Shown piece after piece: positions 1-64,000 of a DNA stretch of 64,000 nucleotides; the stretch's first letter is position 1; each line of letters opens with the position of its first letter. A program made the translations under genes and the position numbers. The stretch spans positions 434,001-498,000 of the forward strand of contig NZ_JAUYGV010000006.1 of NCBI RefSeq assembly GCF_030690345.1, written 5' to 3'. Origin of the DNA: Rheinheimera sp. Its GTDB lineage: Bacteria; Pseudomonadota; Gammaproteobacteria; Enterobacterales; Alteromonadaceae. The notes under the pieces are model-generated. The model saw nothing but the letters and a program-made list of their open reading frames with translations. It did no database searches and had not been told where the DNA came from.

Positions 1-538
1 CAAAGTCGGCGTCTTTGGGAATGCCGTATTTAAAGCCAAAAGATTCAAACAAAATAACCAGCCGGCCGGTTTTTTGCCCGAGGATACGCTCGCGTAATTG
101 CTCCGCTAACTGATGTACGTTCAAATCCGTGGTGTCGATATACAGATCAGCTCGGCTGGAGATCGGATCCAGCAGCTGTTGTTCACGCGATATGGCTTCA
201 TCCAGCGACATAGCTTGATGCGACAGTGGATGCAGCCGGCGCGTTTCACTAAAGCGTTTAATCAGGCTGGCATGGTCGGCATCCAGATACAGGATGGTTA
301 AATCCAGTTTACGTGGCAGATAAGATAAAATGTCCGCCAGTTCGTCCGGGTCTTGTGGCAGGTTGCGCACGTCAATACTGACGGCGACACGCTCATATTG
401 CCCCATCACAGTGGTCGCAAGGGTAGGCAGCAGGTTTACCGGGATATTGTCGACACAGTAGTAGCCAAGGTCTTCCATCACACGCAGTGCAACAGACTTG
501 CCTGAGCCGGAGCGACCACTGACTACCAGCAGCTTCAT
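1..538 (-). CDS. rapZ: RNase adapter protein RapZ (partial, C-terminus beyond window)
   Basis: Reverse-strand reading from 538: MKLLVVSGRSGSGKSVALRVMEDLGYYCVDNIPVNLLP... with P-loop; next to ptsN/hpf/rpoN. Not in ORF track because open at window edge. Confidence 0.93.
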   Translation of the reverse strand, partial: MKLLVVSGRSGSGKSVALRVMEDLGYYCVDNIPVNLLPTLATTVMGQYERVAVSIDVRNLPQDPDELADILSYLPRKLDLTILYLDADHASLIKRFSETRRLHPLSHQAMSLDEAISREQQLLDPISSRADLYIDTTDLNVHQLAEQLRERILGQKTGRLVILFESFGFKYGIPKDADF

Positions 539-1011
539 TTTGCCGGTTCCATTGCGCTGTATTCCACTAACAGCTGATACAACTGCTGGTTAGTATCGGC
601 ATGGCGGATTTTTTTTGTCAGCTCTTTTTGGCTGAGTAACCGCGCTATGCCGGCCAGGGTGCTCAGATGCGCCTGGCACTGATCTTCCGGGATTAAAATG
701 GCACAGAAGATATCCACAGGCTGATTGTCAATGGCATCAAACGGAATGGCTTCTTTACTTACTACAAACACCAGCATTGGCTGTGTTACGCATTTTAGCT
801 TGCCATGCGGAATGGCAATACCACCACCTATGCCGGTTGAGCCGAGCTTTTCACGTGTCATCAGCGCTTCAAGAATACTGTATTCTGTCATATCCGGCAG
901 TTGCTGGTGCGCCAGCTCAGCGATATATTCCAGAATGCGCTTTTTGCTGTTAAAAAGAACTGCACTTTTAGTGCAGTTCTCGGCAAGCATAGAGGTTAAA
1001 TTCATCATCAT
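535..1011 (-). CDS. ptsN: PTS IIA-like nitrogen regulatory protein PtsN
   Basis: 158 aa; IIA-Ntr motif GSTGIGGGIAIPHGKL; rpoN cluster synteny. Confidence 0.95.
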   Translation of the reverse strand: MMMNLTSMLAENCTKSAVLFNSKKRILEYIAELAHQQLPDMTEYSILEALMTREKLGSTGIGGGIAIPHGKLKCVTQPMLVFVVSKEAIPFDAIDNQPVDIFCAILIPEDQCQAHLSTLAGIARLLSQKELTKKIRHADTNQQLYQLLVEYSAMEPAK

Positions 1012-1015
1012 CTAA

Positions 1016-1309
1016 TCAGTGTCGGGCTATTTTCTCTTTATGCTTAATGACCTGGCGATCTAACTTGTCTATCAGCTGGTCAATTGCAGCATACATGTTC
1101 TCATTTTCAGATACGGCAAACACTTCGCCACCGTTCAGGTGCAGCTTGGCTTCAGCGATCTGCTTCAATTTTTCCACGTTTAGGATCACATGTACATTGT
1201 TTATATGATCAAAATGCCGTTCCAGTTTAGCGAACTTGTTGTCTACGTATTCTTTTAAGGCAGAAGTGATTTCAACATGACGACCGGTTAGATTGATTTG
1301 CATAGACAT
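1016..1309 (-). CDS. hpf: Ribosome hibernation promoting factor (short HPF/YhbH)
   Basis: MQINLTGRHVEITSALKEYVDNKFAKLERHFDHI..., rpoN-ptsN neighbourhood. Confidence 0.93.
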   Translation of the reverse strand: MSMQINLTGRHVEITSALKEYVDNKFAKLERHFDHINNVHVILNVEKLKQIAEAKLHLNGGEVFAVSENENMYAAIDQLIDKLDRQVIKHKEKIARH

Positions 1310-1328
1310 ATTCCTTCTTTAGGCTTAT

Positions 1329-2813
1329 TTACAGCAAGGTCTTGCGTTGATTTGACGGCGGAATAAACAAAGACTCGCGATACTTGGCAATGGTGCGCCG
1401 CGCAACGTTAATGCCTTGTTCCAGCAGAATGTCAGCCATTTTGCTGTCACTCAACGGTTTAGCCGGGTTCTCCGCCGCCACTAATTTCTTAATAAAAGCC
1501 CGGATAGCAGTGGAGGAACACTCACCGCCGCTCTCCGTACTAACATGACTGGAAAAGAAGAACTTAAGTTCAAAAATACCTCGTGGTGTATGCATATACT
1601 TGTGTGTGGTAACACGGGAAATGGTGGACTCGTGCATGCCTACCATTTCAGCCACATCATTCAGTACCATGGGTTTCATGGCTTCCTCACCGTGTTCAAA
1701 AAAGGCCTGTTGCTGCTGCACTATGCAGTTAGCCACCTTTAACAAGGTTTCGTTACGGCTTTCCAGACTTTTTAAAAACCATTTCGCTTCCTGCAAATGT
1801 GAGCGGATAAACTGGCTGTCAGAGCTGTTTTTTGCCGTGCGGGACATAGCGGCATACTGCTGGTTTATCCGTACCTTTGGCATGGCGTCGGGGTTAAGTT
1901 CTACCTGCCAGCGGCCCTTTACTTTTTGCACGCTGACATCCGGAATTACATACTGTTGCTCTTCACGGATAACATCGGCACCGGGTCTAGGGTTAAGGCT
2001 GTGGATCAGCCGCATCACTTCTTTTAACTCATCCTCTTTGAGTCTAGTCACTCGCATCAAAGAACGAAAGTCACGATTAGCTAAAAATTCAGTATGCTCA
2101 CTGATCATGTTGCGGGCTTCAGCCAGAAACGGCGTGTCGGGGTCAAACTGGCGTAGTTGCACCAACAGGCACTCTTGTACCGAACGGGCGCCGACACCTA
2201 CCGGGTCAAACAACTGAATACGTTTAATAACGGCTTCTACTTCGTCGGCTTCAATATCGTCGACGCCAAGTGATTCAAGAATCTCTTCGCAGCTGATGGT
2301 TAACAGGCCGTTTTCGTCGATGGCTTCGATGATGATTTCTGCGATGGCGCGGTCGGTGTCAGAGAAAGGGGTAAGTTGCATTTGCCAGCGCAGGTAATCC
2401 TGCAGGCTTTCACTGGTTTCGCCCTGATACACATGGTCCTCATCACCACTGTTGTTACCGGCGCTGACCGGGGCGGCACTGACTAAGTCGTCCCAGTTAT
2501 TATCCAGCGGTAAATCTTCCTGAATATTTTGTTCGGTCATCGACTCGCTGCTGTCCGGCTCTGCCGGCTCGTAGCTGTCATCAGGGTTATGGTCGACGTC
2601 AGTACCGTTGTCAGCTTGTTGTTGTGGTTCCTTGGGGGCGGTGTCAAAGCTATCGTACTCGTCTTCTGCTTCCAATAACGGATTAGCATCAAGAGCTTCC
2701 TGAATTTCCTGCTGCAACTCAATCGTCGACAGTTGTAACAGGCGGATAGCCTGTTGTAACTGCGGCGTCATGGTTAGTTGCTGTCCTAAGCGAAGTTGCA
2801 AAGAGGGCTTCAT
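1329..2813 (-). CDS. rpoN: RNA polymerase sigma-54 factor
   Basis: Region [24 protein letters not shown]; RpoN box [12 protein letters not shown]. Confidence 0.98.
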
Positions 2814-2862
2814 CTACTTCTACCGTTCTCCTGAATGACACGCTGGCATTATTTTTTGCTAA

Positions 2863-3585
2863 CTATAGCCTGAATTGCTCACCCAGGTATACATCGCGTA
2901 CCTTTTGATTCGACAGTACTTCCTGCGGCGGGCCCGACGCAATCAACTCGCCGTGGCTGACAATATAAGCGATTTCACACACATCCAGCGTTTCACGCAC
3001 ATTGTGGTCGGTAATTAACACGCCGATACCGCGTTGACACAGATGCTGAATAATTTTTTTAATATCGAGCACTGAAATCGGATCGACGCCGGCGAAGGGC
3101 TCATCCAACAGAATAAATGCCGGGTTGGCGGCCAGGGCTCTGGCTATTTCTACGCGGCGGCGTTCGCCGCCGGACAAACTCATGCCAAGGCTGTTTTTAA
3201 TATGGCCGATATGGAATTCTTCCAGCAAATCGTCTGCCACTTCTTCGCGTTTGGCTGGCGTTAAGTCTTTGCGGGTTTGTAAAATAGCCAGCAGGTTGTC
3301 ATGCACAGTAAGCTTGCGGAAAATAGAGCTTTCCTGCGGCAGATAGCCAATGCCTTGTCTGGCTCTGGCATGGATAGGATCAAAGGTAATATCTTTGTCA
3401 TTCAGGCTTATCGTGCCTTTGTCAGAGGGAACCAGGCCGACAATCATATAAAAGGTAGTGGTTTTACCGGCACCGTTAGGCCCAAGTAAGCCGACAATTT
3501 GCCCGGCATTTACCTCAAGGCTGACATCTTTAACAACCTGCCTGCCTTTGTAGCTTTTGGCCAGATGCGACGCAACTAACTTCAT
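2863..3585 (-). CDS. lptB: LPS export ABC transporter ATP-binding protein
   Basis: Walker [10 protein letters not shown], signature [15 protein letters not shown]; next to lptA/lptC. Confidence 0.97.
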
Positions 3586-4070
3586 GGATTATTTTTTTCC
3601 TCTGGCGTAAAGATAGTGGTAACGCGTTTGGATTCATTGCTTTCGGCGCTAAGCTCCTGCTTCTCTACGTTATACCTTATTGTCGAGGCCTTTACTACGC
3701 TGCCACTTTGCGCCAGTTCGGCATCGCCGGTTAATGTCAGCATCCGGCTGGCAGGCTCGTAGCGTATTTCGTTGGCCTTGGCGGTGACCGGTTGGCCGTC
3801 TGCCAATAACTGCGAGTAGCTGACCGGACTGCCGGTGGCGATATAAACTTCTTTGCCCTTGCCGGCGCTGGCATTAATTTCCAGTTGGTCGGCTTTCATC
3901 TGCAACGAGCCCTGAGTAACCACTACGTTATTGCGATAGGTCAGCACGTTTTCTTTTAGCGACGCCAGGTTATCGGCATCTATCTGTATTTGCTGGCTGT
4001 AGTCGGGCTGTTGTGCCATGACCACGCTGCTGCTCAGCAGCAACAGAGCGGAGATTATTTTATTGCTCAT
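3582..4070 (-). CDS. lptA: LPS transport periplasmic protein LptA
   Basis: Signal peptide, OstA-like fold sequence, synteny. Confidence 0.93.
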
Positions 4071-4614
4071 TTTGATATACCGTTTGCTGGTGTTGTAACA
4101 GCTGCAAGCTGCCGTTGGTCAAATCAGCCCGCAGGCCACTGCCGTTGATATAGAAACCTTTGCCCTGAATGAATACCGGCGCATCGTTTTGCAAGGTATT
4201 GCTTGGAAACAACATCTCCAATGTTTCTGTGTCTATGCGCTCAATCAGCTCGTTCGGCATCAGGCTTAAGATACTGACCTGTTGCTCCAGAATCACTCTG
4301 TCTTGATTAAACCAAATGGCCTGACGGCTACTGGCTTTCCAGCCGGGCTGGTGTTCGTCGTTGTAAAGGGTATACACCGGGTTTTCGAATCGGGTGAAGC
4401 CGAGTAATTCGAAATGTTCCAACCGGTCGGCGCTGACAGTGTCGGCCAGGTAGCCTTGTGCATCATACAAACGGCGGGTCACCTTTTGCGCCACATAATC
4501 CGGCAACAGTTCCTGGTCGGTTTGTAGCGCATCATTGTCATCTGCTGGTTCAAACCAGAGATAAGCGGCGGTTCCTGCCAGCAGAAAGACAATAAAAACA
4601 AAAAACTTTCTCAT
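4060..4614 (-). CDS. lptC: LPS export protein LptC
   Basis: N-terminal TM, synteny with lptA/kdsC. Confidence 0.92.
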   Translation of the reverse strand: MRKFFVFIVFLLAGTAAYLWFEPADDNDALQTDQELLPDYVAQKVTRRLYDAQGYLADTVSADRLEHFELLGFTRFENPVYTLYNDEHQPGWKASSRQAIWFNQDRVILEQQVSILSLMPNELIERIDTETLEMLFPSNTLQNDAPVFIQGKGFYINGSGLRADLTNGSLQLLQHQQTVYQNEQ

Positions 4615-5165
4615 GAGCTGCTGCCATCAAATAAGCCGAAACGGTTTTGGCTGATCAGCAATAAATCACACAGCTCGCGCACCGCACCATAGCCGCCGGG
4701 CAAGCTGGTAATATAATCAGCTTGTTGCAACAGGTAAGGGTGGGCATCTTTTACCGCCACCGCTAAGCCACACTGCTGCATTACAGACCAATCTGCCAGA
4801 TCATCGCCGATATAGGCAATTTGTGCCGGTGTAAGTTGCAATTTCTGCTGTAAATCGGCAAAAGCAGCCAGTTTATTTTCCTGGCCCTGGTAAATGTACG
4901 GCACTGTAAGCGATGTCATGCGTTGTTGTACTATGGCAGAATTGCGGCCGGTGATAACCGCAACTTCTACACCGGCCTGGCGCAAGGCCTTAATGCCGTA
5001 GCCATCGCGGGTATGAAAGGCTTTCAGTTCTTCACCGTTATTACCAAGATAAATCCGGCCATCGGAGAATACGCCGTCGACATCGCAAATCAGTAACTTA
5101 ACGGCGGCGGCTTTAGCGTTGATTTGCTCACTGACAGGCTGATATAAGCTATTAAATAATGTCAT
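4611..5165 (-). CDS. kdsC: 3-deoxy-D-manno-octulosonate 8-phosphate phosphatase
   Basis: HAD motif LLICDVDGVFSDG; start reassigned to MTLFNSLY rather than ORF-track 5195. Confidence 0.95.
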   Translation of the reverse strand: MTLFNSLYQPVSEQINAKAAAVKLLICDVDGVFSDGRIYLGNNGEELKAFHTRDGYGIKALRQAGVEVAVITGRNSAIVQQRMTSLTVPYIYQGQENKLAAFADLQQKLQLTPAQIAYIGDDLADWSVMQQCGLAVAVKDAHPYLLQQADYITSLPGGYGAVRELCDLLLISQNRFGLFDGSSS

Positions 5166-5166
5166 C

Positions 5167-6135
5167 TTACAGCACTCCGGCCCGCAGTAAGTCATGCATA
5201 TTCATGGCGCCAACCGGTTTGCCGCTGTCGTCCAGGATAATCAAACCGTTTATTTTCTTCTGCTGCATAATTTGCAACGCTTCTGCTGCCAACATTTGCG
5301 GCTGCGCAGTAATACAGCGGCGGGTCATCACATCGGCAATCAGGTTGGTATGGATATCATAGCGCTGATCGAGAATACGGCGTAAATCGCCGTCGGTAAA
5401 GATACCGGCTAAGGCGCCTGCATGGTCGACGATTGCCGTCATGCCAAGACCTTTTTTTGAAATCTCCAGTAACGCATCTTTAATGGTGGCCGTTTCGGGC
5501 ACTAGCGGCACTTCAGCGCCACGGTGCATGACATCTTCCAGCCGCAATAACAGCTTGCGGCCAAGGCTGCCGCCGGGATGCGACAGCGCAAAATCATCGG
5601 CAGAAAAGCCGCGGGCATCCAGCAGCGCTACCGCCAGGGCATCACCCATTGCCAGGGTGGCGGTGGTGCTGGCAGTCGGCGCCAGGCCCAGCGGGCAGGC
5701 TTCCTGTTCTACTTTAACGCACAGATGAGCATCGGCCAGCTTCGCCAGCGTTGATGCCGGATTGCCGGTCATGGCAATCAGTTTAATCCCCAAACGTTTA
5801 ATTACCGGAATAATCGTCAGCACTTCCGGCGTTTCACCGGAGTTGGAAATGGCAATCACCACATCCTCTGCCGACAACATACCTAAATCGCCATGGCTGG
5901 CTTCGCCCGGATGAACAAAAAAAGCCGGTGTGCCGGTGGATGCCAGGGTTGCTGCAATTTTGTTGGCGATATGGCCGGATTTCCCCATGCCGGAGACTAT
6001 GGTTTTACCTTTACTGTCGAAAATAAGCTGGCAGGCCAGGTTAAAGTCGCTATCCAAATACTGCTGCAACTGTGCTACAGCTTCAGCTTCGATGCGTATT
6101 ACCTCGGCAGCGCGGATACGAAAATCAGTTGTCAT
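5167..6135 (-). CDS. kdsD: D-arabinose 5-phosphate isomerase
   Basis: SIS domain (SGMGKSGHIANKIAATLASTGTPAFFVHPGEASHGDLG) plus CBS pair. Confidence 0.95.
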   Translation of the reverse strand: MTTDFRIRAAEVIRIEAEAVAQLQQYLDSDFNLACQLIFDSKGKTIVSGMGKSGHIANKIAATLASTGTPAFFVHPGEASHGDLGMLSAEDVVIAISNSGETPEVLTIIPVIKRLGIKLIAMTGNPASTLAKLADAHLCVKVEQEACPLGLAPTASTTATLAMGDALAVALLDARGFSADDFALSHPGGSLGRKLLLRLEDVMHRGAEVPLVPETATIKDALLEISKKGLGMTAIVDHAGALAGIFTDGDLRRILDQRYDIHTNLIADVMTRRCITAQPQMLAAEALQIMQQKKINGLIILDDSGKPVGAMNMHDLLRAGVL

Positions 6136-6147
6136 ATCACTCTCAGT

Positions 6148-7128
6148 TCAAGAAGCGGTCAGGGCATTAAATAGCAGGTACTGATAACCGACAAAGCCAC
6201 ATAGCAGTATTGCGCCTTCCGCACGGTTAATCCGTCTGATTTTACCCAACCGCAGTGACATCAGCAGCATTATTACGGTGGCGGCTATCATGACATAGCT
6301 GTCGCGGCTGCCGGCCATAGGATCTAAACCTGCAGGGCCTATAACAGCGCCAAGCCCCAATACCGCCAGAATATTAAAAATATTCGAACCGATAATATTG
6401 CCCAAAGCTAAATCATCTTCACCTTTAAGTATACCGATAATACTGGCGGCCAACTCCGGCAAGCTGGTGCCTATGGCGATAATGGTTAAACCAATCACTA
6501 AATCGCTGAGGCCTGCGTAAGTGGCGATGGTTACGGCGCCATGGATTAATAATTGTGAGCTGGCCAACAATAACACCAGGCCAATACCGAGCCAAACCAT
6601 CGCCCTTAACGCTGAGATTTGTGCCGGCATTTCCGCATTAAGTTCAGCAATTAGCGGATCATCCGGTGTGGCATGTTTACCCCAATAAACCAGCAATGCC
6701 AGAAAAGCAACAAAGGCCGTTAATAACAGAATGCCTTCAAAGCGCGTTAGCGCGTTGTCGGAAATAAAGTAGTAGCCCAGCAGGGTGCACAACAGCAGCA
6801 ACGGATACTCGCGCTTTAGCGTTAACGATGAGACTGCAATCGGTTTTAATAACGCAGCGGCACCAATAACCAGCAAGATATTAGTGATATTTGAACCGAG
6901 CGCATTACCGACAGACGTATCTAAGCGTCCTTGCCAGGCCGCGCTGGCAGATACCAGCATTTCAGGCGCCGACGAGCCCATGGCAACGATAGTCAGGCCG
7001 ATAATCATCGGTGATATACCGGCGGTGCGGGCGATAGAGGACGCGCCGAACACAAAGCGATCAGCGCTCCAAATCAGTAACACCAGCCCGACAACGACAA
7101 AAATAATGGCGAGTAGCAAAGGTGACAA
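6148..7128 (-). CDS. yrbG: Calcium/sodium antiporter, YrbG family
   Basis: Duplicated alpha repeats (GSSAPEML..., GTSLPELAASI), kdsD neighbourhood. Confidence 0.92.
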   Translation of the reverse strand: MSPLLLAIIFVVVGLVLLIWSADRFVFGASSIARTAGISPMIIGLTIVAMGSSAPEMLVSASAAWQGRLDTSVGNALGSNITNILLVIGAAALLKPIAVSSLTLKREYPLLLLCTLLGYYFISDNALTRFEGILLLTAFVAFLALLVYWGKHATPDDPLIAELNAEMPAQISALRAMVWLGIGLVLLLASSQLLIHGAVTIATYAGLSDLVIGLTIIAIGTSLPELAASIIGILKGEDDLALGNIIGSNIFNILAVLGLGAVIGPAGLDPMAGSRDSYVMIAATVIMLLMSLRLGKIRRINRAEGAILLCGFVGYQYLLFNALTAS

Positions 7129-7402
7129 TATGTATTTCCCTGTTCTGTGTAAGTCTTGTGTAAGGTATCGCGTGGTATTTTCCTGCTTATCGGTGCGAAT
7201 TGCAAAAAAAGCTGTAGTTTCCGGCTAATATCGATTTTTCGCACAGTTTGTTACGATTTTTTGTAACGACTTTAGTGCTGGATCCGTTTACAATAATCCA
7301 ACGTAAACCTCAGTATAATTGAAAACATACACTAATGTATGTATATTGCATTTTATACCTACCAGGGCACAACAGCACTGACAGCGGCGGAGAGCATTTA
7401 AG

Positions 7403-8206
7403 GTGTCAGATATACTAATCGATATTCAACAACTGACGTTTAGTCGCGGTGAGCGGGTGATCTACCGTGACCTGAATATGCAGTTTGTCCGCGGCAAAGT
7501 AACTGCCATTATGGGCCCGAGCGGCATTGGCAAAACCACCTTACTGCGCTTAATTGGCGGACAATTAAAGCCGGATAGCGGCCATATCTTGTTTGCCGGC
7601 GAGGATATTCCTAAGCTGTCGCGCAGTGCACTTTATGCTGCCCGTCAGCGAATGAGTATGCTGTTCCAAAGTGGCGCACTGTTTACCGATATGACGGTTT
7701 TTGACAATGTAGCTTTTCCTATTCGTGAGCATACCCGGTTATCGGAATCACTTATCCGCCTGATTGTTTTAATGAAGTTGGAAGCCGTGGGGCTGCGTGG
7801 CGCACGTGATTTAATGCCGGCAGAATTATCCGGCGGTATGGCAAGACGGGCGGCCTTAGCGCGGGCTATCGCCCTGGACCCGGAACTGATCATGTATGAC
7901 GAACCTTTTGCCGGTCAGGATCCGATCTCGATGGGGGTGATAGTGCGACTGATCCGGTCCTTGAATAATGCGTTGAATTTAACGTCGGTGGTGGTGTCTC
8001 ATGACGTCACCGAAGTGATGAGTATTGCCGATTACGTCTATGTGGTGGCGGAACAAACGGTTATTGGTCATGGTACGCCGGAGCAACTACGGGCTCATCC
8101 TTCGCCATTAGTGCAGCAGTTTTTGAAAGGCGAGGCGGACGGAGCCGTACCGTTTCACTATAAAGCGGCACCTTATGAGCAGGAATTAATGGAGTTGGTC
8201 GGGTGA
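7403..8206 (+). CDS. mlaF: Phospholipid ABC transporter ATP-binding protein MlaF (GTG start)
   Basis: Walker [25 protein letters not shown]; mlaFEDCB order. Confidence 0.96.
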
Positions 8207-8985
8207 TTGCAGATAAGTTACAACAACTCGGCGCGGGTACCATCAACAATGTCCGCGGTTTTGGCCGCGCCGGCATTATGCTGTTTGGTGCCTTGCTGGG
8301 TAAACCGGATATACGCAAAGGTTTCCCGCTGCTGATAAAGCAGCTGTATGTAATAGGGGTGCTGTCGTTACTGATTATCCTGGTGTCCGGCTTGTTTATC
8401 GGCATGGTACTGGCCTTACAGGGCTACACCGTATTGGTAAAGTTTGGCGCTGAACAAATGTTAGGCCCTTTGGTGGCATTAAGTTTGTTGCGTGAATTGG
8501 GCCCGGTGGTGACCGCCTTGCTGTTTGCCGGTCGTGCCGGCAGTGCTATTACAGCAGAAATTGGCCTGATGAAAGCAACAGAGCAGTTATCCGGTATGGA
8601 GATGATGGCTGTTGACCCGTTACGGCGTATTATTGCCCCCAGATTCTGGGCCGGTGTTATCAGCATGCCATTATTAGCGCTGATTTTTACAGCGGTGGGC
8701 ATTTTGGGTGGTCATCTGGTTGGCGTCGACTGGTTAGGTGTTGATGGTGGCGGTTACTGGTCTGCAATGCAAGCCAATGTCGATTTGTACCAGGATGTGA
8801 TGAACGGTGTGATTAAAAGTGTAGTGTTTGCTTTGATCGTGATGTGGATTGCCCTGCACAAAGGTTACGATGCTGTTCCCACTTCGGAAGGGATCAGCCA
8901 GGCAACAACACAAACGGTTGTTACTACGTCGCTGGCCGTGTTGGCTTTTGACTTTATTTTAACTGCATTAATGTTTGGTGGATAA
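8203..8985 (+). CDS. mlaE: Phospholipid ABC transporter permease MlaE
   Basis: MlaE/YrbE family sequence; synteny. Confidence 0.96.
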
Positions 8986-8986
8986 C

Positions 8987-9451
8987 ATGACCACGCGGAA
9001 AATTGAAATATTAGTAGGTGGCTTTATTGTGTTGGCGATAGCGGCGTTTTTAATGCTGTCGTTGCAGGTGGCAAGTTCCGGTGTTGCCGGCACAGGACAA
9101 AGTTATCGCCTGCATGCCAAATTTGAAAATATCGGCGGTTTAAAAGTGCGCTCACCGGTGAAAGTCGGTGGTGTGGTAGTGGGGCGTGTCGCGGCAATTG
9201 AGCTTGATACCACCTATTACCGGCCGGTGGTAACGCTGGAAATCAACAACAGTTACAGCAACTTTCCTGAAACCAGCACTCTGGCAATTTTAACCTCAGG
9301 CTTACTGGGGGAGCAGTATTTGGGATTACAACCGGGTTTTCTTGATGAAACTGTTGAGATCCTGGCTGACGGTGACTATATCGAAGATACCAAGTCAGCT
9401 TTAGTGCTGGAAGAGTTGATTGGTCAATTTTTATTTAACCGCGGGAATTAA
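8987..9451 (+). CDS. mlaD: Outer membrane lipid asymmetry protein MlaD (MCE domain)
   Basis: MTTRKIEILVGGFIVLAIAAFLML; MCE domain. Confidence 0.95.
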   Translation: MTTRKIEILVGGFIVLAIAAFLMLSLQVASSGVAGTGQSYRLHAKFENIGGLKVRSPVKVGGVVVGRVAAIELDTTYYRPVVTLEINNSYSNFPETSTLAILTSGLLGEQYLGLQPGFLDETVEILADGDYIEDTKSALVLEELIGQFLFNRGN

Positions 9452-9452
9452 T

Positions 9453-10106
9453 ATGAAACTTTATGCATTGATACTGGCCGGCAGCTTAACCTTGCTGAGC
9501 CTGGCAGCAACCGGGGTTCGCTCTGAAACTCAGACGTATACCGATCCATATAAAATGATGGAAGTGCTGGCCGACAATACCTTTAGCCGGATTGCCAAAG
9601 ATCAGAGCAAAATTGAAGCAGACCCGGAAGTGTTGCGGCTTATCGTTAATGAAGAGTTGGTACCCTATATCGACAGCCGCTATGCTGCTCTGCGGGTAAT
9701 AGGTAACAGTGCCGATCTAAGAAATACGCCGCGTGAAGACCTGCTGGCTTTCGTCGATGCGTTTCAAAACTATATGGTGGCTACTTATGCCGGGGTATTT
9801 ACTCAGTATCGTGATCAGAAAGTAATGATCGAACCGGCACGTGCTATTGATAACCAAAAGATTATCAGCATTAAAACCAGGGTAATAGACCCGGGTAAGC
9901 CGGATATTAATATTGAATTCAAATTACGTCGTGGCAAGGATGCGGATACCTGGTTGGTGTTTGACATGGTCGCCGAAGGTATTTCATTGCTGGACAGCAA
10001 AAGAGCGGAGTTGAGTAACCTTATCCGCCAGCAAGGCCTGAAAAGCGTCACCGTACTGCTGACAGAGAAAGCACAGGCGCCTATCACCCGGCCGGAGGAA
10101 AAGTGA
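9453..10106 (+). CDS. mlaC: Phospholipid-binding protein MlaC
   Basis: Signal peptide MKLYALILAGSLTLLSLAA; Tol-Tol-Ttg2 family; start reassigned from 9420. Confidence 0.93.
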   Translation: MKLYALILAGSLTLLSLAATGVRSETQTYTDPYKMMEVLADNTFSRIAKDQSKIEADPEVLRLIVNEELVPYIDSRYAALRVIGNSADLRNTPREDLLAFVDAFQNYMVATYAGVFTQYRDQKVMIEPARAIDNQKIISIKTRVIDPGKPDINIEFKLRRGKDADTWLVFDMVAEGISLLDSKRAELSNLIRQQGLKSVTVLLTEKAQAPITRPEEK

Positions 10107-10396
10107 CATTAAAGATCGCGCAGCAAGCTGACGCTTTACATTTTACCGGTGTATTAAATCGTGATACGTTAATGCTGTATTCACCCTTTACGCAGTTAAA
10201 TAAGCTGTCCGGCAACGTAAAGTTTGACTTTAACACGTTGGATAATATTGATACCGCCGGGTTAGCCTGGTTACTGCAGCAGCTGTCCGAAGCTAAACGG
10301 CTGGGCATCACGATTACGTTATGTAATGTGCCGCAACAGCTGCTATCATTGGCCGACGTGACGGCGGTACGATCTCTATTGCCAATTATTGATTAA
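10103..10396 (+). CDS. mlaB: STAS-domain protein MlaB
   Basis: STAS-like NIDTAGLAWLLQQLSEAKRLG; operon position. Confidence 0.9.
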   Translation: MTLKIAQQADALHFTGVLNRDTLMLYSPFTQLNKLSGNVKFDFNTLDNIDTAGLAWLLQQLSEAKRLGITITLCNVPQQLLSLADVTAVRSLLPIID

Positions 10397-10405
10397 GGTT
10401 TAGCT

Positions 10406-10663
10406 TTGGACACCAAGCAAATTGAGCAGTTGCTACAACAACAATTGCAACTGGCCGAGGTGATTGTCAGTGCGGAAGGCTCTCATTATGCCGTAACGGC
10501 AGTGGGTACCTGCTTCGCTGATATCAGCCGGGTAAAACAACAACAAATGATTTATGCGCCTTTAATGGCAGCCATTGCTGACGGCTCTATTCATGCGGTC
10601 AGCATCAAGACCTTTACGCCGGAGCAGTGGCGTAGAGAAAAACTTCTTAACCCTCCGATGTAG
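10406..10663 (+). CDS. ibaG: BolA family protein IbaG
   Basis: 85 aa BolA-like sequence between mlaB and murA. Confidence 0.9.
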   Translation: MDTKQIEQLLQQQLQLAEVIVSAEGSHYAVTAVGTCFADISRVKQQQMIYAPLMAAIADGSIHAVSIKTFTPEQWRREKLLNPPM

Positions 10664-10666
10664 TAA

Positions 10667-11941
<1,275 letters not shown>

Positions 11942-11946
<5 letters not shown>

Positions 11947-13024
11947 GGCGCAACTCACGGGTTATAGCATTGATGGTGAGTTGCTGACCACTGCGGTCTA
12001 CCGTTAGTGCCAGACTGGTATTGGGCTCGGTTTCAGCAATCATGTTCAGCGCTTGCTGCACAGTATCAAACTGCCGTCCGTCTATTGCCTGGATAATGTC
12101 GCCTATTTGCAAGCCCGCCTCGGCCGCCGGGCCGTTGGCGTTTACTGCCGTAATACTCAGGCCGTATAACCTTTGCCCGGAGGAAATCAGCTTGTCGCCG
12201 GCGGCGTTTACTACCGCATCACCGGATACACCTAAATTACTACGGGTAACCTTGCCGTGTTTAATCAGTTTTTGCATCACATTCAGGGCCAGCCGATACG
12301 GAATGGCAAAGAAAATACCCTGAATATCCTGACTCTCCAATTGAAACGCTGCGGCATTAATGCCAACCAGGGTACCATTACTGTTCACCAAAGCGCCACC
12401 GGAATTGCCACGGTTAATGGCGGCATCCATCCGCATAAAATCGATATAGCCACGCGAGCTTAAACCGGTATTGCCATTGGCGCTGATAATGCCTTGGGTA
12501 ATAGTTTGGCCCAGATTCAACGGGTTCCCTATCGCCAGCACAACATCGCCTACCTGAGGGTCAAGTTCGGCATCTTGCGGTATCACCGGCAAATTGTCCG
12601 CCTGTACATATAGTACGGCCAAGTCTGTCAGCTCGTCCTGGCCAATTAATACCGCTTCTAACCAGCGGCCGTCCTGCAGGGCAATTTCGATATGGTCTGC
12701 GCCATACACCACATGATAGTTGGTCAGGATATAACCCTGTGCACTCATGACTACGCCGGAGCCAAGCTCTTGCCGCTCTATAGTGCGGGGTCGTAAAGAA
12801 CGTGGATCAACCAGGGTGCTGCGGGTATAAACATTGACCACCGCCGATGCTGCACGGCGCACTGCTTTAGCGTAGCTGACAACCGTTTCTTCTCTACCGG
12901 CATCGTTGTTGCCGAATAATGGGGTCGACAGATAGTTAAAAGATGGGAAAAACAACATCAGCACAAAGGCCAGCGCCAGCCCGTAGGCTATGCTTTTAAG
13001 CAAAAAAAACAAAAATTTAGCCAC
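11942..13024 (-). CDS. degS: Outer membrane stress sensor protease DegS
   Basis: Single TM, trypsin-like GNSGGAL, one PDZ. Confidence 0.93.
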
Positions 13025-13117
13025 GGAGTCGGTGTTGTCTGTAAAATTCAGGTAGTGCTAGCATAGCATTAATATCGTTTAAGCAGTAGCCGTTGGCTAC
13101 TGCTTAAACCTTTGCTA

Positions 13118-14467
13118 TCAGCGAATTAACACATAAAGGTTAGTGTTGCCACGTTGGATATTTAATGCGGCTACACCGCTGCGGTTTTCCAGAGCTTTAC
13201 GCAGCTCTGCCAGATTAACCACACGCTGCCGGTTTACACCGACAATGACATCATCCACCAGCAAGCCGATCTGCGCAGCAGCAGAGTTGTTGCTTACCGC
13301 ATCCACTTTTACCCCACCGTCAGTATTTGACAGTTCGGCGCCGTCCAGCATTGGATGCATTTGATTTGCCGCTACCTGGCCGGAGGATAACTCCTGCAAC
13401 TTAACCGTTACGCTGCGCTCTTTGCCGTCGCGTAAAATACCCAGCTTGGCGTCACGGCCCGCACCCAAGGTGCCAACTTTGGCACGTAGCTCCAAAAAGG
13501 AGTTAATCTTATTGCCATTCATGCTGATAATAACGTCGCCGGATTTCAAACCTGCCTCTGCGGCTGCGCTGTCGGGTAGCACCTCGTTAACAAAGGCGCC
13601 ACGACTTACACTTAAGTTCATCGCTTCGGTTAGTTCGGCATTTACGTCCCCACCACGGATGCCTAAGCTGCCGCGACGAATTTCGCCATATTCCACAATT
13701 TGGTCGACCAGGTTTTTCATCATATTGGCCGGGATGGCAAAACCAATACCGATATTGCCACCGTTTGGCCCGAGAATCGCGGTGTTTATACCGATTAACT
13801 CGCCGCGCAAGTTCACCAGGGCACCACCGGAGTTGCCGCTGTTAATGGCTGCATCGGTTTGGATAAAATCTTCCAGCCCCTCAATACCCAGACCGCCGCG
13901 GCCCAACGCACTGATAATGCCGGAGGTAACGGTTTGCTCCAGGCCAAAAGGATTACCAATGGCAACGGCAAAATCGCCCACCCGTGTTTTGTCAGAGTCT
14001 GCCAGGGGAATTTGTACCAGATTTTTCGCTTCAATTTGTAACAGAGCAATGTCACTTTCCGGATCGGCGCCGAGTTTTTTCGCCTTAAAAGTACGGCCGT
14101 CTTTTAAGCGGACTTCAATATCGTTGGCATCCTCAATTACGTGATTATTGGTAACGATATAGCCTTTATCAGCATCTATCACTACGCCGGAGCCCAGACC
14201 TTTGAAAGGGCGCTCTTCGCGGTATTCGTTCGGGCCGCGTTGGCCAAAGAAATAACGGAAGGCTTCAGGTAAGCGTTGGCGTACTTCGCGGCTGCCTTCT
14301 ACCGAGATGTGCACTACTGCCGGAGTAGCTTGCTCCAGCATTGGCGCCAGGGTGGGTATTTCCTGCTCAGATGAGAAAAACGGTATTCTGGCATCCGCGG
14401 GAGTGGCTGTTGTCAACAACAGGCTGGCTGTAACGGCGGCGCCAAGCAATGACAATTTCTTATTCAT
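13118..14467 (-). CDS. degQ: Periplasmic serine endoprotease DegP/DegQ-like
   Basis: Signal peptide, GNSGGALVNL, two PDZ domains, next to degS. Confidence 0.94.
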   Translation of the reverse strand: MNKKLSLLGAAVTASLLLTTATPADARIPFFSSEQEIPTLAPMLEQATPAVVHISVEGSREVRQRLPEAFRYFFGQRGPNEYREERPFKGLGSGVVIDADKGYIVTNNHVIEDANDIEVRLKDGRTFKAKKLGADPESDIALLQIEAKNLVQIPLADSDKTRVGDFAVAIGNPFGLEQTVTSGIISALGRGGLGIEGLEDFIQTDAAINSGNSGGALVNLRGELIGINTAILGPNGGNIGIGFAIPANMMKNLVDQIVEYGEIRRGSLGIRGGDVNAELTEAMNLSVSRGAFVNEVLPDSAAAEAGLKSGDVIISMNGNKINSFLELRAKVGTLGAGRDAKLGILRDGKERSVTVKLQELSSGQVAANQMHPMLDGAELSNTDGGVKVDAVSNNSAAAQIGLLVDDVIVGVNRQRVVNLAELRKALENRSGVAALNIQRGNTNLYVLIR

Positions 14468-14555
14468 AGCGTAATAGTCTCCTTCAATGATCTGCGACTA
14501 AGAACGTGTAGCAATAAAAAAAGTTCAGCTGACAGTGCTGTACATATGTAACAAA

Positions 14556-15005
14556 TTATTCGCCCGGTTTGCTGTGCTTACGCTCTTTAATCAGGCCGCT
14601 GGCTTCACCGGAGTAATCGCGCGGCTGCTGTTCGGCGTTTGAGTAAACGCGGCGCTTTTCATCAATTTGATTTAACGATTGGCGGATATAAGCTGCGGTG
14701 TCGCCTGACAGATAATTTATGTCCTGCCGCACCGATTCTGTTGGCCGCTCTACCAGTTGCATCTTTGAGTCAGCAATATGCCTTGCAATGCGGGAATAGT
14801 TATCTTGCAGTTGAGTCATTAGCTGATTGGTGGTTTCCAGGTGGCTGGATACATCCTGCCTGTATTGCGCCAACTGAGCCTGACTTTCTTCCAGTTCCAG
14901 CTGTAATTTATGCTGATTAAGCTGCTTTAATGTAATTAAACGCGCGATAACGGCGCCGATAACTAAGCCAGCGCCAAGCCAGGCTGCGGCGTACATATAG
15001 TCCAT
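14556..15005 (-). CDS. zapG: YhcB/ZapG family (DUF1043) protein
   Basis: N-terminal TM plus coiled coil; between degQ and zapE; start moved to MDYMYAAAW. Confidence 0.85.
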   Translation of the reverse strand: MDYMYAAAWLGAGLVIGAVIARLITLKQLNQHKLQLELEESQAQLAQYRQDVSSHLETTNQLMTQLQDNYSRIARHIADSKMQLVERPTESVRQDINYLSGDTAAYIRQSLNQIDEKRRVYSNAEQQPRDYSGEASGLIKERKHSKPGE

Positions 15006-15129
15006 AATAACTCCTGCGGGGTAATATCTTCCAATAGTGTAACCTAACTTCTTATCCACAGTGGTAAGGCATGTTACTATTATCTCTCATATTTAGGGCT
15101 TATCAGCGCAGCTTTCAAGTAAGACTCAG

Positions 15130-16221
15130 ATGACACCACTAGAAAAATACCGCCAGGACTTAACGCGTGACGATTTTCAGCATGACGCCGCGCAGGAATT
15201 CGCTGTTGTCCAACTGCAACGTTTATATGATGATTTCGTCATTCAAAAGCCTGCCTCTGTTTCGCTGTGGCAACGGCTGCGCGGCAAAACAGCAGTTCAG
15301 CCACCAATACAGGGTTTGTATTTTTGGGGGGGAGTTGGCCGCGGTAAAACCTACCTGGTTGATACCTTTTATGAGTGTCTGCCCGGCACACGCAAATTGC
15401 GCATTCACTTTCACCGCTTTATGCATCGCGTGCATGAAGAGCTTAAACTACTAAAAGGTGTTAGTGATCCGCTGGAGAAGGTGGCGGATAAGTTTAAGCA
15501 GGAAACCGATATTCTGTGCTTTGACGAGTTTTTTGTTTCTGACATTACCGACGCGATGATCCTCGGCACCCTGATGCAAGCTTTATTTGCCCGCGGTATT
15601 ACCCTTGTGGCTACGTCAAACATCGAGCCGGATGGTTTGTACCGTAACGGTTTGCAGCGCGCCCGCTTTTTACCGGCCATCGAGCTGATTAAGCAACATA
15701 CGCAAACGGTTAATGTTGACAGCGGCATAGACTACCGGTTGCGTACGCTGGAAAAGGCGGAAATATATCATTATCCGTTGGATGCACAGGCCGAGACGAA
15801 CTTGTTGCAGTATTTCACCGCCTTGTCGGTTGAACCGCGCCAACAGCAGGCAGAGATAGAAGTTGCCAATCGAAAATTACACGCCAGGCACGAGGCTGAC
15901 GGCATTGTTTGGTTTGATTTTTCTGAGCTGTGTGAAACCGCGCGCAGCCAATATGATTATATGGAATTAAGCCGCTGTTACCATACGGTGTTGTTGTCCG
16001 GGGTAAAAATCATGGGGCGGCAAAATGACGACGTAGCGCGGCGTTTTATTGCCCTGGTAGATGAGTTCTATGAGCGCCACGTTAAGCTGATTATTTCCGC
16101 ACAAACTGCGCTGGAACAACTGTATAGCGATGGCATTTTAAACTTTGAGTTTAAACGCTGTATCAGCCGGTTGCAGGAAATGCAGTCGCGCGATTATCTG
16201 GCTAAAGCACACTTACCTTAA
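15130..16221 (+). CDS. zapE: Cell division ATPase ZapE (AFG1-like)
   Basis: GLYFWGGVGRGKTYLVDTFYE Walker A; AFG1 family. Confidence 0.95.
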   Translation: MTPLEKYRQDLTRDDFQHDAAQEFAVVQLQRLYDDFVIQKPASVSLWQRLRGKTAVQPPIQGLYFWGGVGRGKTYLVDTFYECLPGTRKLRIHFHRFMHRVHEELKLLKGVSDPLEKVADKFKQETDILCFDEFFVSDITDAMILGTLMQALFARGITLVATSNIEPDGLYRNGLQRARFLPAIELIKQHTQTVNVDSGIDYRLRTLEKAEIYHYPLDAQAETNLLQYFTALSVEPRQQQAEIEVANRKLHARHEADGIVWFDFSELCETARSQYDYMELSRCYHTVLLSGVKIMGRQNDDVARRFIALVDEFYERHVKLIISAQTALEQLYSDGILNFEFKRCISRLQEMQSRDYLAKAHLP

Positions 16222-16321
16222 CTTTTTTGCCAATTCAGTGGAATTTTTTAGACAAGGTGCTGATTTTTGCAATTGGTTAATATATAATCCGCGCCCGGCC
16301 TACGTTACAGCCTAATACTGC

Positions 16322-16363
16322 CGTTAGCCCGGTAGTTTTTGTACTCGAAGGGGTACGCTAACG
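16322..16363 (+). promoter_or_regulatory. Structured rplM-rpsI 5' leader hairpin (candidate L13 autoregulatory element)
   Basis: CGTTAGC...GTACTC-GAAG-GGGTAC-GCTAACG: two nested stems in the leader, about 60 nt before the rplM ATG. Confidence 0.5.
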
Positions 16364-16424
16364 ACACAAGCTGCATCAGCCCTGCACTGTGTCAGGTGTA
16401 ACTAAGTTATTTTTGGATAGATAA

Positions 16425-16853
16425 ATGAAAACTTTTACTGCTAAGCCAGAAAGCGTAACCCGCGACTGGTTCGTTGTTGATGCGACAGGTAAAACACTGG
16501 GCCGTATCGCAACAGAAATCGCTGCCCGTTTACGTGGTAAGCACAAGCCAGAGTACACTCCACACGTTGATACCGGTGATTACATCATCGTGGTAAATGC
16601 GGAAAAAGTGGCGGTTACCGGCAACAAAGCACAGAACAAAATGTATTATTCTCACACTGGCTTCCCTGGTGGTATCAAGGAAATCAGCTTCGAGAAATTG
16701 ATCGCGAAGAAACCAGAAATGGTTCTGGAACTTGCTATTAAAGGCATGTTACCAAAAGGTCCACTGGGCCGCGCTATGTTCCGTAAGTTGAAAGTTTACG
16801 CCGGCGCCGAGCATCAGCATGCTGCTCAGCAACCGCAAGTATTAGATATTTAA
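16425..16853 (+). CDS. rplM: 50S ribosomal protein L13
   Basis: Characteristic L13 sequence. Confidence 0.99.
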
Positions 16854-16865
16854 TCGGAGCATAAC

Positions 16866-17258
16866 ATGGCACAGAATCAATATTACGGAACTGGTCGTCG
16901 TAAAAGCTCAACGGCCCGCGTTTTCATCAAAGCCGGTTCAGGTAACATCGTTGTTAATCAGCGCGCGTTAACTGAATACTTCGGTCGTGAAACAGCTTGT
17001 ATGATTGTTAAACAACCATTAGAGCTGGTTGGTATGGTTGAGAAATTCGACCTGTACATCACTGTTAAAGGTGGTGGTATCAGCGGTCAGGCCGGTGCTA
17101 TCCGTCACGGTATTACCCGTGCACTGATGGAATTCGACGAGTCACTGCGTCCGGCACTGCGTAAAGCAGGCTTCGTTACCCGTGACGCGCGTCAGGTTGA
17201 ACGTAAGAAAGTGGGTCTGCGTAAAGCACGTAAACGTCCACAGTACTCAAAACGTTAA
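16866..17258 (+). CDS. rpsI: 30S ribosomal protein S9
   Basis: Characteristic S9 sequence ending [11 protein letters not shown]. Confidence 0.99.
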
Positions 17259-17277
17259 GCGTTTTTCAAGTACAAAG

Positions 17278-17306
17278 CCCGGCACCTCGTTGCCGGGTTT
17301 TTTTTG
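17278..17306 (+). terminator. Intrinsic terminator after rpsI
   Basis: CCCGGCA-CCTCGT-TGCCGGG-T8. Confidence 0.9.
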
Positions 17307-17515
17307 CCTGTATTTTACCGTCGGCAGCAGCGGCAAACCGGCTGCGAAACTTTGCCGTATAACGCAAAAGGCTAAGATAATACTGATTCAGTTTGCCTTA
17401 ATCCTTGTGTAAAGCAGGGCTTTTCATTATGATCGGCGTTATTTTTTCGATTTATAATAATTGCTGAAATTCAGCCGCTTAAATTCTGTTTAAGCGTTAA
17501 CGTGGAGATGAGTGG

Positions 17516-18106
17516 ATGAGCAATGCGCCTGTAGATCATGGTCGCCGCCGCTTCCTTACCATTGCAACCTCAGTTGTAGGGGGCGTGGGTGCTGTCGGAG
17601 CTGCTGTGCCTTTTGTCGCGTCCTGGATGCCAAGTGAAAAGGCAAAACAGGCTGGGGCAGCGGTCAGTGCGGACATCAGTAAGCTTGAGCCGGGGCAACT
17701 TATCCGGGTTGAGTGGCGTGGCAAGCCGGTTTGGATCGTAAAGCGGCCTCAGGCTATGCTGGACGAGCTGGCCACGCACGAAGACAAGCTGCGTGACCCT
17801 GCATCTGAAGTTGAACAACAACCTGCTTACGCACAAAATCGTCATCGCTCGAAAAAGCCGGAGATTTTTGTTGCTGTAGGTATTTGTACTCACCTCGGTT
17901 GTTCTCCTACCTATATCGCGAATGATTTTGCCGCCCAGGTTGAAGGTGTCAGTTCAGGCTTTTTCTGCCCTTGCCACGGTTCTAAGTTTGATATGGCCGG
18001 CCGTGTGTTCCAAAGTGTACCGGCGCCATCTAACCTGCAGATCCCTCCGTATATGTTTATCGACGACAATACCATTGTGATTGGTGAAGATGAGGGGACT
18101 GTCTGA
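17516..18106 (+). CDS. petA: Ubiquinol-cytochrome c reductase Rieske iron-sulfur subunit
   Basis: CTHLGC and CPCHGS Rieske motifs; N-terminal RRRFLTIA. Confidence 0.97.
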   Translation: MSNAPVDHGRRRFLTIATSVVGGVGAVGAAVPFVASWMPSEKAKQAGAAVSADISKLEPGQLIRVEWRGKPVWIVKRPQAMLDELATHEDKLRDPASEVEQQPAYAQNRHRSKKPEIFVAVGICTHLGCSPTYIANDFAAQVEGVSSGFFCPCHGSKFDMAGRVFQSVPAPSNLQIPPYMFIDDNTIVIGEDEGTV

Positions 18107-19380
18107 TGTTTAAAAATCTGATGAGCTGGATTGAATACCGCTTGCCATTCATGGATAAAATGAATCTCCATGTAATGCAGTACCCGGCACCGAAAAATTT
18201 TAACTTCTGGTACTTCTTTGGCTCGCTGGCCATGTTGGTACTGGTAAACCAGATCCTTACCGGTATCTGGTTGACGATGAACTACGAACCTTCAGCCGAC
18301 GGCGCTTTTGCTTCTGTTGAATACATTATGCGCGATGTTGATTACGGCTGGTTACTGCGGTATATGCACTCTACCGGTGCTTCTGCCTTCTTCGTTGTGG
18401 TTTACCTGCATATGCTGCGTGGCATGATGTATGGCTCTTACCAGAAACCACGTGAGCTGCTGTGGATTTTTGGTATGTTGATTTTCCTCGTGCTGATGGC
18501 TGAAGCTTTTATGGGCTACTTGCTGCCATGGGGCCAGATGTCGTTCTGGGGGGCACAGGTTATTATTTCTATCTTCGGCGTTATTCCCGGCATTGGTGAA
18601 GACTTAACGCTGTGGATCCGTGGTGACTATGTTATTTCCGGCGCTACGCTAAACCGTTTCTTTGCGTTGCATGTTATTGCCCTGCCGCTGGTGCTGGTTA
18701 TTCTGGTATTCCTGCATATTATGGCGCTGCACGAAGTAGGGTCAAATAACCCTGACGGTATCGACATTAAGAAAGACAATGACGGTTCTGTTGTGCAGAC
18801 TGAAGCGGATAAGAAATTCACTTTCCATCAATACTTTACCCGTGGCGGAAAGAAAGTAATTGTTGATGCAATCCCGTTCCACCCGTACTACACGGTAAAA
18901 GACTTAGTCGGCGTGGCAGGCTTCCTGCTTATTTTTGCCTGGGTAATTTTCTTCCTGCCGGAAGGTGGTGGTTACTTCCTTGAGCCACCGAACTTTGAAG
19001 CAGCTAACCCGTTGAAGACGCCTGCACACATTGCACCGGTCTGGTATTTCACGCCGTTCTACGCCATTTTACGTGCTGTACCTGACCAGTTGTTTGGCGC
19101 CATTTTTATGTTCCTGGCTATCATAGCACTGGCATTATTACCGTGGATTGATCGCGGCTCAGTGCGTTCTATGCGTTACCGCAGTGGTTTGCATACAGCT
19201 AACCTGATCAACTTCTGCATCAGCTTTGTAGCTTTAGGTGTATTGGGTGTGCTGCCTGCTGAGGGTATCTATACTTTATTAGCGCAGATATTCTCGTTTA
19301 CATACTTTGGCTTCTTTATTTTGTTGTGGTTCTACAGCAAGAATGAAAAAACAAAACCATTACCAGTAAGGTTAACCTGA
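18106..19380 (+). CDS. petB: Cytochrome b (bc1 complex)
   Basis: Cytochrome b multi-pass sequence with heme His pattern and PVWYF. Confidence 0.97.
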   Translation: MFKNLMSWIEYRLPFMDKMNLHVMQYPAPKNFNFWYFFGSLAMLVLVNQILTGIWLTMNYEPSADGAFASVEYIMRDVDYGWLLRYMHSTGASAFFVVVYLHMLRGMMYGSYQKPRELLWIFGMLIFLVLMAEAFMGYLLPWGQMSFWGAQVIISIFGVIPGIGEDLTLWIRGDYVISGATLNRFFALHVIALPLVLVILVFLHIMALHEVGSNNPDGIDIKKDNDGSVVQTEADKKFTFHQYFTRGGKKVIVDAIPFHPYYTVKDLVGVAGFLLIFAWVIFFLPEGGGYFLEPPNFEAANPLKTPAHIAPVWYFTPFYAILRAVPDQLFGAIFMFLAIIALALLPWIDRGSVRSMRYRSGLHTANLINFCISFVALGVLGVLPAEGIYTLLAQIFSFTYFGFFILLWFYSKNEKTKPLPVRLT

Positions 19381-20117
19381 TGATGAAGAACCTATTTTCA
19401 GTAATTGCTTTAGTGGCGTCGTCATGGGCAATGGCTGCCGGCCCTGCTGTTCATCTGGACAAGGCGCCTATCGATTTGACAGACAAAGCCTCATTGCAAC
19501 ATGGTGCTAAGTTGTTCCAGAATTATTGTTTGGGCTGCCACCAAATGCAGTACCAGCGTTATTCCCGTACCTTCCGCGATTTAGATATCCCGGAAGATGT
19601 CGGCATGGAAAACCTGATGTTTACCGGTGAAAAAGTGGGTGATCATATTAAAAACAATATGGCAACCAAGGATGCCGAAAAGTGGTTTGGTGCAGCGCCG
19701 CCGGATTTAACCAACGTGGCGCGCGTACGTGGCCCGGACTGGTTGTACACTTATTTACGCAGTTTTTATGCTGATCCGTCACGGCCGTTTGGGGTAAATA
19801 ACGACGTATTCCCAATGGTAGGTATGCCGCATGTACTGCAGGAACTGCAAGGCATGCCATACAAAGCCTACGAGACGCGTTTGGTGGATGGTGAGTCAAA
19901 GCAGGTTTATGTTGGCATTAAAACCGACGGTACCGGTGAGCTGAGTACAGAAGAATATGATCGAGCTGTAGCAGATCTGGTAAACTATCTGGAATACGTT
20001 GGTGAGCCGACCAAACTGGAATCACGTGAGCTTGGTACCAAGGTTATAGTGTTCCTGCTGATTTTCTTTGTGCTGGCATACTTGCTGAAAAAAGAATATT
20101 GGAAAGATGTACATTAA
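19380..20117 (+). CDS. petC: Cytochrome c1
   Basis: CLGCH heme motif, C-terminal TM. Confidence 0.96.
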   Translation: MMKNLFSVIALVASSWAMAAGPAVHLDKAPIDLTDKASLQHGAKLFQNYCLGCHQMQYQRYSRTFRDLDIPEDVGMENLMFTGEKVGDHIKNNMATKDAEKWFGAAPPDLTNVARVRGPDWLYTYLRSFYADPSRPFGVNNDVFPMVGMPHVLQELQGMPYKAYETRLVDGESKQVYVGIKTDGTGELSTEEYDRAVADLVNYLEYVGEPTKLESRELGTKVIVFLLIFFVLAYLLKKEYWKDVH

Positions 20118-20144
20118 CTAGTTATTTCAACTAGATATGTTTAC

Positions 20145-20164
20145 AGGGGCCTTAGCGCCCCTTT
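20145..20164 (+). terminator. Weak intrinsic terminator after petC
   Basis: AGGGGC-CTTAGC-GCCCCT followed by short T run. Confidence 0.45.
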
Positions 20165-20192
20165 GCCGTTTTTTATTTTACCGGAGGAAGAC

Positions 20193-20831
20193 ATGGCGAT
20201 CACTGCCAACAAACGCCCTGTGATGACATTGTTCTCAGCTGCTGATGACATGTTCAGCCATCAGGTACGTATAGTACTGGCTGAAAAAGGCGTAACTGTC
20301 GATATTCTTCAGGTCGCACAAGATAATTTGCCGGAGGACCTGTACGAAGTAAACCCGTATGGCAGCCTGCCAACTTTGCTTGATCGTGAACTGGCGTTGT
20401 ATCAAGCCAATATTATTATGGAGTACCTGGACGAGCGTTTTCCGCACCCGCCGCTGATGCCGGTATATCCGGTAGCACGTGGCCAGGCGCGCCTGATGAT
20501 GTACCGCATAGAGAAAGATTGGTACCGTCAGGCTGCTGCCATTCTCAATGGTGATGAAAACGCTGCCACGGCACGGCAGGAGCTGCGGGAAGGCTTACTG
20601 TCTATTGCACCATTGTTTAACGAAACGCCGTTTTTTATGAGCGAAGAGTTTGGCTTGGTTGACTGCTATATGGCAGCCTTGCTGTGGCGTTTGCCGTTAT
20701 TGGGCATTGAGCTGAACGGCCCTGGTAGCAAAGAGCTGAAAAATTATATGACACGTATTTTTGAACGTGATGCGTTTCAGGCTTCATTAAGTGACGTGGA
20801 GCGTGAGATCCGCAGAGGAATGAAGTTTTAA
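20193..20831 (+). CDS. sspA: Stringent starvation protein A
   Basis: GST-like fold, NPYGSLPTLLDRELALYQANIIMEYLDERFPHPPLMP. Confidence 0.96.
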   Translation: MAITANKRPVMTLFSAADDMFSHQVRIVLAEKGVTVDILQVAQDNLPEDLYEVNPYGSLPTLLDRELALYQANIIMEYLDERFPHPPLMPVYPVARGQARLMMYRIEKDWYRQAAAILNGDENAATARQELREGLLSIAPLFNETPFFMSEEFGLVDCYMAALLWRLPLLGIELNGPGSKELKNYMTRIFERDAFQASLSDVEREIRRGMKF

Positions 20832-21250
20832 TGAAGATGACGCCAAACCGCCCGTATTTGCTACGGGCGTTTTACGAGTGGATTGTCGATAATAATGGCA
20901 CGCCTTATCTGGTGGTAGACGCAACAGCCAGCGATGTAAAGGTGCCCACCCAGTTTGTACAGAATGGCCAGATAGTGCTGAATACTGCACCCTCTGCGGT
21001 AGGTAACCTGCAACTGGGTAATGATGCGGTAACCTTTAATGCCCGCTTCGGTGGTAAACCCTTTGCGCTGTACATTCCGGTAACGGCAGTGTTAGCGATT
21101 TATGCCCGTGAAAACGGCGCCGGCACAGTGTTTACGCTGGAAGAAGAAGAAGACGAAGCAGAAATCTTCAGTGATAGTCTGGATGATGAACCTGTACCGC
21201 CGGAACCACCTAAGCCAAAAAGAGCGTCACACTTAAAGGTTGTGAAGTAA
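20831..21250 (+). CDS. sspB: ClpXP specificity-enhancing factor SspB
   Basis: RPYLLRAFYEWIVDNNGTPYLVVDA; C-terminal LKVVK tail. Confidence 0.95.
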   Translation: MKMTPNRPYLLRAFYEWIVDNNGTPYLVVDATASDVKVPTQFVQNGQIVLNTAPSAVGNLQLGNDAVTFNARFGGKPFALYIPVTAVLAIYARENGAGTVFTLEEEEDEAEIFSDSLDDEPVPPEPPKPKRASHLKVVK

Positions 21251-21272
21251 CAAAGTCATGAAGTAACAAAGT
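21243..21272. repeat. Tandem 14-bp repeat TGAAGTAACAAAGT, 16-bp period, overlapping sspB stop
   Basis: TGAAGTAACAAAGT-CA-TGAAGTAACAAAGT read directly. Confidence 0.9.
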
Positions 21273-21276
21273 GGCG

Positions 21277-22173
21277 CTAGCGGCTGATCTCTGCCTTTGC
21301 TGTGGCAACTTGCCAAAATGCCTGAATAAGCGGTTCGTGCAGCCGCTTATTCAGCATACAAACCCCCAAGTCAAACGGCTCAAAGCGGTAATTCAGCTCC
21401 AATGCCCTGACGCGGTCTTTCACCGGGCTGTTTACTACCACTGCATCAGCTACCAGAGCAACACCGGTACCCAAGGCTACCATCGATACCATGGCTTCAT
21501 GGCCATCCACCTTAGCGACAACCAGTGGTGTTATTGCCATATCGGCCAGCCAGCGGTCAAAGCGGCTGCGGGCCGGGCCATGTTCCGGCATAATCAGCGG
21601 TACCTTGTGCCACTGAACCGGATCTTGTTGCAATAAATCGTTCACTTTACAGGGAATAGTAGGGGCTATCAGCATCACCGGCAGGCTGGCAATGCTTTTG
21701 AACGCCAGGTTGGCCGGCAGATGAGCCGGGTGCGCTGCCAGCGCAATATCGGCTTCATCCAGCCGCACTTTCTCTATCGCCGAAGCGGCATCGCCGGTGG
21801 TCAGTTTTATTTCAGCTTTCGGACACAGTAAACGAAACCGATCCAGAATTGCCGGTAAATGGCTGTAACTGGCAGTAACGGTACAAAATAAGCGGATTTC
21901 GCCGGTTAATTCGGCGCTGGCCAGCTGCAAATCTACTTGTAGCTGATGCCATTCATCCAACCAGGTACGGACGAACCGTTGAAAACGCTGCCCGGCGGAT
22001 GTGAGCCGAACAGAGCGTTTGTCACGGAAAAACAGCTCAGTGCCCAATTCTTCTTCCAGCCGTTGAATTACCCGTGTCAGCGTAGGCGGGCTGACATACA
22101 TTTGTTCGCTGGTTTTACTGAAATTTAAACTGCTGGCCAAATGCTGAAACAATTGAGCACTACGGATATCCAT
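21277..22173 (-). CDS. ilvY: LysR-family HTH regulator IlvY
   Basis: LysR HTH, divergent from ilvC. Confidence 0.95.
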   Translation of the reverse strand: MDIRSAQLFQHLASSLNFSKTSEQMYVSPPTLTRVIQRLEEELGTELFFRDKRSVRLTSAGQRFQRFVRTWLDEWHQLQVDLQLASAELTGEIRLFCTVTASYSHLPAILDRFRLLCPKAEIKLTTGDAASAIEKVRLDEADIALAAHPAHLPANLAFKSIASLPVMLIAPTIPCKVNDLLQQDPVQWHKVPLIMPEHGPARSRFDRWLADMAITPLVVAKVDGHEAMVSMVALGTGVALVADAVVVNSPVKDRVRALELNYRFEPFDLGVCMLNKRLHEPLIQAFWQVATAKAEISR

Positions 22174-22185
22174 ACAAAAGCCTTT

Positions 22186-22202
22186 ATTTCAAAATATGAA
22201 AT
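22186..22202. promoter_or_regulatory. Candidate IlvY operator
   Basis: ATTTCA-AAATA-TGAAAT palindrome in ilvY-ilvC intergenic region. Confidence 0.4.
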
Positions 22203-22332
22203 ACAGACTTCAGAATATATCACTTCACGCAACGAAAAACAGCAACTAGTATTAGCTCATTAAAGCAGACAGCCAGTGCTGCTTATGCTCACCAACAGGT
22301 TAGAGCGGTTACAACGAATTTAGAGAAGTATC

Positions 22333-23814
22333 ATGACAAACTATTTTAATACGCTGAATTTACGTCAGCAGTTAGGCCAGTTGGCGCAGTGCCGCTTTAT
22401 GGATAAGGCTGAATTCGCCAACGGTTGTGAGCTGTTAAAAGGTTGGAATATCGTTATTGTTGGCTGTGGTGCCCAAGGCTTAAACCAGGGCCTGAACATG
22501 CGTGACTCCGGGTTAAATATCAGCTACGCGCTGCGTGCAGAAGCGATTGCCGAAAAACGCGCGTCGTTTCAAAAAGCCAGCAGTAACAGTTTTACGGTTG
22601 GTACCTATGAAGAGTTAATTCCGACGGCAGATTTAGTATTAAATCTGACGCCTGATAAACAGCATAGCAGTGTGGTTGATGCTGTTATGCCGCTGATGAA
22701 GCAGGGCGCTACCCTGGCTTACTCACACGGTTTTAATATTGTTGAAGAAGGGAAGCAAATCCGGCCTGACATCACGGTAGTGATGGTGGCACCTAAGTGC
22801 CCGGGTACCGAAGTACGTGAAGAATATAAAAGAGGATTTGGGGTACCGACATTGATCGCGGTACACCCGGAAAATGATCCCAAAGGACAAGGCTTAGACA
22901 TTGCCAAAGCATATGCATCGGCAACGGGGGGAGATAGGGCTGGTGTGCTGCAGTCGTCTTTCGTGGCGGAGGTAAAATCCGACCTGATGGGCGAGCAAAC
23001 TATCCTGTGTGGCATGTTACAAACCGGCGCCATTTTAGCATTTGATAAAATGGTCGCCGATGGAGTGGAGCCAGGTTATGCCGCCAAACTAATCCAGTAC
23101 GGCTGGGAAACCGTGACCGAAGCGTTAAAACATGGTGGTATCACCAATATGATGGACCGCTTGAGTAATCCGGCGAAAATCAAAGCTTTTGACTTGGCTG
23201 AACAGTTGAAAACCACACTGCGGCCTTTGTTTGAAAAGCATATGGACGATATTATCAGTGGCGAGTTTTCCCGCACCATGATGACAGACTGGGCGAACGA
23301 CGATAAAAATTTGCTGACCTGGCGTGAGCAAACCCGCAGCAGTGGCTTTGAGCAAGCACCGGTGTCGGACGAGAAAATTGCTGAACAAGATTATTTTGAC
23401 CGCGGTTTATTGTTAGTTGCCATGGTTAAAGCCGGCGTAGAGTTGGCATTTGAAACCATGGTCGATGCCGGCATAGTAGCGGAGTCAGCATACTACGAGT
23501 CGCTACATGAGACGCCGTTAATCGCCAATACCATAGCGCGTAAACGCTTGTATGAAATGAATGTGGTGATATCAGATACCGCTGAATACGGTAACTATCT
23601 GTTTGCCCATGCGGCGGTGCCATTACTGAAAGATATGGTTAATAGCTTAAGTAGTGAGTACATCGGTAAAGGCATCAGCGGCAGTAATGGCGTGGATAAC
23701 CTGAAACTGATAGCGGTGAACGAGGCTATCCGCCAGCATCCGGTAGAGACGGTAGGTAAAAAATTACGTGGTTATATGACAGCGATGAAACGCATAGTGG
23801 AGTCAAATCAGTAA
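22333..23814 (+). CDS. ilvC: Ketol-acid reductoisomerase (class II, long form)
   Basis: 493 aa [25 protein letters not shown]. Confidence 0.98.
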
Positions 23815-23908
23815 CCGGAAGAATGACGTGGTTAAAGGTGTACGGCAAGCCAAAAGCGGCTGTGCTACCTGACCAATAATGATGTTATACGTGGACCTTG
23901 GTTGTTTT

Positions 23909-23933
23909 GCCCTGCTATGCAGGGCTTTTTTTT
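23909..23933 (+). terminator. Intrinsic terminator after ilvC
   Basis: GCCCTGC-TAT-GCAGGGC-T8. Confidence 0.9.
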
Positions 23934-23972
23934 CGCGTTAAGCTAAGGTTTCTGAAACAGGAGCATGGCAAG

Positions 23973-24404
23973 ATGAAAACGATAGCCCTGGTTGCACATG
24001 ACGGCAAGAAACAGGCTCTACTGCAATGGGTGGCGGCGCATAAAGCGTTCTTTGCTGATAAGCAGTTGGTAGCAACCGGTACTACCGGTAAGTTAGTTGC
24101 AGCTGCGCTACAGCAGGATGTAGTGTGTCTGGCCAGTGGCCCTTTGGGTGGCGATCAACAAATTGGCGCTATGATAGCTGAGCAAAAAATTGACTGGCTG
24201 GTGTTTTTTTGGGATCCGCTGTCATCGCAGCCGCATGACCCGGATGTAAAAGCATTGATCCGTTTAGCGGTGGTGTGGAATATACCGGTGGCGTGTAATC
24301 AGGCTACAGCAGACTTTATTATCCATTCCAGTCTGTATCAGCAGGATTATCAGCGTGAAGTGCCGGATTTTTCGGTGTACCAAAAGCGGCTGGACAAACA
24401 GTAA
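23973..24404 (+). CDS. mgsA: Methylglyoxal synthase
   Basis: MKTIALVAHDGKKQALLQWV...FFWDPLSSQPHDPDVKAL; start moved downstream of the ilvC terminator. Confidence 0.95.
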   Translation: MKTIALVAHDGKKQALLQWVAAHKAFFADKQLVATGTTGKLVAAALQQDVVCLASGPLGGDQQIGAMIAEQKIDWLVFFWDPLSSQPHDPDVKALIRLAVVWNIPVACNQATADFIIHSSLYQQDYQREVPDFSVYQKRLDKQ

Positions 24405-24493
24405 CGCTCTGGTAGCTGTACCAGGTTGCCCGTGCTAAGTGAAGATAATGAATGAAGATTAACTTACAGCGGTTGTTGCGGTATGGAGGAAGA

Positions 24494-24521
24494 AGGTAGG
24501 CCGCATACTGCGCGGCCACCT
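24494..24521 (-). terminator. 3' terminal hairpin of the CsrB-like RNA
   Basis: RNA strand AGGU-GGCCGC-GCAGUAU-GCGGCC-U-ACCU followed by pyrimidine-rich CUUCUUCC; poor U tract. Confidence 0.6.
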
Positions 24522-24821
24522 AAGGTCCTGTTTCGTCATCCTGTCGATACTGTCCTTAGCATATCATCCCTGGCTCCGTCCCGGAGTGTTCCTGAGGCAT
24601 CCTGCCTGATCCTGTCATCCTTAAACATTATCATCCTGATAATGTGCTCTCATCCTGAGAGTGTCCTGTATCTTCCGTGCAATTCTCAGCGCCTGTGAAG
24701 AATCTGAAAAAAGGCCTGCTCGTCCTGAGCGTGTCCTGTTATTCATCCTTGTGCTATCCTAGCCAGACACTGCGTCCTGCAGTTACACCCTGTCATCCTG
24801 TCAGGGGGTCGATCCGTTGAC
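24494..24821 (-). ncRNA. csrB: CsrB/CsrC-type CsrA-sequestering sRNA
   Basis: Minus strand carries 16 AGGA motifs (about 20 GGA) in about 325 nt. Eight perfect hairpins present a GGA-type motif in the loop, e.g. ACAUUAUC-AGGAU-GAUAAUGU, CUCUC-AGGAU-GAGAG, AGGC-AGGAU-GCCU, GCUC-AGGAC-GAGC. Flanked by promoter-like and terminator-like elements. Confidence 0.92.
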
Positions 24822-24825
24822 GAGT

Positions 24826-24854
24826 TAAGTATGAACTCTGCAGCGCGATTTAAG
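24826..24854 (-). promoter_or_regulatory. Candidate sigma-70 core promoter of csrB-like RNA
   Basis: Minus strand CTTAAA - 17 bp - TACTTA; predicted start near 24819. Confidence 0.4.
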
Positions 24855-24925
24855 CATGGCTTTTGAGAAAAAAGCACAGTGTAATATTATTGTAAAACAT
24901 GATAACTATGCCATTTAACGATATT

Positions 24926-24938
24926 TATCATTAACTTA
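24926..24938. promoter_or_regulatory. IHF-like site between operator and csrB promoter
   Basis: TATCATTAACTTA, one mismatch to WATCAANNNNTTR. Confidence 0.3.
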
Positions 24939-24992
24939 TAAGTGTTTCTTGTTGTGAGTTTCCGGGGTAAATAGCGTTTAAGCTCACTCATT

Positions 24993-25010
24993 TGTGAGAT
25001 ATATCTCACA
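24993..25010. promoter_or_regulatory. UvrY/GacA-type upstream activating palindrome
   Basis: TGTGAGATATATCTCACA, perfect 18-bp inverted repeat, similar to the csrB/rsm GacA-box TGTAAG/TGTGAG-N6-CTTACA/CTCACA. Confidence 0.75.
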
Positions 25011-25079
25011 ACAAAGCCTGCCGTTAGGGTGCGATATGTCGCAGCCGGGCTGAAAACCTGTGGTTACAAAAGGAATATT

Positions 25080-26003
25080 ATGGCCAGAGAGCAACTGGGT
25101 GTTTGTGCTGAAGCGAATTTACATGGCAGTTATTTACTATTTAATGCATTAGAGGGGCATGAACGGGTGCTGCGGCACAAGCTGGCCCGTTTGCCGCAAT
25201 TATTTGACCGGCTTGCTGAACATTTTTCTGAAGCAATGCTCACAGGGGTGGTCGCTATTGGCAGTAGTTTTTGGGATCTGCTGTATCCTGATGCCAGGCC
25301 GGCCGGCCTTACTGCTTTTCCGGATTTGAGCACTGAAGATATCGATTTGGCGCCGGTGCCTTTGGATATACTGATCCAAATTCGTTCAGACCGGTTAGAC
25401 GTCAACATCATTGCCAGCCTGCAGGTACAGCAGATGTTGCAAGGTCATGTTGAATTACAAGACCAGTTACAGGGTTTCCGTTATCTGGATGGCCGGAACC
25501 TGAGCGGCTTTGTTGATGCACCTTATAATCCAAAAGGCCGTGCCAAGCGGCAGGCGGCTTTGGTGGATGCGGCGCAGCAACCGGTATTTGCCGCCGGCAG
25601 CTATGTCTATCTGCAACGTTTGGCTTTTGATGCTGTAGCCTGGCAACAACTGGCTGTGTCTGAGCAGGAAGAAATCATGGGCTACGACAAAGTCAGTGGC
25701 AAAAGATTAGCCGGCGCGATGCTGTTGCCTGACAGTCATATTACATTGATGCTGCCGGATCCGGACAGCTCATCGCGGGTACTGCAACAGAATATGCCGT
25801 TTTGTCTGCTACCACAGCAGGGGCTGATACAGCTGAGTTTCGCCGCAGATACGGCTGCGTTGCAGCAGCAACTAACGAACAGGCTTGGTCTGGCAACACA
25901 GGGGAGGGGCTACGATCTGTTGTTAAACTACTGCCGCATTGAGCTGAGTGCGGCTTTCTTTGCACCTTCAATCAGCTTTTTGGAGTTGTCTGCCAAAGTA
26001 TAA
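25080..26003 (+). CDS. DyP-type (YfeX-like) peroxidase, divergent active-site motifs
   Basis: GFVDAPYNPKG (cf. GFVDGTENP), DSHITLM (heme His region), MPFC...GLIQLSFAAD; start moved to MAREQLGV with AGGA upstream. Confidence 0.8.
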   Translation: MAREQLGVCAEANLHGSYLLFNALEGHERVLRHKLARLPQLFDRLAEHFSEAMLTGVVAIGSSFWDLLYPDARPAGLTAFPDLSTEDIDLAPVPLDILIQIRSDRLDVNIIASLQVQQMLQGHVELQDQLQGFRYLDGRNLSGFVDAPYNPKGRAKRQAALVDAAQQPVFAAGSYVYLQRLAFDAVAWQQLAVSEQEEIMGYDKVSGKRLAGAMLLPDSHITLMLPDPDSSSRVLQQNMPFCLLPQQGLIQLSFAADTAALQQQLTNRLGLATQGRGYDLLLNYCRIELSAAFFAPSISFLELSAKV

Positions 26004-26016
26004 CGCGCTCTTCCGG

Positions 26017-26484
26017 TTATACTTTTTCGAACAGTTCGGTGACTTTCCTCAGTGTGAAGTCGATGTTTTTCACACTCTTTGGCGCAATAAAGATAGTGTC
26101 GTCACCGGCAATAGTGCCGAGCACGCCTTCAGCTTTGCCTACGGAATCCAACAAACGGGCAATTAACTGGGCAGCACCCGGGCTGGTACGGATAATAATC
26201 ATCACATCATTGTGTTCTATATCCAGCACCAGCTGACGCAGCGGACTTTTGGTGGTAGGTACACCCAATTCTGGTGGTAAGGTATACACCATCTCTTGTT
26301 TGGCATTGCGGGTGCGTACGGCGCCATATTTGCTCAACATGCGGGACACTTTTGACTGGCTGATATTATCAAAGCCATCATTTTTAAGTGCTTCAACAAT
26401 TTCGCCCTGAGAACCAAAGCTTTCAGTTTTCAACAGCGCCTTAAACGCCTGGATCAGTGCTTCTTGTTTCGCTTGCTTAGTCAT
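26017..26484 (-). CDS. argR: Arginine repressor
   Basis: ArgR N-terminal w[21 protein letters not shown] and C-terminal [11 protein letters not shown]. Confidence 0.97.
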
Positions 26485-26671
26485 ACCACGCTCTTACCTG
26501 TTGTTTATTGCTGCTATCTTAGCAAAGTTCGTTGTCCGGTACACTTTGTGAAGTAAAGTACACTAAAATTCGCTAAAATGCTTAGACTTTAGGCTTAAGC
26601 TATTTGTATTTTCAACGCGGTTTCAGTATTGTTGGCGCGTTTTCATTCAACCGTTATCAAGGGAGATAATT

Positions 26672-27610
26672 ATGAAAGTTGCCGTATTAGGTGCCGCCGG
26701 TGGTATTGGCCAGGCATTATCGTTATTGCTGAAATTAGACTTACCAGCAGGCACAGATTTAGCGTTATATGATTTGGCGCCGGTAACACCGGGTGTTGCG
26801 GTTGATTTAAGCCATATCCCTACTGCTGTTAAAGTAACAGGTTACGGTAAAGAAGACTTACACACTGCACTCTCTGGTGCAGACATTGTGATGATCCCTG
26901 CCGGTATGCCACGCAAGCCTGGCATGGACCGTTCAGATTTATTCAACATTAATGCCGGTGTGGTAAAAACCTTAGCTGAAGCTATTGTGCAACAGTGCCC
27001 GAAAGCGTTGGTGGGTATTATCACTAACCCGGTAAATACCACTGTGGCTATTGCTGCTGATGTATTCAAAAAGGCCGGTACTTATGATCCGCGTCGTTTG
27101 TTCGGTGTAACTACGCTGGATGTGATTCGTGCAGAAACCTTCGTTGGTGAATTAAAAGGTAAAAACCCGACTGAAATCACAGTACCTGTTATCGGTGGCC
27201 ACAGCGGTACTACTATTCTGCCGTTATTGTCACAAGTTACCGGTGTAAGTTTCTCTGATGATGAAGTGGCATCTTTGACACACCGTATTCAGAATGCCGG
27301 TACCGAAGTGGTTGAAGCCAAAGCCGGTGGTGGGTCTGCAACATTGTCTATGGGCCAGGCTGCTGCGCGTTTCTGTATTTCCTTAATTAAGGGTTTGCAG
27401 GGCGAGAAAGTAACTGAATATGCCTATGTCGAAGGTAACGGCGAATATGCCCGCTTCTTCGCTCAGCCAATTACACTGGGTAAAAATGGCGTAGAGGCAT
27501 TACTGCCAATCGGTACTTTAAGTGCTTATGAGCAAAAAGCCATGAATGATATGCTCGGCACGTTAAAAGCCGATATCACCTTAGGCGAAGAGTTTGTAAA
27601 GAATAACTAA
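26672..27610 (+). CDS. mdh: Malate dehydrogenase
   Basis: [35 protein letters not shown]. Confidence 0.98.
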
Positions 27611-27616
27611 GTTGTT

Positions 27617-27658
27617 CTGCAAATAAAAAAGGCGCTAAGGCGCCTTTTTTATTTGCAG
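27617..27658. terminator. Bidirectional intrinsic terminator between mdh and ispB
   Basis: Perfect 19-bp arms CTGCAAATAAAAAAGGCGC / GCGCCTTTTTTATTTGCAG with 4-nt loop. Confidence 0.95.
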
Positions 27659-27669
27659 CCGGAAAAACT

Positions 27670-28650
27670 TTAGTGGCTGCGCGATACTGCAATATCGGCC
27701 AGCGCCAGTAATGCTTGTTTGTAGTCTGATTCGGGAACGGCGGCAAGAGCCTGTCGGGCTTTTTCTGCTTCGGCCTCTGCCAATTGCCGGGTATAGCTAA
27801 AGGCGTTGGTTTCATGCAATGCAGCCATAATAGCGTCAAGCTGCGCCATGCCATTGCCTTCTTCTATCGCTTCACGGATCAGTGCTTGTTGCGCAGCAGT
27901 GCCGTGTTTCAGCGCATGAATTAATGGCAGTGTGGGTTTACCCTCAGCCAGATCATCGCCAATATTTTTGCCCAGCTCAGTGGCATCAGCCTGATAATCC
28001 AGTACATCGTCGATCAGCTGAAAAGCAGTGCCTAAATGCATACCGTACAGCTTCATGCTGTTCACTACAGCTTCAGGTTGCTGCGCAATAATAGCGGCTA
28101 ATTGAGTTGCGGCTTCGAACAATTTGGCGGTTTTACAGTAAATCACCTGCATATAGCTTTGTTCGGTGGTGTCAGCGTCATTGACGTTCATCAACTGTAA
28201 TACTTCGCCTTCGGCGATAATATTAGTGGCGTCAGCCAGAATATGCATAATGCGCATGTCGTTCAGCGATACCATCATCTGGAATGAGCGGCTGTATAAA
28301 AAGTCGCCTACCAATACACTGGCTTGGTTGCCAAACACTGCATTGGCCGTTTGTTTACCGCGGCGCAGTGTTGATTCATCAACCACATCATCGTGTAACA
28401 GCGTTGAGGTGTGAATAAACTCTATAATAGCGGCAACGGTAACATGAGCATTGCCCTGATAACCTAATGCCCTGGCGGCCAACACCGCCAACAGAGGGCG
28501 TAAACGTTTGCCGCCACTGTTAACTATGTAGATACCCAATTGATTAATCAGGGCCACGTCAGAGTTTAGCTGCGAAAAAATATGCTGATTAACAGCGGCC
28601 ATATCCTCAGAGGATAGCTGCTGGATCTGTTCGAGCGTCATGAAAAACAA
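27670..28650 (-). CDS. ispB: Octaprenyl diphosphate synthase
   Basis: Polyprenyl synthase motifs DDVVDES, DDVLDY; divergent to rplU. Confidence 0.95.
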   Translation of the reverse strand: MFFMTLEQIQQLSSEDMAAVNQHIFSQLNSDVALINQLGIYIVNSGGKRLRPLLAVLAARALGYQGNAHVTVAAIIEFIHTSTLLHDDVVDESTLRRGKQTANAVFGNQASVLVGDFLYSRSFQMMVSLNDMRIMHILADATNIIAEGEVLQLMNVNDADTTEQSYMQVIYCKTAKLFEAATQLAAIIAQQPEAVVNSMKLYGMHLGTAFQLIDDVLDYQADATELGKNIGDDLAEGKPTLPLIHALKHGTAAQQALIREAIEEGNGMAQLDAIMAALHETNAFSYTRQLAEAEAEKARQALAAVPESDYKQALLALADIAVSRSH

Positions 28651-28806
28651 CTGCTTAAACCTTAGAATGGCGATAATTCTACACTATCGGCGAGGCAGTC
28701 CCAAAGCAAAACCGGATCCTTTTATGGCATCAATGATCTTTTTTATATTACTACTTGCGGGGGTAGGGGAAATTGCGTACAATTCGCGCCCTGTGAATTG
28801 AATTAA

Positions 28807-28834
28807 CACGCCCCTTAAAACAAGCGATGGCGTG
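28807..28834 (+). promoter_or_regulatory. Hairpin in rplU leader
   Basis: CACGCC ... GGCGTG stem just upstream of rplU. Confidence 0.4.
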
Positions 28835-28852
28835 CTTTGTACGGAGTTAACT

Positions 28853-29161
28853 ATGTACGCGGTTTTCCAAAGTGGTGGCAAACAGCACCGTGTGACGGAA
28901 GGTCAAACTCTACGTCTAGAAAAACTAGACTTAGAAACCGGCGCAACAATCGAATTTACACCGTTGATGGTCGCTAATGGCGAAGATATCAGTATCGGTG
29001 CACCTTTAGTTGAAGGTGGTAAAGTAGTAGCGGAAGTGGTCACTCATGGCCGTGGCGATAAGCTTAAAATCGTTAAATTCCGTCGTCGTAAGCATTCACG
29101 TAAACAGATGGGCCACCGCCAGTGGTTCACTGAAGTGAAAATTACCAGCATCAGCGCGTAA
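28853..29161 (+). CDS. rplU: 50S ribosomal protein L21
   Basis: [18 protein letters not shown]. Confidence 0.99.
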
Positions 29162-29176
29162 CAGGAGTATCGACAC

Positions 29177-29434
29177 ATGGCAAGTAAGAAAGGTGTAGGT
29201 AGCACTCGTAACGGTCGCGATTCAGAAGCTAAACGCTTAGGTGTTAAGCGCTTTGGTGGCGAGTCAGTTTTAGCTGGTAGCATCATCGTGCGTCAGCGTG
29301 GTACTAAATTCCACCCTGGCACCAACGTTGGTATCGGTAAAGACCATACTTTATTCGCTTTAACTGAAGGTAAAGTGAAATTTGAAGTTAAAGGTGAGCA
29401 CAATCGTAGTTTTGTGAGCATCGTCAGCGAATAA
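29177..29434 (+). CDS. rpmA: 50S ribosomal protein L27
   Basis: [28 protein letters not shown]. Confidence 0.99.
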
Positions 29435-29452
29435 GCTGTAAAACTTTAAACA

Positions 29453-29477
29453 AACCCCGCCTTGTGCGGGGTTTTTT
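29453..29477 (+). terminator. Intrinsic terminator after rpmA
   Basis: AACCCCGC-CTTGT-GCGGGGTT-TTTT. Confidence 0.9.
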
Positions 29478-29538
29478 ATTAAACATTCTGCCTGATACAA
29501 CCTAACAGGCATTTTGTGCACAGCGTGCAACAAGCTAA

Positions 29539-30759
<1,221 letters not shown>

Positions 30760-30768
30760 GGTACGTTA

Positions 30769-31266
30769 ATGATTATATCTATGGTGGCAGCTATGGCTGC
30801 CAACAGAGTAATAGGCAAAGATAACCGTATGCCGTGGCATTTGCCCGCCGACTTAAAGCATTTTAAACAAGTTACCTTAGGTAAGCCGGTAATTATGGGG
30901 CGTAAGACTTTTCAGTCTATCGGTCGTGTGTTACCGGGCCGGCGTAATATTGTGATCAGCCGCAGTCCTCCGGCTGATGCGCAAGGCGCTGAGTGGGTTA
31001 CGGGATTAGAGCAAGCGTTGAACTTGCTGCAAGGTCAGGCGGAAGTTATGGTTATTGGTGGTGCGCAAATTTATCAGCAATGTTTGCCGCTGGCACAGCG
31101 CTTGTATCTAACCGAGATAGCGCTGGAGACGGAAGGGGATACTTGTTTTCCTGACTACCAGCCGTTCGGCCCCTGGCGCCTGGTTGATGAGTCAAACCAT
31201 AACGCAGATTCAGTAAATCCATACGCCTGTCGCTTTGTAACATTGGAGCGTCAAAGTACGATTTAG
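30769..31266 (+). CDS. folA: Dihydrofolate reductase
   Basis: MAANRVIGKDNRMPWHLPADLKHFK. Confidence 0.97.
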   Translation: MIISMVAAMAANRVIGKDNRMPWHLPADLKHFKQVTLGKPVIMGRKTFQSIGRVLPGRRNIVISRSPPADAQGAEWVTGLEQALNLLQGQAEVMVIGGAQIYQQCLPLAQRLYLTEIALETEGDTCFPDYQPFGPWRLVDESNHNADSVNPYACRFVTLERQSTI

Positions 31267-31333
31267 GCCATATTTGCACCTGTCAGCACATGTTGTTAAG
31301 ATGATTCAGGTTATATACAGCGAGGAGTAGTAA

Positions 31334-31708
31334 ATGAGATTATTGCCAACTTTGTTTTGTACGGCAGCAGTGACGTTGTCATTACTGGTAGCGCCTGCTG
31401 CGGTAGCCGATGATCAGTTAGCTGCTTCTATGTGTGACTACGTAGCCGCGGACGATAAGAACCGCTTGCGTAAGGTATTAAGTGACTATCGCCTGCGCTT
31501 ACGTAACATCTATGATGGTGTGATATGTAACGGCCAGAGCTTGATCCGGCATTCTTTTACCAGCAATGCGGCAGATGTCGGTGAGTTTATTGCTAAGCAG
31601 CTACCAGGCTCAGCTATTGCCGACTCCGGTGATATTGCCTGGGCTGAAGCGAACGGCTTTGCGGCATCACCGCTATTGGCCGTGTTGAAAGAGCGGGCCG
31701 GAAGTTAA
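31334..31708 (+). CDS. DUF3718-like secreted protein
   Basis: Signal peptide; DDKNRLRKVLSDYRLRLRNIYDGVICNGQSLIRHS. Confidence 0.75.
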   Translation: MRLLPTLFCTAAVTLSLLVAPAAVADDQLAASMCDYVAADDKNRLRKVLSDYRLRLRNIYDGVICNGQSLIRHSFTSNAADVGEFIAKQLPGSAIADSGDIAWAEANGFAASPLLAVLKERAGS

Positions 31709-31718
31709 AACTTCATTA

Positions 31719-31754
31719 AATAAAAAAACCGCCTGAGGGCGGTTTTTTTTATTG
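31719..31754. terminator. Bidirectional intrinsic terminator
   Basis: AATAAAAAAACCGCC-TGAG-GGCGGTTTTTTTTATT between convergent genes. Confidence 0.92.
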
Positions 31755-31766
31755 CTGTTGCTCTGC

Positions 31767-33779
31767 TTACACTTTGAATTGTTCGACTGATACACGCAGC
31801 TCTTCAGCTAAACGCGCCACTTCGTGGCTCGATTCAGAAGTCTGCTCGGCACCGGAGGCAGTTTCTTCGGCAATAGACACGATTGACTCCAACAACTTGC
31901 TGATTTCGTGTGATACCTGATTCTGCTCTTTTGCAGCGTCAGAGATTTGCTCACTCATATCGTGTGCCAGATGCACCGCGTGGGTGATGGAGTCCAGTGC
32001 TTTGGTGGCTACTTCGGTTTTCTCAACACAGTTTTCAGCTTGCTTGCGGCCTTTGTTCATGGCTTCTACCGCAGCTTGGGCGCCGCTTTGCAGCACCTGA
32101 ATCATCGCCTGTATTTCTTGGGTAGAGGCCTGAGTTTTACTGGCCAATGAACGTACTTCGTCAGCTACCACGGCGAAACCGCGCCCCTGCTCGCCGGCAC
32201 GAGCCGCTTCAATGGCGGCATTTAATGCCAGCAGATTGGTTTGCTCGGCTATACCGCGAATAACGTCGAGGATGCTGCCGATAGATGCGCTGTCTTTATG
32301 CAATTTGTTGATCACGGTAGAAGCTTGCTCAACATCTTGTGACAACTGCACGATGATGGCTTTGTTTTCCAGAGAAATGCCTTTAACCCGCTCTGCTTCA
32401 TTGTCAGCATTCTTAATTTCTGCCACCGCATCGTTTGAACTTTGCAGTACCACTTGTGCTGTGCTGCTCATCTCTGTGGTAGCAGTTGCTGCCTGGGTCA
32501 CTTGTGACTTCTGCTCACGTATAGCTTGGGTAGTCTGCACGGTAATGGCTGAGGTCTGCTCTGAGGCTGCAGCCAACTGCGTAGAGCGGGAAATGATGCC
32601 CTGAATCAGTTGCTGCAGGTTAGCTATAACCTTGTTGCAGTTACGCGCCAATTCGCCAAACTCGTCTTTAGCGCTGTCATCCAGTTTCTGCGTCATATCA
32701 CCAGAGGCAACTACTCCAAGAATTTGGTTCACTTTGGCCAGCGGTATGGAGATGCTACGCACTGTTACTGTAGCGATAACCACAGACAGCAATATTGACC
32801 CCAGCACTACAACAAAAATCAGCGTTATGGCGTTGGACACTTGTGAAACGGAGTCCTGCTGAATCTGCTCTGCAGCGGCGCTGGCCTGGCTTAACAACCG
32901 CTGTAAACTGGACATTGCGTTGGCGGTTTGTTCTTCTGCGGCGGCTAAAGAAGCTGTAGCTTCTGCGGTGCGTTGCAGCCGTTGTAGTTTTAAGCCCGGA
33001 ATGCTGTTGCTGCCTTCCAGTAAGTTGTTTATTTCATTTACTTTTTCTTCCAAGTCTGCCACCAGGTTAACCTGGCCGTTGGTTTCTGAACGGATAGTGG
33101 CAAACTGCTCATTCAAATCTTTCAGACGAAAGGCAATTTCGTTGCTGATAGTGTTAGCGGTAGTATCAGAGGTAGTACGGTTTAAATCCACCACATTGCT
33201 GATTAAGGTATTAATGCCGGTTTCTATACTGGTGGCAGCCTGATAAGAGCGGGGGAAACGCCGCTGTACGTCACGTACGTCAGTAAAATCAAGAATAAGC
33301 GACGCCATATCATCTGCATTCATTTCCAGATCTGACAATTTGCTGTCAATGGTGTCACGTAAGCTGAGATTGCTTTCCAACTGACTGAATAATTTGGCAG
33401 TAACCGGAGTAAAGTCAGTGTAAGCCTGGGCTACAGTATCTGCGGCAGACTTTAATGTCGGCTCGCCTTGTACTGCTGTTGTCAGTGTGTTTGCAGCCTT
33501 CTGATAACCTTGCTGCTGCTCAGAGAATTGTTGTTTCAAGGTTGCCACTTCGCTCAAGGTGGTGGCATAAAATGCTTGTAAGCTAAGCTTACTCATCGAA
33601 ACGAATTCGCTTTGCATTAAAGCACTGTTTTCCAGTGCCGGAATGGACACCTGATTTACTTCGGCGGTCGAGGCACTGATATTGTTCAGGCTGACATAGG
33701 AAGCCACACCTATGATAAGCAGGAGCAGTGAAATAATACCGAACCCACCGATCACCCGCAATGCAACGGTTAACTTCAT
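31767..33779 (-). CDS. Methyl-accepting chemotaxis protein
   Basis: HAMP and MCP signalling hairpin [40 protein letters not shown]. Confidence 0.96.
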
Positions 33780-33871
33780 AATAACTCCCGATTTTTTTGC
33801 TTGATGTTCACCTTAACGTAAGATGAATAACTTCTCAAGTCTGGCCAAAGCGTGCAATTATACAGCGATTA

Positions 33872-34672
33872 CTACAGGCCTGCCACACTATAACGTTGTT
33901 GTGTTTCTATGCAGTAAGCAGTCAGTGCATTACCCCAGACACAGCCGGTATCTAACGCATGAATATCTGCTACAGGACTATAGCCGTTTAATGCCGCCCA
34001 ATGGCCAAAAAACAGCTCAGGATGCGGTTTATTACGCCAGAATTCATACCAGGGCACCAGCGCAGTCTGATAGCGCGGATGACCTTTTTCTTTCAATTCC
34101 AAAGTACCATCTTCGCGGCAAAAACGCATCCGGGTACAACTGTTAACAGTAAAACGCCAACGTTGTTCTGCGCTAAGGCCGGCGGCAAAAGAATCGGGCT
34201 GATTACCATACATAACGCCAAGCAAAGTCTGCGGGTCATCCCGTAACAGCTGCTGTACTTCGTTGGTTAATGTTATGGCGTCATTAAGTGACCACTGTGG
34301 TGCCAGGCCTGCATGTACCAGCAGGTAACGCTGATCAGGGCTGATATAAAGCAGCGGCAGGTGGCGAAGCCATTGCACCAGTTCGTCTAATTGCGGGCTA
34401 TCCAGCAGCGGTTGTAACAAATCTTTGGCTTTAACGCTGTTAAAGCCATAGTAACAAGCAATAAAATGCAGATCATGATTACCCAGCACACATACGGCGT
34501 TATCCCCAAGGCTTTTTACAAATTGCAGACATTGTAATGACTGCGGCCCCCGGGCAATTAAATCGCCGCAGAACCAAAGCTTGTCCTGTGTCGGGTCGTA
34601 ACTGATGCGTTGTAACAGGCGTTGCAACACATCATAGCAGCCCTGCAAATCGCCTATTACGTAAGTTGCCAT
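33872..34672 (-). CDS. apaH: Diadenosine tetraphosphatase
   Basis: [20 protein letters not shown]. Confidence 0.97.
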   Translation of the reverse strand: MATYVIGDLQGCYDVLQRLLQRISYDPTQDKLWFCGDLIARGPQSLQCLQFVKSLGDNAVCVLGNHDLHFIACYYGFNSVKAKDLLQPLLDSPQLDELVQWLRHLPLLYISPDQRYLLVHAGLAPQWSLNDAITLTNEVQQLLRDDPQTLLGVMYGNQPDSFAAGLSAEQRWRFTVNSCTRMRFCREDGTLELKEKGHPRYQTALVPWYEFWRNKPHPELFFGHWAALNGYSPVADIHALDTGCVWGNALTAYCIETQQRYSVAGL

Positions 34673-35049
34673 CAGTTAAGAATGTTGGGCATGGCCAAAC
34701 GAAACAACGGAATAGCTGCATGAAAACGCTCTTGCTGTGAGGTTTCCATTTCATAGTGGCCCTGCATGTTGCCAACCGGCGTTTCCAATACAGCACCACT
34801 GGTGTAACGATAGCTGCTTCCGGGCGCCAGCTGAGGTTGCTCGCCGACGACGCCTTCGCCTTCTACTTCGGTTTGTTTGCCATTAGCGTCGGTGATCAGC
34901 CAATAGCGGCGTAACAAACGCACAGCCTCACTGCTATGATTGCGAATCGTAATACTGTAGGCAAACACATAGCGTTCGGCAGCAGGGTCTGACTGCGCCG
35001 CAATATAAAAGGTTTCTACTTCAACCGGTACGTTGTAATGCGAACTCAT
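34672..35049 (-). CDS. apaG: ApaG protein
   Basis: SIRN-like [27 protein letters not shown]. Confidence 0.95.
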
Positions 35050-35858
35050 AGCTGTGACTCTTTTTGCTCCAGCCACTGTGCAATGCGGACAAAATCATCC
35101 ACTGACAGTTGTTCCGGACGCTGGCCGGGATCCAACCCCAATTGCAGCAAGTCTTCTGCGGTAGCAATATTACTAAAGCAATTGCGCAGCGTTTTACGGC
35201 GCTGATTAAAGGCCTCAAGGCAAACCCGGTTCAGGCTTTCGGCCGACACTAATGCTCTGGCTGATACCGCTTTAGGTATTAACCGTACCACTGCCGACTC
35301 GACTTTAGGTGCCGGCTTAAATGCGCCCGGCCCCACTTCAACCACCGGCATCGCTGTGCAATAGTACTGCGTCATAACACTTAAACGACCAAAGGCTTTG
35401 CTGCCATGCACAGCAGTCATGCGTTGTACCACTTCTTTTTGTAGCATGAAATGCATATTTTCAATTAAATCAGCATATTGAAAAAGATGAAACAGCAGCG
35501 GCGTTGAAATGTTATACGGCAGATTACCAAAGACTTTCAGTTTTTTCGTGCTGCTGCTCAGGCTGGTGAAGTCAAACTTCATCGCATCCGCCTGATGAAT
35601 GGTGAGCTTCTCCGCCAGTTGCGGATGTTGCTGCAAACGCTCCGCCAGATCTCTGTCCAGCTCTATCACCGTTAAATGGCCGGCGGCTTCGGCGACCGGT
35701 TCTGTCAGAGCGCCTAAACCCGGGCCAATTTCTACGAGGATATCGTCTGGTTTGGGAGCAATGGCTTTAACAATACGGCCGATTACCTGAGGATCGTGCA
35801 GGAAGTTCTGGCCAAAGCGTTTGCGGGCGCGGTGGCCCTGGTGTACGTTATCAGTCAT
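35046..35858 (-). CDS. rsmA: 16S rRNA (adenine1518-N6/adenine1519-N6)-dimethyltransferase
   Basis: [32 protein letters not shown]. Confidence 0.97.
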
Positions 35859-36846
35859 TAAGAGTCGTCGTTTTAGTGGCCAAACTAATGGCTTGGTTAA
35901 CGGCATGGAACAGGCTGCCGGCATCAGCTTTGCCGGTGCCGGCTAAATCCAGCGCTGTGCCGTGATCGACCGAGGTACGGATCAGCGGCAAGCCCAAACT
36001 GATGTTGACCGAACGGCCAAACCCCATGTGTTTGAGCACCGGCAATCCCTGGTCATGGTACATTGCCAACACCGCATCGGCGTCATTCAGATACTTAGGC
36101 TGAAACAGCGTGTCGGCCGGTAAGGGGCCAACCAGTGTCATGCCCTGAGCACGCAACTCGTTCAGCGCAGGAATGATAATATCCAGCTCTTCGCGGCCAA
36201 GGTGGCCGTCTTCGCCGGCATGCGGGTTTAAGCCGCAAACGTAAATTTTCGGCCGCGCAATAGCAAATTTTTGCTGTAAATCCTGATGCAGGATACTGAT
36301 AACTTTCAGCAGGCGCTCACGGGTAATGGCTTTAGCCACATAAGCCAGCGGAATATGCGTGGTGGCCAGGGCGACCCGCAGGCCTTCTGTTGCCAGCATC
36401 ATCACTACATAAGGCGTATTAGACTGCAGGGCAAAAAACTCGGTGTGGCCGCTAAACGGAATACCGGCCTGATTAATAATGCCTTTATGCACAGGACCGG
36501 TAACAATGGCGGCAAAGTCACCACTCATCGACTTCTCGCCAGCGAAGCGCAGCGTGTCTATCACGTACTGACCGTTAGCTGCATTTAATTGACCGGTAAC
36601 AACCGGCTCTGCCAGCTCAAAGTCTACCAGCGTCAGGGTGCCGGCGCGCTGCGCCACTGCCGGCGCTGTTGGGTCGTAAGGCAGTAAGCGTAACGGCAAA
36701 TTAAGTTGAGCGGCGCGGTCGGTTAATAGTGCTGCGTTGGCGCACACCACCAGCTCAACCGGCCATTCCTGTTGCGCCATGGCGATAACCAGATCGGGCC
36801 CTATGCCTGCCGGTTCGCCGGGAGTAATACCAAGGCGCAGTGTCAT
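35851..36846 (-). CDS. pdxA: 4-hydroxythreonine-4-phosphate dehydrogenase
   Basis: [23 protein letters not shown]. Confidence 0.97.
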
Positions 36847-38135
36847 CAGTCTTCTGCCATCACTTCAATATAGGCTTCGGTACGCAGCTCACGCAGAAAG
36901 TTGTTGGCTTCCTCGTTATAGCGGCGGTTAAATATCATGCGGTAAACCTGTTCACGTTTTTTATCTGCAGTGGCATCCACGGTGCGCTTGTCCAATACCT
37001 GGGCAATATGCCAGCCGTGTTCGGTACGAAACGGCTCGCTGATTTCATTTGGCTGCAAACGATTAAGGGTATCTCTGAACGCCGGTACAAAGACTGCAGG
37101 CTCACTCCAGCCTAAATCGCCGCCGTTCAGCTTTGAACCCGGGTCTTCAGAGTGTTGTTTAGCCAGTTCAGCGAAATCAGCTTCGCCGGCTCTGAGTTTG
37201 GTAACGAACTCTGCCAGCATACTGCGGGCGCGTTCTTCACTGAGAATAATCGACGGCTTGATCAGAATATGGCGTGATTTAACTTCGTTGATATCGGCCA
37301 CGTTTTCACCGCGGATATCAAAGATAGTTAAAATATGAAAGCCGGCACCGGAACGTAATGGGCCAATCATATCGGTTTTTTTACGGCCGCGAATGGCTTC
37401 GGAGAACAGCGTTGGCATTTCATTAATATTCATCCAACCTAAATCACCGCCTTCCAGCGCATTGGAGCCGGAAGAAGAGGCAATAGCGATGCGCTTAAAG
37501 TCACTGCCGTCGCGCAGTAATTCCATTACTTTATCCGCACGTTCTTTCGCGGCATTGATGTCGTCTGTTGTTGCCTGGCTTGGGATCGCAATTAAAATAT
37601 GGCCCAGATTGTATTGTTCGTTGCTGGCGCCTTGCTCTTCCATAAGCTTGAGCACGCTGTCAACTTCTTGCGGGCTGATATAAACCCTGCGTTGTACGTT
37701 GGCGCGTACCACTTCGCCGGTAATCATTTCTTCACGCAGCCGTTCGCGAAAGCGCTCGTAGTCGCCTTCTTCTGCTACCACTTGCTGACGGAACGCTTCC
37801 AGCGACAGATTTTCGTCTTGCGAAATATTGCGGATGGTATCATCCAACTGGGCGTCACTGATTTGCATACCCATGCGCTGCGCCAGTTGCAGCTGCAAAC
37901 TGGTAAGAATAAGACGTTCAACAGCTTGAGTGCGTAAGGCTGCATCTGAAGGTAAGGTTTGCTGCTGTGCGGCAGCGTTACGTTTAACCCGGTTAACAAC
38001 ATCGTCAACATCGCTCTGCAACACCACGCTGTTATCAACAACGGCAGCCACCCTGTCAATTTCGCGTTCAGCCGCAGCGCCTTGTACACTGACGCAACAT
38101 AAAAGTGCGGTCGCGATAATTTGAGATAACTTCAT
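36846..38135 (-). CDS. surA: Periplasmic peptidyl-prolyl isomerase SurA
   Basis: Two parvulin domains; lptD-surA-pdxA order. Confidence 0.96.
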
Positions 38136-38146
38136 AAATTCCTGCA

Positions 38147-40408
38147 TTAATTAGTAAGTAAATACGGCCGTCGATAGGTAAAGATACCGTTGGACAGCAT
38201 ATCAGACACGCCAAAACCGGCGCTGTCGCCAAAGCCTTTAAGCACAAACTGCAGGCCTATGCTGTTGTCCAGCTGGCTTGCTCCGGTAACATTATCTATC
38301 GGCAATTCAAGATCAGTCAGCAACTGGCGTTTGGCCACCAAACGCACAGCCCAACAGCAAGACTGATACTGCACACCGAAGCTGGCATCTATCATACGAT
38401 TATTTGTCACATCACGATAGTAAGCACCAACCAGCTGCCAGTTGTCTGCCACCGGCACCGTGCCGAGCACGCCCAGTTGTTGGATCTGCAGACCTGAGAC
38501 TGCGCGGCTGTATCTATGGTTCAACTGAAAGATGCTTTTGTCGCTGGCGCGGTAATCCAATGAGGCATTGCTTTTTATTACCTGCTCGCTGTCGATATCA
38601 TATTGTAAAGCGCTGCTGAAGTACCATTTGCGATACCAGTGCCAGATCAACTCGGCCGCCAGCATAGACTCTGCAGAGCTTAAATCGTCCGGTTCATCCG
38701 GTTGGATGGTGGGGTCAGCCAGAAAGAAAATTTGCCCGAGGCTAAAGCGAAACAGCTCGTTATCTACGTTATCGTAAAAGCGTGTCGTCCAGCCCACAGT
38801 AAGCTGATTGGCTTCGTTGATGCGATCCAGCCCGGAATAACGGTTAATACGGAACAGACCGTAATAGTCATCCTGCAACCTGGTAGTGTCATACAGCCCG
38901 ATAGCAGTTTGATCACGATACGGAATATACAAATATTGAATTTGCGGCTCAAAAGTCTGCAAGCCACTTTCGCCAAACCAGTCGTATTCCCGCTCCAGGT
39001 TTAACTTCGAATGCAGGCGGATTTTTGGCACTGTGCGGCTGGCAGTTGACGTTAGTACGCTGCTGTCATCGCCAAGGCTTTGTTGATAATAGGTGTAGAG
39101 TAAACTGGCTTGTGCCGTCAGCTCCAGTGCCGGTGTAATAAAAGGGATTTCAATGCCGGGTTCAATATGAATGCGGTCGGCGTCTGTAACATTGGCGCTG
39201 TCGTTGCGAAAATGAGCATATTGCGCCTGCCAGGAAAAATTGACACCCGGTAGCAGAGTCAGCGGTTTGGCAGAGGCAAGGCTTAATTCCGGTAAGGCAC
39301 TGTAAGCCTTGTCATAATTACCCAGAATTTCAAAGCCTTGAACTCTCAGATGTGAGTTAACCTGCTCGCCGTAATAGCTTACTGTTGCTTCGCGCAGCAG
39401 CTGAGTATCACTTTGGTTGCTGTAGTCTGAGCCTAATTCACTCAGATAGGCATCATCACTGATATCGGTAAAGTCGATAGTGGCGCGCACTTCAGAAGTA
39501 AAATCGGTTAAATGACTCAGGTGGCTTAGGTAGCGGCTGCCGAAATTATCCGCTTTATCATTGTCTGAGTGCAGGTATTCCAGCTGCAAATTACCCTGAT
39601 GCTGTTCGCTCAGATAACGGAACTGCGATTTAAGTTGGCTGCCGCGTTTACTCATATAACGTGGCGTCAGGGTTAAGTCGTAATTTTCTGCCAGGTTTAA
39701 GTAATAGGGCTGCTCAATATCGAGGCCTGATTTCTGCGAGCTGCCAAACTTCGGTAGCAATAAGCCGCTGCGGCGTTGGTCATTCACCGGAAAAGTCAGA
39801 TAGGGTAGATAAAACACCGGAATGTCTTTAATTTTAAACACCGCATGACGGGCTTCGCCCCAGCCTTCATCGGCTTCGATATTAATTTCGCTGGCATGCA
39901 GCGCCCAACTATTATCTGCTGTCGGACAGGTGGTAAACAGTGCATTGCTCAGCACGACTTGTTGTTTGGACGCTGCCAGCTCGTCGGCATAACCGCGCCC
40001 GGCCTGCAGCCGGAATTGATAACTTGCGTCGTCCAGACTGGCGCTGTTTTGCTGCAAATCGGCACTGAAGCGGCTGGCGCTGACCTGCAAAGTATCATTA
40101 AAATAATCTATGCCGCCATCTGCATCCATGCTTTGCTTAGCGCTGCTGAAATTTGCTCTGGGCGCCAATAACAAGGTATCGCGGTAACCAATTTGCACAT
40201 TGCCACTAAACGCCGCTTGCTGGTTATCGCTCAGGTTAACCTGATCTGAGGTAATACGAATAGTCGGATCATCCGCATCCAGGCTGTCGAGTGTGGCTGG
40301 TAAAGGGCTGGGCAGATAGCACATTGCTGCAGCGTGATCTTGTGCAAGAGCCGGGGGGCAGGCAGCCACAATCAGAAAAAAACATACTACAGCTAACCCA
40401 TGCTTCAT
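38147..40408 (-). CDS. lptD: LPS-assembly protein LptD
   Basis: N-terminal OstA domain, long beta-barrel, synteny. Confidence 0.96.
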   Translation of the reverse strand: MKHGLAVVCFFLIVAACPPALAQDHAAAMCYLPSPLPATLDSLDADDPTIRITSDQVNLSDNQQAAFSGNVQIGYRDTLLLAPRANFSSAKQSMDADGGIDYFNDTLQVSASRFSADLQQNSASLDDASYQFRLQAGRGYADELAASKQQVVLSNALFTTCPTADNSWALHASEINIEADEGWGEARHAVFKIKDIPVFYLPYLTFPVNDQRRSGLLLPKFGSSQKSGLDIEQPYYLNLAENYDLTLTPRYMSKRGSQLKSQFRYLSEQHQGNLQLEYLHSDNDKADNFGSRYLSHLSHLTDFTSEVRATIDFTDISDDAYLSELGSDYSNQSDTQLLREATVSYYGEQVNSHLRVQGFEILGNYDKAYSALPELSLASAKPLTLLPGVNFSWQAQYAHFRNDSANVTDADRIHIEPGIEIPFITPALELTAQASLLYTYYQQSLGDDSSVLTSTASRTVPKIRLHSKLNLEREYDWFGESGLQTFEPQIQYLYIPYRDQTAIGLYDTTRLQDDYYGLFRINRYSGLDRINEANQLTVGWTTRFYDNVDNELFRFSLGQIFFLADPTIQPDEPDDLSSAESMLAAELIWHWYRKWYFSSALQYDIDSEQVIKSNASLDYRASDKSIFQLNHRYSRAVSGLQIQQLGVLGTVPVADNWQLVGAYYRDVTNNRMIDASFGVQYQSCCWAVRLVAKRQLLTDLELPIDNVTGASQLDNSIGLQFVLKGFGDSAGFGVSDMLSNGIFTYRRPYLLTN

Positions 40409-40515
40409 GCAGCTACTCTTGCCTTACTTTAGGTTGAAGATCGTTATACAAACAGCAGATTGGCTATGATAAATCAATTTTAGAAATCCTGCTAATCCGA
40501 TATAGTGCAGCCAGT

Positions 40516-41379
40516 ATGACAATAGACGGGTTTTGGCAGAGTTGGTTCAGGTTTTGCCAACAGCGTAAGGGTAAGATTGTGTGGGGTAAAATTCTCGGCG
40601 CGTTATTTGGTTTGGCATTACTTAAAGTGCCGGGGTTAATTATTGGTGTATTAATCGGCCACTGGTTCGATCGTGCCTTTAAACAGCAGTTTGAGATGAA
40701 TGGCGGCTTTAGCGGACTCTTCACCGACAGCATTGATGAGCAAGGCTTATTCCGCTATACCACCTTTGCCACTATGGGCCATATTGCCAAAGCTACCGGG
40801 GTGGTGACATCAGCGCATATTCAGCAGGCTACGCAGTATATGGCGCAGCTTGGTTTAAGCGCCAACCAACAAAAGGAAGCCCAGGCCGCTTTTCGGGACG
40901 GGAAAGCGATTAATTTCCCATTGCGTGTGCAGTTGCAGCGTTTCTACCAGACGTACCGGCGGCGCAAAGATGTGCTGCAGCTATTTCTTGAGATTCAGTT
41001 GAGTATTGCCTGTGTTAACGGCCAAATGACAAATGCCCAATACGGTTTGCTGCAGCAGGTAGCCGGTTATTTAAATTTCAGTGCAGTACAGCTGGATATG
41101 TTACTGCAAGCATATCAGGCACAAAACCGCTTCTCAGGCCGCAGCCATAGCGGCAACCAGGCAGATAACCTGGCTGACGCCTATAAGTCGTTGGGTGTCA
41201 GCGCCGCGGTTAGCGACCCTGAGCTGAAAAAAGCTTACCGTAAACTGATGTCGCAGCATCACCCTGATAAACTGATGGCGCAAGGGGTGCCGGCTGAAAT
41301 GTTGGAACTGGCCAAGCGGCGCACTCAGGATATTCAGGCCGCCTACGAGTTAATTAAACAGCGGCGCAGCCGCAGTTAG
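40516..41379 (+). CDS. djlA: Co-chaperone DjlA
   Basis: N-terminal TM, TerB-like, C-terminal J domain with HHPDKL. Confidence 0.95.
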   Translation: MTIDGFWQSWFRFCQQRKGKIVWGKILGALFGLALLKVPGLIIGVLIGHWFDRAFKQQFEMNGGFSGLFTDSIDEQGLFRYTTFATMGHIAKATGVVTSAHIQQATQYMAQLGLSANQQKEAQAAFRDGKAINFPLRVQLQRFYQTYRRRKDVLQLFLEIQLSIACVNGQMTNAQYGLLQQVAGYLNFSAVQLDMLLQAYQAQNRFSGRSHSGNQADNLADAYKSLGVSAAVSDPELKKAYRKLMSQHHPDKLMAQGVPAEMLELAKRRTQDIQAAYELIKQRRSRS

Positions 41380-41383
41380 TGGT

Positions 41384-42166
41384 TTATAGCCCGACCGAAG
41401 TTAACCAACCGTAGATTTCCTGCACTACCCATTGTTGCACATCAGTGTTGTAGCCGGAGCCACTGAGGTAGCGCTGGCGATACACCGGCTTCATATGTTT
41501 ATTCACCAATTGCCGGCGCAAGCGCAGCTGGCTGAGTACCTGATTATTGTCCTGCTGATGACTGATATCTAACGTTGGCACCTGATGCGTGGCAAGCGCT
41601 TTGGCGATCTGGCGGTTAAGCGCAGTATCGCTCAGATAAGCACCCAACATAATAAAAGCCGCCGGTTCAGTTAACTGTTGTGACGCGTACAGCTGGTTTA
41701 ACAGCGCTGCGCTGCTGCCTTGCGCAATAATAATCGTCACGCCCGGGTTTTGTTGCGCCAATTGTTGTGCCGCGTTAAGCCGCGTAATTAATTGCTGTTG
41801 ATAGTCTGCCAGTACGTCGTCTGCGGCGATATCCTCCGGCATAGCTGGTGGCATCATGGCCAGGGTGTGCCAGCCGTAGTCGTTCAGTTGTTGGCGCAAG
41901 GTATCAATATGCTTCGGACTGGCGGCATGTTCACTGCCATCCGGCAGTAAAATGGCAGTGCCTTTGGTATAACTGGTCATGGCTTCGCGGCGCAGTAACA
42001 AAAAACTCTGTTGTTGCAGCGGCACTTCTACCAACTCATCGGCGGTAATCTGCCGGGTTAGATCAGCAACAAAGGCTTGTTCAGCAGATAATGACACCGC
42101 TGTGCTGTGAAATGATACCAGCAGCAGGCTGTGAGATAACAAACAAAGATAAAACAGGTGCCGCAT
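41384..42166 (-). CDS. DUF3530 family protein (alpha/beta hydrolase-like)
   Basis: Signal peptide, GTAILLPDGSEHAASPKHIDTLRQQLNDYGWHTL, nucleophile-elbow-like AQGSSA. Confidence 0.7.
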   Translation of the reverse strand: MRHLFYLCLLSHSLLLVSFHSTAVSLSAEQAFVADLTRQITADELVEVPLQQQSFLLLRREAMTSYTKGTAILLPDGSEHAASPKHIDTLRQQLNDYGWHTLAMMPPAMPEDIAADDVLADYQQQLITRLNAAQQLAQQNPGVTIIIAQGSSAALLNQLYASQQLTEPAAFIMLGAYLSDTALNRQIAKALATHQVPTLDISHQQDNNQVLSQLRLRRQLVNKHMKPVYRQRYLSGSGYNTDVQQWVVQEIYGWLTSVGL

Positions 42167-42220
42167 AGCCGGTGCTCATTACGCAATGATAACCGGCTAT
42201 CGGCATATAGCAGCGAAACT

Positions 42221-42568
42221 TTAGTGTGTCTGCGCAGTTAAGGTGCCGGGCAGTACATATTTATCAAAGGTGTACAGTACCTGCGATTTGTAATCGAACT
42301 TGATATAGCCGGGCTGCTGTTGTAACACTGTTACTGTTGCCGCTGCCGGCAGGATAAAGCAGTACTTAGTGGCTTTAAATTCAACCAAAGCACGGGCCAT
42401 TTCCTGCAGTTGCTCATTAGCCGCCAGCCGGGCTACCTCTGCTTCAGCATTACACACATGCGAGTTAGCGCTTAATGATACGGTTGGTGCCGTTTGTGCT
42501 GTGGTGGTAAAGGCTGCGGTAAAACCGGCGATACACAATACACTCAGCGGGCGAAAAAATTTAGGCAT
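42221..42568 (-). CDS. Small secreted hypothetical protein
   Basis: 115 aa with signal peptide and two Cys in the mature part. Confidence 0.65.
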   Translation of the reverse strand: MPKFFRPLSVLCIAGFTAAFTTTAQTAPTVSLSANSHVCNAEAEVARLAANEQLQEMARALVEFKATKYCFILPAAATVTVLQQQPGYIKFDYKSQVLYTFDKYVLPGTLTAQTH

Positions 42569-42739
42569 AACAAACTCCTGAACCCTGCATGCCGTTGCGC
42601 GCTCCTTGTAGCGGCGTAGCGGGTAATATTAACAGACAAGCAGTACAACCGGTGGCAGTAACATTGCGCACCGGACCGACATGCTAGCACAGCTTTTTTA
42701 TCCCGCGCAGAGAGTTTTCACTGCTGGTTTCACGAAAAT

Positions 42740-42772
42740 AAAAAAGCCGCTGATATACAGCGGCTTTTTTTT
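42740..42772 (-). terminator. Intrinsic terminator after OmpA-like gene
   Basis: AAAAAGCCGCTG-ATATA-CAGCGGCTTTTTTTT. Confidence 0.9.
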
Positions 42773-42785
42773 GCATAAACTTTAA

Positions 42786-43886
42786 TCAGCGTAAAACAGG
42801 TTCTTTAATTTTTGCGGTAACTTTGGCTTCTATACGCTGGTTAGCCGCATGAGCCTCAGAGGTATTACCTTCAACCCGTGGTCGGGTAACACCATAGCCA
42901 ACAGCACTGATGCGTGAAGGGTCGACATCGAAGTTGTTCTTCAGAATGTCAGCCACTGCATTAGCACGGCGCTCAGATAAGCGCATGTTGTACGCCGGGT
43001 TACCGGTATTTGAGGCATGACCTTCAATCATTACCGTAGACTCGGTAAAGCGCTGCATAAAGGCGCCCAGATTGTCTACATCAGCGCGTTGCTCTGCACC
43101 GACTACGGCAGAATCGAACGGGAAGCGTACTTCAATATCAATATCACCAACCGCGGCCATTTTCTCAACATACACAGTACAGCCTGATGCATCTACTTTG
43201 TGCACAGCCGGGGTGCCGGCACATTTATCCATATTGTCCGGTACGCCATCACTGTCGGCATCTGCCACTGCAACAGGTGCCGGTGCTACAGGTTCCGCCC
43301 TTACGGGTGCCGGCGCAGGTGCCGGAGTTGGCGCTGCTTTGGCTGCGGCAGTACCAAACAGGTAGGTCATACCCAGTTTAATGCCGGCATCACCGTAGCT
43401 TTCATCAATGCCCTGATAGCGGTTGGCTTCAGCAAATAAAGCAAAGTTCTGATTAAAGAAATGTTTGTAACCCAAGCCCAGATTGAATGCGGTAGTACTT
43501 TGCCCTGCATCCATGCGTTTTAAACCACCTACCAAATAAACAGATGGCATAGCCCCTAAATGATAAAGTGCATCAATACCGTAGCGGTTGCCATTAACAT
43601 CTGAACCATCCAGTAGCGATTGCATTTCCATCCGGGCATATTCTGCACGCAGTGCCCAGTTCTCTGTCAGGTAATAACCTAATTCAACACCGTAGCCCCA
43701 ATCTTTCTCCATGTAATCCCAGGCAGCAGATTCTGTTTTATCAGTATCCGGCATGTAATACTCACCAAACAGTGAACCGAATACGCGTTCTTTCAAGTCA
43801 GCGGCAGTTACTGCATCAGCAAACACATTAGCACTTAATAAAGGCAGGGTTGCAGCAACAGCTAAAAACGTTTTGTTAAGTTTCAT
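42786..43886 (-). CDS. OmpA family outer membrane protein
   Basis: 8-strand barrel-like N-term, Pro/Ala linker, TSP3-like DADSDGVPDNMDKC, OmpA C-domain IEGHASNTGNPAYNMRLSERRANAV. Confidence 0.94.
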   Translation of the reverse strand: MKLNKTFLAVAATLPLLSANVFADAVTAADLKERVFGSLFGEYYMPDTDKTESAAWDYMEKDWGYGVELGYYLTENWALRAEYARMEMQSLLDGSDVNGNRYGIDALYHLGAMPSVYLVGGLKRMDAGQSTTAFNLGLGYKHFFNQNFALFAEANRYQGIDESYGDAGIKLGMTYLFGTAAAKAAPTPAPAPAPVRAEPVAPAPVAVADADSDGVPDNMDKCAGTPAVHKVDASGCTVYVEKMAAVGDIDIEVRFPFDSAVVGAEQRADVDNLGAFMQRFTESTVMIEGHASNTGNPAYNMRLSERRANAVADILKNNFDVDPSRISAVGYGVTRPRVEGNTSEAHAANQRIEAKVTAKIKEPVLR

Positions 43887-44054
43887 CCATATCTCCTTAG
43901 GGTGACCCGACAACATAACTGCCACATTATTTTGTGCGGCATGTTAAATTGCGACATTTAAAATGTAGTACATTTGATAGCGTTAATAACATTATTTAAT
44001 AATGATACAGCGGCCAGATGAACCTTAGGTTAATAAGAAAGCAGATTTTTATAA

Positions 44055-44708
44055 TCAGAACGGGCAGGTTGAAATAAATTCCATCCGGCTGTTATCAGAT
44101 GGATGTTGCAAACTGAGTTTTTCGGCATGCAGCTGTAAGCGGTTGGCCGTCTGCAGGGCAGGGAGATCAGCGTAAAACTTATCGCCGAGAATAGCGTGCC
44201 CCAGCCACTGCAGGTGCACTCTGAGCTGATGCGAACGGCCGGTAACCGGCGTCAGCCTGACACGGCTGCTGCCGCTGTCACGGCTTAACACCTGATAATG
44301 CGTCAGAGAGGGCTTGCCGTATTCGTAGCAGACTTTTTGCTTGGGCCGGTTGGGCCAGTCGCAAATCAGCGGCAAATCGATACTGCCGCAATCTGCAGCG
44401 ATATGGCCGCTGACCCTGGCAATATAATGCTTTTCTGTTTCGCGCTGCTGAAACTGGCGGTTAAGCTCGCGCTGGCTGTCAGCGCTCAGAGCCATCACCA
44501 CCACCCCGGAAGTAGCCATATCCAGCCGATGCACCAGGCGTATGCCGGGCCAAACCAGCCTGGCGCGGTATTCCAGGCTGTCTTTGTGCTCCGGCGCTTT
44601 GCCAGGTACAGTCAGCAAGCCGCTGGGCTTGTTAAACACCACCAGAGCTTCATCCTGATACAGGATATCCAGATAGGGCGACAGCGGTGGTGTGTATTGC
44701 AGCAGCAT
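44055..44708 (-). CDS. rluA: Dual-specificity 23S rRNA/tRNA pseudouridine synthase RluA
   Basis: VHRLDMATSGVVVMAL; next to rapA. Confidence 0.92.
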   Translation of the reverse strand: MLLQYTPPLSPYLDILYQDEALVVFNKPSGLLTVPGKAPEHKDSLEYRARLVWPGIRLVHRLDMATSGVVVMALSADSQRELNRQFQQRETEKHYIARVSGHIAADCGSIDLPLICDWPNRPKQKVCYEYGKPSLTHYQVLSRDSGSSRVRLTPVTGRSHQLRVHLQWLGHAILGDKFYADLPALQTANRLQLHAEKLSLQHPSDNSRMEFISTCPF

Positions 44709-44710
44709 TA

Positions 44711-47623
44711 TCAGTCGTGGCTCACAACTATCAGGCGGATAGCATCCAGCTTTAGTCTGGCTTTACTGATGTATTCTGCCAGCTGCCGCTGTTGTTGTGT
44801 CAGCGCGTCTATTTCATCCTGACGCACCGACGGGTTGTATAAGCGTAGTGCGGTTAAACGTTGTTGTTGCTCGTCCAGTGTGCTTGCTGCGCGCTGCTGC
44901 GCCGCCTGCAAAATAGCCGCTAACTGGCTTTCGGCGAAGCTTGTCGCTTTGGCAATTAACGGATGAATGGTAGTTTGCAAAGCGCCGGCCAGTTTGCTGC
45001 CGGTTTGCCGGCCAACCGGTTTAAGTTGCTTGTTTAACTGTTCAAAGCTGACTTTAGCCGACAGGTTATTGGCACTTTTATCCAGTAGCAACCTGATTGG
45101 CGTTGCCGGTAAATAGCGGTGTATTTGCAGTGCTGAGGGCGCGCTGGCTTCTACAATAAAGTTAAATTCCAGCAAGTAGCTGCCAACCGGCAATGCTTTA
45201 TTTGCCAGTATGGCTACCGAGCTGCTGCCGTGCGGCTCGGTGGTCAGTATGTCCAGGGTGCCGCGTACCATAGGGTGGTCCCAGCTCAGCAGTTGTATGT
45301 CTTCTTCGGCCAGCGCGGTGGCGCGATCAAAGGTAACGGTAACGGCATCATCCTGTAAGCCAGGGTAGCTGCTGCACTGCATATGCTCTGACGGTGACAG
45401 AATAATACTGGTGTCGCTGCGATCCTCCTGATTAATGCCCAGCATATCCCAGGCTTTAAACATCAGCATAGGTAGTGCGGTGTCGTTATCCTGCTCTGCC
45501 AGCTGCGCTGCTAATTGTTTTGCCGCTGTGCCGCCGCCGGAGTTAATTTCCAGCAACTGATCACGACCCTGCTCTAATTGCTGTTTTAACTGTTGGTTCA
45601 GCTCGCGGCTTTGACTAATCAGTTGCTGCAGTGCAGCCTGATCAACACTTTGCTGAGCTAACAATGGCAGCAACTGAGGTGCGAAGCGCTCAAATACATT
45701 GCGGCCGGTTTGGCAGGTGTGCTCTAAGGCATCCAGGCCCTGCTGATACCACTGCAGCAGCACTTGTTGGGCATGATCGGCAAAATGCGGCAGGTGAAGT
45801 TGAATATCGGCCTGTTGGCCGATACGATCTAACCGGCCGATGCGTTGTTCCAGTAAATCCGGGTTCAACGGTAAATCAAACAGCACCAGATGATGAGCAA
45901 ACTGGAAATTACGCCCTTCGCTGCCGATTTCAGAACACAACAGCAACTGCGCGCTGTACTCTTCCTGGGCAAAGTAGGCGGCGGCTTTATCGCGCTCCAG
46001 AATACTCATGCCCTCATGGAATACTGCTGCGCGGATACCTTCGCGCACCCGTACGGCCTCTTCCAGCGCAATGGCGGTTTCGGCACGGGCGCAAATCAAT
46101 AAGAACTTTTCCTGCTTGTGGTTTTTCAGCAGGCTGAGTAAGTGCTCCACCCTGGGGTCAAACTGCCACCAGTTGCTTTGCGCATCAAGTTGCTGAAACA
46201 CCTGCTCCGGAAACAGGTTAGCGCTGATGCGTTGCTGCTCTGTCAGTGCCGGGTTCAGACTGAAATGCACTTTCAGCGCATTATGGTATTGCTCCGGCAG
46301 CGGCAACGGAGTGATATGCGCATGGCGCTTGGGAAAGCCTTTTACGCCGGCGCGGCTGTTACGGAATAAAATGCGGCCGGTGCCGTGGCGGTCCAGCAAT
46401 TGTGCCAGCACATGTTGCCGGGCTTGCGCCAGCGCGTCAGAGTCAGCTTGCTCGTTGCACAGTAAGGCCAGCTCAGCACTGAGATCTGTTTCGCGCAGCG
46501 CCTGTTGCAGTGCTGCCGCTTCAGTATTGGTGAGGCAGCGTTGCTGCAACAGAGGTTTGGCAATGGCAGCAATATGTTGATAGCCTTGCTCTTCTTGTAA
46601 AAAGGCGTCGTAGCTGTGAAACCTAGCCGGGTCGAGCAGTTTTAATCTGGCAAAGTGGCTCTCGTGGCCCAGTTGATCCGGTGTGGCGGTAAGCAGAATT
46701 ACGCCGGCAGTATTGGCGGCCAGCTCGCTTACCCGCTGATATTCTTCGCTGGGTGCTTGTTCGCTCCACTGCAAATGATGGGCTTCGTCCACCACCAGTA
46801 AATCCCATTGGCTTTGCACTGCCATTTGCTGCCAGCGTGGCTGGTTCTTTAAAAAGGCTAAGCTGCATAGTACCAATTGTTCAGTGTCGAACGGATTGTC
46901 GCTGTCCAGCAGTGACTGCTCACAGCGCTCCTGATCAAAAACGGCAAAGTGCAGGTTAAAGCGGCGCAGCATTTCCACCAACCATTGGTGCTGTAATGAT
47001 TCAGGTACCACTATTAGTACCCGGCTGGCCAGGCCACTGATCAGCTGCTGGTGAATAATAAAGCCGGCTTCAATGGTTTTACCCAGGCCGACTTCATCGG
47101 CCAGCAATACGCGCGGTGCATAGCGCTGCGCCACTTCGTTGGCAATGTGCAACTGGTGCGGAATTAAACTGACACGGGGGCCGGATAAACCGCGCAGCGG
47201 GTTTTGTTGCTGTTGATGCAAATGTTGCCACGCCTGGTAGCGCAGGGTGAACCAGTCAAAGCGGTCAATCTGGCCGGCAAACAGCCGGTCTTGTGGCTGG
47301 TTAAAGCTGATAAAGTGGTCGAGGAAGGTTTCACGCAGTTCAACATAGCTTTCATCATCCAACCGCGTGCCGCAGTACAGTAAAATGCCATGTTGTTCTT
47401 TTACCGCGCTTACCAGCAACTTAAAACCATCGGCGCTGTCAATTTCATCACCAACATTAAACTGCACCCGGGTTAACGGCGCTTCGGCCTGGGCATACAG
47501 CCGGGTTTCTCCGCTGGCCGGAAACAGTAAGGTTAAATGCCGGCCTTCCAGCGCGACTATAGTGCCTAAACCTAAATCGGATTCGGTATCACTGATCCAA
47601 CGTTGTCCCGGAGCAAACTTCAT
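44711..47623 (-). CDS. rapA: RNA polymerase-associated ATPase RapA
   Basis: SWI/SNF motifs LLADEVGLGKTIEAG, DEAHHL, RIGRLDRIGQ. Confidence 0.97.
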   Translation of the reverse strand: MKFAPGQRWISDTESDLGLGTIVALEGRHLTLLFPASGETRLYAQAEAPLTRVQFNVGDEIDSADGFKLLVSAVKEQHGILLYCGTRLDDESYVELRETFLDHFISFNQPQDRLFAGQIDRFDWFTLRYQAWQHLHQQQQNPLRGLSGPRVSLIPHQLHIANEVAQRYAPRVLLADEVGLGKTIEAGFIIHQQLISGLASRVLIVVPESLQHQWLVEMLRRFNLHFAVFDQERCEQSLLDSDNPFDTEQLVLCSLAFLKNQPRWQQMAVQSQWDLLVVDEAHHLQWSEQAPSEEYQRVSELAANTAGVILLTATPDQLGHESHFARLKLLDPARFHSYDAFLQEEQGYQHIAAIAKPLLQQRCLTNTEAAALQQALRETDLSAELALLCNEQADSDALAQARQHVLAQLLDRHGTGRILFRNSRAGVKGFPKRHAHITPLPLPEQYHNALKVHFSLNPALTEQQRISANLFPEQVFQQLDAQSNWWQFDPRVEHLLSLLKNHKQEKFLLICARAETAIALEEAVRVREGIRAAVFHEGMSILERDKAAAYFAQEEYSAQLLLCSEIGSEGRNFQFAHHLVLFDLPLNPDLLEQRIGRLDRIGQQADIQLHLPHFADHAQQVLLQWYQQGLDALEHTCQTGRNVFERFAPQLLPLLAQQSVDQAALQQLISQSRELNQQLKQQLEQGRDQLLEINSGGGTAAKQLAAQLAEQDNDTALPMLMFKAWDMLGINQEDRSDTSIILSPSEHMQCSSYPGLQDDAVTVTFDRATALAEEDIQLLSWDHPMVRGTLDILTTEPHGSSSVAILANKALPVGSYLLEFNFIVEASAPSALQIHRYLPATPIRLLLDKSANNLSAKVSFEQLNKQLKPVGRQTGSKLAGALQTTIHPLIAKATSFAESQLAAILQAAQQRAASTLDEQQQRLTALRLYNPSVRQDEIDALTQQQRQLAEYISKARLKLDAIRLIVVSHD

Positions 47624-47865
47624 CTTGTACCCTATCAGCTAAAATGGGGCGCTATGGTACCAGGGAACAGGCGGTACTGCACCTTGAATTAGTCACAAAT
47701 ATAACCTTATTGCGTGTCATAAGTTTGCCACACAGGCCTGGCACAGTGGTTAGTACCTGAGCTTGTTGTAAATTTTAGTTAATGGCTGAGCAAAGTGTGA
47801 CAGTTGCACTATGCTTATTTTATGACACCGGTAAGCGGCCGGTGTCAGGCGAAGAGGAGCCCCGT

Positions 47866-49257
47866 ATGGCGCGAAGAAAAAGCAAAGAAAAGAAAATTTA
47901 CGTTCTCGACACCAACATCCTGCTGCACGAACCTTTTGCCTTCCTTAACTTCCAAGAACATGACGTTGTTATCCCGATGACGGTATTGGAAGAACTTGAT
48001 CATATCAAAGATCGCAACAAAGACGTCAGCCGTGACGCCCGTGTTGCCATTCGTGCGTTGGAAGATGTGTTAAAAGATGCCTCTCCGGATCAGATGCTGC
48101 AAGGTGTGTCAATGCCGCGTCAGGATGAGCAGAAGCAGGGCGGGCATTTGTTTATCGTTAACGACCACCACATTACGGATGAAATACCGGGCCTGCCCGG
48201 AGGTGAAAACGATCATCTGATCATCAATACAGCCTTGTATCTGCAGCGGGAAAAAAGCCCGACTAAAGTGATCCTGGTCACCAAAGATATTAATATGCGG
48301 CTTAAAGCCAAAGGTGCCGGGTTAAAACTGGTAGAGGACTACCGCACCGATCAGCTGATAGACGACGTACGCTTTTTATATAAAGGCTACTACAAATTTC
48401 CCGGCGACTTCTGGAGCCAGGTGGGAGAGTGCCGCAGTGAAAACGCAGGCCGTGAAACCTATCATTATGTTAACCGCAGCGTACTGCCCAATGCCTATAT
48501 TAACGAATATCTGATTGATGAAGTGGAGGGCTTTGCCGGCAAGGTGGTGGCCATTACCGACAAAGAAATCCGCATTCTCGATTTTGGCTATGAGCGCTTA
48601 ATGCACCGCCATGCCTGGGGTATTCATCCGAAAAATATTTATCAGGCTATGGCAATGCAAGCCTTGCTGGATCCGCAAATGGATTTGGTGATCCTGACCG
48701 GCCCGGCCGGTTGTGGTAAAACCTTGATTGCGCTGGCGGCAGCGTTGGAGCTGGTGATAGAAAAAGGCATGTACGATAAGGTAATTGTTACCCGCAATAC
48801 GCCGGAAATTGCCGAGTCCATCGGCTTTTTGCCAGGCACCGAAGAAGAGAAAATGGCGCCCTGGTTAGCTGCCATTACCGATTCACTGGAAGTGTTGCAT
48901 AAAACCGATGAGCATCCGCATGCCAGCGTCAATTACATTATGGAAAAGGCCAATATTCAGTTTAAGTCGGTTAACTTTATGCGTGGGCGCAGCATTCAAA
49001 ATGCCATTGTTATCCTGGATGAATGTCAAAACTTAAGTGCGGCACAGCTGAAAACCATCATTACCCGTTGTGGTGAAGGCACCAAGCTGATTTGTTCCGG
49101 TAATCTATCACAAATTGACAGCAACTATTTAACAGCTGTAACATCGGGTTTGACTTATATCGTCGAGCGGTTTAAGAACTTTGAAGGCAGTACCACCATC
49201 AACCTGAACGGTGTGGTGCGAAGCCGGTTAGCCTCTTTTGCCGAAGCGAATTTATAA
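47866..49257 (+). CDS. PIN domain-PhoH family ATPase
   Basis: PIN YVLDTNILLHEP; PhoH GPAGCGKTLIALAAAL. Confidence 0.94.
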   Translation: MARRKSKEKKIYVLDTNILLHEPFAFLNFQEHDVVIPMTVLEELDHIKDRNKDVSRDARVAIRALEDVLKDASPDQMLQGVSMPRQDEQKQGGHLFIVNDHHITDEIPGLPGGENDHLIINTALYLQREKSPTKVILVTKDINMRLKAKGAGLKLVEDYRTDQLIDDVRFLYKGYYKFPGDFWSQVGECRSENAGRETYHYVNRSVLPNAYINEYLIDEVEGFAGKVVAITDKEIRILDFGYERLMHRHAWGIHPKNIYQAMAMQALLDPQMDLVILTGPAGCGKTLIALAAALELVIEKGMYDKVIVTRNTPEIAESIGFLPGTEEEKMAPWLAAITDSLEVLHKTDEHPHASVNYIMEKANIQFKSVNFMRGRSIQNAIVILDECQNLSAAQLKTIITRCGEGTKLICSGNLSQIDSNYLTAVTSGLTYIVERFKNFEGSTTINLNGVVRSRLASFAEANL

Positions 49258-49362
49258 GCTGTAGCAATACCGCCAAAGCCTGGTTGACTAATGCGGTAAA
49301 TCAGCCAGGCTTTATGCTGTTCTTTTCCCGTACCCGTCCATATGGACATGCAAAGGAGTTGC

Positions 49363-50427
49363 ATGCACAACCCATCCTATACTGAATACCGCAGAACCGG
49401 TCTGCTTGGGCTGATACTGGTGATATTACTGTCAACCTTTGCCGCAACCTTGCATTACCTGCGTAGTGTTGATGACAAAGTGGTGCAAACCAGAGCCAGG
49501 CTGGCTGCTGTCAGCACGCAATTGGACAGTCAGTTTGCGCCTGTACTGGCGTACAGCGAAGCGGTTATCAGAGCAGCGCAGCTTAAACTGGACGTGCCGG
49601 CGCTGGATACAGCAGACAGCATACTGCTGCTGGATTTAGACACTGAGCAAACGCAACAGCTGGCGCTGAGCTCAGATGACAACACGCTAACGGCAGAGCT
49701 GCAAATGTTGATGCGCCTACAGCCATACTTCGACATGGCCTCTGAAGCCTTACCCTCAGTTGTCGGTGTCTATTATTTATCAGAGCGCGGCTTTGCTTAC
49801 AACGGCCAACCAAAATGGTCAGACTATATCGCCGATCATCTGTTGCAGTGGTATAAAAGTACGGCTAAAGAGCACGACTATGACCGCGGTATGGCATTTT
49901 ATGCGGAGTTTATGCCACAACAAGCCGCGGTACTATTACCCTTGTATTCGGGTGAGCGCAGGTTGGGCAGTTTCCTGTTTGCTTTAACGCTGGAGCCAAT
50001 GCTGGCGCCGATGTATAAGCAACATACCGATATCGACTTTATATTGCTGGACCAGGCCGGTAACCTTATCAGCCACTCCACAGCACAGCCGCCGCAAAGT
50101 ACTACCGAGCATATGTTGCAAATACAACGGCTGAATACCATGCCCTGGTCATTGGCTTTGCTGGAGCAAAAAACCAGCTTATTTGCCGCCGGGCTAAAAG
50201 ATTTCCTGTGGCATTGGTGCAGTTATGCCTTGTTGCTTGGCATCTTGTTATTAGCATTACAATATCGTTTTCGCCGTCGCACTTTGTCAGCCGTGCATCG
50301 GCTGACGGTACATTTAGAACGGCTGGCAAGCGGCCAATCGCATGGTGTACGCCATGTACCAAACGGCTGGCAGGATATTTTTGACCATATCTGTCAGTTG
50401 CAGCAAAAAGATAAACCCTCAGAGTAG
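49363..50427 (+). CDS. Membrane sensor-like protein without recognisable output domain
   Basis: Two TM helices flanking an extracytoplasmic domain of about 240 aa, short HAMP-like tail. Confidence 0.65.
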   Translation: MHNPSYTEYRRTGLLGLILVILLSTFAATLHYLRSVDDKVVQTRARLAAVSTQLDSQFAPVLAYSEAVIRAAQLKLDVPALDTADSILLLDLDTEQTQQLALSSDDNTLTAELQMLMRLQPYFDMASEALPSVVGVYYLSERGFAYNGQPKWSDYIADHLLQWYKSTAKEHDYDRGMAFYAEFMPQQAAVLLPLYSGERRLGSFLFALTLEPMLAPMYKQHTDIDFILLDQAGNLISHSTAQPPQSTTEHMLQIQRLNTMPWSLALLEQKTSLFAAGLKDFLWHWCSYALLLGILLLALQYRFRRRTLSAVHRLTVHLERLASGQSHGVRHVPNGWQDIFDHICQLQQKDKPSE

Positions 50428-51357
50428 GCGGTAAGAAAACTGATTGTTGCGGCTGTACAGTTGGTACTGCAGGCTGATGGTGCCGGGCAGCAGTTGTGCC
50501 GGCCCTGTCGGGTCTACCAGCAGATACTCGCGGCCTTCAATGGTCACTGTCATATCGTCCGCTTTTGCCGGCAATTGCACGGCCAGCATGGCATGTTGCG
50601 GCAGGTAAATCATCGCCAGCTTAACATCCGGCAATAACATGCGCAGCAGTGCCGCCAGCAATACGGCTTTGCTGTCGCAGTCACCGCGGTTTTCCTGCAG
50701 CATTTTCAGTGGCGGGCTAAAACTGGTGCCGGCGGCCTCGCTGCGGTCTGATAAATCCTGATAGGGTATTTGCTGTAACCAACTGCTGATATAAGCCAGT
50801 GAGTCACGGCTGGGGGTATTGGCCAATTTGGCGTGTAACGCCTGCGCCAGCGGCAATAAATCCGTTAAACTATCCGCCATCAAACGCTGATGATCAGGAA
50901 TAATATATTGCTCCCCAAACAGCATAGTGTGACGGTAATAGTAGTCACGTTGTAAATAAAAGTCGGTGCGTTGTGCAGTGAGTTGCTGCAGCTCTGTGCT
51001 GAGCTTTTGCTGCAACTCTGTATCGGTAGTACGGATTTGGTAGCGCAAGCCGCTGTGTTGTGGCAAGCGCTTTAACCGGACATTAGGATACTGTGCAGCA
51101 TGAGCCCGCAAATCCTGCCATAAATATTGCTGCAGTAACGCCGGTTGAAAACTGCGAAAGCTGCGAAAGTGTCCGGCCAGGGTGGCATTGCTGATAGCAA
51201 ACTGCAGTTGCTGTGGCTGGCCGTTAAAATCAAATTGATAATTAAACTGCTGCTGTTGCGATTGTTGCGTTGTACTAAAGCGCAGTGGCGTAGCCGGTAA
51301 TGCCGGCGTGCTCAACATAACGCCCAGTATAAGGCCCAGCAATCTCAGTGGTTTCAT
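50419..51357 (-). CDS. Transglutaminase-like (papain-fold) secreted protein
   Basis: Signal peptide; NRGDCDSKAVLLAALLR ... QHAMLAV ... YLLVDPTGP (Cys-His-Asp triad). Confidence 0.75.
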   Translation of the reverse strand: MKPLRLLGLILGVMLSTPALPATPLRFSTTQQSQQQQFNYQFDFNGQPQQLQFAISNATLAGHFRSFRSFQPALLQQYLWQDLRAHAAQYPNVRLKRLPQHSGLRYQIRTTDTELQQKLSTELQQLTAQRTDFYLQRDYYYRHTMLFGEQYIIPDHQRLMADSLTDLLPLAQALHAKLANTPSRDSLAYISSWLQQIPYQDLSDRSEAAGTSFSPPLKMLQENRGDCDSKAVLLAALLRMLLPDVKLAMIYLPQHAMLAVQLPAKADDMTVTIEGREYLLVDPTGPAQLLPGTISLQYQLYSRNNQFSYRLL

Positions 51358-52004
51358 CGGGTTCCGGTAACATAACGGCGTTGCCATAACACTAAGCATA
51401 ATGCCAGTAACAGTAAGATACCAGTGCTGCCGCCCGATACCTCCACCGTAGTGCTGCTGTCGATATAGCTGTCACGACCGTAATCTTCCAGCGGCAACAG
51501 ATCCAGATTAATATCATCGAAGCCGGAGATCTCGGCCAGCAGGTAGCCGGTGGCCGCATCAAACAAACGGATGGTCAGCAGGTACTCATCTACCGCAAAG
51601 CGGTTTTCCAGTATGGTATCTATCGCCAGCCAGTCGTCAGCGCTGTCGCGGTACAGCTCAAACACGCTACTGGTATAAAAAATCCGTTCGCCACCGTAAG
51701 TGGGCAGCAGGCTGAACTCAGCAAACACCTGTTGATAGCGCTCTGAGGTGTCGGCATCCAGTTCCACTTCCAGCCGGTGGTAGTAACCATTATTGTTCAA
51801 ATCACCGCTGAGAAATACCTCCACACTGTGAAACCAAACATGGCTTTGGTAACCCTGCACACTGACCGTTTGTGGCTTGTGGCTTTTCAGGCCGGCGGCC
51901 GCGTTGTTACCATGCCGCTCGGTAGTGCGGCTTTCTGCCGCCTGCGCCGGCAACGTAGCCAGTAATAAAGTGCAGCTAAGGGCCCAGATAATAATATTTT
52001 TCAT
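51354..52004 (-). CDS. Choice-of-anchor H-like protein with GlyGly-CTERM signal
   Basis: Signal peptide; C-terminal SGGSTGILLLLALCLVLWQRRYVTGTR. Confidence 0.75.
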   Translation of the reverse strand: MKNIIIWALSCTLLLATLPAQAAESRTTERHGNNAAAGLKSHKPQTVSVQGYQSHVWFHSVEVFLSGDLNNNGYYHRLEVELDADTSERYQQVFAEFSLLPTYGGERIFYTSSVFELYRDSADDWLAIDTILENRFAVDEYLLTIRLFDAATGYLLAEISGFDDINLDLLPLEDYGRDSYIDSSTTVEVSGGSTGILLLLALCLVLWQRRYVTGTR

Positions 52005-52089
52005 AACGATATCTCCGTTTGCTTTGTTACTATTACAGGCTGTCGGCATGAATTTTGGCTGAACCCCAACGTAAAGGATGTGTAAAGCA

Positions 52090-52932
52090 ATGAAGGTAGT
52101 ACGCACTTTAGTGGCAGCAGGCGGCGATAATGCCATTGATTTGCTTAGCAAACATGTACCGGAGCTGTCCAAAGGCCGGCTAAAAGATGCGATGAGCAAA
52201 GGCGCGGTGTTACTAAGTGGCAAGCCGCAAAAGCGCTTGCGCCGCGCGCAAACAGCGCTGCAGGCCGGGCAGCAACTGCAGTTGCATTACGACGACGATT
52301 TGCTGCAGCGCCAATGTGCCGACGCCGTGCTGATCAGCGATCAACAGCAGTACAGTGTCTGGTTTAAACCCGCCGGTATGTTGTCGCAGGGTAACGAGTG
52401 GGGCGATCATCTGTCGTTAATGCGCTTTGCAGAGCAGCACTTTGCCGCTAAGCGCCAGGTGTTTTTACTGCACCGGCTGGACCGTGAAGCCAGTGGCCTG
52501 GTACTGCTGGCGCATACTAAAACTGCAGCAGCCGCGCTGAGTAAACTGATTGCTGAGCACAAGATCAGTAAGCAGTACCATATCCGCGTCAAAGGCCAGC
52601 TGAGTGACAGTTTATTACAGCAGGGCGACATTGGCTTACCGTTGGATGGCAAGCCTTGCCTGACGCGGTTCAATTTGTTGCAGTATGATGCAGAGCAGCA
52701 GCAAAGCTGGCTGAGTATTGCGCTAATTACCGGTCGTAAACATCAGATCCGCCGCCACTTTGAAGCCGCAGGGCACCCGGTAATGGGCGATCCGCAATAT
52801 GGCAAAGGCAATAAAGACGCTGCCGGATTAGCGCTGCAGGCCGTTAGTTTAACGTTTACCTGTCCGCTGCAGCGTAAAGCTGTCAGCTTCAATTTGCCGC
52901 CATCCTTGCTGTTGTTCAGTGGCATGGCTTAA
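52090..52932 (+). CDS. RluA-family pseudouridine synthase
   Basis: S4-like N-term; LLHRLDREASGLVLLAHT; TGRKHQIRRHFEAAGHPVMGDPQYG. Confidence 0.92.
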   Translation: MKVVRTLVAAGGDNAIDLLSKHVPELSKGRLKDAMSKGAVLLSGKPQKRLRRAQTALQAGQQLQLHYDDDLLQRQCADAVLISDQQQYSVWFKPAGMLSQGNEWGDHLSLMRFAEQHFAAKRQVFLLHRLDREASGLVLLAHTKTAAAALSKLIAEHKISKQYHIRVKGQLSDSLLQQGDIGLPLDGKPCLTRFNLLQYDAEQQQSWLSIALITGRKHQIRRHFEAAGHPVMGDPQYGKGNKDAAGLALQAVSLTFTCPLQRKAVSFNLPPSLLLFSGMA

Positions 52933-52957
52933 TGGTTGACCGGCAAGCCGGCAGCTC

Positions 52958-54985
52958 TTAGCTCAGGTTGTCGCCGACAGTTGCCGGCAACTGCTCGTTA
53001 TTGCAGCTGAGGCTAATGCTGCCAAGCCGGATCGCATTAAGTAAATCCTGCCGTACCATGCTACTGCGCCACTCACAGGCGCCTGGCTGCCCGCTGTTCA
53101 ACAACAATAAGTGGCAGTTATCAATGGCATCTTGTTTTGCGGCCAGTGACCAGCATAGCCACAGTGCCTCACGTAGCGCACTGAGCTCTGATACCTGCCA
53201 GGGTTTGTCCAACAGCTCTGGTAAGGTTAAACGTAAACTTACCAGTTGCTGCAAAGCGGCCGTTTGCGGCAGCTGTTGCTGAAACTGTTGCGCCAGCTGT
53301 TGTTGCAGCACGGCGCCTTCTACCGCCGTAGTATTCACGGCCAGCCAAATCACGTCGTCCAGCAGGCAACTGGCCAGTATGTCGTCGGCCGGCAACTGCT
53401 GCAGAAAGCTGTGTGTGGCCAGGTGCAGCCGTTGTTCACCAAACTGCAGCTTCAGCTGTTTGCTGTCGGCGGCCGAAAACGCCATTAATGTCAGGTTTGC
53501 TTTGGCACTGTGTTGTTGCAAGCGCTGGCAAAAAGAATTCCAACCAGGCGAAAGCAGAGGCCGCACGGTGCCGGCCGGTTTGCGGCGGTACAGCAGTGCA
53601 GCGCCAAGGCTGAGACTCAGCAATAGCAGCGCCGCTTGTAACCACTTGATAGTGGCGCCCTGCTGTTGATTCAGCTGCTGTTGTTGCTGCATTTCGGTTT
53701 GATGTTGCGCGGCGGTAGCAACCTGCATCAGGCCGTTATTGATCATGTCCAGCTGTACTTTATTTTGTTCGGTAAACTGCTCAAAACGCAGGTTACCGGC
53801 CAGTTGCATATGGTGGTAACCTTGCTGCCAGTCACCGCGCTGCACCGCCAGTTGCGCCGCCAATTCGTTATAGCGAAACTTAAGGTAGGCCGCTGCCTGC
53901 TCCATCTGCGGTGTGATCTCGTGCAGCAGCTCTGCTGCGCGGGCAAATTGTTGTTGCTTGAATAACAATCCGGCCAGCGCGATGCTGCTTTCCTGCAGAT
54001 AGGTTTGAATATTTTGCTGGCGAAACAACTGCAGCGCATCACTGAAGTACTGCCGCGCCTGCTCTGGTTGTTGTTGCAATTCAGCCAACCGGCCCAGGCC
54101 CTGCAGCGCAATGCCCACACGCAACAAATCATCCTGTTGCCGTGCCAGCGTTAGCGCTTCCTGTAAAAAACTGTCGGCCAGTGCGGCGGTGCTGCTATCT
54201 TCCAGGTAAGTTTCACCGATATAAATCAGCGTATAGGTATAGCTGGAGTGACGTTGTAGCTGATGATAACGCTGTTTTGCCTGCAGCAGGTGCTGCAAAG
54301 CCTGGTCATGGTCTTCAATTTTACGGTAGGCCATGCCAAGGCGCAGATGGATCGATGCCAGAGCTTCTTCATCCTGCAGGGCGGTAGCCAATATCAGCGC
54401 CTGATTTAAATGCTGGTAAGCCTGGCTGTAGGCATTATTTTGCAGCGTTAAGCGCCCCAGCGTAATGCGGGCTTTAAGTTCAGCCGCCGGTTGTTGGGTT
54501 TTTTCTGCCAATTGCAGGCTACGCTCGGCATAAGGAATAGCCTGTGGTATATCGCCCAGTTGATTGTACGCCTGAGCAAAGTTTTGCAGTACGTCACTGT
54601 ACAGGTCGCGGCTGTGCATATCTTCTGCGTGTTGTATTAACTGACTGGCTTGTTCCAACTGAGTAATGGCAATAACGGTATCGCGATACAGAATGCCGTA
54701 GATTTGTGCTTTTAACAGGTAGGCCTGTGCCTGCAAATAGCTGTCTTGCGTTAACGTCAGCGCCCGGCCGGCGGCATCCATAGCGACATCTTTATTGCGC
54801 AGGCGCAACTGGGCTTTGGTTAACACCAACCAGTCTTCAGCGCTCAGCGTATCAGCCGGCTGCGACAGCAACAGGTTGCTGATCTGCTCGGCATGGGTGG
54901 ACGCATATTCCAGCCGCTGCGCTAAAGGCTCTGCGGCTAAACTGCAGGGTAATAACAACAGCGCAATGATAAGACGCAGCAGCAT
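52958..54985 (-). CDS. TPR-repeat membrane protein with degenerate GGDEF-like C-terminal domain
   Basis: Signal peptide, multiple TPRs, TM WLQAALLLLSLSLGAALLY, about 190 aa cytoplasmic tail. Confidence 0.7.
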   Translation of the reverse strand: MLLRLIIALLLLPCSLAAEPLAQRLEYASTHAEQISNLLLSQPADTLSAEDWLVLTKAQLRLRNKDVAMDAAGRALTLTQDSYLQAQAYLLKAQIYGILYRDTVIAITQLEQASQLIQHAEDMHSRDLYSDVLQNFAQAYNQLGDIPQAIPYAERSLQLAEKTQQPAAELKARITLGRLTLQNNAYSQAYQHLNQALILATALQDEEALASIHLRLGMAYRKIEDHDQALQHLLQAKQRYHQLQRHSSYTYTLIYIGETYLEDSSTAALADSFLQEALTLARQQDDLLRVGIALQGLGRLAELQQQPEQARQYFSDALQLFRQQNIQTYLQESSIALAGLLFKQQQFARAAELLHEITPQMEQAAAYLKFRYNELAAQLAVQRGDWQQGYHHMQLAGNLRFEQFTEQNKVQLDMINNGLMQVATAAQHQTEMQQQQQLNQQQGATIKWLQAALLLLSLSLGAALLYRRKPAGTVRPLLSPGWNSFCQRLQQHSAKANLTLMAFSAADSKQLKLQFGEQRLHLATHSFLQQLPADDILASCLLDDVIWLAVNTTAVEGAVLQQQLAQQFQQQLPQTAALQQLVSLRLTLPELLDKPWQVSELSALREALWLCWSLAAKQDAIDNCHLLLLNSGQPGACEWRSSMVRQDLLNAIRLGSISLSCNNEQLPATVGDNLS

Positions 54986-55038
54986 AGTGGCAACAGTCAG
55001 GTGTTTTGCCGCAGTGTAGCCGGTATTGGGTAACACGG

Positions 55039-55989
55039 CTACACCTTATGCTGCGGCTGGCCGCTGAGAAAGGCCTGCACATTTACGGCCAATTGCAGCA
55101 CCATCCGCCGGCGCGCTTCAGCACTGGCCCAAGCCATATGCGGCGTAATAATCAGGTTTGGTAGTGCCGTGTTGCACAAGAGGTCATCCGGCGCCGGCGG
55201 TTCCTGCTCCAGCACATCCAGTGCGGCGCCGCCCAATTGGCCGGTTTGTAACGCCGTTAGCAAGGCCGCTGCATCAATCAGGCCACCACGGGCGGTATTA
55301 AGCAGCAAAGCGCCGCGTTTTACGCCGGCAAAGGTCCCGGTGTTAAACAAATGCCGTGTGCTGTCAGTTAGCGGGCAGTGCAAGGAGATGACATCGGCCA
55401 TGGCTAACGCAGCAGTAAAAGCGACGCGTCCCGGCCGGCACTCTGTTGCACCCGGTTGCTCGGCAATAATCACCTGCATACCAAAAGCGGCTGCCAGTTT
55501 AGCGCTGGCTTTACCCAGGGCACCATAACCGATAACCACAAAGCATTTGCCGGCCAGCTCGGTTACCGGGTAATCCAATAAACAAAAATGCGGGCTGCGT
55601 TGCCATTCGCCACGCTGCACAGCTTGTTGATACTGCTGCACTTTGTTGGTTAGCTGCAACAGCAGGGCAAACACATGCTGCGGCACTGCAGTGTCGGCAT
55701 AACCCCGGACGTTGCATACGGTAATGCCAAGTGCTGCGGCGGCCTCCAGGTCAACATTGTTCACGCCGGTAGCAGCGACACAAATCAGTTTCAGCGCCGG
55801 CAGTTGCTGCAATATGGCCGCGCTGAGTTCGACTTTATTCACTATCGCGATAGTGGCGTGTTGCAGCCTGGGCAGGATCTGCTCTTTTCCGGTATGCGGA
55901 TAACACACCAACTGCAGGTCAGGCTGTTGCAGGGCAGATAAATCAGCATCGCCCAGGGTAGCGGCGTCAAGAAAAACCATGGTGTGCAT
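55039..55989 (-). CDS. D-2-hydroxyacid dehydrogenase (glycerate dehydrogenase-like)
   Basis: VIGYGALGKASAKLAAAFGMQV; LLLNTARGGLIDAAAL; conserved H in PNLIITPHMAWAS. Confidence 0.93.
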   Translation of the reverse strand: MHTMVFLDAATLGDADLSALQQPDLQLVCYPHTGKEQILPRLQHATIAIVNKVELSAAILQQLPALKLICVAATGVNNVDLEAAAALGITVCNVRGYADTAVPQHVFALLLQLTNKVQQYQQAVQRGEWQRSPHFCLLDYPVTELAGKCFVVIGYGALGKASAKLAAAFGMQVIIAEQPGATECRPGRVAFTAALAMADVISLHCPLTDSTRHLFNTGTFAGVKRGALLLNTARGGLIDAAALLTALQTGQLGGAALDVLEQEPPAPDDLLCNTALPNLIITPHMAWASAEARRRMVLQLAVNVQAFLSGQPQHKV

Positions 55990-56161
55990 TATTTCGTTCC
56001 GTAGCAAGTTCTGTATCTAAATAAGGTGCAAAAGCAATGTCTTGCCGCGTTATACCAGCGCCTTGGCGCCTCGTAAACCATTGCACGAATAATTCATGCT
56101 AAAGTCGCATAGTCTGCGCTTTGAATGTTGCAGCCCAATGGTTTATTTCAGGAGTTTTCCT

Positions 56162-56389
56162 ATGTTTCCAGCGCGTTTCCAGCCAGTGCTGTTTGCCTTT
56201 ATTATGTCCGGTTTTATGGCTTTTCTGATGTCCGGCATTCTGACCTTTATTAATTTGGGCTGGTTTGATGCCTTTTTCAGTGCCTGGTTAAGAGCCTACC
56301 TGTATGCCCATTGCTGTGCCTTTCCGCTGGTGTTTATCTTTGCGCCGTTAAGCCGTAAGTTAGCCGCTAAGCTTAGCAAAGCCGCTTAA
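56162..56389 (+). CDS. DUF2798 family small membrane protein
   Basis: Two TM, FMSGFMAFLMSGILTFINLG. Confidence 0.85.
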   Translation: MFPARFQPVLFAFIMSGFMAFLMSGILTFINLGWFDAFFSAWLRAYLYAHCCAFPLVFIFAPLSRKLAAKLSKAA

Positions 56390-56417
56390 AATGGGCGTTT
56401 AGCGGCGCTTATTATTG

Positions 56418-58748
56418 TTAAGCCGGTGCGCCGTTAAACCAAAGCCGGAGTTGTTGTGGCAACCGTGCCAGCCAGGCATCCAGTTGCGCTGCTGTCATCG
56501 GTTTAGCGAAGTAATAACCCTGTACTTTGTCACAGCCGCAGTCTAACAGTTGTTGCAACCCGGCCTGATTTTCCAGCCCTTCAGCGGTGACCGAAAACCC
56601 CAGGCTGTGTGCCAGCTGGGTAGTTGCTTTAACAATTAATGCATCGTTGTTGTTATGCTCAATATCTTTGACAAAGGCGCGGTCTATTTTTACTTCATGC
56701 ACCGGCAGCTGTTTTAAATACGCCAGTGACGACTGGCCGGTACCAAAATCATCTATCGATAGCGTAATACCCAATTTTCGCAGCCGGTGCAGTTGGGCAA
56801 TAACGGTGTCGGTATCTTCCATCACCGCGCTTTCTGTGACTTCCAGCGCCAGTGCCGCCGCCGGTAACTGATGCTGTTGCAACAGCGCGGCAATATCGTC
56901 GGCCAACTGCGGGTTCAGCAGATCAAACACCGACAAGTTCACTGCCAGTTGCAGCGGAGTACCGCTTTGCCACCAATGGGCTGCCTGAGCGATAACCTGT
57001 TGTAACATCCATTGGCTGATCAGACCGATATTGCCGGAATGTTCGGCCAGTTTGATAAACTGATCCGGCGGTACCAGACCCAGTTGCGGATGTTGCCAGC
57101 GGATTAAGGCTTCGGCGCTGCTACAACCAGGCTGCTGAATATTCACTTTGGCCTGATACACCACAAAAAACTGACCATTGTGCAGTGCCACGGGTAGATC
57201 GCGGATTAACCCCAACTCGCGCTGATGGCTTTCATCCTGACCTTGTTGATAAAAGGCGATGCTCTCCGGCATTTGCCGTGCGTTTTCCAACGCAATATCC
57301 ACACGGCGCAGCGCATCATTTACACTGAGCTGGCCGGCAGCAAAATTATAAATGCCGGCATACAGTTTCAGGTTTATCGCCGAGCTCTGCAGCTTATAGC
57401 TGTTAAGCAGGGGTTTTAGCAGTTGTTGTACTTGTTCGGTCAGCAACGTATGCGGGTACAACAAAACAAACTCATCGCCACCCGGCCTGGCCAACAATAC
57501 CGGTGCCGGTACCAACTGTTGCAGGCGCTGTGCCAATTGCTGCAACAGTAAGTCGCCGTTGCTGAAACCCAGTACGTCATTAATGCTTTTAAACTGCTGA
57601 ATATTTAGCTGCAGCAAGCTGCCGTCAAAGCTATTCAGCCATTGTTGCAATAAGCGCTCAAGAGCGGTGCGGTTATACAGGCCGGTAACGGAGTCATGCT
57701 CGGCATTAAACAGCAACTGCTGCTCACGCTGTTGAATATCCTGCTGCATAGTGCTCAGCGTCCGGCTGAGTAAGCCCACTTCATCGTTGCCACCAGGTGG
57801 GGCGGTGGCAGCAAAGCCCTGGCCGATCTGCCGGGCAAACTCGCTTAGTGCCTGCATCGGCCCGGTAATGCTGCGGGCAAAAATAAATGCTACTACCAGC
57901 GACAACGACAGGGCGGCGCCAAAGATGTAAAACAGCTGGCTGCGCAATTGCTGGTAGCTGCTGAGCCAGCGCTGATTTGATAAATGCTGCACCGCCCACA
58001 GTTGCTGTTGCTGATCCAGTGGGACAGCGACGGAGACGTAATCCTGTTGCGGGCTGCTTTGTACTGTGTCGGGCTGTGCGATAAGCGCACTGAGTAAATC
58101 GGGTAACTGCTGCTGGTGCGCAGAACTGAGTGTGGAGTTGCCGATGCGGTGCTGGCCGTCGCGAATGCCGGTAAAACTGATATCCAGCCCGGTAATGCCT
58201 TTTATCTGCTGTGCCAGCGGGCCATCAAGCGGAAAGCCCATGCCGACATGCGCAATCAGATTCGGCGCTTTTACCGGCGCCAGTACCAGCTGATAGGCTT
58301 GGCCGTTCAGGCTGACAATAGCTGCCACCGGGTTGTCACTGCCGGTGCCGGCTTGCTGAAACAGTGGGGTAATATCGCTCATATTCAGTGTCGGCGACGA
58401 GCTGGCCAGCAAAGTGCCATCCGGTGCCAGCAGCAACGTCAGACTGGCATTGATACGGTTACCATGGTTGTGCAACACCGACTCAATGGTTTCCTGTTCA
58501 GCGGTGGCCACGGCGCGGCGAAAGCCAAAATCAGCCGCCAGAATACGCACACTGTTGCTCAACTGCTCTGCACGGGTGTCCAATGCCTGGCGTAACACTT
58601 TGGCCGACACGTTCAGAATATGCTGCGCTTGCAATTCACTGTCACGTTTTAGTGTGGTTAAGGTAGCAAAGCCGGTCGCCAGCGCCAGTAAACTTAACAT
58701 TAACAGCAGGATAAAAATCAGTTTGCCGCGTAACGACTTAAACCGCAT
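56418..58748 (-). CDS. GGDEF-EAL cyclic-di-GMP protein with N-terminal sensor and HAMP
   Basis: ARPGGDEFVLLYPH; AEALIRWQHP; IDDFGTGQSSLAYLKQLP. Confidence 0.95.
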   Translation of the reverse strand: MRFKSLRGKLIFILLLMLSLLALATGFATLTTLKRDSELQAQHILNVSAKVLRQALDTRAEQLSNSVRILAADFGFRRAVATAEQETIESVLHNHGNRINASLTLLLAPDGTLLASSSPTLNMSDITPLFQQAGTGSDNPVAAIVSLNGQAYQLVLAPVKAPNLIAHVGMGFPLDGPLAQQIKGITGLDISFTGIRDGQHRIGNSTLSSAHQQQLPDLLSALIAQPDTVQSSPQQDYVSVAVPLDQQQQLWAVQHLSNQRWLSSYQQLRSQLFYIFGAALSLSLVVAFIFARSITGPMQALSEFARQIGQGFAATAPPGGNDEVGLLSRTLSTMQQDIQQREQQLLFNAEHDSVTGLYNRTALERLLQQWLNSFDGSLLQLNIQQFKSINDVLGFSNGDLLLQQLAQRLQQLVPAPVLLARPGGDEFVLLYPHTLLTEQVQQLLKPLLNSYKLQSSAINLKLYAGIYNFAAGQLSVNDALRRVDIALENARQMPESIAFYQQGQDESHQRELGLIRDLPVALHNGQFFVVYQAKVNIQQPGCSSAEALIRWQHPQLGLVPPDQFIKLAEHSGNIGLISQWMLQQVIAQAAHWWQSGTPLQLAVNLSVFDLLNPQLADDIAALLQQHQLPAAALALEVTESAVMEDTDTVIAQLHRLRKLGITLSIDDFGTGQSSLAYLKQLPVHEVKIDRAFVKDIEHNNNDALIVKATTQLAHSLGFSVTAEGLENQAGLQQLLDCGCDKVQGYYFAKPMTAAQLDAWLARLPQQLRLWFNGAPA

Positions 58749-58904
58749 AGGCTAGATACCGTATAACAACAGTGCACCGGGCAAAGAAACAGGCATAATG
58801 TGGCAGACCTTAACGGAAGATGTGGTTAACAATAGCAATAACCCGCAGCGGGCTCAAATACAATTGAATGCCGGCGGCAGAACAATGAGACGGACTGACA
58901 GTAA

Positions 58905-61172
58905 ATGAAGACAGGGATCTTAAATACCTTGCTGGCTGCCAGCCTGGTATGCAGCGGTGTAGCGCTGGCTGACGATGTATGCCAACAGGCGCGGGCACAA
59001 AACCGCGATTGTGTGGCACTGGTACTGGGCGGTGGTGGCGCGCGTGGCGGGGCGCATCTGGGCGTAATAGAACAACTGGAACGACAGCAAATCCCCATAG
59101 ACTTAGTAGTAGGCACCAGTATCGGCGCTTTTATCGGCGGCTTGTATGCCAGTGGCCACAGCGCAGAGCAAATTGCGCAGCGGCTGGAGCGCACGCCGTG
59201 GGCGGCCGGGTTTCGTGATCGCGTGTACCGCGATGAAATGCCGCTGCGGCGCAAGCAAATCAGTGACGACTTCCCGGTAAATACTGATCTTGGCGTATCA
59301 GCAGATGGCGTAAAGTTACCCAAAGGCATTTTAAATGGCCAGGCGCTGGCCGAAATTTTACACGGCACCTTTGGTATCTATGCCGATCTTAAACATTTTA
59401 ATGACTTACCGGTGCCGTTTCGCGCCGTCGCCACCGATTTACTGACACAGCAGGAAGTGGTGCTGAGTAACGGCAGCCTGGTGCAGGCGGTGCAGGCGTC
59501 GATGACCATTCCTGGCGTAGTGCGGCCGCTGGAGTTAAACGGCAAGCTGCTGGTAGATGGCGGTGTGGTAAATAACCTGCCAATCAGCGTGGCACGTCAG
59601 CTCGGCGTCGACCGTATTATTGCCGTCAGTATTGACTCACCGCTGCTGCGGCGTGAGCAAATGGAATCGGCATTCAGCGTTACCGAGCAACTTACCAGCT
59701 TTTTAGTGCGCGCCGGCGTGCAGCAGCAATTGCAACTGCTAACCGACCGCGACTTATTGCTGCAGCCGGATCTGGTTGATATCAGCACGCTGGACTTTGA
59801 CCGTATTAACGTTGCTGTAGCCTCTGGCCGGCAAAGCGCTATCCGTTTTGTGCAGGCGCTGGCTGATTTTAGCCAACCGCATAAAGTGTACAGCGACTGG
59901 TTTGCCAGGTTTGATCAAGCGTCCAAGCCGGCAATAGCAATAGACCGGCTGCAACTGCAAAATAATTCCCGGCTTGCTGATCAATTGTTGTTTGACCGGC
60001 TGGAGCTTAAACCCGGAGACTTTTACACTGAGCGCAGTATTCGGCGCGGTCTGCGGCAATTATACGGCCTGGATACCTTTGAACGGGTTAGCCAGCAACT
60101 TAGCGTAGAAGAAGACGGCAGCACCTTGCTTAGTGTCAAAGCGGAAGAAAAAAGCTGGGGTCCGGCTTATCTGAACTTCCGGCTGATGTTTGAAGATGAT
60201 TTCCGCAATAACCATCAGTATCAACTGGCGGCAGCCTATACCCGCACCAATTTATCGCCATGGGGCGCTGAGTGGCATTCGGAATTAGCGCTGGGCAGCA
60301 ATAAATACTTGTCGACAGAACTGTATTGGCCGCTGGCCAACAGCGGCCTGTATAGCAGCGCCGGTTACCGGCACCGGCGCGATGTACTGCGTTTGCAAGA
60401 CGAATTACAGCTGTCGGCCGGCGAGCTGAAAAATATTGAACATGAATTGCAGCTCAGCAGCGGTTGGAATATCTCCGATCACGCCAGGTTGCAGTTGGGT
60501 TGGGTGTGGCGTGACGGCGAATACCAACTGCCGGCGGTATACGCGGCAGAGTTGTTAACATCCAGGATCGATTATCGCCGCAGCGGGCCTCAGGCCGAAC
60601 TGATTTGGGATACGTTAAACAGCCGCAGTTTCCCCACCCGCGGTATCCGGTTGGCCAGTAGCTACCGCTTTTTAACCGACAAGGTATTGGGCTCAGAGTT
60701 AAACAGCACCAGCAGCAGTACCGAGTTACTCGCCGCTAAAAGCTGGCAGCAGCATACGCTACGCACCCGCTGGCGCTTTGATCACTACAAGCCTGAAGAC
60801 GATACCGGTTTTGCGCTGGAGCAGTTCAGCCTGGGCGGCTTTTTGAACCTGTCCGGTTACCCGGCAGAGTCGCTGTTTGGCAGCCAAATTCAGTTTGGCA
60901 GCCTGGTGTACCTGTACCGGCTGAACGAGCAAAGCATTTCTTTTATTAATGCGCCGCTGTATTTCGGTACCTCGCTGGAGCGGGGCCGCGTGCGTAAAGA
61001 TGTGTTTGGCGCTTCCGGCGGTGCTGACGCTACCGGTTGGCTGTGGGCCGGCAGTGTATTTTTGGGCTGGGATACGCCGCTGGGGCCGTTGTATTTCGGT
61101 GTTGGCATGGCCGAGCAGGGCCAGTCTGATTATTCTGATGCGGTGTACTTATCCTTTGGTAAAAACTATTAG
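58905..61172 (+). CDS. Patatin-like phospholipase fused to BamA-type beta-barrel (type Vd, PlpD-like)
   Basis: GGGGARGGAHLGVIEQL, GTSIGAFIGGLYASG, DGGVVNNLP; POTRA-like and barrel C-terminus ending in aromatic-rich strand YLSFGKNY. Confidence 0.92.
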   Translation: MKTGILNTLLAASLVCSGVALADDVCQQARAQNRDCVALVLGGGGARGGAHLGVIEQLERQQIPIDLVVGTSIGAFIGGLYASGHSAEQIAQRLERTPWAAGFRDRVYRDEMPLRRKQISDDFPVNTDLGVSADGVKLPKGILNGQALAEILHGTFGIYADLKHFNDLPVPFRAVATDLLTQQEVVLSNGSLVQAVQASMTIPGVVRPLELNGKLLVDGGVVNNLPISVARQLGVDRIIAVSIDSPLLRREQMESAFSVTEQLTSFLVRAGVQQQLQLLTDRDLLLQPDLVDISTLDFDRINVAVASGRQSAIRFVQALADFSQPHKVYSDWFARFDQASKPAIAIDRLQLQNNSRLADQLLFDRLELKPGDFYTERSIRRGLRQLYGLDTFERVSQQLSVEEDGSTLLSVKAEEKSWGPAYLNFRLMFEDDFRNNHQYQLAAAYTRTNLSPWGAEWHSELALGSNKYLSTELYWPLANSGLYSSAGYRHRRDVLRLQDELQLSAGELKNIEHELQLSSGWNISDHARLQLGWVWRDGEYQLPAVYAAELLTSRIDYRRSGPQAELIWDTLNSRSFPTRGIRLASSYRFLTDKVLGSELNSTSSSTELLAAKSWQQHTLRTRWRFDHYKPEDDTGFALEQFSLGGFLNLSGYPAESLFGSQIQFGSLVYLYRLNEQSISFINAPLYFGTSLERGRVRKDVFGASGGADATGWLWAGSVFLGWDTPLGPLYFGVGMAEQGQSDYSDAVYLSFGKNY

Positions 61173-61265
61173 GCCGGCATTTACATATTTGCTCACACTT
61201 TGCCGTTGGCGTGGCCGGCTTTGGCAATGATAAGCTAATGCAGAGTTAATAAGCAGGAAGCATAA

Positions 61266-62195
61266 ATGCAGTTAATTGTTACCGCGATAAGTAAAGCCTA
61301 TGCCAGTGTGCAGGCCGTGCAGCAAGTTAGTTTTCAGATTAACAGCGGCGAAATTTTTGCCTTGCTGGGGCCAAACGGCGCCGGTAAGTCGTCAATTATC
61401 CGCATGCTGGTGGGTATGACACAGCCGGACAGCGGCAGCATTATGATTAGCTATCAGGACGAGCACTTCGACCATGTGCCGCGACGTTTGCTCGGCTATT
61501 TGCCGGAAGACCGCGGTTTGTACCCGGACAAAAGCATTGAAAAAAACCTGCTGTATCTGGCGCAGCTGCATGGCTTAAGCAAAAGCAAAGCGCTGTCAGA
61601 AATGGACTACTGGCTTGATGTGTTTGACTTAACCGACCGGCGCCATGAAGACTTAAAGCAGTTATCCAAAGGCAACCAGCAAAAAGTACAGTTAATTGCG
61701 GCGGTGCTGCATCAGCCGGCGCTGGTGATTCTGGACGAGCCGTTCTCCGGGCTTGATCCGATTAATCAGGAAAAGGTGGTGCTGTTTTTAAAGCAGCTGA
61801 AAGCCAAAGGTATGACGGTTATTTTAAGCGCGCACCAAATGGCGATGGTAGAAAAACTGGCCGACCATATGTTGCTGATGGCACAAGGTAGGGCGGTGCT
61901 GGCCGGTACTTTGCAGCATATTCAACAACAAAGCCAAAGCCGGCGCCGGATGAAAATCGGCACTGTCAGTGCGGTAAGTGCCGAACAATTACAGCAACTG
62001 GATGCTGTATTAAGCGTTGAAGCACTGCAGGCGCAACATTTTTTACTCACCCTGGCCGATGATGTCAGTGTGTCAGACTGTTTAAAACAACTGCTGCTGC
62101 AGGTTGAGCTGACGCTGGTGGAAATGCAAACGCCGGATTTGCACCAACTGTATCTGGCGGCGATGGCGAAGCACAAACCGGAGGTGGCAGCATGA
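61266..62195 (+). CDS. ABC transporter ATP-binding protein (NatA-like)
   Basis: GPNGAGKSSIIRMLVG, LSKGNQQKVQLIAAVLHQPALVILDEPFSGLDP. Confidence 0.94.
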   Translation: MQLIVTAISKAYASVQAVQQVSFQINSGEIFALLGPNGAGKSSIIRMLVGMTQPDSGSIMISYQDEHFDHVPRRLLGYLPEDRGLYPDKSIEKNLLYLAQLHGLSKSKALSEMDYWLDVFDLTDRRHEDLKQLSKGNQQKVQLIAAVLHQPALVILDEPFSGLDPINQEKVVLFLKQLKAKGMTVILSAHQMAMVEKLADHMLLMAQGRAVLAGTLQHIQQQSQSRRRMKIGTVSAVSAEQLQQLDAVLSVEALQAQHFLLTLADDVSVSDCLKQLLLQVELTLVEMQTPDLHQLYLAAMAKHKPEVAA

Positions 62196-63370
62196 TGTCG
62201 CGGCAAAGCTTAATCGTAGCCAAGTGGGAGTTTTTACGCTTTTTTAAGTGGAAGCAGCAGCTGATCTCTTACTTGCTGATGCTGGGGGTGATGGCCGCTG
62301 TGGCATTGTGGAGCTTTTTTACCGATGAAAGCCGGCAACAATACCGCATCGCCGTGCCGGCACAACTGGAAATCGCCAACACAGAGCAGTTTCAGTTTCA
62401 GCGGCCCGGCATCAGCTTTACTGAGCAATTGGCGCAAATGCGTAGTGACGACTCATGGCATGCTGTAATAAGTGAAGAGCAGGGCGAATTAGTGCTGCAT
62501 ACCCTTACCGGCAAAAAGTGGCTGGCGCAGTTAGAGACAGTATTACAGCAACATTACCGCCAACTGTCGGCGGCACAAATGGGGCTAAGCACTGCGCAGT
62601 TAAACCGGTTGGAACAACCGGTAGTGATTAACACGCGCTATCTGGATCAAAACTACAAAGGCAAAGATACGCCGGAGAAAATGATTGCGCTGGGGGCGTT
62701 AATATTACTGTTTGTTGGCTTGAGCACCGCCTTTGGCCAGGTGCTGATGAGCATTACCGGTGAGAAACAACAGCGGGTTACTGAACAATTGTACGCCATA
62801 GTCACACCGCAGCAGTGGATGGACGGCAAAGTATTGGGCCACAGTTTCAGTGCGCTCAAAGCCATGGTCACATCCGGGCTGGTGATGTTGCTGGCGTTTG
62901 CCGTGGTGAGCTTGTTTGCGAAAAAAGCTGTCGATTTAAGCTGGATTAATATCGGCGTAGTGTTGTGGCTTATTCCGTTTGCACTGCTGGGGGTGGTGCT
63001 GTGCGCCAGCTTTATGGGCGCGATAGCCGCCTCAATTGACGACCCGAATAACAGCGGCAAAAGTGCGGTGATGATGATTACCTGGTTGCCAATGGTGTTT
63101 ACCTTTATGGTGATCGACAGCCCCGCCGGCTGGGGCATGACAGTGCTCAGCTTTGTGCCGTTAACCTCCTTTGCCGCCATGCCGGTGAAAATGGCGATGG
63201 TAACGGTGCCGTGGTGGCAACCGCTGTTGTCGCTGATGTTGTTGCTGGCGACGGTGTATTGGATGCGCCGCGTTGCCGGTCGGGTGTTTTTACGCGGTAT
63301 GCAGATGTACGGCAAAGAGCCGTCCTGGGGCGAAATAGTGCGCTGGGCCGTCAGTAATAAAACAGAATAG
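62192..63370 (+). CDS. ABC transporter permease (NatB-like)
   Basis: ABC-2 type permease topology, overlaps the ATPase gene. Confidence 0.9.
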   Translation: MMSRQSLIVAKWEFLRFFKWKQQLISYLLMLGVMAAVALWSFFTDESRQQYRIAVPAQLEIANTEQFQFQRPGISFTEQLAQMRSDDSWHAVISEEQGELVLHTLTGKKWLAQLETVLQQHYRQLSAAQMGLSTAQLNRLEQPVVINTRYLDQNYKGKDTPEKMIALGALILLFVGLSTAFGQVLMSITGEKQQRVTEQLYAIVTPQQWMDGKVLGHSFSALKAMVTSGLVMLLAFAVVSLFAKKAVDLSWINIGVVLWLIPFALLGVVLCASFMGAIAASIDDPNNSGKSAVMMITWLPMVFTFMVIDSPAGWGMTVLSFVPLTSFAAMPVKMAMVTVPWWQPLLSLMLLLATVYWMRRVAGRVFLRGMQMYGKEPSWGEIVRWAVSNKTE

Positions 63371-64000
63371 TCAGTCCTGAGTCAGGGCGCGTTCTACATC
63401 AATACCGATGCTGAGCGCGCCGATATGCCGGCCGTCAGCATTTAACAGCGGCACACTCAGTTTTACCTGAAAGCGTTGGGTGGACTGGTCGTACTCCACC
63501 ACATCAATAAAATAGTCATGTTGTTGCTCAAATACGCTGAGAAAAGGTGTTTCATCGCCCTGCCAATAGTCGGTGGTCATATCGCTGATAGCAACATTGG
63601 CGCCCTGGTTATCCATCAGAATCACTTCAGTAATTAACCCCGGGGTGTTGGCCTGCCAACTGCGCAGCAGCTCAGCTGTGGGCGAACTCAGCTGTGCTGC
63701 AGCCACAGCGCCGGCAGTACGCAGCTGTACCTTTTGCTGCCAAGCGGCATCACGCTGCATAATTTCCGACAAAGACAGCTGTTGCTGGTTTTGCTGTTGC
63801 ACCGCGGCTATCAGCTTGCGATCCCGTGCCAGCTCGCGGGTGCTGTGCAGCAGTTGTGCCGCAATCAATTGTTGTTCCTGCTCTGCCAGCGCAAAGGGCG
63901 CCGATGCACACAAATGCACAGCGGCATTAAAACGCGGCATAAAATCCGGCTGTTGTTGTAACCGTGCCGAAGAAAAATACACCCCCAGCGGTATATAACG
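63371..64000 (-). CDS. Sensor/cache-domain protein (partial, open at window edge)
   Basis: PDFMPRFNAAVHLCASAPFALAEQEQQLIAAQLLHSTRELARDRKLIAAV...; reading frame continues past the GTG at 63982 to the window end. Confidence 0.6.
   Translation of the reverse strand, partial: RYIPLGVYFSSARLQQQPDFMPRFNAAVHLCASAPFALAEQEQQLIAAQLLHSTRELARDRKLIAAVQQQNQQQLSLSEIMQRDAAWQQKVQLRTAGAVAAAQLSSPTAELLRSWQANTPGLITEVILMDNQGANVAISDMTTDYWQGDETPFLSVFEQQHDYFIDVVEYDQSTQRFQVKLSVPLLNADGRHIGALSIGIDVERALTQD

Follow-up and report, generated by a model that had tools for sequence, protein, structure and literature searches.

In Escherichia coli, the inverted repeat upstream of csrB is centred at -183/-182 and is footprinted by UvrY, its in vivo crosslinking requires BarA, and IHF assists (PMC4682653). 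In the K-12 sequence, the repeat TGTGAGAGATCTCTTACA extends from -191 to -174 relative to the start annotated for csrB (centre -182.5). A second UvrY crosslink is located near the E. coli csrB promoter, where there is no inverted repeat, and two TGTAAG units 11 bp apart are situated nearer the promoter. In Shewanella oneidensis, UvrY boxes were predicted upstream of both csrB1 and csrB2 (PMC3171408). Our literature search found no paper joining csrB with Rheinheimera.

The window analysed here is a stretch of 64 kb, positions 434001-498000 of contig C1. It contains the sequence TGTGAGATATATCTCACA, a perfect 18-bp inverted repeat at 24993-25010, whose symmetry reaches 20 bp (24992-25011). Both the palindrome and its extension had been given in the preliminary description, together with a likeness to the GacA/UvrY consensus, and all of this was borne out, the sequence being a perfect fit to TGT(A/G)AG-N6-CT(C/T)ACA, the pattern of UvrY/GacA sites of Csr/Rsm RNA genes. 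With a tolerance of up to 3 mismatches, the 18-mer has a single match within the window and none in 100 shuffled windows. The whole genome (4.35 Mb) contains exactly two exact copies, no copies with 1-3 mismatches and no matches to the reversed control. The degenerate pattern TGTRAG-N6-CTYACA returned only the same two sites genome-wide, and its reversed control gave one match. A blastn search of the region against plasmids yielded no match. The features of the locus are collected in Table 1.

Table 1. Features around the palindrome and the csrB gene (window coordinates).
Feature	Position	Strand	Remarks
csrB small RNA gene	24487..24821	-	24487-24802 by Rfam, extended to the predicted 5' end
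Predicted -10 box CATACT of csrB	24828..24833	-	kept in 27 congeners with a constant spacing to the palindrome
Conserved element TTACAATAATATTACA	24880..24895	-	on the plus strand, a pair of TGTAA units resembling half-sites and 11 bp apart; located at about -74 to -59; possible second UvrY contact
Possible IHF site TAAGTTAATGATA	24926..24938	-	one mismatch to YAANNNNTTGATW; shared offset in most congeners; weak
Conserved block AGTGAGCTTAAACGCTATTT adjoining the palindrome	24969..24988	-	starts with GTGAG/GTAAG half-site-like sequence; putative function
Perfect inverted repeat TGTGAGATATATCTCACA	24993..25010	.	spans about -189 to -172 of csrB; predicted UvrY site and distal activating site
Divergent DyP-type peroxidase gene	25080..26003	+	neighbour; the csrB side is taken as the main target

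The csrB gene was recognized in a whole-genome search by the Rfam CsrB model (RF00018), which matched the minus strand at 24802-24487 over the full model length with 43.3 bits (E 2.6e-10). Because this score lies under the gathering cut-off of 71 bits, a default Rfam scan of the window reported nothing. A sub-threshold CsrB match was also found in 29 of the 30 congeners searched. The region 24441-24821 (about 380 nt) carries 21 GGA motifs, 11 of them mostly unpaired in a single-sequence fold, which is the abundance of exposed GGA motifs characteristic of the CsrB family. Two other genomes of the order have multiple CsrB-type matches: one (G043) contains five consecutive matches inside about 3 kb, and the other (G036) has a total of six.

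Based on the conserved -10 box, the csrB +1 is predicted at about 24821, and the centre of the palindrome is about 180 bp upstream of it. The distance of about 170-190 bp from the start of the CsrB-like RNA, proposed earlier, holds relative to this predicted +1; measured from the point where the Rfam match starts (24802), the palindrome is 191-208 bp away. The gene mgsA is located beyond csrB, and the divergent peroxidase gene lies on the other side of the palindrome.

To describe the promoter in the genus, 27 csrB upstream regions were aligned. The palindrome was nearly invariant (mean 1.95 bits per position), an invariance that is partly built in, since the 27 sequences were chosen by pattern (ASCERTAINMENT). 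In a pattern-free check, 30 csrB genes of the genus, our own genome included, were collected by Rfam alone; the pattern was present in 28 of them, and the remaining two had the palindrome with 2-3 mismatches. Counted from the centre of the palindrome, the -10 hexamer begins after 166-168 bp in 27/27 csrB promoters. Three conserved blocks were distinguished on the csrB side: AGT(A/G)AGTTTAAACGCTATTT at the palindrome, TTTTACAATAATATTACA farther down, and the -10 box CATAAT/CATACT followed by GTC(A/G)ACGGA. The first of them, strongly conserved in congeners, includes the AAACGCTATTT half and aligns in position with TGTAGGAGA of E. coli csrB. In the proximal element, TGTAATATTATTGTAA, the two TGTAA units and their 11-bp distance were kept in most congeners. 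The IHF site is graded as possible because consensus matches barely exceed those in shuffles (at most one mismatch in 10/27 congeners versus about 19% of shuffles).

The same bases allow one to weigh a different reading, according to which the palindrome is a CRP-type site (TGTGA...TCACA) providing cAMP-responsive control of csrB or of the peroxidase gene. The outer arms TGTGA and TCACA do correspond to CRP half-sites. However, a standard CRP site has 6 bp between its arms, and here the arms are 8 bp apart, so that no TGTGA-N6-TCACA is formed. The inner bases AGA.AT.TCT were kept in 46/46 genus sites, although the search pattern demanded those bases for most of them. In some sites the sequence is TGTAAG, a variant that fits the UvrY/GacA consensus but disrupts the CRP arm, and the sites are confined to Csr RNA genes, with no broad catabolite regulon. 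Given the arm spacing, the inner-base conservation and the TGTAAG variants, we rejected a CRP site as highly improbable.

It should be noted that matches to TGTRAG-N6-CTYACA without the AGA.AT.TCT core exist in congeners, where they were checked in part. One of them, TGTGAGTGGTCACTTACA, is inside a long open frame in 4 genomes, and its recurrence is probably a matter of coding conservation. Another, TGTAAGCCGATTCTCACA, occurs outside long open frames in two congeners (L200:1010-1027 and L201:1011-1028) and is possibly another UvrY target, or unrelated.

The second copy of TGTGAGATATATCTCACA is located outside the window, at C4:68518-68535 (locus L032:1501-1518). A cytochrome c4-type gene with its terminator comes before it, and after it comes an unannotated GGA-rich stretch of about 312 nt, which itself ends in a terminator. 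In this region (L032:1501-2000, corresponding to C4:68518-69017), the palindrome lies about 178 bp upstream of the RNA gene. The flanking genes are a yihA/engB-type GTPase gene and yihI (PF04220, 104 bits), and the cytochrome c4-type gene together with a methyltransferase-like gene is inserted between them. The RNA gene thus occupies the interval between yihA and yihI, which is the location of csrC in E. coli. By its position, the second copy marks a csrC ortholog carrying an identical upstream palindrome.

The csrC-type RNA was kept in 19 genus members with the promoter elements TTGCCAT and TAAATT, and in these 19 promoters the palindrome centre is 163-165 bp from the -10 element. In most of them, a TGTAAG/TGTAGG half-site follows the palindrome after 4-5 bp, a position that corresponds to TGTAGGAGA in E. 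coli csrB. In the fold of the csrC alignment, 7 of 8 GGA motifs are unpaired, and 21 of 55 pairs vary yet stay paired. Rfam did not recognize this RNA even at a permissive threshold. The palindrome stands at a conserved distance upstream of a Csr/Rsm RNA promoter in 27 csrB genomes and 19 csrC ones. The preliminary description had proposed that a genome-wide search for the 18-mer should give few matches, concentrated at Csr RNA genes; two were obtained, both upstream of Csr-type RNAs and at a nearly equal distance.

To assess how widespread the palindrome is, the exact 18-mer was scanned in 84,980 species genomes (257 Gb). It was found at 111 places, nearly all in Gammaproteobacteria, with genera including Rheinheimera, Arsukibacterium, Alishewanella, Shewanella, Marinobacter and Psychrosphaera. 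Chance expectation under a uniform random model (257e9/4^18) is about 3.7 places, which corresponds to a roughly 30-fold excess. The idea that the palindrome is simply a chance sequence could appeal to nothing beyond its short length, and it has to face this over-representation, the conservation throughout the genus and the fact that the two copies in the genome are found only at Csr RNA genes. Conservation and genome-wide placement refute a chance origin, the probability of which we consider negligible.

A GGA cluster was defined as at least 4 (C/A)AGGA or (C/A)AGGGA motifs per 300-nt stretch within 520 nt. Such a cluster is faced by 83 of the 111 places; among 698 pseudo-sites taken from those loci, 11 do so. 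By synteny, ten further places correspond to the csrC location, and another two are next to the DyP gene, with the RNA side cut off by the locus end. The first GGA motif is mostly 175-225 bp from the palindrome centre, and a minor near group is found at 25-100 bp. As far as these sequences indicate, an exact copy of the 18-mer is an almost specific marker of Csr/Rsm RNA genes. Several of the leftover places (L093, L114, L153, L159, L165 and L169; Spongiibacter, Zhongshania and Neomelitea) have the 18-mer some 60 bp ahead of a short stretch that contains two or three ANGGA motifs, near 60 and 79 and in some cases also near 96, together with a T-run near 138. These stretches look like short Rsm-type RNAs with a close-in site.

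The position of the palindrome between two divergent genes also brings up the possibility that it is an operator of the DyP peroxidase gene, csrB being nearby merely as a neighbour. Its centre is 78 bp from the DyP start codon, and 39 of the 111 exact sites have a DyP gene no more than 400 bp away. On the other hand, 46 RNA-facing sites have no DyP neighbour. In the 27-sequence alignment, the stretch from the palindrome to the peroxidase gene is unconserved (0.45 bits per position), whereas the csrB side shows 1.0 bits per position beside the palindrome and 1.2-1.3 in both the proximal element and the -10 region. Furthermore, the other gene flanking the palindrome at the csrC locus terminates before reaching it, which leaves the RNA as the only possible target there. 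The conservation asymmetry and the csrC locus led us to reject the operator as the main role of the palindrome, a reading to which we assign a very low likelihood. Part of it may nevertheless be true, in that the palindrome may be shared between control of csrB and control of the DyP gene.

The regulatory partners expected for control of csrB by UvrY are encoded in the genome. A UvrY/GacA-type regulator was found directly upstream of uvrC (NF007018, 360 bits, cut-off 280), and the BarA/GacS kinase was identified as BarA (NF008318, 906 bits, cut-off 890). The UvrY protein is 63% identical to that of E. coli, with an identical helix-turn-helix segment (KTVNSYRYRMF). Genes for CsrA and for IHF-alpha (TIGR00987, above cut-off) are present as well.

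Based on the above results, we suggest that the palindrome is a distal upstream activating site of csrB acting via BarA/UvrY, with a probability of about 0.93. The motif, the spacing and the partner genes reproduce the BarA-UvrY-csrB layout of E. coli and support the UvrY-type activator site put forward in the preliminary description; from this likeness we infer UvrY binding and its effect on csrB transcription, and phosphorylation dependence, bending and activation would follow by the same analogy. The following scheme is proposed. Active BarA would phosphorylate UvrY, and a dimer of UvrY-P would bind the 18-bp inverted repeat, with a further UvrY unit possibly occupying the adjoining half-site. 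A bend in the intervening DNA, perhaps through IHF, would then bring the site to the csrB promoter, some 180 bp away, and there UvrY would activate RNA polymerase. The CsrB RNA produced would titrate CsrA. The identical second site would drive the csrC-type RNA at yihA-yihI, and consequently both sponges would answer one signal.

Close to 16 helical turns and shared by two unrelated genes, the spacing of 163-168 bp suggests that looping is face-specific, as far as can be judged from the sequences. A more elaborate arrangement can also be proposed, albeit doubtfully, in which csrB has a composite array of the distal palindrome, the adjoining half-site and the proximal TGTAA pair at about -74 to -59, the last of which would be a second contact for UvrY. 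In such an array, the fixed distance of the palindrome from the -10 element at two unrelated RNA genes would imply a defined looped activation complex, and the proximal TGTAA element could correspond to the second UvrY crosslink, the one close to the promoter of csrB in E. coli.

Sites of this kind are already well described; the present analysis adds a csrC ortholog, a spacing that is nearly constant and the observation that the 18-mer is almost specific for Csr/Rsm RNA genes. The UvrY-csrB promoter layout, experimentally defined in E. coli, is now extended to Rheinheimera-type bacteria with its spacing almost unchanged. Since the csrB and csrC promoters have little in common save the palindrome, the spacing and the half-site, they offer a clean test of UvrY action from 180 bp.

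Compared with the csrB repeat of E. coli and Salmonella, which is bound by UvrY/SirA (PMC4682653), the half-sites (TGTGAG...) and the 18-bp length are common to both. The centre is at -182.5 in E. coli and at about -180 here; a half-site-like sequence is found just downstream in both, and BarA and UvrY are orthologous. In contrast to E. coli, where GATC is at the centre, the csrB repeat here is perfect and has TATA at its centre. The csrB neighbours also differ, being mgsA and the DyP peroxidase gene here and yqcC and syd in E. coli, and the csrC repeat, degenerate in E. coli, is perfect here. Shewanella oneidensis, a relative of the same order, shares the box consensus and BarA/UvrY-controlled Csr RNAs (PMC3171408). 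It has two adjacent csrB copies, whereas one csrB and one csrC-type RNA are present here at separate loci. With the Pseudomonas GacA box (TGTAAGN6CTTACA) of rsmX/Y/Z, the palindrome has the consensus and the regulator family in common. The Pseudomonas box is much closer to its promoter, without the roughly 180-bp spacing.
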